From assembly GCA_037893245.1 (NCBI GenBank), contig JBAIAA010001114.1, positions 266,029 through 330,028 of the forward strand: a DNA stretch of 64,000 nt. Direction: 5' to 3'. Positions 1 to 64,000 of this stretch are shown here, piece after piece. The notes beneath the pieces were generated by a model. It was not told the DNA's origin and did no database searches. It saw only the letters and a list, made by a program, of their open reading frames with translations. The stretch is from Crossaster papposus (taxonomy: Eukaryota > Echinodermata > Asteroidea > Velatida > Solasteridae). The translations under genes and the position numbers were made by a program. Numbering within the stretch: the stretch's first letter is position 1; every line of letters begins with the position of its first letter.

Positions 1-130
1 TATTTTGGTAGCTGGGGGGAAATTAATTTGCTTGCAAAGTATCATGTACTCGTGGGTAATATTGACCGTATTGTTTCGGAGGGTAAATAAGTTGTGATCA
101 GTGAAGCGTCTCGGCATGGTGTCCGAATTA

Positions 131-221
131 CCAAATTGGAAGACTGCCCTTTGTTAGACTTCAGCCCGAGGATGCTATTCTCTAGTCTTAAGAGACGGCC
201 TGTTCGTTGATTTGGCATTCA
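131..221 (+). promoter_or_regulatory. H3 promoter (unit 1; repeated in every unit)
   Basis: CCAAATTGG at 131-139 gives an inverted CCAAT (ATTGG). No good TATA box is present; CTTAAGA at about 187 is the best candidate at the right distance. The likely cap site is CATTCA at 216-221, close to the histone cap consensus PyCATTCPu. The leader is about 47 nt. In other units the same elements lie at the same distance from the H3 ATG. Confidence 0.6.
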
Positions 222-245
222 CTTCTTATCTACTCTTCAATCTGA

Positions 246-674
<429 letters not shown>

Positions 675-705
675 GTCAAAGCTGTGTGCGCAAAACAAAC
701 CGAAC

Positions 706-721
706 GGCCCTTTTCAGGGCC
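706..721 (+). terminator. Histone mRNA 3' stem-loop, H3 unit 1
   Basis: GGCCCTTTTCAGGGCC forms a 6-bp stem with a 4-nt loop, 31 nt past the stop. It is the SLBP-binding processing signal of replication-dependent histone mRNA. AAAGAGAG at 733-740 matches the purine-rich element that pairs with U7 snRNA. This H3 form has C-G where H2B and H4 have T-A at the fourth pair. Confidence 0.97.
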
Positions 722-839
722 AAAACTTTTTTAAAGAGAGATTAATTCCAATAGCGTTTTCTGTAGAGTTTGGAAAGTTAAATGCGGTTACTATTGGTGA
801 ATACGAATTTTAACTGGCCAGGGTTCCGGAGAACGGATT

Positions 840-845
840 AATAAA
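840..845 (+). promoter_or_regulatory. AATAAA downstream of H3 stem-loop
   Basis: AATAAA 118 bp past the H3 stem-loop. It may act as a backup polyadenylation signal when stem-loop processing fails, as described for some insect histone genes. Present in every unit. Confidence 0.4.
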
Positions 846-1156
846 ATCATCAAGATTAGTCTCTATCCATTTTGTTTATTGATCTGTATCCTGGTTTTAG
901 TTGTCTCCCCCCTATTTCTTTTACTTTTAATTCTGTAAAAAAAAAAGAGGTAATTTCCTGGCCATGTACACAATTGTTTATGCAGTCGTTTTGTGTCATA
1001 TTTTCGAAAACGGAAACTCTTCGTTACATTGGATGGCACGCAAGTTTCCCCTGCGTTTGGGGCAAAACAAATAATGTGTAAAACCACACCGGATTGTTGA
1101 CGTTTACCGAATATAATAAATAATTGTATTATTATTATTATTGTTATTATTAATTG

Positions 1157-1268
1157 TTTGTTTGTTTGTTTGTTTGTTTGTTTGTTTGTTTGTTTGTTTG
1201 TTTGTTTGTTTGTTTGTTTGTTTGTTTGTTTGTTTGTTTGTTTGTTTGTTTGTTTGTTTGTTTGTTTG
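1157..1268 (+). repeat. (TTTG)28 microsatellite, unit 1
   Basis: 28 perfect copies, preceded by an ATT-rich run and ending TTTC, about 135 bp upstream of the H2B TATA box. It is the main source of length variation between units. Confidence 0.97.
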
Positions 1269-1402
1269 TTTCTTGGTTTTCATTCGGAGAGATGGCTTTT
1301 GCCTTCAGTGCTAATGCGTGTCACTTTGCACGCGTACAGATTTCTTTACGCTTGGGTGATTGTGTGGACAATGCGTGTATGCCCAGAATCCTATCGTGTG
1401 CC

Positions 1403-1438
1403 ATAAAAGTCGTCCCGGCATTTTTGACCTTCCATTCG
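1403..1438 (+). promoter_or_regulatory. H2B core promoter (unit 1; repeated in every unit)
   Basis: ATAAAAG at 1403-1409 is a good TATA-type box. CCATTCG at 1432-1438 fits the histone cap consensus PyCATTCPu, about 30 bp downstream. The leader is about 39 nt. No octamer ATTTGCAT was found here, although it is typical of vertebrate H2B promoters; the only octamer in the unit is beside U2. Confidence 0.75.
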
Positions 1439-1472
1439 ATCGCACGATCACATACACTCATCAACTCCAATC

Positions 1473-1841
1473 ATGGCTCCTAAAGTTAGCGGAAAAGGCC
1501 AGAAGAAGGCAGGCAACACCAAGGCTCCGGTCAGCATAAACAAGAAGAGGCGCCGGCGTCGCAAGGAGAGCTACGGCATCTACATCTACAAAGTCATGAA
1601 ACAGGTGCACCCCGACACAGGAATCTCAAGCAAGGCAATGAGCATCATGAACAGCTTTGTCAACGACGTGTTTGAGCGCATCGCCGGGGAATCTTCTCGC
1701 CTTGCCCACTACAACAAGAAGTCGACCATCTCAAGTCGTGAAGTGCAGACTGCAGTACGTCTTATCCTCCCGGGAGAGCTTGCCAAGCATGCAGTCAGCG
1801 AAGGGACCAAGGCCGTCACCAAGTATACTACTTCAAAATAG
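1473..1841 (+). CDS. H2B: Histone H2B, unit 1
   Basis: Core histone H2B, 122 residues; it dimerises with H2A. A lysine-rich tail (residues 1-23) precedes a basic stretch, KKRRRRRK at 24-31, equivalent to the H2B repression patch that crosses the DNA gyres. The histone fold starts at about ESYGIYIYK (32-40). The C-terminus AVTKYTTSK holds the conserved ubiquitinated lysine (K117 here with Met, K120 in human numbering). The start is supported by a TATA-like ATAAAAG at 1403 and a CCATTCG cap motif at 1432, 41 bp before the ATG. No intron. A stem-loop lies at 1887. The protein is the same in all ten units. Confidence 0.98.
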
Positions 1842-1886
1842 GGTGACCGAGAAGAAAAAAAACCACGAAAAACATAATAACCAAAC

Positions 1887-1902
1887 GGCTCTTTTCAGAG
1901 CC
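1887..1902 (+). terminator. Histone mRNA 3' stem-loop, H2B unit 1
   Basis: GGCTCTTTTCAGAGCC, the standard metazoan form with ACACA-like flank, 45 nt past the stop. Downstream element AAAAAAGAGA at 1914-1923. Confidence 0.97.
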
Positions 1903-2381
1903 AACACAATTTTAAAAAAGAGATGTGACTGTCCAATTTGTGTTACTAATTCAGTCAATGTTCGTAGGTTTCACAACCGTTCGGGTAGTGTTCCCGTCTT
2001 TACAACCCCCCTGACCTTAAAAGGAGAAAAGAAGATCAACATTGACATTCTGTTCTCGTCGCCTTTGAAAACAAATATGTGACTTGAAAAGGCATGACGG
2101 GGAAAAGTATTTCGGTAGTATTTGGAGTTCTATTGTTTTACACACTTGTAAATGGCGATTCGTTAGCTTTCCAATGATACCAAAAGTAGTTATGTACATC
2201 ATTTAATTACAATGATATATACCACAGCAGGGCTGACAGTGCGCCGCCCAACTTTAGCGATCGAATTTTTAAAACCAAAATATCGCTTTGACCAAAACAA
2301 TTATACGCGTGCCCGCCAACAACGAAATTGACAAATGGGGGTCATTGTTCAATAAGCCTCAGTAAGTCACGTAAGAATTTC

Positions 2382-2391
2382 AAATGGCGGC
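2382..2391 (+). promoter_or_regulatory. YY1-like motif
   Basis: AAATGGCGGC resembles the YY1/Pho element (ATGGCGGC core), which often lies at transcription starts. It is 127 bp upstream of the splice-site-bounded segment in the H2B-H2A spacer. The ATG inside it opens a 55-codon frame ending at 2551 that resembles nothing I know. Confidence 0.3.
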
Positions 2392-2517
2392 ACGGCCTTT
2401 TGTTATTCAGCACCTGTGCGCGCACTGGTTTCAGTTCATTCAGTCTCCATTACGAGAAGTAGTGGTTTCTTGTTTGATGTATGTTAAATATAAGTGTTTG
2501 TCATTATCTCCGTGCAG

Positions 2518-2640
2518 ACAAATCCGTGACAGTTTTCAATGCGGTATATGACGGCCGATCTGCGGCCAGCGTGGGGGCAGGTCAATCGGTAGGCAACAGG
2601 GACACTCCGTCGGGATTACAGAAATCGTCTGAGAAAGCAG
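2518..2640 (+). other. Candidate internal exon (phase 1-1, 123 nt)
   Basis: The segment follows a fair 3' splice site (CATTATCTCCGTGCAG) and precedes a strong 5' splice site (AAAGCAG|GTAAGC). Its 123 nt are a multiple of three, and exactly one + frame is open across it; the other two hit TGA. The open frame enters and leaves in phase 1 and encodes a polar peptide beginning DKSVTVFNAVYDG. No partner exon was found in the unit, and the peptide is not recognised. It recurs at 8844, 15168, 21492, 27817, 34138, 40458, 46790, 53086 and 59393. It could be a captured exon, a non-coding RNA exon or chance. Confidence 0.35.
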
Positions 2641-2797
2641 GTAAGCTTTTTGGGTGCTTTGGGTTTTTGCTGTTATGATTTCATCGCTTAGATTGAAGAC
2701 AGACAGACAGACCTCGTTCAAAAAATGTATCTCTGTTTCCACGCATCAAAAAAATGGATGCGGTGCACTCAACCGTACAGTCAGTGTGTCGCGCGTG

Positions 2798-2876
2798 ATT
2801 GGCTACTTGGCGTGCTTCGGCCAATCCACCGGAACGCTATAACTAGTGCCGTCACCCCCCTCGTACGGCACTTTCA
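2798..2876 (+). promoter_or_regulatory. H2A promoter (unit 1; repeated in every unit)
   Basis: Two CCAAT boxes in opposite orientation, ATTGG at 2798-2802 and CCAAT at 2821-2825, precede TATAAC at 2838-2843. The start is probably near CACTTTCA (2869-2876), about 30 bp downstream. The leader is about 45 nt. Confidence 0.75.
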
Positions 2877-2913
2877 CTGCAGATCGCAATCTACTGCCAC
2901 CAACTACTTCAAG

Positions 2914-3291
2914 ATGACTGGACGAGGAAAGAGCGGAAAAGCAAGAAGCAAGGCCAGGAGCAGGTCCTCAAGGGCGGGACTGCAGTTCCCCGTGGGTCGT
3001 GTTCATCGATTTTTGCGAAGGGGCAACTACGCTGAGCGGGTTGGAGCCGGTGCACCGGTCTACCTGGCAGCCGTGATGGAATACCTGACCGCCGAGATCC
3101 TGGAGCTGGCCGGTAACGCAGCACGAGATAATAAGAAGACGAGAATTAACCCTCGACACCTGCAGCTTGCTATACGCAACGACGAAGAGCTTAACAAGTT
3201 GATGAGTGGAGTTACCATCGCGCAAGGCGGTGTGCTTCCCAACATCCAGCAAGTACTTCTGCCCAAAAAGACCGCCAAAGTATCAAAGTAA
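2914..3291 (+). CDS. H2A: Histone H2A (canonical), unit 1
   Basis: Core histone H2A, 125 residues. The reading frame is open further upstream, but the TATA (2838) and CCAAT boxes lie in that extension, so MTGRGK at 2914 is the start. The tail is [19 protein letters not shown] and the fold begins at [13 protein letters not shown]. The acidic patch that binds nucleosome regulators is intact: E56, E61, E64, D90, E91 and E92 (counted with Met). The C-terminal PKKT holds the usual ubiquitination lysines. There is no SQ end, so it is not H2A.X. Unusual positions are Asn79 in RINPRHLQ (normally Ile) and a second Gln in PNIQQVLL (normally Ala). Intronless, with its own promoter and a stem-loop at 3331. 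The protein is the same in all ten units. Confidence 0.98.
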
Positions 3292-3330
3292 TACAAACAA
3301 ATTACTTGGCCTCCATATACAAAAACAAAA

Positions 3331-3346
3331 GGCTCTTTTCAGGGCC
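3331..3346 (+). terminator. Histone mRNA 3' stem-loop, H2A unit 1
   Basis: GGCTCTTTTCAGGGCC: the fourth pair is a U-G wobble, unlike the other three genes. ACCACA follows the stem. Downstream element AAGAGAGAAA at 3360-3369. Confidence 0.96.
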
Positions 3347-3398
3347 ACCACATAATTACAAGAGAGAAACGCCGCTGTCTGTCTGTTCTTCATTTTTA

Positions 3399-3404
3399 AA
3401 TAAA
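3399..3404 (+). promoter_or_regulatory. AATAAA downstream of H2A stem-loop
   Basis: AATAAA 52 bp past the H2A stem-loop, a backup polyadenylation candidate. No equivalent was seen after H2B or H4. Confidence 0.4.
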
Positions 3405-3526
3405 GTTTTAAAAGAGACAAAGTTAGATATTACATTTGTAGATTTTCAATAACTTTTTACTTACACGGCCATTTACATTTTCCACTTTTATTTACACTTT
3501 CACAGCCAAAGGCCCGCTGGGTTTGT

Positions 3527-3582
3527 CCAATAGCTTCGTTTATTTTGTAAAGAATCGCCTTCTCTTTTTCTGCTTATAAAAA
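3527..3582 (+). promoter_or_regulatory. Orphan CCAAT/TATA promoter in the H2A-U2 spacer
   Basis: CCAAT at 3527-3531 and TATAAAAA at 3575-3582 are spaced like a Pol II promoter, but no open frame or RNA gene follows for 1.2 kb. It could be the relic of a lost fifth histone gene such as H1, or drive a non-coding transcript. Unit 2 equivalent: 9853-9908. Confidence 0.45.
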
Positions 3583-3749
3583 CATTGAGAAAGTGTTTGT
3601 TTTCATCCTCGCGCGGGTGTGTTTTAACGTGTATCCAGGTGACATTATTATGAAACTAGCTCATTAAATATGCAACGCGCGCACTGTGACTTCAACAAAG
3701 CAAAAGAAATACGCGCTGTGTCTGTACTCTATATATACACGTACTACGC

Positions 3750-3763
3750 GTACTGTACAGTAC
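3750..3763. repeat. 14-bp perfect palindrome
   Basis: GTACTGTACAGTAC is a perfect palindrome inside a stretch of overlapping short palindromes (ACGCGT before, ATGCAT after), just past a TATATATA run. Role unknown. Present in every unit (10077-10090 in unit 2). Confidence 0.6.
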
Positions 3764-4446
3764 ATGCATGTTCAGTTTGTAAAAGTACGTGAATGATATT
3801 ATACCCGTGACCCAGCACATCAAAATCAAGAATAAGTCGGAAAATGACTTTCACAGATATAAATATAATAAGATGGGAAATTCAAGAAGCTTTGTAATGA
3901 CATCCATCACAAGCCTTTAGCTCGGAAATTATTGGTTACGAGTTACAGACTAGGGATGGGTATCATTAGAAAGCCTATGGAATTTCAAATGTTACTATGT
4001 ACATAACGCGAATTGTCATTTCCCGCTTATTAGTGATTTTGATATCCTGGGTCACATTTTCATGGATTTAACAAAAACATTGGAAATGTGGTGAGTTGAC
4101 ACTTCGCGTGTGGTCTATTAGCTTTGTTCTCGTGTTCCGTTTTACCTGGGCCCAATGTCGTAACAAATGTAAGCACACCAATTTGCTTAGCACGAAACAT
4201 TTTTCCTTGGCCAAACTGTCGTTTCCAAAAATGTCTGAAGATTTCCGAACACGTTTTTGTTGACGGTCGGGTATTATCGTTAACGTTCGCGACTACAATT
4301 TCGACGTCTGGGTGTACACAATTAAATGGTCAGGCCATGGAACCAGACTATTTTCACCGCCCCCCAAAGTGGGACATTTAGGTTCTGCTTGAAAACAAAT
4401 AAACCGGCCTGAACGGTAAACGATCGAGGCGCGGTTGTGCCGAAGG

Positions 4447-4460
4447 GCGCCATCTATCGG
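4447..4460 (-). promoter_or_regulatory. CTCF-like motif upstream of U2
   Basis: On the minus strand this reads CCGATAGATGGCGC, matching 12 of 14 positions of the CTCF core CCASYAGRKGGCRS and close to the AGATGGCGC form seen in insects. It lies 410 bp before U2 in every unit (10771-10784 in unit 2). Confidence 0.45.
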
Positions 4461-4808
4461 CGCGCTCGTACCGGGTAGGTCGGTGTAATTACAGCGGCGA
4501 GGCGCGGTGCAGCATGGCGATAAATAAGTATACCACTCGCATTTTTCAGATTTTCAAGCGACTTTTGGTTAAAAAAATGAATTTCGTAAAAGATATTGTC
4601 GATGGTGTATGAAAATGTGTTATGAAAAACCCCCAAGATCATGAATATTGATGTAAATAACGTGCCAAAAGTTGGTAATTTCTCTAAACGGGTTTTTTCG
4701 GGTTTGCGTCGGGCTCTGTGAGGAGTCCTTGTATTGATCCCAAATACACAAATTAGAAAAAGTAAAAAATGAATATTATTCGGATGAGAACAATGGTCGG
4801 GGGAATAA

Positions 4809-4856
4809 ATTTGCATACATAATTCCAGAGCGCCTATTGGTTCAATATCAATCGTT
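4809..4856 (+). promoter_or_regulatory. U2 snRNA proximal promoter (unit 1)
   Basis: A perfect octamer ATTTGCAT at 4809-4816 lies 48 bp before the U2 start (49 bp in units 2-10). It falls where the PSE is expected, not at the usual distal position near -220. An inverted CCAAT (ATTGG, 4836-4840) follows. No PSE could be recognised with confidence. Confidence 0.55.
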
Positions 4857-5047
4857 ATCGCTTCTCGGCCTTTTGGCTAAGATCATGTGTAGTATCTGTT
4901 CTTTTCAGCTTAATATCTGAAACGCTGTTCATCGAACAGCCAGTATATTAATCTGATTTTTGGATTTGGGCCGTGGAATAGAGGCTTGCCTCGTCCGGCC
5001 CATGGGTTGGCCCGGTATAGCAGTACATCCGGGACTTCGGCCCACTC
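4857..5047 (+). ncRNA. U2: U2 spliceosomal snRNA, unit 1 (variant copy)
   Basis: U2 snRNA, about 191 nt; it pairs with the intron branch site during spliceosome assembly. The 5' end ATCGCTTCTCGGCCTTTTGG is essentially invariant in animals, and GTGTAGTATC contains the branch-site-pairing GTAGTA. Stem IIb (GCTGTTC/GAACAGC), the Sm site ATTTTTGG, stem III (GAGGC/GCCTC) and the stem-loop IV region (CCCGG, GCAGTAC, CCGGG) follow in order. This copy differs from the other nine in the stem III-IV linker (CCGGCCC instead of CCCGGCC) and by an extra C near 5035. Whether these are real variants or sequence errors is unclear. The exact 3' end is approximate. Confidence 0.9.
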
Positions 5048-5480
5048 CCCTCGGGGAACATCAAATAATACAAAAACAGGTCTCGTCTATGTGTATTCCT
5101 AGTCGCATCACTTTTACAAGTTCTTTCTTCGCTTTACTTCGGGCTTTCGTATATTTAAACATTCTCAATACGTCTAAAGTAAATAATTGTATGAAGACCG
5201 ATCTCTTTGTTTTTGGATGATTTCTGATGAAGGAGAAAAACAACAACAAAAACAAACAGGCCCTCTGCGTCTGGTTGTATATTTATTTGACGACGATGTA
5301 TTAGATTTTCTTTATTTTTTCCCAATTTTTTTTAATTCATATGATTTCACATAATTGTAGACTTTAGATTTGCTTTTTGTTTGTGGTCTTGTTTTAACTC
5401 TATTTTTGTTTGAAATACTGTATAGGTAATAATGCAGGGCCGTTTTGGATAGCATTTTTGTTGTAAGTGATAAAACCTCA

Positions 5481-6087
<607 letters not shown>

Positions 6088-6118
6088 ATGCATGCTACAT
6101 GCAATTTTCAAACCAAAC

Positions 6119-6134
6119 GGCTCTTTTCAGAGCC
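6119..6134 (+). terminator. Histone mRNA 3' stem-loop, H4 unit 1
   Basis: GGCTCTTTTCAGAGCC followed by ACCACG, 31 nt past the stop. Downstream element AAAAAGAGA at 6148-6156. Confidence 0.97.
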
Positions 6135-6176
6135 ACCACGATTTCACAAAAAGAGATTGATTCCAGGTTTTTATTT

Positions 6177-6196
6177 GTGTGTGTGTGTGTGTGTGT
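6177..6196 (+). repeat. (GT)10 run downstream of H4
   Basis: Ten GT copies about 20 bp past the H4 downstream element. Unlike TTTG, the copy number is the same in the units I counted (1, 2 and 7). Confidence 0.9.
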
Positions 6197-6575
6197 ACTC
6201 TGTTATTATTTTAGCATTGTCTCAGGATTCAGTGTGGATTTTCCTCCCAGTGTCTATTAAGTTTTCCCTTTTCGTTTATTGCCCGTAATTATTTGTGGGA
6301 TGTCTTTGTCGAAGACACGGCCCTTTTGTTTATTTTGGTAGCTGGGGGGAAATTAATTTGCTTGCAAAGTATCATGTACTCGTGGGTAATATTGACCGTA
6401 TTGTTTCGGAGGGTAAATAAGTTGTGATCAGTGAAGCGTCTCGGCATGGTGTCCGAATTACCAAATTGGAAGACTGCCCTTTGTTAGACTTCAGCCCGAG
6501 GATGCTATTCTCTAGTCTTAAGAGACGGCCTGTTCGTTGATTTGGCATTCACTTCTTATCTACTCTTCAATCTGA

Positions 6576-7004
<429 letters not shown>

Positions 7005-7035
7005 GTCAAAGCTGTGTGCGCAAAACAAACCGAAC

Positions 7036-7051
7036 GGCCCTTTTCAGGGCC
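7036..7051 (+). terminator. Histone stem-loop, H3 unit 2
   Basis: Same 16-nt element and spacing as H3 of unit 1. Confidence 0.97.
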
Positions 7052-7486
7052 AAAACTTTTTTAAAGAGAGATTAATTCCAATAGCGTTTTCTGTAGAGTT
7101 TGGAAAGTTAAATGCGGTTACTATTGGTGAATACGAATTTTAACTGGCCAGGGTTCCGGAGAACGGATTAATAAAATCATCAAGATTAGTCTCTATCCAT
7201 TTTGTTTATTGATCTGTATCCTGGTTTTAGTTGTCTCCCCCCTATTTCTTTTACTTTTAATTCTGTAAAAAAAAAAGAGGTAATTTCCTGGCCATGTACA
7301 CAATTGTTTATGCAGTCGTTTTGTGTCATATTTTCGAAAACGGAAACTCTTCGTTACATTGGATGGCACGCAAGTTTCCCCTGCGTTTGGGGCAAAACAA
7401 ATAATGTGTAAAACCACACCGGATTGTTGACGTTTACCGAATATAATAAATAATTGTATTATTATTATTATTGTTATTATTAATTG

Positions 7487-7594
7487 TTTGTTTGTTTGTT
7501 TGTTTGTTTGTTTGTTTGTTTGTTTGTTTGTTTGTTTGTTTGTTTGTTTGTTTGTTTGTTTGTTTGTTTGTTTGTTTGTTTGTTTGTTTGTTTG
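7487..7594 (+). repeat. (TTTG)27 microsatellite, unit 2
   Basis: 27 perfect copies, the modal length. Confidence 0.97.
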
Positions 7595-7798
7595 TTTCTT
7601 GGTTTTCATTCGGAGAGATGGCTTTTGCCTTCAGTGCTAATGCGTGTCACTTTGCACGCGTACAGATTTCTTTACGCTTGGGTGATTGTGTGGACAATGC
7701 GTGTATGCCCAGAATCCTATCGTGTGCCATAAAAGTCGTCCCGGCATTTTTGACCTTCCATTCGATCGCACGATCACATACACTCATCAACTCCAATC

Positions 7799-8167
7799 AT
7801 GGCTCCTAAAGTTAGCGGAAAAGGCCAGAAGAAGGCAGGCAACACCAAGGCTCCGGTCAGCATAAACAAGAAGAGGCGCCGGCGTCGCAAGGAGAGCTAC
7901 GGCATCTACATCTACAAAGTCATGAAACAGGTGCACCCCGACACAGGAATCTCAAGCAAGGCAATGAGCATCATGAACAGCTTTGTCAACGACGTGTTTG
8001 AGCGCATCGCCGGGGAATCTTCTCGCCTTGCCCACTACAACAAGAAGTCGACCATCTCAAGTCGTGAAGTGCAGACTGCAGTACGTCTTATCCTCCCGGG
8101 AGAGCTTGCCAAGCATGCAGTCAGCGAAGGGACCAAGGCCGTCACCAAGTATACTACTTCAAAATAG
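7799..8167 (+). CDS. H2B: Histone H2B, unit 2
   Basis: 122 residues, identical to unit 1. Its promoter lies downstream of a 27-copy TTTG tract. Confidence 0.98.
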
Positions 8168-8212
8168 GGTGACCGAGAAGAAAAAAAACCACGAAAAACA
8201 TAATAACCAAAC

Positions 8213-8228
8213 GGCTCTTTTCAGAGCC
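8213..8228 (+). terminator. Histone stem-loop, H2B unit 2
   Basis: Same element and spacing as H2B of unit 1. Confidence 0.97.
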
Positions 8229-9239
8229 AACACAATTTTAAAAAAGAGATGTGACTGTCCAATTTGTGTTACTAATTCAGTCAATGTTCGTAGGTTTCAC
8301 AACCGTTCGGGTAGTGTTCCCGTCTTTACAACCCCCCTGACCTTAAAAGGAGAAAAGAAGATCAACATTGACATTCTGTTCTCGTCGCCTTTGAAAACAA
8401 ATATGTGACTTGAAAAGGCATGACGGGGAAAAGTATTTCGGTAGTATTTGGAGTTCTATTGTTTTACACACTTGTAAATGGCGATTCGTTAGCTTTCCAA
8501 TGATACCAAAAGTAGTTATGTACATCATTTAATTACAATGATATATACCACAGCAGGGCTGACAGTGCGCCGCCCAACTTTAGCGATCGAATTTTTAAAA
8601 CCAAAATATCGCTTTGACCAAAACAATTATACGCGTGCCCGCCAACAACGAAATTGACAAATGGGGGTCATTGTTCAATAAGCCTCAGTAAGTCACGTAA
8701 GAATTTCAAATGGCGGCACGGCCTTTTGTTATTCAGCACCTGTGCGCGCACTGGTTTCAGTTCATTCAGTCTCCATTACGAGAAGTAGTGGTTTCTTGTT
8801 TGATGTATGTTAAATATATGTGTTTGTCATTATCTCCGTGCAGACAAATCCGTGACAGTTTTCAATGCGGTATATGACGGCCGATCTGCGGCCAGCGTGG
8901 GGGCAGGTCAATCGGTAGGCAACAGGGACACTCCGTCGGGATTACAGAAATCGTCTGAGAAAGCAGGTAAGCTTTTTGGGTGCTTTGGGTTTTTGCTGTT
9001 ATGATTTCATCGCTTAGATTGAAGACAGACAGACAGACCTCGTTCAAAAAATGTATCTCTGTTTCCACGCATCAAAAAAATGGATGCGGTGCACTCAACC
9101 GTACAGTCAGTGTGTCGCGCGTGATTGGCTACTTGGCGTGCTTCGGCCAATCCACCGGAACGCTATAACTAGTGCCGTCACCCCCCTCGTACGGCACTTT
9201 CACTGCAGATCGCAATCTACTGCCACCAACTACTTCAAG

Positions 9240-9617
9240 ATGACTGGACGAGGAAAGAGCGGAAAAGCAAGAAGCAAGGCCAGGAGCAGGTCCTCAAGGG
9301 CGGGACTGCAGTTCCCCGTGGGTCGTGTTCATCGATTTTTGCGAAGGGGCAACTACGCTGAGCGGGTTGGAGCCGGTGCACCGGTCTACCTGGCAGCCGT
9401 GATGGAATACCTGACCGCCGAGATCCTGGAGCTGGCCGGTAACGCAGCACGAGATAATAAGAAGACGAGAATTAACCCTCGACACCTGCAGCTTGCTATA
9501 CGCAACGACGAAGAGCTTAACAAGTTGATGAGTGGAGTTACCATCGCGCAAGGCGGTGTGCTTCCCAACATCCAGCAAGTACTTCTGCCCAAAAAGACCG
9601 CCAAAGTATCAAAGTAA
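9240..9617 (+). CDS. H2A: Histone H2A, unit 2
   Basis: 125 residues, identical to unit 1, including Asn79 and the QQ pair. Confidence 0.98.
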
Positions 9618-9656
9618 TACAAACAAATTACTTGGCCTCCATATACAAAAACAAAA

Positions 9657-9672
9657 GGCTCTTTTCAGGGCC
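9657..9672 (+). terminator. Histone stem-loop, H2A unit 2
   Basis: Same wobble-containing element as H2A of unit 1. Confidence 0.96.
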
Positions 9673-11180
9673 ACCACATAATTACAAGAGAGAAACGCCG
9701 CTGTCTGTCTGTTCTTCATTTTTAAATAAAGTTTTAAAAGAGACAAAGTTAGATATTACATTTGTAGATTTTCAATAACTTTTTACTTACACGGCCATTT
9801 ACATTTTCCACTTTTATTTACACTTTCACAGCCAAAGGCCCGCTGGGTTTGTCCAATAGCTTCGTTTATTTTGTAAAGAATCGCCTTCTCTTTTTCTGCT
9901 TATAAAAACATTGAGAAAGTGTTTGTTTTCATCCTCGCGCGGGTGTGTTTTAACGTGTATCCAGGTGACATTATTATGAAACTAGCTCATTAAATATGCA
10001 ACGCGCGCACTGTGACTTCAACAAAGCAAAAAGAAATACGCGCTGTGTCTGTACTCTATATATACACGTACTACGCGTACTGTACAGTACATGCATGTTC
10101 AGTTTGTAAAAGTACGTGAATGATATTATACCCGTGACCCAGCACATCAAAATCAAGAATAAGTCGGAAAATGACTTTCACAGATATAAATATAATAAGA
10201 TGGGAAATTCAAGAAGCTTTGTAATGACATCCATCACAAGCCTTTAGCTCGGAAATTATTGGTTACGAGTTACAGACTAGGGATGGGTATCATTAGAAAG
10301 CCTATGGAATTTCAAATGTTACTATGTACATAACGCGAATTGTCATTTCCCGCTTATTAGTGATTTTGATATCCTGGGTCACATTTTCATGGATTTAACA
10401 AAAACATTGGAAATGTGGTGAGTTGACACTTCGCGTGTGGTCTATTAGCTTTGTTCTCGTGTTCCGTTTTACCTGGGCCCAATTTCGTAACAAATGTAAG
10501 CACACCAATTTGCTTAGCACGAAACATTTTCCTTGGCCAAACTGTCGTTTCCAAAAATGTCTGAAGATTTCCGAACACGTTTTGTTGACGGTCGGGTATT
10601 ATCGTTAACGTTCGCGACTACAATTTCGACGTCTGGGTGTACACAATTAAATGGTCAGGCCATGGAACCAGACTATTTTCACCGCCCCCAAAGTGGGACA
10701 TTTAGGTTCTGCTTGAAAACAAATAAACCGGCCTGAACGGTAAACGATCGAGGCGCGGTTGTGCCGAAGGGCGCCATCTATCGGCGCGCTCGTACCGGTA
10801 GGTCGGTGTAATTACAGCGGCGAGGCGCGGTGCAGCATGGCGATAATTATGATACCACTCGCATTTTTTCAGATTTTCAAGCGACTTTTGGTTAAAAAAA
10901 TGAATTTGTAAAAGAATATTGTCGATGTGTATGAAAATGTGTTATGAAAAACCCCCAAGATCATGAATATTGATGTAAATTAACGTGCCAAAAGTTGGTA
11001 ATTTCTCTAAACGGGTTTTTTCGGGTTTGCGTCGGGCTCTGTGAGGAGTCCTTGTATTGATCCCAAATACACAAATTAGAAAAAGTAAAAAATGAATATT
11101 ATTCGGATGAGAACAATGGTCGGGGGAATAAATTTGCATACATAATTCCAGAGCGCCCTATTGGTTCAATATCAATCGTT

Positions 11181-11370
11181 ATCGCTTCTCGGCCTTTTGG
11201 CTAAGATCATGTGTAGTATCTGTTCTTTTCAGCTTAATATCTGAAACGCTGTTCATCGAACAGCCAGTATATTAATCTGATTTTTGGATTTGGGCCGTGG
11301 AATAGAGGCTTGCCTCGTCCCGGCCATGGGTTGGCCCGGTATAGCAGTACATCCGGGATTCGGCCCACTC
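11181..11370 (+). ncRNA. U2: U2 spliceosomal snRNA, unit 2 (majority form)
   Basis: About 190 nt and the reference form for this array. Relative to human U2, stem IIa has a paired change: TTCAG/CTGAA here against ATCAG/CTGAT, which keeps base pairing and argues for function. An octamer motif ATTTGCAT sits at -49 (11132). A short hairpin CCCC-TC-GGGG follows the probable 3' end. No clear vertebrate-type 3' box was found; A-rich AAAAACAGG about 25 nt downstream is a weak candidate. Confidence 0.94.
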
Positions 11371-11814
11371 CCCTCGGGGAACATCAAATAATACAAAAAC
11401 AGGTCTCGTCTATGTGTATTCCTATGTCGCATCACTTTTACAAGTTCTTTCTTCGCTTTACTTCGGGGCTTTCGTATATTTAAACATTTCAATACGTCTA
11501 AAGTAAATAATTGTATGAAGACCGATCTCTTTGTTTTTGGATGATTTCTGATGAAGGAGAAAAACAACAACAAAAACAAACAGGCCCTCTGCGTCTGGTT
11601 GTATATTTATTTGACGACGATGTATTAGATTTTCTTTATTTTTTCCCAATTTTTTTTAATTCATATGATTTCACATAATTGTAGACTTTAGATTTGCTTT
11701 TTGTTTGTGGTCTTGTTTTAACTCTATTTTTGTTTGAAATACTGTATAGGTAATAATGCAGGGCCGTTTTGGATAGCATTTTTGTTGTAAGTGATAAAAC
11801 CTCAAATAAAATAA

Positions 11815-12411
<597 letters not shown>

Positions 12412-12442
12412 ATGCATGCTACATGCAATTTTCAAACCAAAC

Positions 12443-12458
12443 GGCTCTTTTCAGAGCC
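12443..12458 (+). terminator. Histone stem-loop, H4 unit 2
   Basis: Same element and spacing as H4 of unit 1. Confidence 0.97.
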
Positions 12459-12899
12459 ACCACGATTTCACAAAAAGAGATTGATTCCAGGTTTTTATTT
12501 GTGTGTGTGTGTGTGTGTGTACTCTGTTATTATTTTAGCATTGTCTCAGGATTCAGTGTGGATTTTCCTCCCAGTGTCTATTAAGTTTTCCCTTTTCGTT
12601 TATTGCCCGTAATTATTTGTGGGATGTCTTTGTCGAAGACACGGCCCTTTTGTTTATTTTGGTAGCTGGGGGGAAATTAATTTGCTTGCAAAGTATCATG
12701 TACTCGTGGGTAATATTGACCGTATTGTTTCGGAGGGTAAATAAGTTGTGATCAGTGAAGCGTCTCGGCATGGTGTCCGAATTACCAAATTGGAAGACTG
12801 CCCTTTGTTAGACTTCAGCCCGAGGATGCTATTCTCTAGTCTTAAGAGACGGCCTGTTCGTTGATTTGGCATTCACTTCTTATCTACTCTTCAATCTGA

Positions 12900-13328
<429 letters not shown>

Positions 13329-13359
13329 GTCAAAGCTGTGTGCGCAAAACAAACCGAAC

Positions 13360-13375
13360 GGCCCTTTTCAGGGCC
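13360..13375 (+). terminator. Histone stem-loop, H3 unit 3
   Basis: C-G form, as H3 of unit 1. Confidence 0.97.
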
Positions 13376-13810
13376 AAAACTTTTTTAAAGAGAGATTAAT
13401 TCCAATAGCGTTTTCTGTAGAGTTTGGAAAGTTAAATGCGGTTACTATTGGTGAATACGAATTTTAACTGGCCAGGGTTCCGGAGAACGGATTAATAAAA
13501 TCATCAAGATTAGTCTCTATCCATTTTGTTTATTGATCTGTATCCTGGTTTTAGTTGTCTCCCCCCTATTTCTTTTACTTTTAATTCTGTAAAAAAAAAA
13601 GAGGTAATTTCCTGGCCATGTACACAATTGTTTATGCAGTCGTTTTGTGTCATATTTTCGAAAACGGAAACTCTTCGTTACATTGGATGGCACGCAAGTT
13701 TCCCCTGCGTTTGGGGCAAAACAAATAATGTGTAAAACCACACCGGATTGTTGACGTTTACCGAATATAATAAATAATTGTATTATTATTATTATTGTTA
13801 TTATTAATTG

Positions 13811-13918
13811 TTTGTTTGTTTGTTTGTTTGTTTGTTTGTTTGTTTGTTTGTTTGTTTGTTTGTTTGTTTGTTTGTTTGTTTGTTTGTTTGTTTGTTTGTT
13901 TGTTTGTTTGTTTGTTTG
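13811..13918 (+). repeat. (TTTG)27 microsatellite, unit 3
   Basis: 27 perfect copies. Confidence 0.97.
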
Positions 13919-14122
13919 TTTCTTGGTTTTCATTCGGAGAGATGGCTTTTGCCTTCAGTGCTAATGCGTGTCACTTTGCACGCGTACAGATTTCTTTACG
14001 CTTGGGTGATTGTGTGGACAATGCGTGTATGCCCAGAATCCTATCGTGTGCCATAAAAGTCGTCCCGGCATTTTTGACCTTCCATTCGATCGCACGATCA
14101 CATACACTCATCAACTCCAATC

Positions 14123-14491
14123 ATGGCTCCTAAAGTTAGCGGAAAAGGCCAGAAGAAGGCAGGCAACACCAAGGCTCCGGTCAGCATAAACAAGAAGAGG
14201 CGCCGGCGTCGCAAGGAGAGCTACGGCATCTACATCTACAAAGTCATGAAACAGGTGCACCCCGACACAGGAATCTCAAGCAAGGCAATGAGCATCATGA
14301 ACAGCTTTGTCAACGACGTGTTTGAGCGCATCGCCGGGGAATCTTCTCGCCTTGCCCACTACAACAAGAAGTCGACCATCTCAAGTCGTGAAGTGCAGAC
14401 TGCAGTACGTCTTATCCTCCCGGGAGAGCTTGCCAAGCATGCAGTCAGCGAAGGGACCAAGGCCGTCACCAAGTATACTACTTCAAAATAG
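14123..14491 (+). CDS. H2B: Histone H2B, unit 3
   Basis: 122 residues, identical to unit 1. Confidence 0.98.
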
Positions 14492-14536
14492 GGTGACCGA
14501 GAAGAAAAAAAACCACGAAAAACATAATAACCAAAC

Positions 14537-14552
14537 GGCTCTTTTCAGAGCC
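14537..14552 (+). terminator. Histone stem-loop, H2B unit 3
   Basis: Standard form, as H2B of unit 1. Confidence 0.97.
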
Positions 14553-15563
14553 AACACAATTTTAAAAAAGAGATGTGACTGTCCAATTTGTGTTACTAAT
14601 TCAGTCAATGTTCGTAGGTTTCACAACCGTTCGGGTAGTGTTCCCGTCTTTACAACCCCCCTGACCTTAAAAGGAGAAAAGAAGATCAACATTGACATTC
14701 TGTTCTCGTCGCCTTTGAAAACAAATATGTGACTTGAAAAGGCATGACGGGGAAAAGTATTTCGGTAGTATTTGGAGTTCTATTGTTTTACACACTTGTA
14801 AATGGCGATTCGTTAGCTTTCCAATGATACCAAAAGTAGTTATGTACATCATTTAATTACAATGATATATACCACAGCAGGGCTGACAGTGCGCCGCCCA
14901 ACTTTAGCGATCGAATTTTTAAAACCAAAATATCGCTTTGACCAAAACAATTATACGCGTGCCCGCCAACAACGAAATTGACAAATGGGGGTCATTGTTC
15001 AATAAGCCTCAGTAAGTCACGTAAGAATTTCAAATGGCGGCACGGCCTTTTGTTATTCAGCACCTGTGCGCGCACTGGTTTCAGTTCATTCAGTCTCCAT
15101 TACGAGAAGTAGTGGTTTCTTGTTTGATGTATGTTAAATATATGTGTTTGTCATTATCTCCGTGCAGACAAATCCGTGACAGTTTTCAATGCGGTATATG
15201 ACGGCCGATCTGCGGCCAGCGTGGGGGCAGGTCAATCGGTAGGCAACAGGGACACTCCGTCGGGATTACAGAAATCGTCTGAGAAAGCAGGTAAGCTTTT
15301 TGGGTGCTTTGGGTTTTTGCTGTTATGATTTCATCGCTTAGATTGAAGACAGACAGACAGACCTCGTTCAAAAAATGTATCTCTGTTTCCACGCATCAAA
15401 AAAATGGATGCGGTGCACTCAACCGTACAGTCAGTGTGTCGCGCGTGATTGGCTACTTGGCGTGCTTCGGCCAATCCACCGGAACGCTATAACTAGTGCC
15501 GTCACCCCCCTCGTACGGCACTTTCACTGCAGATCGCAATCTACTGCCACCAACTACTTCAAG

Positions 15564-15941
15564 ATGACTGGACGAGGAAAGAGCGGAAAAGCAAGAAGCA
15601 AGGCCAGGAGCAGGTCCTCAAGGGCGGGACTGCAGTTCCCCGTGGGTCGTGTTCATCGATTTTTGCGAAGGGGCAACTACGCTGAGCGGGTTGGAGCCGG
15701 TGCACCGGTCTACCTGGCAGCCGTGATGGAATACCTGACCGCCGAGATCCTGGAGCTGGCCGGTAACGCAGCACGAGATAATAAGAAGACGAGAATTAAC
15801 CCTCGACACCTGCAGCTTGCTATACGCAACGACGAAGAGCTTAACAAGTTGATGAGTGGAGTTACCATCGCGCAAGGCGGTGTGCTTCCCAACATCCAGC
15901 AAGTACTTCTGCCCAAAAAGACCGCCAAAGTATCAAAGTAA
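15564..15941 (+). CDS. H2A: Histone H2A, unit 3
   Basis: 125 residues, identical to unit 1; start chosen at MTGRGK as there. Confidence 0.98.
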
Positions 15942-15980
15942 TACAAACAAATTACTTGGCCTCCATATACAAAAACAAAA

Positions 15981-15996
15981 GGCTCTTTTCAGGGCC
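15981..15996 (+). terminator. Histone stem-loop, H2A unit 3
   Basis: Wobble form, as H2A of unit 1. Confidence 0.96.
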
Positions 15997-17504
15997 ACCA
16001 CATAATTACAAGAGAGAAACGCCGCTGTCTGTCTGTTCTTCATTTTTAAATAAAGTTTTAAAAGAGACAAAGTTAGATATTACATTTGTAGATTTTCAAT
16101 AACTTTTTACTTACACGGCCATTTACATTTTCCACTTTTATTTACACTTTCACAGCCAAAGGCCCGCTGGGTTTGTCCAATAGCTTCGTTTATTTTGTAA
16201 AGAATCGCCTTCTCTTTTTCTGCTTATAAAAACATTGAGAAAGTGTTTGTTTTCATCCTCGCGCGGGTGTGTTTTAACGTGTATCCAGGTGACATTATTA
16301 TGAAACTAGCTCATTAAATATGCAACGCGCGCACTGTGACTTCAACAAAGCAAAAAGAAATACGCGCTGTGTCTGTACTCTATATATACACGTACTACGC
16401 GTACTGTACAGTACATGCATGTTCAGTTTGTAAAAGTACGTGAATGATATTATACCCGTGACCCAGCACATCAAAATCAAGAATAAGTCGGAAAATGACT
16501 TTCACAGATATAAATATAATAAGATGGGAAATTCAAGAAGCTTTGTAATGACATCCATCACAAGCCTTTAGCTCGGAAATTATTGGTTACGAGTTACAGA
16601 CTAGGGATGGGTATCATTAGAAAGCCTATGGAATTTCAAATGTTACTATGTACATAACGCGAATTGTCATTTCCCGCTTATTAGTGATTTTGATATCCTG
16701 GGTCACATTTTCATGGATTTAACAAAAACATTGGAAATGTGGTGAGTTGACACTTCGCGTGTGGTCTATTAGCTTTGTTCTCGTGTTCCGTTTTACCTGG
16801 GCCCAATTTCGTAACAAATGTAAGCACACCAATTTGCTTAGCACGAAACATTTTCCTTGGCCAAACTGTCGTTTCCAAAAATGTCTGAAGATTTCCGAAC
16901 ACGTTTTGTTGACGGTCGGGTATTATCGTTAACGTTCGCGACTACAATTTCGACGTCTGGGTGTACACAATTAAATGGTCAGGCCATGGAACCAGACTAT
17001 TTTCACCGCCCCCAAAGTGGGACATTTAGGTTCTGCTTGAAAACAAATAAACCGGCCTGAACGGTAAACGATCGAGGCGCGGTTGTGCCGAAGGGCGCCA
17101 TCTATCGGCGCGCTCGTACCGGTAGGTCGGTGTAATTACAGCGGCGAGGCGCGGTGCAGCATGGCGATAATTATGATACCACTCGCATTTTTTCAGATTT
17201 TCAAGCGACTTTTGGTTAAAAAAATGAATTTGTAAAAGAATATTGTCGATGTGTATGAAAATGTGTTATGAAAAACCCCCAAGATCATGAATATTGATGT
17301 AAATTAACGTGCCAAAAGTTGGTAATTTCTCTAAACGGGTTTTTTCGGGTTTGCGTCGGGCTCTGTGAGGAGTCCTTGTATTGATCCCAAATACACAAAT
17401 TAGAAAAAGTAAAAAATGAATATTATTCGGATGAGAACAATGGTCGGGGGAATAAATTTGCATACATAATTCCAGAGCGCCCTATTGGTTCAATATCAAT
17501 CGTT

Positions 17505-17694
17505 ATCGCTTCTCGGCCTTTTGGCTAAGATCATGTGTAGTATCTGTTCTTTTCAGCTTAATATCTGAAACGCTGTTCATCGAACAGCCAGTATATTAAT
17601 CTGATTTTTGGATTTGGGCCGTGGAATAGAGGCTTGCCTCGTCCCGGCCATGGGTTGGCCCGGTATAGCAGTACATCCGGGATTCGGCCCACTC
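17505..17694 (+). ncRNA. U2: U2 spliceosomal snRNA, unit 3
   Basis: Reads as the same sequence as the unit 2 copy, with intact GTAGTA and Sm site. Confidence 0.94.
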
Positions 17695-18138
17695 CCCTCG
17701 GGGAACATCAAATAATACAAAAACAGGTCTCGTCTATGTGTATTCCTATGTCGCATCACTTTTACAAGTTCTTTCTTCGCTTTACTTCGGGGCTTTCGTA
17801 TATTTAAACATTTCAATACGTCTAAAGTAAATAATTGTATGAAGACCGATCTCTTTGTTTTTGGATGATTTCTGATGAAGGAGAAAAACAACAACAAAAA
17901 CAAACAGGCCCTCTGCGTCTGGTTGTATATTTATTTGACGACGATGTATTAGATTTTCTTTATTTTTTCCCAATTTTTTTTAATTCATATGATTTCACAT
18001 AATTGTAGACTTTAGATTTGCTTTTTGTTTGTGGTCTTGTTTTAACTCTATTTTTGTTTGAAATACTGTATAGGTAATAATGCAGGGCCGTTTTGGATAG
18101 CATTTTTGTTGTAAGTGATAAAACCTCAAATAAAATAA

Positions 18139-18735
<597 letters not shown>

Positions 18736-18766
18736 ATGCATGCTACATGCAATTTTCAAACCAAAC

Positions 18767-18782
18767 GGCTCTTTTCAGAGCC
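18767..18782 (+). terminator. Histone stem-loop, H4 unit 3
   Basis: Standard form, as H4 of unit 1. Confidence 0.97.
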
Positions 18783-19223
18783 ACCACGATTTCACAAAAA
18801 GAGATTGATTCCAGGTTTTTATTTGTGTGTGTGTGTGTGTGTGTACTCTGTTATTATTTTAGCATTGTCTCAGGATTCAGTGTGGATTTTCCTCCCAGTG
18901 TCTATTAAGTTTTCCCTTTTCGTTTATTGCCCGTAATTATTTGTGGGATGTCTTTGTCGAAGACACGGCCCTTTTGTTTATTTTGGTAGCTGGGGGGAAA
19001 TTAATTTGCTTGCAAAGTATCATGTACTCGTGGGTAATATTGACCGTATTGTTTCGGAGGGTAAATAAGTTGTGATCAGTGAAGCGTCTCGGCATGGTGT
19101 CCGAATTACCAAATTGGAAGACTGCCCTTTGTTAGACTTCAGCCCGAGGATGCTATTCTCTAGTCTTAAGAGACGGCCTGTTCGTTGATTTGGCATTCAC
19201 TTCTTATCTACTCTTCAATCTGA

Positions 19224-19652
<429 letters not shown>

Positions 19653-19683
19653 GTCAAAGCTGTGTGCGCAAAACAAACCGAAC

Positions 19684-19699
19684 GGCCCTTTTCAGGGCC
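19684..19699 (+). terminator. Histone stem-loop, H3 unit 4
   Basis: C-G form, as H3 of unit 1. Confidence 0.97.
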
Positions 19700-20134
19700 A
19701 AAACTTTTTTAAAGAGAGATTAATTCCAATAGCGTTTTCTGTAGAGTTTGGAAAGTTAAATGCGGTTACTATTGGTGAATACGAATTTTAACTGGCCAGG
19801 GTTCCGGAGAACGGATTAATAAAATCATCAAGATTAGTCTCTATCCATTTTGTTTATTGATCTGTATCCTGGTTTTAGTTGTCTCCCCCCTATTTCTTTT
19901 ACTTTTAATTCTGTAAAAAAAAAAGAGGTAATTTCCTGGCCATGTACACAATTGTTTATGCAGTCGTTTTGTGTCATATTTTCGAAAACGGAAACTCTTC
20001 GTTACATTGGATGGCACGCAAGTTTCCCCTGCGTTTGGGGCAAAACAAATAATGTGTAAAACCACACCGGATTGTTGACGTTTACCGAATATAATAAATA
20101 ATTGTATTATTATTATTATTGTTATTATTAATTG

Positions 20135-20242
20135 TTTGTTTGTTTGTTTGTTTGTTTGTTTGTTTGTTTGTTTGTTTGTTTGTTTGTTTGTTTGTTTGTT
20201 TGTTTGTTTGTTTGTTTGTTTGTTTGTTTGTTTGTTTGTTTG
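20135..20242 (+). repeat. (TTTG)27 microsatellite, unit 4
   Basis: 27 perfect copies. Confidence 0.97.
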
Positions 20243-20446
20243 TTTCTTGGTTTTCATTCGGAGAGATGGCTTTTGCCTTCAGTGCTAATGCGTGTCACTT
20301 TGCACGCGTACAGATTTCTTTACGCTTGGGTGATTGTGTGGACAATGCGTGTATGCCCAGAATCCTATCGTGTGCCATAAAAGTCGTCCCGGCATTTTTG
20401 ACCTTCCATTCGATCGCACGATCACATACACTCATCAACTCCAATC

Positions 20447-20815
20447 ATGGCTCCTAAAGTTAGCGGAAAAGGCCAGAAGAAGGCAGGCAACACCAAGGCT
20501 CCGGTCAGCATAAACAAGAAGAGGCGCCGGCGTCGCAAGGAGAGCTACGGCATCTACATCTACAAAGTCATGAAACAGGTGCACCCCGACACAGGAATCT
20601 CAAGCAAGGCAATGAGCATCATGAACAGCTTTGTCAACGACGTGTTTGAGCGCATCGCCGGGGAATCTTCTCGCCTTGCCCACTACAACAAGAAGTCGAC
20701 CATCTCAAGTCGTGAAGTGCAGACTGCAGTACGTCTTATCCTCCCGGGAGAGCTTGCCAAGCATGCAGTCAGCGAAGGGACCAAGGCCGTCACCAAGTAT
20801 ACTACTTCAAAATAG
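20447..20815 (+). CDS. H2B: Histone H2B, unit 4
   Basis: 122 residues, identical to unit 1. Confidence 0.98.
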
Positions 20816-20860
20816 GGTGACCGAGAAGAAAAAAAACCACGAAAAACATAATAACCAAAC

Positions 20861-20876
20861 GGCTCTTTTCAGAGCC
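20861..20876 (+). terminator. Histone stem-loop, H2B unit 4
   Basis: Standard form, as H2B of unit 1. Confidence 0.97.
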
Positions 20877-21887
20877 AACACAATTTTAAAAAAGAGATGT
20901 GACTGTCCAATTTGTGTTACTAATTCAGTCAATGTTCGTAGGTTTCACAACCGTTCGGGTAGTGTTCCCGTCTTTACAACCCCCCTGACCTTAAAAGGAG
21001 AAAAGAAGATCAACATTGACATTCTGTTCTCGTCGCCTTTGAAAACAAATATGTGACTTGAAAAGGCATGACGGGGAAAAGTATTTCGGTAGTATTTGGA
21101 GTTCTATTGTTTTACACACTTGTAAATGGCGATTCGTTAGCTTTCCAATGATACCAAAAGTAGTTATGTACATCATTTAATTACAATGATATATACCACA
21201 GCAGGGCTGACAGTGCGCCGCCCAACTTTAGCGATCGAATTTTTAAAACCAAAATATCGCTTTGACCAAAACAATTATACGCGTGCCCGCCAACAACGAA
21301 ATTGACAAATGGGGGTCATTGTTCAATAAGCCTCAGTAAGTCACGTAAGAATTTCAAATGGCGGCACGGCCTTTTGTTATTCAGCACCTGTGCGCGCACT
21401 GGTTTCAGTTCATTCAGTCTCCATTACGAGAAGTAGTGGTTTCTTGTTTGATGTATGTTAAATATATGTGTTTGTCATTATCTCCGTGCAGACAAATCCG
21501 TGACAGTTTTCAATGCGGTATATGACGGCCGATCTGCGGCCAGCGTGGGGGCAGGTCAATCGGTAGGCAACAGGGACACTCCGTCGGGATTACAGAAATC
21601 GTCTGAGAAAGCAGGTAAGCTTTTTGGGTGCTTTGGGTTTTTGCTGTTATGATTTCATCGCTTAGATTGAAGACAGACAGACAGACCTCGTTCAAAAAAT
21701 GTATCTCTGTTTCCACGCATCAAAAAAATGGATGCGGTGCACTCAACCGTACAGTCAGTGTGTCGCGCGTGATTGGCTACTTGGCGTGCTTCGGCCAATC
21801 CACCGGAACGCTATAACTAGTGCCGTCACCCCCCTCGTACGGCACTTTCACTGCAGATCGCAATCTACTGCCACCAACTACTTCAAG

Positions 21888-22265
21888 ATGACTGGACGAG
21901 GAAAGAGCGGAAAAGCAAGAAGCAAGGCCAGGAGCAGGTCCTCAAGGGCGGGACTGCAGTTCCCCGTGGGTCGTGTTCATCGATTTTTGCGAAGGGGCAA
22001 CTACGCTGAGCGGGTTGGAGCCGGTGCACCGGTCTACCTGGCAGCCGTGATGGAATACCTGACCGCCGAGATCCTGGAGCTGGCCGGTAACGCAGCACGA
22101 GATAATAAGAAGACGAGAATTAACCCTCGACACCTGCAGCTTGCTATACGCAACGACGAAGAGCTTAACAAGTTGATGAGTGGAGTTACCATCGCGCAAG
22201 GCGGTGTGCTTCCCAACATCCAGCAAGTACTTCTGCCCAAAAAGACCGCCAAAGTATCAAAGTAA
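21888..22265 (+). CDS. H2A: Histone H2A, unit 4
   Basis: 125 residues, identical to unit 1. A single T insertion lies about 800 bp downstream, in the spacer only. Confidence 0.98.
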
Positions 22266-22304
22266 TACAAACAAATTACTTGGCCTCCATATACAAAAAC
22301 AAAA

Positions 22305-22320
22305 GGCTCTTTTCAGGGCC
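22305..22320 (+). terminator. Histone stem-loop, H2A unit 4
   Basis: Wobble form, as H2A of unit 1. Confidence 0.96.
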
Positions 22321-23829
22321 ACCACATAATTACAAGAGAGAAACGCCGCTGTCTGTCTGTTCTTCATTTTTAAATAAAGTTTTAAAAGAGACAAAGTTAG
22401 ATATTACATTTGTAGATTTTCAATAACTTTTTACTTACACGGCCATTTACATTTTCCACTTTTATTTACACTTTCACAGCCAAAGGCCCGCTGGGTTTGT
22501 CCAATAGCTTCGTTTATTTTGTAAAGAATCGCCTTCTCTTTTTCTGCTTATAAAAACATTGAGAAAGTGTTTGTTTTCATCCTCGCGCGGGTGTGTTTTA
22601 ACGTGTATCCAGGTGACATTATTATGAAACTAGCTCATTAAATATGCAACGCGCGCACTGTGACTTCAACAAAGCAAAAAGAAATACGCGCTGTGTCTGT
22701 ACTCTATATATACACGTACTACGCGTACTGTACAGTACATGCATGTTCAGTTTGTAAAAGTACGTGAATGATATTATACCCGTGACCCAGCACATCAAAA
22801 TCAAGAATAAGTCGGAAAATGACTTTCACAGATATAAATATAATAAGATGGGAAATTCAAGAAGCTTTGTAATGACATCCATCACAAGCCTTTAGCTCGG
22901 AAATTATTGGTTACGAGTTACAGACTAGGGATGGGTATCATTAGAAAGCCTATGGAATTTCAAATGTTACTATGTACATAACGCGAATTGTCATTTCCCG
23001 CTTATTAGTGATTTTGATATCCTGGGTCACATTTTCATGGATTTAACAAAAACATTGGAAATGTGTGTGAGTTGACACTTCGCGTGTGGTCTATTAGCTT
23101 TGTTCTCGTGTTCCGTTTTACCTGGGCCCAATTTCGTAACAAATGTAAGCACACCAATTTGCTTAGCACGAAACATTTTCCTTGGCCAAACTGTCGTTTC
23201 CAAAAATGTCTGAAGATTTCCGAACACGTTTTGTTGACGGTCGGGTATTATCGTTAACGTTCGCGACTACAATTTCGACGTCTGGGTGTACACAATTAAA
23301 TGGTCAGGCCATGGAACCAGACTATTTTCACCGCCCCCAAAGTGGGACATTTAGGTTCTGCTTGAAAACAAATAAACCGGCCTGAACGGTAAACGATCGA
23401 GGCGCGGTTGTGCCGAAGGGCGCCATCTATCGGCGCGCTCGTACCGGTAGGTCGGTGTAATTACAGCGGCGAGGCGCGGTGCAGCATGGCGATAATTATG
23501 ATACCACTCGCATTTTTTCAGATTTTCAAGCGACTTTTGGTTAAAAAAATGAATTTGTAAAAGAATATTGTCGATGTGTATGAAAATGTGTTATGAAAAA
23601 CCCCCAAGATCATGAATATTGATGTAAATTAACGTGCCAAAAGTTGGTAATTTCTCTAAACGGGTTTTTTCGGGTTTGCGTCGGGCTCTGTGAGGAGTCC
23701 TTGTATTGATCCCAAATACACAAATTAGAAAAAGTAAAAAATGAATATTATTCGGATGAGAACAATGGTCGGGGGAATAAATTTGCATACATAATTCCAG
23801 AGCGCCCTATTGGTTCAATATCAATCGTT

Positions 23830-24019
23830 ATCGCTTCTCGGCCTTTTGGCTAAGATCATGTGTAGTATCTGTTCTTTTCAGCTTAATATCTGAAACGCTG
23901 TTCATCGAACAGCCAGTATATTAATCTGATTTTTGGATTTGGGCCGTGGAATAGAGGCTTGCCTCGTCCCGGCCATGGGTTGGCCCGGTATAGCAGTACA
24001 TCCGGGATTCGGCCCACTC
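23830..24019 (+). ncRNA. U2: U2 spliceosomal snRNA, unit 4
   Basis: Reads as the same sequence as the unit 2 copy. Confidence 0.94.
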
Positions 24020-24463
24020 CCCTCGGGGAACATCAAATAATACAAAAACAGGTCTCGTCTATGTGTATTCCTATGTCGCATCACTTTTACAAGTTCTTTC
24101 TTCGCTTTACTTCGGGGCTTTCGTATATTTAAACATTTCAATACGTCTAAAGTAAATAATTGTATGAAGACCGATCTCTTTGTTTTTGGATGATTTCTGA
24201 TGAAGGAGAAAAACAACAACAAAAACAAACAGGCCCTCTGCGTCTGGTTGTATATTTATTTGACGACGATGTATTAGATTTTCTTTATTTTTTCCCAATT
24301 TTTTTTAATTCATATGATTTCACATAATTGTAGACTTTAGATTTGCTTTTTGTTTGTGGTCTTGTTTTAACTCTATTTTTGTTTGAAATACTGTATAGGT
24401 AATAATGCAGGGCCGTTTTGGATAGCATTTTTGTTGTAAGTGATAAAACCTCAAATAAAATAA

Positions 24464-25060
<597 letters not shown>

Positions 25061-25091
25061 ATGCATGCTACATGCAATTTTCAAACCAAAC

Positions 25092-25107
25092 GGCTCTTTT
25101 CAGAGCC
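25092..25107 (+). terminator. Histone stem-loop, H4 unit 4
   Basis: Standard form, as H4 of unit 1. Confidence 0.97.
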
Positions 25108-25548
25108 ACCACGATTTCACAAAAAGAGATTGATTCCAGGTTTTTATTTGTGTGTGTGTGTGTGTGTGTACTCTGTTATTATTTTAGCATTGTCTCAGGA
25201 TTCAGTGTGGATTTTCCTCCCAGTGTCTATTAAGTTTTCCCTTTTCGTTTATTGCCCGTAATTATTTGTGGGATGTCTTTGTCGAAGACACGGCCCTTTT
25301 GTTTATTTTGGTAGCTGGGGGGAAATTAATTTGCTTGCAAAGTATCATGTACTCGTGGGTAATATTGACCGTATTGTTTCGGAGGGTAAATAAGTTGTGA
25401 TCAGTGAAGCGTCTCGGCATGGTGTCCGAATTACCAAATTGGAAGACTGCCCTTTGTTAGACTTCAGCCCGAGGATGCTATTCTCTAGTCTTAAGAGACG
25501 GCCTGTTCGTTGATTTGGCATTCACTTCTTATCTACTCTTCAATCTGA

Positions 25549-25977
<429 letters not shown>

Positions 25978-26008
25978 GTCAAAGCTGTGTGCGCAAAACA
26001 AACCGAAC

Positions 26009-26024
26009 GGCCCTTTTCAGGGCC
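26009..26024 (+). terminator. Histone stem-loop, H3 unit 5
   Basis: C-G form, as H3 of unit 1. Confidence 0.97.
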
Positions 26025-26459
26025 AAAACTTTTTTAAAGAGAGATTAATTCCAATAGCGTTTTCTGTAGAGTTTGGAAAGTTAAATGCGGTTACTATTGG
26101 TGAATACGAATTTTAACTGGCCAGGGTTCCGGAGAACGGATTAATAAAATCATCAAGATTAGTCTCTATCCATTTTGTTTATTGATCTGTATCCTGGTTT
26201 TAGTTGTCTCCCCCCTATTTCTTTTACTTTTAATTCTGTAAAAAAAAAAGAGGTAATTTCCTGGCCATGTACACAATTGTTTATGCAGTCGTTTTGTGTC
26301 ATATTTTCGAAAACGGAAACTCTTCGTTACATTGGATGGCACGCAAGTTTCCCCTGCGTTTGGGGCAAAACAAATAATGTGTAAAACCACACCGGATTGT
26401 TGACGTTTACCGAATATAATAAATAATTGTATTATTATTATTATTGTTATTATTAATTG

Positions 26460-26567
26460 TTTGTTTGTTTGTTTGTTTGTTTGTTTGTTTGTTTGTTTGT
26501 TTGTTTGTTTGTTTGTTTGTTTGTTTGTTTGTTTGTTTGTTTGTTTGTTTGTTTGTTTGTTTGTTTG
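26460..26567 (+). repeat. (TTTG)27 microsatellite, unit 5
   Basis: 27 perfect copies. Confidence 0.97.
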
Positions 26568-26771
26568 TTTCTTGGTTTTCATTCGGAGAGATGGCTTTTG
26601 CCTTCAGTGCTAATGCGTGTCACTTTGCACGCGTACAGATTTCTTTACGCTTGGGTGATTGTGTGGACAATGCGTGTATGCCCAGAATCCTATCGTGTGC
26701 CATAAAAGTCGTCCCGGCATTTTTGACCTTCCATTCGATCGCACGATCACATACACTCATCAACTCCAATC

Positions 26772-27140
26772 ATGGCTCCTAAAGTTAGCGGAAAAGGCCA
26801 GAAGAAGGCAGGCAACACCAAGGCTCCGGTCAGCATAAACAAGAAGAGGCGCCGGCGTCGCAAGGAGAGCTACGGCATCTACATCTACAAAGTCATGAAA
26901 CAGGTGCACCCCGACACAGGAATCTCAAGCAAGGCAATGAGCATCATGAACAGCTTTGTCAACGACGTGTTTGAGCGCATCGCCGGGGAATCTTCTCGCC
27001 TTGCCCACTACAACAAGAAGTCGACCATCTCAAGTCGTGAAGTGCAGACTGCAGTACGTCTTATCCTCCCGGGAGAGCTTGCCAAGCATGCAGTCAGCGA
27101 AGGGACCAAGGCCGTCACCAAGTATACTACTTCAAAATAG
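26772..27140 (+). CDS. H2B: Histone H2B, unit 5
   Basis: 122 residues, identical to unit 1. Confidence 0.98.
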
Positions 27141-27185
27141 GGTGACCGAGAAGAAAAAAAACCACGAAAAACATAATAACCAAAC

Positions 27186-27201
27186 GGCTCTTTTCAGAGC
27201 C
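27186..27201 (+). terminator. Histone stem-loop, H2B unit 5
   Basis: Standard form, as H2B of unit 1. Confidence 0.97.
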
Positions 27202-28212
27202 AACACAATTTTAAAAAAGAGATGTGACTGTCCAATTTGTGTTACTAATTCAGTCAATGTTCGTAGGTTTCACAACCGTTCGGGTAGTGTTCCCGTCTTT
27301 ACAACCCCCCTGACCTTAAAAGGAGAAAAGAAGATCAACATTGACATTCTGTTCTCGTCGCCTTTGAAAACAAATATGTGACTTGAAAAGGCATGACGGG
27401 GAAAAGTATTTCGGTAGTATTTGGAGTTCTATTGTTTTACACACTTGTAAATGGCGATTCGTTAGCTTTCCAATGATACCAAAAGTAGTTATGTACATCA
27501 TTTAATTACAATGATATATACCACAGCAGGGCTGACAGTGCGCCGCCCAACTTTAGCGATCGAATTTTTAAAACCAAAATATCGCTTTGACCAAAACAAT
27601 TATACGCGTGCCCGCCAACAACGAAATTGACAAATGGGGGTCATTGTTCAATAAGCCTCAGTAAGTCACGTAAGAATTTCAAATGGCGGCACGGCCTTTT
27701 GTTATTCAGCACCTGTGCGCGCACTGGTTTCAGTTCATTCAGTCTCCATTACGAGAAGTAGTGGTTTCTTGTTTGATGTATGTTAAATATATGTGTTTGT
27801 CATTATCTCCGTGCAGACAAATCCGTGACAGTTTTCAATGCGGTATATGACGGCCGATCTGCGGCCAGCGTGGGGGCAGGTCAATCGGTAGGCAACAGGG
27901 ACACTCCGTCGGGATTACAGAAATCGTCTGAGAAAGCAGGTAAGCTTTTTGGGTGCTTTGGGTTTTTGCTGTTATGATTTCATCGCTTAGATTGAAGACA
28001 GACAGACAGACCTCGTTCAAAAAATGTATCTCTGTTTCCACGCATCAAAAAAATGGATGCGGTGCACTCAACCGTACAGTCAGTGTGTCGCGCGTGATTG
28101 GCTACTTGGCGTGCTTCGGCCAATCCACCGGAACGCTATAACTAGTGCCGTCACCCCCCTCGTACGGCACTTTCACTGCAGATCGCAATCTACTGCCACC
28201 AACTACTTCAAG

Positions 28213-28590
28213 ATGACTGGACGAGGAAAGAGCGGAAAAGCAAGAAGCAAGGCCAGGAGCAGGTCCTCAAGGGCGGGACTGCAGTTCCCCGTGGGTCGTG
28301 TTCATCGATTTTTGCGAAGGGGCAACTACGCTGAGCGGGTTGGAGCCGGTGCACCGGTCTACCTGGCAGCCGTGATGGAATACCTGACCGCCGAGATCCT
28401 GGAGCTGGCCGGTAACGCAGCACGAGATAATAAGAAGACGAGAATTAACCCTCGACACCTGCAGCTTGCTATACGCAACGACGAAGAGCTTAACAAGTTG
28501 ATGAGTGGAGTTACCATCGCGCAAGGCGGTGTGCTTCCCAACATCCAGCAAGTACTTCTGCCCAAAAAGACCGCCAAAGTATCAAAGTAA
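28213..28590 (+). CDS. H2A: Histone H2A, unit 5
   Basis: 125 residues, identical to unit 1. Confidence 0.98.
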
Positions 28591-28629
28591 TACAAACAAA
28601 TTACTTGGCCTCCATATACAAAAACAAAA

Positions 28630-28645
28630 GGCTCTTTTCAGGGCC
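28630..28645 (+). terminator. Histone stem-loop, H2A unit 5
   Basis: Wobble form, as H2A of unit 1. Confidence 0.96.
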
Positions 28646-30153
28646 ACCACATAATTACAAGAGAGAAACGCCGCTGTCTGTCTGTTCTTCATTTTTAAAT
28701 AAAGTTTTAAAAGAGACAAAGTTAGATATTACATTTGTAGATTTTCAATAACTTTTTACTTACACGGCCATTTACATTTTCCACTTTTATTTACACTTTC
28801 ACAGCCAAAGGCCCGCTGGGTTTGTCCAATAGCTTCGTTTATTTTGTAAAGAATCGCCTTCTCTTTTTCTGCTTATAAAAACATTGAGAAAGTGTTTGTT
28901 TTCATCCTCGCGCGGGTGTGTTTTAACGTGTATCCAGGTGACATTATTATGAAACTAGCTCATTAAATATGCAACGCGCGCACTGTGACTTCAACAAAGC
29001 AAAAAGAAATACGCGCTGTGTCTGTACTCTATATATACACGTACTACGCGTACTGTACAGTACATGCATGTTCAGTTTGTAAAAGTACGTGAATGATATT
29101 ATACCCGTGACCCAGCACATCAAAATCAAGAATAAGTCGGAAAATGACTTTCACAGATATAAATATAATAAGATGGGAAATTCAAGAAGCTTTGTAATGA
29201 CATCCATCACAAGCCTTTAGCTCGGAAATTATTGGTTACGAGTTACAGACTAGGGATGGGTATCATTAGAAAGCCTATGGAATTTCAAATGTTACTATGT
29301 ACATAACGCGAATTGTCATTTCCCGCTTATTAGTGATTTTGATATCCTGGGTCACATTTTCATGGATTTAACAAAAACATTGGAAATGTGGTGAGTTGAC
29401 ACTTCGCGTGTGGTCTATTAGCTTTGTTCTCGTGTTCCGTTTTACCTGGGCCCAATTTCGTAACAAATGTAAGCACACCAATTTGCTTAGCACGAAACAT
29501 TTTCCTTGGCCAAACTGTCGTTTCCAAAAATGTCTGAAGATTTCCGAACACGTTTTGTTGACGGTCGGGTATTATCGTTAACGTTCGCGACTACAATTTC
29601 GACGTCTGGGTGTACACAATTAAATGGTCAGGCCATGGAACCAGACTATTTTCACCGCCCCCAAAGTGGGACATTTAGGTTCTGCTTGAAAACAAATAAA
29701 CCGGCCTGAACGGTAAACGATCGAGGCGCGGTTGTGCCGAAGGGCGCCATCTATCGGCGCGCTCGTACCGGTAGGTCGGTGTAATTACAGCGGCGAGGCG
29801 CGGTGCAGCATGGCGATAATTATGATACCACTCGCATTTTTTCAGATTTTCAAGCGACTTTTGGTTAAAAAAATGAATTTGTAAAAGAATATTGTCGATG
29901 TGTATGAAAATGTGTTATGAAAAACCCCCAAGATCATGAATATTGATGTAAATTAACGTGCCAAAAGTTGGTAATTTCTCTAAACGGGTTTTTTCGGGTT
30001 TGCGTCGGGCTCTGTGAGGAGTCCTTGTATTGATCCCAAATACACAAATTAGAAAAAGTAAAAAATGAATATTATTCGGATGAGAACAATGGTCGGGGGA
30101 ATAAATTTGCATACATAATTCCAGAGCGCCCTATTGGTTCAATATCAATCGTT

Positions 30154-30343
30154 ATCGCTTCTCGGCCTTTTGGCTAAGATCATGTGTAGTATCTGTTCTT
30201 TTCAGCTTAATATCTGAAACGCTGTTCATCGAACAGCCAGTATATTAATCTGATTTTTGGATTTGGGCCGTGGAATAGAGGCTTGCCTCGTCCCGGCCAT
30301 GGGTTGGCCCGGTATAGCAGTACATCCGGGATTCGGCCCACTC
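30154..30343 (+). ncRNA. U2: U2 spliceosomal snRNA, unit 5
   Basis: Reads as the same sequence as the unit 2 copy. Confidence 0.94.
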
Positions 30344-30787
30344 CCCTCGGGGAACATCAAATAATACAAAAACAGGTCTCGTCTATGTGTATTCCTATGT
30401 CGCATCACTTTTACAAGTTCTTTCTTCGCTTTACTTCGGGGCTTTCGTATATTTAAACATTTCAATACGTCTAAAGTAAATAATTGTATGAAGACCGATC
30501 TCTTTGTTTTTGGATGATTTCTGATGAAGGAGAAAAACAACAACAAAAACAAACAGGCCCTCTGCGTCTGGTTGTATATTTATTTGACGACGATGTATTA
30601 GATTTTCTTTATTTTTTCCCAATTTTTTTTAATTCATATGATTTCACATAATTGTAGACTTTAGATTTGCTTTTTGTTTGTGGTCTTGTTTTAACTCTAT
30701 TTTTGTTTGAAATACTGTATAGGTAATAATGCAGGGCCGTTTTGGATAGCATTTTTGTTGTAAGTGATAAAACCTCAAATAAAATAA

Positions 30788-31384
<597 letters not shown>

Positions 31385-31415
31385 ATGCATGCTACATGCA
31401 ATTTTCAAACCAAAC

Positions 31416-31431
31416 GGCTCTTTTCAGAGCC
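31416..31431 (+). terminator. Histone stem-loop, H4 unit 5
   Basis: Standard form, as H4 of unit 1. Confidence 0.97.
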
Positions 31432-31872
31432 ACCACGATTTCACAAAAAGAGATTGATTCCAGGTTTTTATTTGTGTGTGTGTGTGTGTGTGTACTCTGT
31501 TATTATTTTAGCATTGTCTCAGGATTCAGTGTGGATTTTCCTCCCAGTGTCTATTAAGTTTTCCCTTTTCGTTTATTGCCCGTAATTATTTGTGGGATGT
31601 CTTTGTCGAAGACACGGCCCTTTTGTTTATTTTGGTAGCTGGGGGGAAATTAATTTGCTTGCAAAGTATCATGTACTCGTGGGTAATATTGACCGTATTG
31701 TTTCGGAGGGTAAATAAGTTGTGATCAGTGAAGCGTCTCGGCATGGTGTCCGAATTACCAAATTGGAAGACTGCCCTTTGTTAGACTTCAGCCCGAGGAT
31801 GCTATTCTCTAGTCTTAAGAGACGGCCTGTTCGTTGATTTGGCATTCACTTCTTATCTACTCTTCAATCTGA

Positions 31873-32301
<429 letters not shown>

Positions 32302-32332
32302 GTCAAAGCTGTGTGCGCAAAACAAACCGAAC

Positions 32333-32348
32333 GGCCCTTTTCAGGGCC
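32333..32348 (+). terminator. Histone stem-loop, H3 unit 6
   Basis: C-G form, intact although this H3 carries the Gln76Leu change. Confidence 0.97.
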
Positions 32349-32783
32349 AAAACTTTTTTAAAGAGAGATTAATTCCAATAGCGTTTTCTGTAGAGTTTGG
32401 AAAGTTAAATGCGGTTACTATTGGTGAATACGAATTTTAACTGGCCAGGGTTCCGGAGAACGGATTAATAAAATCATCAAGATTAGTCTCTATCCATTTT
32501 GTTTATTGATCTGTATCCTGGTTTTAGTTGTCTCCCCCCTATTTCTTTTACTTTTAATTCTGTAAAAAAAAAAGAGGTAATTTCCTGGCCATGTACACAA
32601 TTGTTTATGCAGTCGTTTTGTGTCATATTTTCGAAAACGGAAACTCTTCGTTACATTGGATGGCACGCAAGTTTCCCCTGCGTTTGGGGCAAAACAAATA
32701 ATGTGTAAAACCACACCGGATTGTTGACGTTTACCGAATATAATAAATAATTGTATTATTATTATTATTGTTATTATTAATTG

Positions 32784-32887
32784 TTTGTTTGTTTGTTTGT
32801 TTGTTTGTTTGTTTGTTTGTTTGTTTGTTTGTTTGTTTGTTTGTTTGTTTGTTTGTTTGTTTGTTTGTTTGTTTGTTTGTTTGTTTG
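32784..32887 (+). repeat. (TTTG)26 microsatellite, unit 6
   Basis: 26 perfect copies with an altered 3' edge (TGTTC in place of TTTC). Confidence 0.96.
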
Positions 32888-33092
32888 TGTTCTTGGTTTT
32901 CATTCGGAGAGATGGCTTTTGCCTTCAGTGCTAATGCGTGTCACTTTGCACGCGTACAGATTTCTTTACGCTTGGGTGATTGTGTGGACAATGCGTGTAT
33001 GCCCAGAATCCTATCGTGTGCCATAAAAGTCGTCCCGGCATTTTTGACCTTCCATTCGATCGCACGATCACATACACTCATCAACTCCAATC

Positions 33093-33461
33093 ATGGCTCC
33101 TAAAGTTAGCGGAAAAGGCCAGAAGAAGGCAGGCAACACCAAGGCTCCGGTCAGCATAAACAAGAAGAGGCGCCGGCGTCGCAAGGAGAGCTACGGCATC
33201 TACATCTACAAAGTCATGAAACAGGTGCACCCCGACACAGGAATCTCAAGCAAGGCAATGAGCATCATGAACAGCTTTGTCAACGACGTGTTTGAGCGCA
33301 TCGCCGGGGAATCTTCTCGCCTTGCCCACTACAACAAGAAGTCGACCATCTCAAGTCGTGAAGTGCAGACTGCAGTACGTCTTATCCTCCCGGGAGAGCT
33401 TGCCAAGCATGCAGTCAGCGAAGGGACCAAGGCCGTCACCAAGTATACTACTTCAAAATAG
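33093..33461 (+). CDS. H2B: Histone H2B, unit 6
   Basis: 122 residues, identical to unit 1. Upstream, the end of its TTTG tract reads TTTGTGTTC instead of TTTGTTTC. Confidence 0.98.
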
Positions 33462-33506
33462 GGTGACCGAGAAGAAAAAAAACCACGAAAAACATAATAA
33501 CCAAAC

Positions 33507-33522
33507 GGCTCTTTTCAGAGCC
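33507..33522 (+). terminator. Histone stem-loop, H2B unit 6
   Basis: Standard form, as H2B of unit 1. Confidence 0.97.
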
Positions 33523-34533
33523 AACACAATTTTAAAAAAGAGATGTGACTGTCCAATTTGTGTTACTAATTCAGTCAATGTTCGTAGGTTTCACAACCGT
33601 TCGGGTAGTGTTCCCGTCTTTACAACCCCCCTGACCTTAAAAGGAGAAAAGAAGATCAACATTGACATTCTGTTCTCGTCGCCTTTGAAAACAAATATGT
33701 GACTTGAAAAGGCATGACGGGGAAAAGTATTTCGGTAGTATTTGGAGTTCTATTGTTTTACACACTTGTAAATGGCGATTCGTTAGCTTTCCAATGATAC
33801 CAAAAGTAGTTATGTACATCATTTAATTACAATGATATATACCACAGCAGGGCTGACAGTGCGCCGCCCAACTTTAGCGATCGAATTTTTAAAACCAAAA
33901 TATCGCTTTGACCAAAACAATTATACGCGTGCCCGCCAACAACGAAATTGACAAATGGGGGTCATTGTTCAATAAGCCTCAGTAAGTCACGTAAGAATTT
34001 CAAATGGCGGCACGGCCTTTTGTTATTCAGCACCTGTGCGCGCACTGGTTTCAGTTCATTCAGTCTCCATTACGAGAAGTAGTGGTTTCTTGTTTGATGT
34101 ATGTTAAATATATGTGTTTGTCATTATCTCCGTGCAGACAAATCCGTGACAGTTTTCAATGCGGTATATGACGGCCGATCTGCGGCCAGCGTGGGGGCAG
34201 GTCAATCGGTAGGCAACAGGGACACTCCGTCGGGATTACAGAAATCGTCTGAGAAAGCAGGTAAGCTTTTTGGGTGCTTTGGGTTTTTGCTGTTATGATT
34301 TCATCGCTTAGATTGAAGACAGACAGACAGACCTCGTTCAAAAAATGTATCTCTGTTTCCACGCATCAAAAAAATGGATGCGGTGCACTCAACCGTACAG
34401 TCAGTGTGTCGCGCGTGATTGGCTACTTGGCGTGCTTCGGCCAATCCACCGGAACGCTATAACTAGTGCCGTCACCCCCCTCGTACGGCACTTTCACTGC
34501 AGATCGCAATCTACTGCCACCAACTACTTCAAG

Positions 34534-34911
34534 ATGACTGGACGAGGAAAGAGCGGAAAAGCAAGAAGCAAGGCCAGGAGCAGGTCCTCAAGGGCGGGAC
34601 TGCAGTTCCCCGTGGGTCGTGTTCATCGATTTTTGCGAAGGGGCAACTACGCTGAGCGGGTTGGAGCCGGTGCACCGGTCTACCTGGCAGCCGTGATGGA
34701 ATACCTGACCGCCGAGATCCTGGAGCTGGCCGGTAACGCAGCACGAGATAATAAGAAGACGAGAATTAACCCTCGACACCTGCAGCTTGCTATACGCAAC
34801 GACGAAGAGCTTAACAAGTTGATGAGTGGAGTTACCATCGCGCAAGGCGGTGTGCTTCCCAACATCCAGCAAGTACTTCTGCCCAAAAAGACCGCCAAAG
34901 TATCAAAGTAA
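34534..34911 (+). CDS. H2A: Histone H2A, unit 6
   Basis: 125 residues, identical to unit 1. Confidence 0.98.
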
Positions 34912-34950
34912 TACAAACAAATTACTTGGCCTCCATATACAAAAACAAAA

Positions 34951-34966
34951 GGCTCTTTTCAGGGCC
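34951..34966 (+). terminator. Histone stem-loop, H2A unit 6
   Basis: Wobble form, as H2A of unit 1. Confidence 0.96.
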
Positions 34967-36474
34967 ACCACATAATTACAAGAGAGAAACGCCGCTGTCT
35001 GTCTGTTCTTCATTTTTAAATAAAGTTTTAAAAGAGACAAAGTTAGATATTACATTTGTAGATTTTCAATAACTTTTTACTTACACGGCCATTTACATTT
35101 TCCACTTTTATTTACACTTTCACAGCCAAAGGCCCGCTGGGTTTGTCCAATAGCTTCGTTTATTTTGTAAAGAATCGCCTTCTCTTTTTCTGCTTATAAA
35201 AACATTGAGAAAGTGTTTGTTTTCATCCTCGCGCGGGTGTGTTTTAACGTGTATCCAGGTGACATTATTATGAAACTAGCTCATTAAATATGCAACGCGC
35301 GCACTGTGACTTCAACAAAGCAAAAAGAAATACGCGCTGTGTCTGTACTCTATATATACACGTACTACGCGTACTGTACAGTACATGCATGTTCAGTTTG
35401 TAAAAGTACGTGAATGATATTATACCCGTGACCCAGCACATCAAAATCAAGAATAAGTCGGAAAATGACTTTCACAGATATAAATATAATAAGATGGGAA
35501 ATTCAAGAAGCTTTGTAATGACATCCATCACAAGCCTTTAGCTCGGAAATTATTGGTTACGAGTTACAGACTAGGGATGGGTATCATTAGAAAGCCTATG
35601 GAATTTCAAATGTTACTATGTACATAACGCGAATTGTCATTTCCCGCTTATTAGTGATTTTGATATCCTGGGTCACATTTTCATGGATTTAACAAAAACA
35701 TTGGAAATGTGGTGAGTTGACACTTCGCGTGTGGTCTATTAGCTTTGTTCTCGTGTTCCGTTTTACCTGGGCCCAATTTCGTAACAAATGTAAGCACACC
35801 AATTTGCTTAGCACGAAACATTTTCCTTGGCCAAACTGTCGTTTCCAAAAATGTCTGAAGATTTCCGAACACGTTTTGTTGACGGTCGGGTATTATCGTT
35901 AACGTTCGCGACTACAATTTCGACGTCTGGGTGTACACAATTAAATGGTCAGGCCATGGAACCAGACTATTTTCACCGCCCCCAAAGTGGGACATTTAGG
36001 TTCTGCTTGAAAACAAATAAACCGGCCTGAACGGTAAACGATCGAGGCGCGGTTGTGCCGAAGGGCGCCATCTATCGGCGCGCTCGTACCGGTAGGTCGG
36101 TGTAATTACAGCGGCGAGGCGCGGTGCAGCATGGCGATAATTATGATACCACTCGCATTTTTTCAGATTTTCAAGCGACTTTTGGTTAAAAAAATGAATT
36201 TGTAAAAGAATATTGTCGATGTGTATGAAAATGTGTTATGAAAAACCCCCAAGATCATGAATATTGATGTAAATTAACGTGCCAAAAGTTGGTAATTTCT
36301 CTAAACGGGTTTTTTCGGGTTTGCGTCGGGCTCTGTGAGGAGTCCTTGTATTGATCCCAAATACACAAATTAGAAAAAGTAAAAAATGAATATTATTCGG
36401 ATGAGAACAATGGTCGGGGGAATAAATTTGCATACATAATTCCAGAGCGCCCTATTGGTTCAATATCAATCGTT

Positions 36475-36664
36475 ATCGCTTCTCGGCCTTTTGGCTAAGA
36501 TCATGTGTAGTATCTGTTCTTTTCAGCTTAATATCTGAAACGCTGTTCATCGAACAGCCAGTATATTAATCTGATTTTTGGATTTGGGCCGTGGAATAGA
36601 GGCTTGCCTCGTCCCGGCCATGGGTTGGCCCGGTATAGCAGTACATCCGGGATTCGGCCCACTC
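36475..36664 (+). ncRNA. U2: U2 spliceosomal snRNA, unit 6
   Basis: Reads as the same sequence as the unit 2 copy. Confidence 0.94.
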
Positions 36665-37108
36665 CCCTCGGGGAACATCAAATAATACAAAAACAGGTCT
36701 CGTCTATGTGTATTCCTATGTCGCATCACTTTTACAAGTTCTTTCTTCGCTTTACTTCGGGGCTTTCGTATATTTAAACATTTCAATACGTCTAAAGTAA
36801 ATAATTGTATGAAGACCGATCTCTTTGTTTTTGGATGATTTCTGATGAAGGAGAAAAACAACAACAAAAACAAACAGGCCCTCTGCGTCTGGTTGTATAT
36901 TTATTTGACGACGATGTATTAGATTTTCTTTATTTTTTCCCAATTTTTTTTAATTCATATGATTTCACATAATTGTAGACTTTAGATTTGCTTTTTGTTT
37001 GTGGTCTTGTTTTAACTCTATTTTTGTTTGAAATACTGTATAGGTAATAATGCAGGGCCGTTTTGGATAGCATTTTTGTTGTAAGTGATAAAACCTCAAA
37101 TAAAATAA

Positions 37109-37705
<597 letters not shown>

Positions 37706-37736
37706 ATGCATGCTACATGCAATTTTCAAACCAAAC

Positions 37737-37752
37737 GGCTCTTTTCAGAGCC
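37737..37752 (+). terminator. Histone stem-loop, H4 unit 6
   Basis: Standard form, as H4 of unit 1. Confidence 0.97.
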
Positions 37753-38193
37753 ACCACGATTTCACAAAAAGAGATTGATTCCAGGTTTTTATTTGTGTGT
37801 GTGTGTGTGTGTGTACTCTGTTATTATTTTAGCATTGTCTCAGGATTCAGTGTGGATTTTCCTCCCAGTGTCTATTAAGTTTTCCCTTTTCGTTTATTGC
37901 CCGTAATTATTTGTGGGATGTCTTTGTCGAAGACACGGCCCTTTTGTTTATTTTGGTAGCTGGGGGGAAATTAATTTGCTTGCAAAGTATCATGTACTCG
38001 TGGGTAATATTGACCGTATTGTTTCGGAGGGTAAATAAGTTGTGATCAGTGAAGCGTCTCGGCATGGTGTCCGAATTACCAAATTGGAAGACTGCCCTTT
38101 GTTAGACTTCAGCCCGAGGATGCTATTCTCTAGTCTTAAGAGACGGCCTGTTCGTTGATTTGGCATTCACTTCTTATCTACTCTTCAATCTGA

Positions 38194-38622
<429 letters not shown>

Positions 38623-38653
38623 GTCAAAGCTGTGTGCGCAAAACAAACCGAAC

Positions 38654-38669
38654 GGCCCTTTTCAGGGCC
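38654..38669 (+). terminator. Histone stem-loop, H3 unit 7
   Basis: C-G form, as H3 of unit 1. Confidence 0.97.
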
Positions 38670-39104
38670 AAAACTTTTTTAAAGAGAGATTAATTCCAAT
38701 AGCGTTTTCTGTAGAGTTTGGAAAGTTAAATGCGGTTACTATTGGTGAATACGAATTTTAACTGGCCAGGGTTCCGGAGAACGGATTAATAAAATCATCA
38801 AGATTAGTCTCTATCCATTTTGTTTATTGATCTGTATCCTGGTTTTAGTTGTCTCCCCCCTATTTCTTTTACTTTTAATTCTGTAAAAAAAAAAGAGGTA
38901 ATTTCCTGGCCATGTACACAATTGTTTATGCAGTCGTTTTGTGTCATATTTTCGAAAACGGAAACTCTTCGTTACATTGGATGGCACGCAAGTTTCCCCT
39001 GCGTTTGGGGCAAAACAAATAATGTGTAAAACCACACCGGATTGTTGACGTTTACCGAATATAATAAATAATTGTATTATTATTATTATTGTTATTATTA
39101 ATTG

Positions 39105-39208
39105 TTTGTTTGTTTGTTTGTTTGTTTGTTTGTTTGTTTGTTTGTTTGTTTGTTTGTTTGTTTGTTTGTTTGTTTGTTTGTTTGTTTGTTTGTTTGTTTG
39201 TTTGTTTG
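39105..39208 (+). repeat. (TTTG)26 microsatellite, unit 7
   Basis: 26 perfect copies with the normal 3' edge. Confidence 0.97.
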
Positions 39209-39412
39209 TTTCTTGGTTTTCATTCGGAGAGATGGCTTTTGCCTTCAGTGCTAATGCGTGTCACTTTGCACGCGTACAGATTTCTTTACGCTTGGGTGAT
39301 TGTGTGGACAATGCGTGTATGCCCAGAATCCTATCGTGTGCCATAAAAGTCGTCCCGGCATTTTTGACCTTCCATTCGATCGCACGATCACATACACTCA
39401 TCAACTCCAATC

Positions 39413-39781
39413 ATGGCTCCTAAAGTTAGCGGAAAAGGCCAGAAGAAGGCAGGCAACACCAAGGCTCCGGTCAGCATAAACAAGAAGAGGCGCCGGCGTC
39501 GCAAGGAGAGCTACGGCATCTACATCTACAAAGTCATGAAACAGGTGCACCCCGACACAGGAATCTCAAGCAAGGCAATGAGCATCATGAACAGCTTTGT
39601 CAACGACGTGTTTGAGCGCATCGCCGGGGAATCTTCTCGCCTTGCCCACTACAACAAGAAGTCGACCATCTCAAGTCGTGAAGTGCAGACTGCAGTACGT
39701 CTTATCCTCCCGGGAGAGCTTGCCAAGCATGCAGTCAGCGAAGGGACCAAGGCCGTCACCAAGTATACTACTTCAAAATAG
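39413..39781 (+). CDS. H2B: Histone H2B, unit 7
   Basis: 122 residues, identical to unit 1. Confidence 0.98.
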
Positions 39782-39826
39782 GGTGACCGAGAAGAAAAAA
39801 AACCACGAAAAACATAATAACCAAAC

Positions 39827-39842
39827 GGCTCTTTTCAGAGCC
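39827..39842 (+). terminator. Histone stem-loop, H2B unit 7
   Basis: Standard form, as H2B of unit 1. Confidence 0.97.
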
Positions 39843-40853
39843 AACACAATTTTAAAAAAGAGATGTGACTGTCCAATTTGTGTTACTAATTCAGTCAATG
39901 TTCGTAGGTTTCACAACCGTTCGGGTAGTGTTCCCGTCTTTACAACCCCCCTGACCTTAAAAGGAGAAAAGAAGATCAACATTGACATTCTGTTCTCGTC
40001 GCCTTTGAAAACAAATATGTGACTTGAAAAGGCATGACGGGGAAAAGTATTTCGGTAGTATTTGGAGTTCTATTGTTTTACACACTTGTAAATGGCGATT
40101 CGTTAGCTTTCCAATGATACCAAAAGTAGTTATGTACATCATTTAATTACAATGATATATACCACAGCAGGGCTGACAGTGCGCCGCCCAACTTTAGCGA
40201 TCGAATTTTTAAAACCAAAATATCGCTTTGACCAAAACAATTATACGCGTGCCCGCCAACAACGAAATTGACAAATGGGGGTCATTGTTCAATAAGCCTC
40301 AGTAAGTCACGTAAGAATTTCAAATGGCGGCACGGCCTTTTGTTATTCAGCACCTGTGCGCGCACTGGTTTCAGTTCATTCAGTCTCCATTACGAGAAGT
40401 AGTGGTTTCTTGTTTGATGTATGTTAAATATATGTGTTTGTCATTATCTCCGTGCAGACAAATCCGTGACAGTTTTCAATGCGGTATATGACGGCCGATC
40501 TGCGGCCAGCGTGGGGGCAGGTCAATCGGTAGGCAACAGGGACACTCCGTCGGGATTACAGAAATCGTCTGAGAAAGCAGGTAAGCTTTTTGGGTGCTTT
40601 GGGTTTTTGCTGTTATGATTTCATCGCTTAGATTGAAGACAGACAGACAGACCTCGTTCAAAAAATGTATCTCTGTTTCCACGCATCAAAAAAATGGATG
40701 CGGTGCACTCAACCGTACAGTCAGTGTGTCGCGCGTGATTGGCTACTTGGCGTGCTTCGGCCAATCCACCGGAACGCTATAACTAGTGCCGTCACCCCCC
40801 TCGTACGGCACTTTCACTGCAGATCGCAATCTACTGCCACCAACTACTTCAAG

Positions 40854-41231
40854 ATGACTGGACGAGGAAAGAGCGGAAAAGCAAGAAGCAAGGCCAGGAG
40901 CAGGTCCTCAAGGGCGGGACTGCAGTTCCCCGTGGGTCGTGTTCATCGATTTTTGCGAAGGGGCAACTACGCTGAGCGGGTTGGAGCCGGTGCACCGGTC
41001 TACCTGGCAGCCGTGATGGAATACCTGACCGCCGAGATCCTGGAGCTGGCCGGTAACGCAGCACGAGATAATAAGAAGACGAGAATTAACCCTCGACACC
41101 TGCAGCTTGCTATACGCAACGACGAAGAGCTTAACAAGTTGATGAGTGGAGTTACCATCGCGCAAGGCGGTGTGCTTCCCAACATCCAGCAAGTACTTCT
41201 GCCCAAAAAGACCGCCAAAGTATCAAAGTAA
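40854..41231 (+). CDS. H2A: Histone H2A, unit 7
   Basis: 125 residues, identical to unit 1. Confidence 0.98.
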
Positions 41232-41270
41232 TACAAACAAATTACTTGGCCTCCATATACAAAAACAAAA

Positions 41271-41286
41271 GGCTCTTTTCAGGGCC
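41271..41286 (+). terminator. Histone stem-loop, H2A unit 7
   Basis: Wobble form, as H2A of unit 1. Confidence 0.96.
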
Positions 41287-42794
41287 ACCACATAATTACA
41301 AGAGAGAAACGCCGCTGTCTGTCTGTTCTTCATTTTTAAATAAAGTTTTAAAAGAGACAAAGTTAGATATTACATTTGTAGATTTTCAATAACTTTTTAC
41401 TTACACGGCCATTTACATTTTCCACTTTTATTTACACTTTCACAGCCAAAGGCCCGCTGGGTTTGTCCAATAGCTTCGTTTATTTTGTAAAGAATCGCCT
41501 TCTCTTTTTCTGCTTATAAAAACATTGAGAAAGTGTTTGTTTTCATCCTCGCGCGGGTGTGTTTTAACGTGTATCCAGGTGACATTATTATGAAACTAGC
41601 TCATTAAATATGCAACGCGCGCACTGTGACTTCAACAAAGCAAAAAGAAATACGCGCTGTGTCTGTACTCTATATATACACGTACTACGCGTACTGTACA
41701 GTACATGCATGTTCAGTTTGTAAAAGTACGTGAATGATATTATACCCGTGACCCAGCACATCAAAATCAAGAATAAGTCGGAAAATGACTTTCACAGATA
41801 TAAATATAATAAGATGGGAAATTCAAGAAGCTTTGTAATGACATCCATCACAAGCCTTTAGCTCGGAAATTATTGGTTACGAGTTACAGACTAGGGATGG
41901 GTATCATTAGAAAGCCTATGGAATTTCAAATGTTACTATGTACATAACGCGAATTGTCATTTCCCGCTTATTAGTGATTTTGATATCCTGGGTCACATTT
42001 TCATGGATTTAACAAAAACATTGGAAATGTGGTGAGTTGACACTTCGCGTGTGGTCTATTAGCTTTGTTCTCGTGTTCCGTTTTACCTGGGCCCAATTTC
42101 GTAACAAATGTAAGCACACCAATTTGCTTAGCACGAAACATTTTCCTTGGCCAAACTGTCGTTTCCAAAAATGTCTGAAGATTTCCGAACACGTTTTGTT
42201 GACGGTCGGGTATTATCGTTAACGTTCGCGACTACAATTTCGACGTCTGGGTGTACACAATTAAATGGTCAGGCCATGGAACCAGACTATTTTCACCGCC
42301 CCCAAAGTGGGACATTTAGGTTCTGCTTGAAAACAAATAAACCGGCCTGAACGGTAAACGATCGAGGCGCGGTTGTGCCGAAGGGCGCCATCTATCGGCG
42401 CGCTCGTACCGGTAGGTCGGTGTAATTACAGCGGCGAGGCGCGGTGCAGCATGGCGATAATTATGATACCACTCGCATTTTTTCAGATTTTCAAGCGACT
42501 TTTGGTTAAAAAAATGAATTTGTAAAAGAATATTGTCGATGTGTATGAAAATGTGTTATGAAAAACCCCCAAGATCATGAATATTGATGTAAATTAACGT
42601 GCCAAAAGTTGGTAATTTCTCTAAACGGGTTTTTTCGGGTTTGCGTCGGGCTCTGTGAGGAGTCCTTGTATTGATCCCAAATACACAAATTAGAAAAAGT
42701 AAAAAATGAATATTATTCGGATGAGAACAATGGTCGGGGGAATAAATTTGCATACATAATTCCAGAGCGCCCTATTGGTTCAATATCAATCGTT

Positions 42795-42984
42795 ATCGCT
42801 TCTCGGCCTTTTGGCTAAGATCATGTGTAGTATCTGTTCTTTTCAGCTTAATATCTGAAACGCTGTTCATCGAACAGCCAGTATATTAATCTGATTTTTG
42901 GATTTGGGCCGTGGAATAGAGGCTTGCCTCGTCCCGGCCATGGGTTGGCCCGGTATAGCAGTACATCCGGGATTCGGCCCACTC
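42795..42984 (+). ncRNA. U2: U2 spliceosomal snRNA, unit 7
   Basis: Reads as the same sequence as the unit 2 copy. Confidence 0.94.
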
Positions 42985-43428
42985 CCCTCGGGGAACATCA
43001 AATAATACAAAAACAGGTCTCGTCTATGTGTATTCCTATGTCGCATCACTTTTACAAGTTCTTTCTTCGCTTTACTTCGGGGCTTTCGTATATTTAAACA
43101 TTTCAATACGTCTAAAGTAAATAATTGTATGAAGACCGATCTCTTTGTTTTTGGATGATTTCTGATGAAGGAGAAAAACAACAACAAAAACAAACAGGCC
43201 CTCTGCGTCTGGTTGTATATTTATTTGACGACGATGTATTAGATTTTCTTTATTTTTTCCCAATTTTTTTTAATTCATATGATTTCACATAATTGTAGAC
43301 TTTAGATTTGCTTTTTGTTTGTGGTCTTGTTTTAACTCTATTTTTGTTTGAAATACTGTATAGGTAATAATGCAGGGCCGTTTTGGATAGCATTTTTGTT
43401 GTAAGTGATAAAACCTCAAATAAAATAA

Positions 43429-44025
<597 letters not shown>

Positions 44026-44056
44026 ATGCATGCTACATGCAATTTTCAAACCAAAC

Positions 44057-44072
44057 GGCTCTTTTCAGAGCC
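44057..44072 (+). terminator. Histone stem-loop, H4 unit 7
   Basis: Standard form, as H4 of unit 1. Confidence 0.97.
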
Positions 44073-44513
44073 ACCACGATTTCACAAAAAGAGATTGATT
44101 CCAGGTTTTTTTTTGTGTGTGTGTGTGTGTGTGTACTCTGTTATTATTTTAGCATTGTCTCAGGATTCAGTGTGGATTTTCCTCCCAGTGTCTATTAAGT
44201 TTTCCCTTTTCGTTTATTGCCCGTAATTATTTGTGGGATGTCTTTGTCGAAGACACGGCCCTTTTGTTTATTTTGGTAGCTGGGGGGAAATTAATTTGCT
44301 TGCAAAGTATCATGTACTCGTGGGTAATATTGACCGTATTGTTTCGGAGGGTAAATAAGTTGTGATCAGTGAAGCGTCTCGGCATGGTGTCCGAATTACC
44401 AAATTGGAAGACTGCCCTTTGTTAGACTTCAGCCCGAGGATGCTATTCTCTAGTCTTAAGAGACGGCCTGTTCGTTGATTTGGCATTCACTTCTTATCTA
44501 CTCTTCAATCTGA

Positions 44514-44942
<429 letters not shown>

Positions 44943-44973
44943 GTCAAAGCTGTGTGCGCAAAACAAACCGAAC

Positions 44974-44989
44974 GGCCCTTTTCAGGGCC
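44974..44989 (+). terminator. Histone stem-loop, H3 unit 8
   Basis: C-G form, as H3 of unit 1. Confidence 0.97.
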
Positions 44990-45424
44990 AAAACTTTTTT
45001 AAAGAGAGATTAATTCCAATAGCGTTTTCTGTAGAGTTTGGAAAGTTAAATGCGGTTACTATTGGTGAATACGAATTTTAACTGGCCAGGGTTCCGGAGA
45101 ACGGATTAATAAAATCATCAAGATTAGTCTCTATCCATTTTGTTTATTGATCTGTATCCTGGTTTTAGTTGTCTCCCCCCTATTTCTTTTACTTTTAATT
45201 CTGTAAAAAAAAAAGAGGTAATTTCCTGGCCATGTACACAATTGTTTATGCAGTCGTTTTGTGTCATATTTTCGAAAACGGAAACTCTTCGTTACATTGG
45301 ATGGCACGCAAGTTTCCCCTGCGTTTGGGGCAAAACAAATAATGTGTAAAACCACACCGGATTGTTGACGTTTACCGAATATAATAAATAATTGTATTAT
45401 TATTATTATTGTTATTATTAATTG

Positions 45425-45540
45425 TTTGTTTGTTTGTTTGTTTGTTTGTTTGTTTGTTTGTTTGTTTGTTTGTTTGTTTGTTTGTTTGTTTGTTTGTTTG
45501 TTTGTTTGTTTGTTTGTTTGTTTGTTTGTTTGTTTGTTTG
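45425..45540 (+). repeat. (TTTG)29 microsatellite, unit 8
   Basis: 29 perfect copies, the longest tract in the window. Confidence 0.97.
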
Positions 45541-45744
45541 TTTCTTGGTTTTCATTCGGAGAGATGGCTTTTGCCTTCAGTGCTAATGCGTGTCACTTTG
45601 CACGCGTACAGATTTCTTTACGCTTGGGTGATTGTGTGGACAATGCGTGTATGCCCAGAATCCTATCGTGTGCCATAAAAGTCGTCCCGGCATTTTTGAC
45701 CTTCCATTCGATCGCACGATCACATACACTCATCAACTCCAATC

Positions 45745-46113
45745 ATGGCTCCTAAAGTTAGCGGAAAAGGCCAGAAGAAGGCAGGCAACACCAAGGCTCC
45801 GGTCAGCATAAACAAGAAGAGGCGCCGGCGTCGCAAGGAGAGCTACGGCATCTACATCTACAAAGTCATGAAACAGGTGCACCCCGACACAGGAATCTCA
45901 AGCAAGGCAATGAGCATCATGAACAGCTTTGTCAACGACGTGTTTGAGCGCATCGCCGGGGAATCTTCTCGCCTTGCCCACTACAACAAGAAGTCGACCA
46001 TCTCAAGTCGTGAAGTGCAGACTGCAGTACGTCTTATCCTCCCGGGAGAGCTTGCCAAGCATGCAGTCAGCGAAGGGACCAAGGCCGTCACCAAGTATAC
46101 TACTTCAAAATAG
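45745..46113 (+). CDS. H2B: Histone H2B, unit 8
   Basis: 122 residues, identical to unit 1. It lies behind the longest TTTG tract (29 copies). Confidence 0.98.
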
Positions 46114-46158
46114 GGTGACCGAGAAGAAAAAAAACCACGAAAAACATAATAACCAAAC

Positions 46159-46174
46159 GGCTCTTTTCAGAGCC
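46159..46174 (+). terminator. Histone stem-loop, H2B unit 8
   Basis: Standard form, as H2B of unit 1. Confidence 0.97.
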
Positions 46175-47185
46175 AACACAATTTTAAAAAAGAGATGTGA
46201 CTGTCCAATTTGTGTTACTAATTCAGTCAATGTTCGTAGGTTTCACAACCGTTCGGGTAGTGTTCCCGTCTTTACAACCCCCCTGACCTTAAAAGGAGAA
46301 AAGAAGATCAACATTGACATTCTGTTCTCGTCGCCTTTGAAAACAAATATGTGACTTGAAAAGGCATGACGGGGAAAAGTATTTCGGTAGTATTTGGAGT
46401 TCTATTGTTTTACACACTTGTAAATGGCGATTCGTTAGCTTTCCAATGATACCAAAAGTAGTTATGTACATCATTTAATTACAATGATATATACCACAGC
46501 AGGGCTGACAGTGCGCCGCCCAACTTTAGCGATCGAATTTTTAAAACCAAAATATCGCTTTGACCAAAACAATTATACGCGTGCCCGCCAACAACGAAAT
46601 TGACAAATGGGGGTCATTGTTCAATAAGCCTCAGTAAGTCACGTAAGAATTTCAAATGGCGGCACGGCCTTTTGTTATTCAGCACCTGTGCGCGCACTGG
46701 TTTCAGTTCATTCAGTCTCCATTACGAGAAGTAGTGGTTTCTTGTTTGATGTATGTTAAATATATGTGTTTGTCATTATCTCCGTGCAGACAAATCCGTG
46801 ACAGTTTTCAATGCGGTATATGACGGCCGATCTGCGGCCAGCGTGGGGGCAGGTCAATCGGTAGGCAACAGGGACACTCCGTCGGGATTACAGAAATCGT
46901 CTGAGAAAGCAGGTAAGCTTTTTGGGTGCTTTGGGTTTTTGCTGTTATGATTTCATCGCTTAGATTGAAGACAGACAGACAGACCTCGTTCAAAAAATGT
47001 ATCTCTGTTTCCACGCATCAAAAAAATGGATGCGGTGCACTCAACCGTACAGTCAGTGTGTCGCGCGTGATTGGCTACTTGGCGTGCTTCGGCCAATCCA
47101 CCGGAACGCTATAACTAGTGCCGTCACCCCCCTCGTACGGCACTTTCACTGCAGATCGCAATCTACTGCCACCAACTACTTCAAG

Positions 47186-47563
47186 ATGACTGGACGAGGA
47201 AAGAGCGGAAAAGCAAGAAGCAAGGCCAGGAGCAGGTCCTCAAGGGCGGGACTGCAGTTCCCCGTGGGTCGTGTTCATCGATTTTTGCGAAGGGGCAACT
47301 ACGCTGAGCGGGTTGGAGCCGGTGCACCGGTCTACCTGGCAGCCGTGATGGAATACCTGACCGCCGAGATCCTGGAGCTGGCCGGTAACGCAGCACGAGA
47401 TAATAAGAAGACGAGAATTAACCCTCGACACCTGCAGCTTGCTATACGCAACGACGAAGAGCTTAACAAGTTGATGAGTGGAGTTACCATCGCGCAAGGC
47501 GGTGTGCTTCCCAACATCCAGCAAGTACTTCTGCCCAAAAAGACCGCCAAAGTATCAAAGTAA
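47186..47563 (+). CDS. H2A: Histone H2A, unit 8
   Basis: 125 residues, identical to unit 1. Confidence 0.98.
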
Positions 47564-47602
47564 TACAAACAAATTACTTGGCCTCCATATACAAAAACAA
47601 AA

Positions 47603-47618
47603 GGCTCTTTTCAGGGCC
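47603..47618 (+). terminator. Histone stem-loop, H2A unit 8
   Basis: Wobble form, as H2A of unit 1. Confidence 0.96.
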
Positions 47619-49126
47619 ACCACATAATTACAAGAGAGAAACGCCGCTGTCTGTCTGTTCTTCATTTTTAAATAAAGTTTTAAAAGAGACAAAGTTAGAT
47701 ATTACATTTGTAGATTTTCAATAACTTTTTACTTACACGGCCATTTACATTTTCCACTTTTATTTACACTTTCACAGCCAAAGGCCCGCTGGGTTTGTCC
47801 AATAGCTTCGTTTATTTTGTAAAGAATCGCCTTCTCTTTTTCTGCTTATAAAAACATTGAGAAAGTGTTTGTTTTCATCCTCGCGCGGGTGTGTTTTAAC
47901 GTGTATCCAGGTGACATTATTATGAAACTAGCTCATTAAATATGCAACGCGCGCACTGTGACTTCAACAAAGCAAAAAGAAATACGCGCTGTGTCTGTAC
48001 TCTATATATACACGTACTACGCGTACTGTACAGTACATGCATGTTCAGTTTGTAAAAGTACGTGAATGATATTATACCCGTGACCCAGCACATCAAAATC
48101 AAGAATAAGTCGGAAAATGACTTTCACAGATATAAATATAATAAGATGGGAAATTCAAGAAGCTTTGTAATGACATCCATCACAAGCCTTTAGCTCGGAA
48201 ATTATTGGTTACGAGTTACAGACTAGGGATGGGTATCATTAGAAAGCCTATGGAATTTCAAATGTTACTATGTACATAACGCGAATTGTCATTTCCCGCT
48301 TATTAGTGATTTTGATATCCTGGGTCACATTTTCATGGATTTAACAAAAACATTGGAAATGTGGTGAGTTGACACTTCGCGTGTGGTCTATTAGCTTTGT
48401 TCTCGTGTTCCGTTTTACCTGGGCCCAATTTCGTAACAAATGTAAGCACACCAATTTGCTTAGCACGAAACATTTTCCTTGGCCAAACTGTCGTTTCCAA
48501 AAATGTCTGAAGATTTCCGAACACGTTTTGTTGACGGTCGGGTATTATCGTTAACGTTCGCGACTACAATTTCGACGTCTGGGTGTACACAATTAAATGG
48601 TCAGGCCATGGAACCAGACTATTTTCACCGCCCCCAAAGTGGGACATTTAGGTTCTGCTTGAAAACAAATAAACCGGCCTGAACGGTAAACGATCGAGGC
48701 GCGGTTGTGCCGAAGGGCGCCATCTATCGGCGCGCTCGTACCGGTAGGTCGGTGTAATTACAGCGGCGAGGCGCGGTGCAGCATGGCGATAATTATGATA
48801 CCACTCGCATTTTTTCAGATTTTCAAGCGACTTTTGGTTAAAAAAATGAATTTGTAAAAGAATATTGTCGATGTGTATGAAAATGTGTTATGAAAAACCC
48901 CCAAGATCATGAATATTGATGTAAATTAACGTGCCAAAAGTTGGTAATTTCTCTAAACGGGTTTTTTCGGGTTTGCGTCGGGCTCTGTGAGGAGTCCTTG
49001 TATTGATCCCAAATACACAAATTAGAAAAAGTAAAAAATGAATATTATTCGGATGAGAACAATGGTCGGGGGAATAAATTTGCATACATAATTCCAGAGC
49101 GCCCTATTGGTTCAATATCAATCGTT

Positions 49127-49316
49127 ATCGCTTCTCGGCCTTTTGGCTAAGATCATGTGTAGTATCTGTTCTTTTCAGCTTAATATCTGAAACGCTGTTC
49201 ATCGAACAGCCAGTATATTAATCTGATTTTTGGATTTGGGCCGTGGAATAGAGGCTTGCCTCGTCCCGGCCATGGGTTGGCCCGGTATAGCAGTACATCC
49301 GGGATTCGGCCCACTC
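49127..49316 (+). ncRNA. U2: U2 spliceosomal snRNA, unit 8
   Basis: Reads as the same sequence as the unit 2 copy. Confidence 0.94.
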
Positions 49317-49760
49317 CCCTCGGGGAACATCAAATAATACAAAAACAGGTCTCGTCTATGTGTATTCCTATGTCGCATCACTTTTACAAGTTCTTTCTTC
49401 GCTTTACTTCGGGGCTTTCGTATATTTAAACATTTCAATACGTCTAAAGTAAATAATTGTATGAAGACCGATCTCTTTGTTTTTGGATGATTTCTGATGA
49501 AGGAGAAAAACAACAACAAAAACAAACAGGCCCTCTGCGTCTGGTTGTATATTTATTTGACGACGATGTATTAGATTTTCTTTATTTTTTCCCAATTTTT
49601 TTTAATTCATATGATTTCACATAATTGTAGACTTTAGATTTGCTTTTTGTTTGTGGTCTTGTTTTAACTCTATTTTTGTTTGAAATACTGTATAGGTAAT
49701 AATGCAGGGCCGTTTTGGATAGCATTTTTGTTGTAAGTGATAAAACCTCAAATAAAATAA

Positions 49761-50357
<597 letters not shown>

Positions 50358-50388
50358 ATGCATGCTACATGCAATTTTCAAACCAAAC

Positions 50389-50404
50389 GGCTCTTTTCAG
50401 AGCC
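50389..50404 (+). terminator. Histone stem-loop, H4 unit 8
   Basis: Standard form, as H4 of unit 1. Confidence 0.97.
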
Positions 50405-50845
50405 ACCACGATTTCACAAAAAGAGATTGATTCCAGGTTTTTATTTGTGTGTGTGTGTGTGTGTGTACTCTGTTATTATTTTAGCATTGTCTCAGGATTC
50501 AGTGTGGATTTTCCTCCCAGTGTCTATTAAGTTTTCCCTTTTCGTTTATTGCCCGTAATTATTTGTGGGATGTCTTTGTCGAAGACACGGCCCTTTTGTT
50601 TATTTTGGTAGCTGGGGGGAAATTAATTTGCTTGCAAAGTATCATGTACTCGTGGGTAATATTGACCGTATTGTTTCGGAGGGTAAATAAGTTGTGATCA
50701 GTGAAGCGTCTCGGCATGGTGTCCGAATTACCAAATTGGAAGACTGCCCTTTGTTAGACTTCAGCCCGAGGATGCTATTCTCTAGTCTTAAGAGACGGCC
50801 TGTTCGTTGATTTGGCATTCACTTCTTATCTACTCTTCAATCTGA

Positions 50846-51274
<429 letters not shown>

Positions 51275-51305
51275 GTCAAAGCTGTGTGCGCAAAACAAAC
51301 CGAAC

Positions 51306-51321
51306 GGCCCTTTTCAGGGCC
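51306..51321 (+). terminator. Histone stem-loop, H3 unit 9
   Basis: C-G form, as H3 of unit 1. Confidence 0.97.
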
Positions 51322-51756
51322 AAAACTTTTTTAAAGAGAGATTAATTCCAATAGCGTTTTCTGTAGAGTTTGGAAAGTTAAATGCGGTTACTATTGGTGA
51401 ATACGAATTTTAACTGGCCAGGGTTCCGGAGAACGGATTAATAAAATCATCAAGATTAGTCTCTATCCATTTTGTTTATTGATCTGTATCCTGGTTTTAG
51501 TTGTCTCCCCCCTATTTCTTTTACTTTTAATTCTGTAAAAAAAAAAGAGGTAATTTCCTGGCCATGTACACAATTGTTTATGCAGTCGTTTTGTGTCATA
51601 TTTTCGAAAACGGAAACTCTTCGTTACATTGGATGGCACGCAAGTTTCCCCTGCGTTTGGGGCAAAACAAATAATGTGTAAAACCACACCGGATTGTTGA
51701 CGTTTACCGAATATAATAAATAATTGTATTATTATTATTATTGTTATTATTAATTG

Positions 51757-51836
51757 TTTGTTTGTTTGTTTGTTTGTTTGTTTGTTTGTTTGTTTGTTTG
51801 TTTGTTTGTTTGTTTGTTTGTTTGTTTGTTTGTTTG
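51757..51836 (+). repeat. (TTTG)20 microsatellite, unit 9
   Basis: 20 perfect copies, the shortest tract in the window. Confidence 0.97.
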
Positions 51837-52040
51837 TTTCTTGGTTTTCATTCGGAGAGATGGCTTTTGCCTTCAGTGCTAATGCGTGTCACTTTGCACG
51901 CGTACAGATTTCTTTACGCTTGGGTGATTGTGTGGACAATGCGTGTATGCCCAGAATCCTATCGTGTGCCATAAAAGTCGTCCCGGCATTTTTGACCTTC
52001 CATTCGATCGCACGATCACATACACTCATCAACTCCAATC

Positions 52041-52409
52041 ATGGCTCCTAAAGTTAGCGGAAAAGGCCAGAAGAAGGCAGGCAACACCAAGGCTCCGGTC
52101 AGCATAAACAAGAAGAGGCGCCGGCGTCGCAAGGAGAGCTACGGCATCTACATCTACAAAGTCATGAAACAGGTGCACCCCGACACAGGAATCTCAAGCA
52201 AGGCAATGAGCATCATGAACAGCTTTGTCAACGACGTGTTTGAGCGCATCGCCGGGGAATCTTCTCGCCTTGCCCACTACAACAAGAAGTCGACCATCTC
52301 AAGTCGTGAAGTGCAGACTGCAGTACGTCTTATCCTCCCGGGAGAGCTTGCCAAGCATGCAGTCAGCGAAGGGACCAAGGCCGTCACCAAGTATACTACT
52401 TCAAAATAG
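52041..52409 (+). CDS. H2B: Histone H2B, unit 9
   Basis: 122 residues, identical to unit 1. It lies behind the shortest TTTG tract (20 copies); the TATA and cap motifs are unaffected. Confidence 0.98.
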
Positions 52410-52454
52410 GGTGACCGAGAAGAAAAAAAACCACGAAAAACATAATAACCAAAC

Positions 52455-52470
52455 GGCTCTTTTCAGAGCC
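52455..52470 (+). terminator. Histone stem-loop, H2B unit 9
   Basis: Standard form, as H2B of unit 1. Confidence 0.97.
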
Positions 52471-53481
52471 AACACAATTTTAAAAAAGAGATGTGACTGT
52501 CCAATTTGTGTTACTAATTCAGTCAATGTTCGTAGGTTTCACAACCGTTCGGGTAGTGTTCCCGTCTTTACAACCCCCCTGACCTTAAAAGGAGAAAAGA
52601 AGATCAACATTGACATTCTGTTCTCGTCGCCTTTGAAAACAAATATGTGACTTGAAAAGGCATGACGGGGAAAAGTATTTCGGTAGTATTTGGAGTTCTA
52701 TTGTTTTACACACTTGTAAATGGCGATTCGTTAGCTTTCCAATGATACCAAAAGTAGTTATGTACATCATTTAATTACAATGATATATACCACAGCAGGG
52801 CTGACAGTGCGCCGCCCAACTTTAGCGATCGAATTTTTAAAACCAAAATATCGCTTTGACCAAAACAATTATACGCGTGCCCGCCAACAACGAAATTGAC
52901 AAATGGGGGTCATTGTTCAATAAGCCTCAGTAAGTCACGTAAGAATTTCAAATGGCGGCACGGCCTTTTGTTATTCAGCACCTGTGCGCGCACTGGTTTC
53001 AGTTCATTCAGTCTCCATTACGAGAAGTAGTGGTTTCTTGTTTGATGTATGTTAAATATATGTGTTTGTCATTATCTCCGTGCAGACAAATCCGTGACAG
53101 TTTTCAATGCGGTATATGACGGCCGATCTGCGGCCAGCGTGGGGGCAGGTCAATCGGTAGGCAACAGGGACACTCCGTCGGGATTACAGAAATCGTCTGA
53201 GAAAGCAGGTAAGCTTTTTGGGTGCTTTGGGTTTTTGCTGTTATGATTTCATCGCTTAGATTGAAGACAGACAGACAGACCTCGTTCAAAAAATGTATCT
53301 CTGTTTCCACGCATCAAAAAAATGGATGCGGTGCACTCAACCGTACAGTCAGTGTGTCGCGCGTGATTGGCTACTTGGCGTGCTTCGGCCAATCCACCGG
53401 AACGCTATAACTAGTGCCGTCACCCCCCTCGTACGGCACTTTCACTGCAGATCGCAATCTACTGCCACCAACTACTTCAAG

Positions 53482-53859
53482 ATGACTGGACGAGGAAAGA
53501 GCGGAAAAGCAAGAAGCAAGGCCAGGAGCAGGTCCTCAAGGGCGGGACTGCAGTTCCCCGTGGGTCGTGTTCATCGATTTTTGCGAAGGGGCAACTACGC
53601 TGAGCGGGTTGGAGCCGGTGCACCGGTCTACCTGGCAGCCGTGATGGAATACCTGACCGCCGAGATCCTGGAGCTGGCCGGTAACGCAGCACGAGATAAT
53701 AAGAAGACGAGAATTAACCCTCGACACCTGCAGCTTGCTATACGCAACGACGAAGAGCTTAACAAGTTGATGAGTGGAGTTACCATCGCGCAAGGCGGTG
53801 TGCTTCCCAACATCCAGCAAGTACTTCTGCCCAAAAAGACCGCCAAAGTATCAAAGTAA
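53482..53859 (+). CDS. H2A: Histone H2A, unit 9
   Basis: 125 residues, identical to unit 1. Confidence 0.98.
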
Positions 53860-53898
53860 TACAAACAAATTACTTGGCCTCCATATACAAAAACAAAA

Positions 53899-53914
53899 GG
53901 CTCTTTTCAGGGCC
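53899..53914 (+). terminator. Histone stem-loop, H2A unit 9
   Basis: Wobble form, as H2A of unit 1. Confidence 0.96.
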
Positions 53915-55422
53915 ACCACATAATTACAAGAGAGAAACGCCGCTGTCTGTCTGTTCTTCATTTTTAAATAAAGTTTTAAAAGAGACAAAGTTAGATATTA
54001 CATTTGTAGATTTTCAATAACTTTTTACTTACACGGCCATTTACATTTTCCACTTTTATTTACACTTTCACAGCCAAAGGCCCGCTGGGTTTGTCCAATA
54101 GCTTCGTTTATTTTGTAAAGAATCGCCTTCTCTTTTTCTGCTTATAAAAACATTGAGAAAGTGTTTGTTTTCATCCTCGCGCGGGTGTGTTTTAACGTGT
54201 ATCCAGGTGACATTATTATGAAACTAGCTCATTAAATATGCAACGCGCGCACTGTGACTTCAACAAAGCAAAAAGAAATACGCGCTGTGTCTGTACTCTA
54301 TATATACACGTACTACGCGTACTGTACAGTACATGCATGTTCAGTTTGTAAAAGTACGTGAATGATATTATACCCGTGACCCAGCACATCAAAATCAAGA
54401 ATAAGTCGGAAAATGACTTTCACAGATATAAATATAATAAGATGGGAAATTCAAGAAGCTTTGTAATGACATCCATCACAAGCCTTTAGCTCGGAAATTA
54501 TTGGTTACGAGTTACAGACTAGGGATGGGTATCATTAGAAAGCCTATGGAATTTCAAATGTTACTATGTACATAACGCGAATTGTCATTTCCCGCTTATT
54601 AGTGATTTTGATATCCTGGGTCACATTTTCATGGATTTAACAAAAACATTGGAAATGTGGTGAGTTGACACTTCGCGTGTGGTCTATTAGCTTTGTTCTC
54701 GTGTTCCGTTTTACCTGGGCCCAATTTCGTAACAAATGTAAGCACACCAATTTGCTTAGCACGAAACATTTTCCTTGGCCAAACTGTCGTTTCCAAAAAT
54801 GTCTGAAGATTTCCGAACACGTTTTGTTGACGGTCGGGTATTATCGTTAACGTTCGCGACTACAATTTCGACGTCTGGGTGTACACAATTAAATGGTCAG
54901 GCCATGGAACCAGACTATTTTCACCGCCCCCAAAGTGGGACATTTAGGTTCTGCTTGAAAACAAATAAACCGGCCTGAACGGTAAACGATCGAGGCGCGG
55001 TTGTGCCGAAGGGCGCCATCTATCGGCGCGCTCGTACCGGTAGGTCGGTGTAATTACAGCGGCGAGGCGCGGTGCAGCATGGCGATAATTATGATACCAC
55101 TCGCATTTTTTCAGATTTTCAAGCGACTTTTGGTTAAAAAAATGAATTTGTAAAAGAATATTGTCGATGTGTATGAAAATGTGTTATGAAAAACCCCCAA
55201 GATCATGAATATTGATGTAAATTAACGTGCCAAAAGTTGGTAATTTCTCTAAACGGGTTTTTTCGGGTTTGCGTCGGGCTCTGTGAGGAGTCCTTGTATT
55301 GATCCCAAATACACAAATTAGAAAAAGTAAAAAATGAATATTATTCGGATGAGAACAATGGTCGGGGGAATAAATTTGCATACATAATTCCAGAGCGCCC
55401 TATTGGTTCAATATCAATCGTT

Positions 55423-55612
55423 ATCGCTTCTCGGCCTTTTGGCTAAGATCATGTGTAGTATCTGTTCTTTTCAGCTTAATATCTGAAACGCTGTTCATCG
55501 AACAGCCAGTATATTAATCTGATTTTTGGATTTGGGCCGTGGAATAGAGGCTTGCCTCGTCCCGGCCATGGGTTGGCCCGGTATAGCAGTACATCCGGGA
55601 TTCGGCCCACTC
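55423..55612 (+). ncRNA. U2: U2 spliceosomal snRNA, unit 9
   Basis: Reads as the same sequence as the unit 2 copy. Confidence 0.94.
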
Positions 55613-56056
55613 CCCTCGGGGAACATCAAATAATACAAAAACAGGTCTCGTCTATGTGTATTCCTATGTCGCATCACTTTTACAAGTTCTTTCTTCGCTT
55701 TACTTCGGGGCTTTCGTATATTTAAACATTTCAATACGTCTAAAGTAAATAATTGTATGAAGACCGATCTCTTTGTTTTTGGATGATTTCTGATGAAGGA
55801 GAAAAACAACAACAAAAACAAACAGGCCCTCTGCGTCTGGTTGTATATTTATTTGACGACGATGTATTAGATTTTCTTTATTTTTTCCCAATTTTTTTTA
55901 ATTCATATGATTTCACATAATTGTAGACTTTAGATTTGCTTTTTGTTTGTGGTCTTGTTTTAACTCTATTTTTGTTTGAAATACTGTATAGGTAATAATG
56001 CAGGGCCGTTTTGGATAGCATTTTTGTTGTAAGTGATAAAACCTCAAATAAAATAA

Positions 56057-56653
<597 letters not shown>

Positions 56654-56684
56654 ATGCATGCTACATGCAATTTTCAAACCAAAC

Positions 56685-56700
56685 GGCTCTTTTCAGAGCC
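56685..56700 (+). terminator. Histone stem-loop, H4 unit 9
   Basis: Standard form, as H4 of unit 1. Confidence 0.97.
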
Positions 56701-57140
56701 ACCACGATTTCACAAAAAGAGATTGATTCCAGGTTTTTATTTGTGTGTGTGTGTGTGTGTGTACTCTGTTATTATTTTAGCATTGTCTCAGGATTCAGTG
56801 TGGATTTTCCTCCCAGTGTCTATTAAGTTTTCCCTTTTCGTTTATTGCCCGTAATTATTTGTGGGATGTCTTTGTCGAAGACACGGCCCTTTTGTTTATT
56901 TTGGTAGCTGGGGGGAAATTAATTTGCTTGCAAAGTATCATGTACTCGTGGGTAATATTGACCGTATTGTTTCGGAGGGTAAATAAGTTGTGATCAGTGA
57001 AGCGTCTCGGCATGGTGTCCGAATTACCAAATTGGAAGACTGCCCTTTGTTAGACTTCAGCCCGAGGATGCTATTCTCTAGTCTTAAGAGACGGCCTGTT
57101 CGTTGATTTGGCATTCACTTTTATCTACTCTTCAATCTGA

Positions 57141-57569
<429 letters not shown>

Positions 57570-57600
57570 GTCAAAGCTGTGTGCGCAAAACAAACCGAAC

Positions 57601-57616
57601 GGCCCTTTTCAGGGCC
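57601..57616 (+). terminator. Histone stem-loop, H3 unit 10
   Basis: C-G form, as H3 of unit 1. Confidence 0.97.
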
Positions 57617-58051
57617 AAAACTTTTTTAAAGAGAGATTAATTCCAATAGCGTTTTCTGTAGAGTTTGGAAAGTTAAATGCGGTTACTATTGGTGAATACG
57701 AATTTTAACTGGCCAGGGTTCCGGAGAACGGATTAATAAAATCATCAAGATTAGTCTCTATCCATTTTGTTTATTGATCTGTATCCTGGTTTTAGTTGTC
57801 TCCCCCCTATTTCTTTTACTTTTAATTCTGTAAAAAAAAAAGAGGTAATTTCCTGGCCATGTACACAATTGTTTATGCAGTCGTTTTGTGTCATATTTTC
57901 GAAAACGGAAACTCTTCGTTACATTGGATGGCACGCAAGTTTCCCCTGCGTTTGGGGCAAAACAAATAATGTGTAAAACCACACCGGATTGTTGACGTTT
58001 ACCGAATATAATAAATAATTGTATTATTATTATTATTGTTATTATTAATTG

Positions 58052-58143
58052 TTTGTTTGTTTGTTTGTTTGTTTGTTTGTTTGTTTGTTTGTTTGTTTGT
58101 TTGTTTGTTTGTTTGTTTGTTTGTTTGTTTGTTTGTTTGTTTG
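58052..58143 (+). repeat. (TTTG)23 microsatellite, unit 10
   Basis: 23 perfect copies. Confidence 0.97.
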
Positions 58144-58347
58144 TTTCTTGGTTTTCATTCGGAGAGATGGCTTTTGCCTTCAGTGCTAATGCGTGTCACT
58201 TTGCACGCGTACAGATTTCTTTACGCTTGGGTGATTGTGTGGACAATGCGTGTATGCCCAGAATCCTATCGTGTGCCATAAAAGTCGTCCCGGCATTTTT
58301 GACCTTCCATTCGATCGCACGATCACATACACTCATCAACTCCAATC

Positions 58348-58716
58348 ATGGCTCCTAAAGTTAGCGGAAAAGGCCAGAAGAAGGCAGGCAACACCAAGGC
58401 TCCGGTCAGCATAAACAAGAAGAGGCGCCGGCGTCGCAAGGAGAGCTACGGCATCTACATCTACAAAGTCATGAAACAGGTGCACCCCGACACAGGAATC
58501 TCAAGCAAGGCAATGAGCATCATGAACAGCTTTGTCAACGACGTGTTTGAGCGCATCGCCGGGGAATCTTCTCGCCTTGCCCACTACAACAAGAAGTCGA
58601 CCATCTCAAGTCGTGAAGTGCAGACTGCAGTACGTCTTATCCTCCCGGGAGAGCTTGCCAAGCATGCAGTCAGCGAAGGGACCAAGGCCGTCACCAAGTA
58701 TACTACTTCAAAATAG
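58348..58716 (+). CDS. H2B: Histone H2B, unit 10
   Basis: 122 residues, identical to unit 1, behind a 23-copy TTTG tract. Confidence 0.98.
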
Positions 58717-58761
58717 GGTGACCGAGAAGAAAAAAAACCACGAAAAACATAATAACCAAAC

Positions 58762-58777
58762 GGCTCTTTTCAGAGCC
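58762..58777 (+). terminator. Histone stem-loop, H2B unit 10
   Basis: Standard form, as H2B of unit 1. Confidence 0.97.
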
Positions 58778-59788
58778 AACACAATTTTAAAAAAGAGATG
58801 TGACTGTCCAATTTGTGTTACTAATTCAGTCAATGTTCGTAGGTTTCACAACCGTTCGGGTAGTGTTCCCGTCTTTACAACCCCCCTGACCTTAAAAGGA
58901 GAAAAGAAGATCAACATTGACATTCTGTTCTCGTCGCCTTTGAAAACAAATATGTGACTTGAAAAGGCATGACGGGGAAAAGTATTTCGGTAGTATTTGG
59001 AGTTCTATTGTTTTACACACTTGTAAATGGCGATTCGTTAGCTTTCCAATGATACCAAAAGTAGTTATGTACATCATTTAATTACAATGATATATACCAC
59101 AGCAGGGCTGACAGTGCGCCGCCCAACTTTAGCGATCGAATTTTTAAAACCAAAATATCGCTTTGACCAAAACAATTATACGCGTGCCCGCCAACAACGA
59201 AATTGACAAATGGGGGTCATTGTTCAATAAGCCTCAGTAAGTCACGTAAGAATTTCAAATGGCGGCACGGCCTTTTGTTATTCAGCACCTGTGCGCGCAC
59301 TGGTTTCAGTTCATTCAGTCTCCATTACGAGAAGTAGTGGTTTCTTGTTTGATGTATGTTAAATATATGTGTTTGTCATTATCTCCGTGCAGACAAATCC
59401 GTGACAGTTTTCAATGCGGTATATGACGGCCGATCTGCGGCCAGCGTGGGGGCAGGTCAATCGGTAGGCAACAGGGACACTCCGTCGGGATTACAGAAAT
59501 CGTCTGAGAAAGCAGGTAAGCTTTTTGGGTGCTTTGGGTTTTTGCTGTTATGATTTCATCGCTTAGATTGAAGACAGACAGACAGACCTCGTTCAAAAAA
59601 TGTATCTCTGTTTCCACGCATCAAAAAAATGGATGCGGTGCACTCAACCGTACAGTCAGTGTGTCGCGCGTGATTGGCTACTTGGCGTGCTTCGGCCAAT
59701 CCACCGGAACGCTATAACTAGTGCCGTCACCCCCCTCGTACGGCACTTTCACTGCAGATCGCAATCTACTGCCACCAACTACTTCAAG

Positions 59789-60166
59789 ATGACTGGACGA
59801 GGAAAGAGCGGAAAAGCAAGAAGCAAGGCCAGGAGCAGGTCCTCAAGGGCGGGACTGCAGTTCCCCGTGGGTCGTGTTCATCGATTTTTGCGAAGGGGCA
59901 ACTACGCTGAGCGGGTTGGAGCCGGTGCACCGGTCTACCTGGCAGCCGTGATGGAATACCTGACCGCCGAGATCCTGGAGCTGGCCGGTAACGCAGCACG
60001 AGATAATAAGAAGACGAGAATTAACCCTCGACACCTGCAGCTTGCTATACGCAACGACGAAGAGCTTAACAAGTTGATGAGTGGAGTTACCATCGCGCAA
60101 GGCGGTGTGCTTCCCAACATCCAGCAAGTACTTCTGCCCAAAAAGACCGCCAAAGTATCAAAGTAA
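59789..60166 (+). CDS. H2A: Histone H2A, unit 10
   Basis: 125 residues, identical to unit 1. Confidence 0.98.
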
Positions 60167-60205
60167 TACAAACAAATTACTTGGCCTCCATATACAAAAA
60201 CAAAA

Positions 60206-60221
60206 GGCTCTTTTCAGGGCC
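60206..60221 (+). terminator. Histone stem-loop, H2A unit 10
   Basis: Wobble form, as H2A of unit 1. Confidence 0.96.
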
Positions 60222-61729
60222 ACCACATAATTACAAGAGAGAAACGCCGCTGTCTGTCTGTTCTTCATTTTTAAATAAAGTTTTAAAAGAGACAAAGTTA
60301 GATATTACATTTGTAGATTTTCAATAACTTTTTACTTACACGGCCATTTACATTTTCCACTTTTATTTACACTTTCACAGCCAAAGGCCCGCTGGGTTTG
60401 TCCAATAGCTTCGTTTATTTTGTAAAGAATCGCCTTCTCTTTTTCTGCTTATAAAAACATTGAGAAAGTGTTTGTTTTCATCCTCGCGCGGGTGTGTTTT
60501 AACGTGTATCCAGGTGACATTATTATGAAACTAGCTCATTAAATATGCAACGCGCGCACTGTGACTTCAACAAAGCAAAAAGAAATACGCGCTGTGTCTG
60601 TACTCTATATATACACGTACTACGCGTACTGTACAGTACATGCATGTTCAGTTTGTAAAAGTACGTGAATGATATTATACCCGTGACCCAGCACATCAAA
60701 ATCAAGAATAAGTCGGAAAATGACTTTCACAGATATAAATATAATAAGATGGGAAATTCAAGAAGCTTTGTAATGACATCCATCACAAGCCTTTAGCTCG
60801 GAAATTATTGGTTACGAGTTACAGACTAGGGATGGGTATCATTAGAAAGCCTATGGAATTTCAAATGTTACTATGTACATAACGCGAATTGTCATTTCCC
60901 GCTTATTAGTGATTTTGATATCCTGGGTCACATTTTCATGGATTTAACAAAAACATTGGAAATGTGGTGAGTTGACACTTCGCGTGTGGTCTATTAGCTT
61001 TGTTCTCGTGTTCCGTTTTACCTGGGCCCAATTTCGTAACAAATGTAAGCACACCAATTTGCTTAGCACGAAACATTTTCCTTGGCCAAACTGTCGTTTC
61101 CAAAAATGTCTGAAGATTTCCGAACACGTTTTGTTGACGGTCGGGTATTATCGTTAACGTTCGCGACTACAATTTCGACGTCTGGGTGTACACAATTAAA
61201 TGGTCAGGCCATGGAACCAGACTATTTTCACCGCCCCCAAAGTGGGACATTTAGGTTCTGCTTGAAAACAAATAAACCGGCCTGAACGGTAAACGATCGA
61301 GGCGCGGTTGTGCCGAAGGGCGCCATCTATCGGCGCGCTCGTACCGGTAGGTCGGTGTAATTACAGCGGCGAGGCGCGGTGCAGCATGGCGATAATTATG
61401 ATACCACTCGCATTTTTTCAGATTTTCAAGCGACTTTTGGTTAAAAAAATGAATTTGTAAAAGAATATTGTCGATGTGTATGAAAATGTGTTATGAAAAA
61501 CCCCCAAGATCATGAATATTGATGTAAATTAACGTGCCAAAAGTTGGTAATTTCTCAAAACGGGTTTTTTCGGGTTTGCGTCGGGCTCTGTGAGGAGTCC
61601 TTGTATTGATCCCAAATACACAAATTAGAAAAAGTAAAAAATGAATATTATTCGGATGAGAACAATGGTCGGGGGAATAAATTTGCATACATAATTCCAG
61701 AGCGCCCTATTGGTTCAATATCAATCGTT

Positions 61730-61919
61730 ATCGCTTCTCGGCCTTTTGGCTAAGATCATGTGTAGTATCTGTTCTTTTCAGCTTAATATCTGAAACGCTG
61801 TTCATCGAACAGCCAGTATATTAATCTGATTTTTGGATTTGGGCCGTGGAATAGAGGCTTGCCTCGTCCCGGCCATGGGTTGGCCCGGTATAGCAGTACA
61901 TCCGGGATTCGGCCCACTC
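61730..61919 (+). ncRNA. U2: U2 spliceosomal snRNA, unit 10
   Basis: Reads as the same sequence as the unit 2 copy. The T-to-A change at 61557 is 173 bp upstream and outside the octamer. Confidence 0.94.
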
Positions 61920-62363
61920 CCCTCGGGGAACATCAAATAATACAAAAACAGGTCTCGTCTATGTGTATTCCTATGTCGCATCACTTTTACAAGTTCTTTC
62001 TTCGCTTTACTTCGGGGCTTTCGTATATTTAAACATTTCAATACGTCTAAAGTAAATAATTGTATGAAGACCGATCTCTTTGTTTTTGGATGATTTCTGA
62101 TGAAGGAGAAAAACAACAACAAAAACAAACAGGCCCTCTGCGTCTGGTTGTATATTTATTTGACGACGATGTATTAGATTTTCTTTATTTTTTCCCAATT
62201 TTTTTTAATTCATATGATTTCACATAATTGTAGACTTTAGATTTGCTTTTTGTTTGTGGTCTTGTTTTAACTCTATTTTTGTTTGAAATACTGTATAGGT
62301 AATAATGCAGGGCCGTTTTGGATAGCATTTTTGTTGTAAGTGATAAAACCTCAAATAAAATAA

Positions 62364-62960
<597 letters not shown>

Positions 62961-62991
62961 ATGCATGCTACATGCAATTTTCAAACCAAAC

Positions 62992-63007
62992 GGCTCTTTT
63001 CAGAGCC
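62992..63007 (+). terminator. Histone stem-loop, H4 unit 10
   Basis: Standard form, as H4 of unit 1. Confidence 0.97.
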
Positions 63008-63448
63008 ACCACGATTTCACAAAAAGAGATTGATTCCAGGTTTTTATTTGTGTGTGTGTGTGTGTGTGTACTCTGTTATTATTTTAGCATTGTCTCAGGA
63101 TTCAGTGTGGATTTTCCTCCCAGTGTCTATTAAGTTTTCCCTTTTCGTTTATTGCCCGTAATTATTTGTGGGATGTCTTTGTCGAAGACACGGCCCTTTT
63201 GTTTATTTTGGTAGCTGGGGGGAAATTAATTTGCTTGCAAAGTATCATGTACTCGTGGGTAATATTGACCGTATTGTTTCGGAGGGTAAATAAGTTGTGA
63301 TCAGTGAAGCGTCTCGGCATGGTGTCCGAATTACCAAATTGGAAGACTGCCCTTTGTTAGACTTCAGCCCGAGGATGCTATTCTCTAGTCTTAAGAGACG
63401 GCCTGTTCGTTGATTTGGCATTCACTTCTTATCTACTCTTCAATCTGA

Positions 63449-63877
<429 letters not shown>

Positions 63878-63908
63878 GTCAAAGCTGTGTGCGCAAAACA
63901 AACCGAAC

Positions 63909-63924
63909 GGCCCTTTTCAGGGCC
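63909..63924 (+). terminator. Histone stem-loop, H3 unit 11
   Basis: C-G form, as H3 of unit 1; the last processing signal before the window ends. Confidence 0.97.
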
Positions 63925-64000
63925 AAAACTTTTTTAAAGAGAGATTAATTCCAATAGCGTTTTCTGTAGAGTTTGGAAAGTTAAATGCGGTTACTATTGG

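Follow-up and report, generated by a model that had tools for sequence, protein, structure and literature searches.

The whole stretch of DNA analysed here, a window of 64 kb, lies entirely inside a single tandem array of core-histone genes that includes ten complete units and part of an eleventh, and a full-length U2 snRNA sequence is present between H2A and H4, on the histone strand, in each of the ten complete units. This arrangement seems to be best explained by a functional U2 gene, with a promoter that is probably its own, which would have become established in the H2A–H4 spacer of an animal core-histone array and spread to every unit, a reading to which a probability of about 0.72 can be attached. 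According to this explanation, the gene would first have landed in the spacer of one unit, and unequal exchange together with gene conversion would then have taken it to all of them. Each copy would probably have an snRNA-type promoter and be transcribed from it, independently of any histone transcript, and the array would produce spliceosomal U2. The initial annotation had placed U2 between H2A and H4 on one strand in all ten complete units and had described the histone array as being also a U2 array; both descriptions hold, since the combination of an Rfam cmscan search and an ORF map finds one U2 per complete unit (10/10).

The order of genes in each unit is H3>H2B>H2A>U2>H4, every gene being on the + strand, and the ten complete units measure 6,295–6,332 bp from one H3 start to the next. 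No core-histone ORF is broken, either among the 40 of these units or in the H3 of the partial eleventh, and a Q>L substitution is found in one of the 11 H3 copies. In unit 2, the H3, H2B, and H2A products score above the cut-off of the Pfam core-histone model; the H4 product reaches 23.2 against a cut-off of 26.4 on that model and passes three other histone-fold models. In all ten units, H2B, H2A, and H4 are each followed by a stem-loop that exceeds the Rfam cut-off (30/30), and a purine-rich stretch is located downstream of all four stem-loops in unit 2, the unit examined in this respect. Uninterrupted ORFs, 3' stem-loops, and a purine-rich downstream element are the features of a replication-dependent core-histone repeat, and the stem-loops with their downstream elements are consistent with an animal source. 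The H2A sequence (2914-3291) contains RINPRH and PNIQQV, which we take to be unusual residues at otherwise conserved places, and presumably resembles echinoderm forms.

The remainder of the unit was also searched for other genes. Rfam gives no above-cut-off match to U1 or 5S in the window and none in unit 2 at E values up to 5, and no tRNA is detected in positions 1-13000; within these ranges, U1, 5S, and tRNA genes are ruled out as components of the unit. Weak matches of unit 2 to KRAS_3UTR, ceN65, and U6 are far under their respective cut-offs and were taken as chance, and no H1-like frame of at least 60 aa is seen when unit 2 is read by eye. The H2B–H2A spacer harbours a 123-nt exon-like stretch (2518-2640) at the same place in the ten units (e.g., 8844-8966), flanked by gtgcag and gtaagc and contained within an open frame (8804-9001) that has no Pfam match.

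Over the whole window, cmscan returns ten matches to the U2 family (RF00004), all on the + strand and all covering the complete model (1-192 of 192). Nine copies score 182.3 bits (E 1.1e-38) and that of unit 1 scores 171.5 bits (E 4.4e-36), values so far beyond the gathering score of 46 bits that chance is excluded. The U2 copies of units 2-10 are identical (9/9, 193 nt), as had been read initially, and the unit-1 copy, of 194 nt, differs from them in 3 alignment columns. The copy cited in the initial annotation is precisely this deviant one among the ten; its start at 4857 was placed correctly, whereas its end, given as 5047, lies at 5050 according to the model. The positions of the features are collected in Table 1.

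Table 1. Positions of histone, U2, and associated elements in the window, numbered from its first nucleotide.
Feature	Unit	Position	Strand	Evidence or remark
Histone H3 ORF	1	264..674	+	Intact ORF; Pfam Histone (unit-2 copy)
H3 ORF starts	beyond 1	6594, 12918, 19242, 25567, 31891, 38212, 44532, 50864, 57159, 63467	+	
Histone H2B ORF (1 per unit)	1	1473..1841	+	Intact ORF; Pfam Histone (unit-2 copy)
Histone 3' stem-loop, H2B	1	1882..1927	+	RF00032, 37.3 bits (cut-off 34)
Histone H2A ORF (1 per unit)	1	2914..3291	+	Intact ORF; Pfam Histone, Histone_H2A_C (unit-2 copy)
Histone 3' stem-loop, H2A	1	3326..3371	+	RF00032, 34.2 bits
ATTTGCAT octamer	1	4809-4816		Starts at -48 of U2
U2 (194 nt)	1	4857..5050	+	RF00004, 171.5 bits
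Histone H4 ORF (1 per unit)	1	5776..6087	+	Intact ORF; 96% identity to H4 of JAOZOU010000036.1
Histone 3' stem-loop, H4	1	6114..6159	+	RF00032, 39.6 bits
Histone 3' stem-loop, H3	2	7031..7076	+	RF00032, 32.9 bits, under the curated cut-off of 34
ATTTGCAT octamer	2	11132..11139	+	Starts at -49 of U2; candidate role
U2 (reference copy, 193 nt)	2	11181..11373	+	RF00004, 182.3 bits; copy used for the stem-pair count
U2	3	17505..17697	+	RF00004, 182.3 bits
U2	4	23830..24022	+	RF00004, 182.3 bits
U2	5	30154..30346	+	RF00004, 182.3 bits
U2	6	36475..36667	+	RF00004, 182.3 bits
U2	7	42795..42987	+	RF00004, 182.3 bits
U2	8	49127..49319	+	RF00004, 182.3 bits
U2	9	55423..55615	+	RF00004, 182.3 bits
U2	10	61730..61922	+	RF00004, 182.3 bits

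From its predicted RNA structure, the array form looks like a working U2. Its 45 stem pairs (units 2-10), read against the printed Rfam consensus with weakly conserved letters included, comprise 30 that are unchanged, 12 in which both sides have changed and pairing is kept, one changed on a single side, and two that are non-standard, 43/45 being standard; the paired stem changes reported initially are, therefore, real relative to that consensus. When the differing letters were re-dealt among the differing positions in 20,000 shuffles, the mean number of non-standard pairs was 8.6, against the 2 actually present, and a fraction of only 0.00025 of the shuffles did as well. Moreover, when folded freely, the RNA is more stable than its composition would predict (z -2.77), 1/200 shuffles being equally stable. 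In the unit-2 copy, to which the eight other 182.3-bit copies are identical, both the branch-site pairing motif of U2 (GUAGUA in the RNA, GTAGTA here, position 33) and its Sm site (ATTTTTGG, position 100) are intact. Stem IIb of the array form reads GCUGUUC/GAACAGC. Stem III of the unit-1 copy shows poorer pairing in the register of the model and folds in a shifted register.

The identity of the copies in units 2-10 had also been put forward as a sign of function, and this part of the earlier argument fails, since the spacers are equally near-identical. Thus, units 2 and 3 show 0 differences over 6,324 bp, and units 2-10 together have just 6 variable columns in 6.3 kb, with the TTTG microsatellite left out, a rate at which 193 nt would hold about 0.2 changes even without any selection. 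With near-identity extending over entire units and their spacers, any 193-nt stretch of spacer would look unchanged, and copy identity is uninformative on function and was rejected as evidence for it. The arguments that do bear on function, and on which that claim can still stand, are the compensated stems, the stability of the fold, and the intact GTAGTA and ATTTTTGG motifs. The near-identity of the units could in part come from the assembly. The TTTG microsatellite (7484-7605, 30.5 copies in unit 2) varies in length among units, and the length differences within the array are mostly due to it.

Unit 1 departs from the rest in 25 private columns, the microsatellite again left out, of which 23 fall within 1.1 kb containing its U2, 14 are single-base indels, and 3 lie inside the U2 itself. 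The private differences are located at about 2500-5150 of the window, and the odd 1.1-kb patch is possibly an unpolished stretch of assembly or a sequencing error, or else a divergent patch. That these private differences do not avoid U2 (3/25), together with the score of the unit-1 U2, which is 10.8 bits lower than that of the other copies, counts against the explanation preferred here.

It is likely that U2 has a promoter of its own. The octamer ATTTGCAT is located upstream of U2 in 10/10 units and is absent elsewhere in the window; the expectation by chance under a Markov model is 0.0064 per 100 nt, for a motif that was picked after looking. This word resembles, we assume, the octamer of vertebrate snRNA enhancers, which in vertebrates is a distal element. 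The 100 nt that precede the U2 of unit 2 contain neither TATAAA nor TATATA, and no proximal promoter element was identified for U2. Furthermore, the promoter words common to U2 and the four histone genes are limited to one 9-mer, where the null expectation averages 5.3, and a promoter module common to both kinds of gene was rejected on this basis. The lack of common words favours a separate U2 promoter and speaks against co-regulation via shared elements, and it is in combination with the octamer and the lack of TATA words that it makes an independent promoter likely. With regard to the 3' side, no snRNA 3' box stands out, since 44/158 spacer windows match its core equally well, and the proposal of a recognisable box was discarded.

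The presence of U2 within a tandem histone repeat is an already-known kind of linkage, because it has been published for Hydractinia (PMC5011920, PMC10197650) and is also seen in a database contig, but the layout described here is new. The accessible part of the report on Hydractinia echinata describes a tandem repeat of similar size, about 6 kb (5,998 bp), which likewise contains U2, 3' stem-loops, and purine-rich downstream elements, and whose snRNAs are transcribed; however, that unit also includes H1, U1, 5S rRNA, and an Arg-tRNA (PMC5011920), none of which was found here. The array thus shares with the Hydractinia-type repeat a U2 in every unit (10/10), but not the additional H1, U1, 5S, and tRNA genes. 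In Hydractinia symbiolongicarpus, according to the part of the paper available, U2 is also placed among histone genes, in arrays that are interspersed with U1 and 5S as well; measurements there show the histone genes becoming active early in embryogenesis, and that part gives no timing for U2 (PMC10197650).

The contig in question (JAOZOU010000036.1) is a 5.6-kb eukaryotic sequence filed in a bacterial bin, for which a hydrozoan origin would be an inference. It carries 5S, U1, and U2 (Rfam), H4 (tblastn), and H1-, H3-, H2A-, and H2B-like ORFs (by eye). It resembles the present array in that its 5.6 kb combine core-histone genes with a full-length U2, the two U2 sequences being identical at 143/194 aligned positions, and differs from it in its H1-like ORF, its U1 and 5S genes, the distribution of genes on both strands, and a divergent U1/U2 pair about 200 bp apart. 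No terminal overlap, which would be a sign of tandem repetition, was found in it. In comparison with both Hydractinia and this contig, the array described here is distinguished by having U2 as the sole snRNA found, with no H1 detected in unit 2, and by keeping all genes on one strand.

Other searches added little to this picture. Of 181 candidates from an H4 search of genome contigs, 2 were confirmed, namely the contig above and a second one (JAAXJP010000450.1; 3.1 kb, bacterial bin), which has a partial eukaryotic H4 at its edge and no U2 match. Viral contigs contained 0 U2 core patterns, 53 stretches matching the H4 pattern of which 0 were confirmed, and 11 H3 candidates of which 1 was confirmed, a distant locus (L003) with 43% identity. 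In the literature, as far as the available parts of the papers go, the 5S-U1-U2 repeat of Acropora pruinosa likewise joins snRNA genes to another tandem gene family, but its core-histone locus is on a separate chromosome pair (PMC8167085), and U2-5S and H3 are on different chromosomes in Favites pentagona (PMC9005458). Within the parts covered, histone-U2 linkage does not appear in the papers on Lepidoptera (PMC8190105) and Xenopus (PMC10361878), nor in that on zebrafish, where maternal U1 and U6 genes accompany 5S and tRNA genes on chromosome 4 (PMC11075544); the portion available for annelids describes varied histone orders, and the word snRNA is absent from it (PMC12153100). No core-histone repeat with U2 as its sole snRNA was found among the titles and passages covered in the open-access literature.

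Some other explanations have to be weighed against the one favoured here. U2 might have been retained in the histone unit because a joint supply or a shared nuclear body helps histone expression. In the parts of the papers available, the U7-dependent formation of histone 3' ends is reported to be assisted by U2 snRNP (PMC9133132, citing Friend et al. 2007), a role of U2 snRNP is proposed for the Hydractinia linkage (PMC5011920), and HeLa cells show clustering of snRNA loci and histone loci at Cajal bodies (PMC4802181); moreover, the histone-U2 linkage recurs in JAOZOU010000036.1, and U2 is the only snRNA found in the present array. However, U2 and the histone genes have no promoter words in common beyond chance, and the presence of U1 and 5S in both Hydractinia and that contig, with a tRNA in the former, points to a non-specific accumulation of repeated genes. 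The location of histones and U2-5S on different chromosomes in Acropora pruinosa and Favites pentagona, in the portions available (PMC8167085, PMC9005458), also argues against such a selected association. This proposal, which overlaps the preferred explanation and does not exclude it, seems unlikely. A bolder version, in which U2 alone would have been captured independently in a lineage distant from hydrozoans, the array would be the main or only source of U2, and the coupling of U2 and histone supply would be convergent, is similarly doubtful; if true, it would fit the reported role of U2 in histone mRNA 3'-end formation and the bulk demand of early embryos.

The array copies could also be passengers, that is, former or weak genes carried along by the histone repeat, the working U2 genes being elsewhere. 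Homogenisation of the units would hold dead copies identical too, the snRNA 3' box is not distinct, and the unit-1 U2 has its 3 private changes. Nevertheless, a U2 with 43/45 standard stem pairs and 12 double changes is far from decay, its branch-site and Sm motifs are intact, and array snRNAs are transcribed in the parallel case of Hydractinia, in the part of that study available (PMC5011920), all of which makes the passenger proposal quite improbable. Finally, a misassembly that joined U2 to the histone repeat and was then copied, as the identity of units 2 and 3 over 6,324 bp and the indel-rich patch around the unit-1 U2 might suggest, is hardly credible, given that the same U2 junctions are present in 10/10 units, that the units vary in microsatellite length and private changes, and that similar linkage has been published and is present in JAOZOU010000036.1.

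A functional U2 gene spread through the histone array would match the gene dosage of U2 to that of the core histones, which could plausibly serve oogenesis, cleavage, or similar stages of high demand. Like histone mRNAs, U2 is produced in large amounts and lacks a poly(A) tail. In human cells, snRNA and histone loci gather at Cajal and histone-locus bodies, according to the available parts of two reports (PMC4802181, PMC9133132), and, by analogy with that work, a nuclear body shared by the histone and U2 genes of this array is plausible. The fused histone-U2 array would offer a natural test of whether the two gene types have a nuclear body, timing, or dosage control in common, and a version with U2 only, without U1 and 5S, may help to separate U2-specific explanations from a general collecting of repeated genes.
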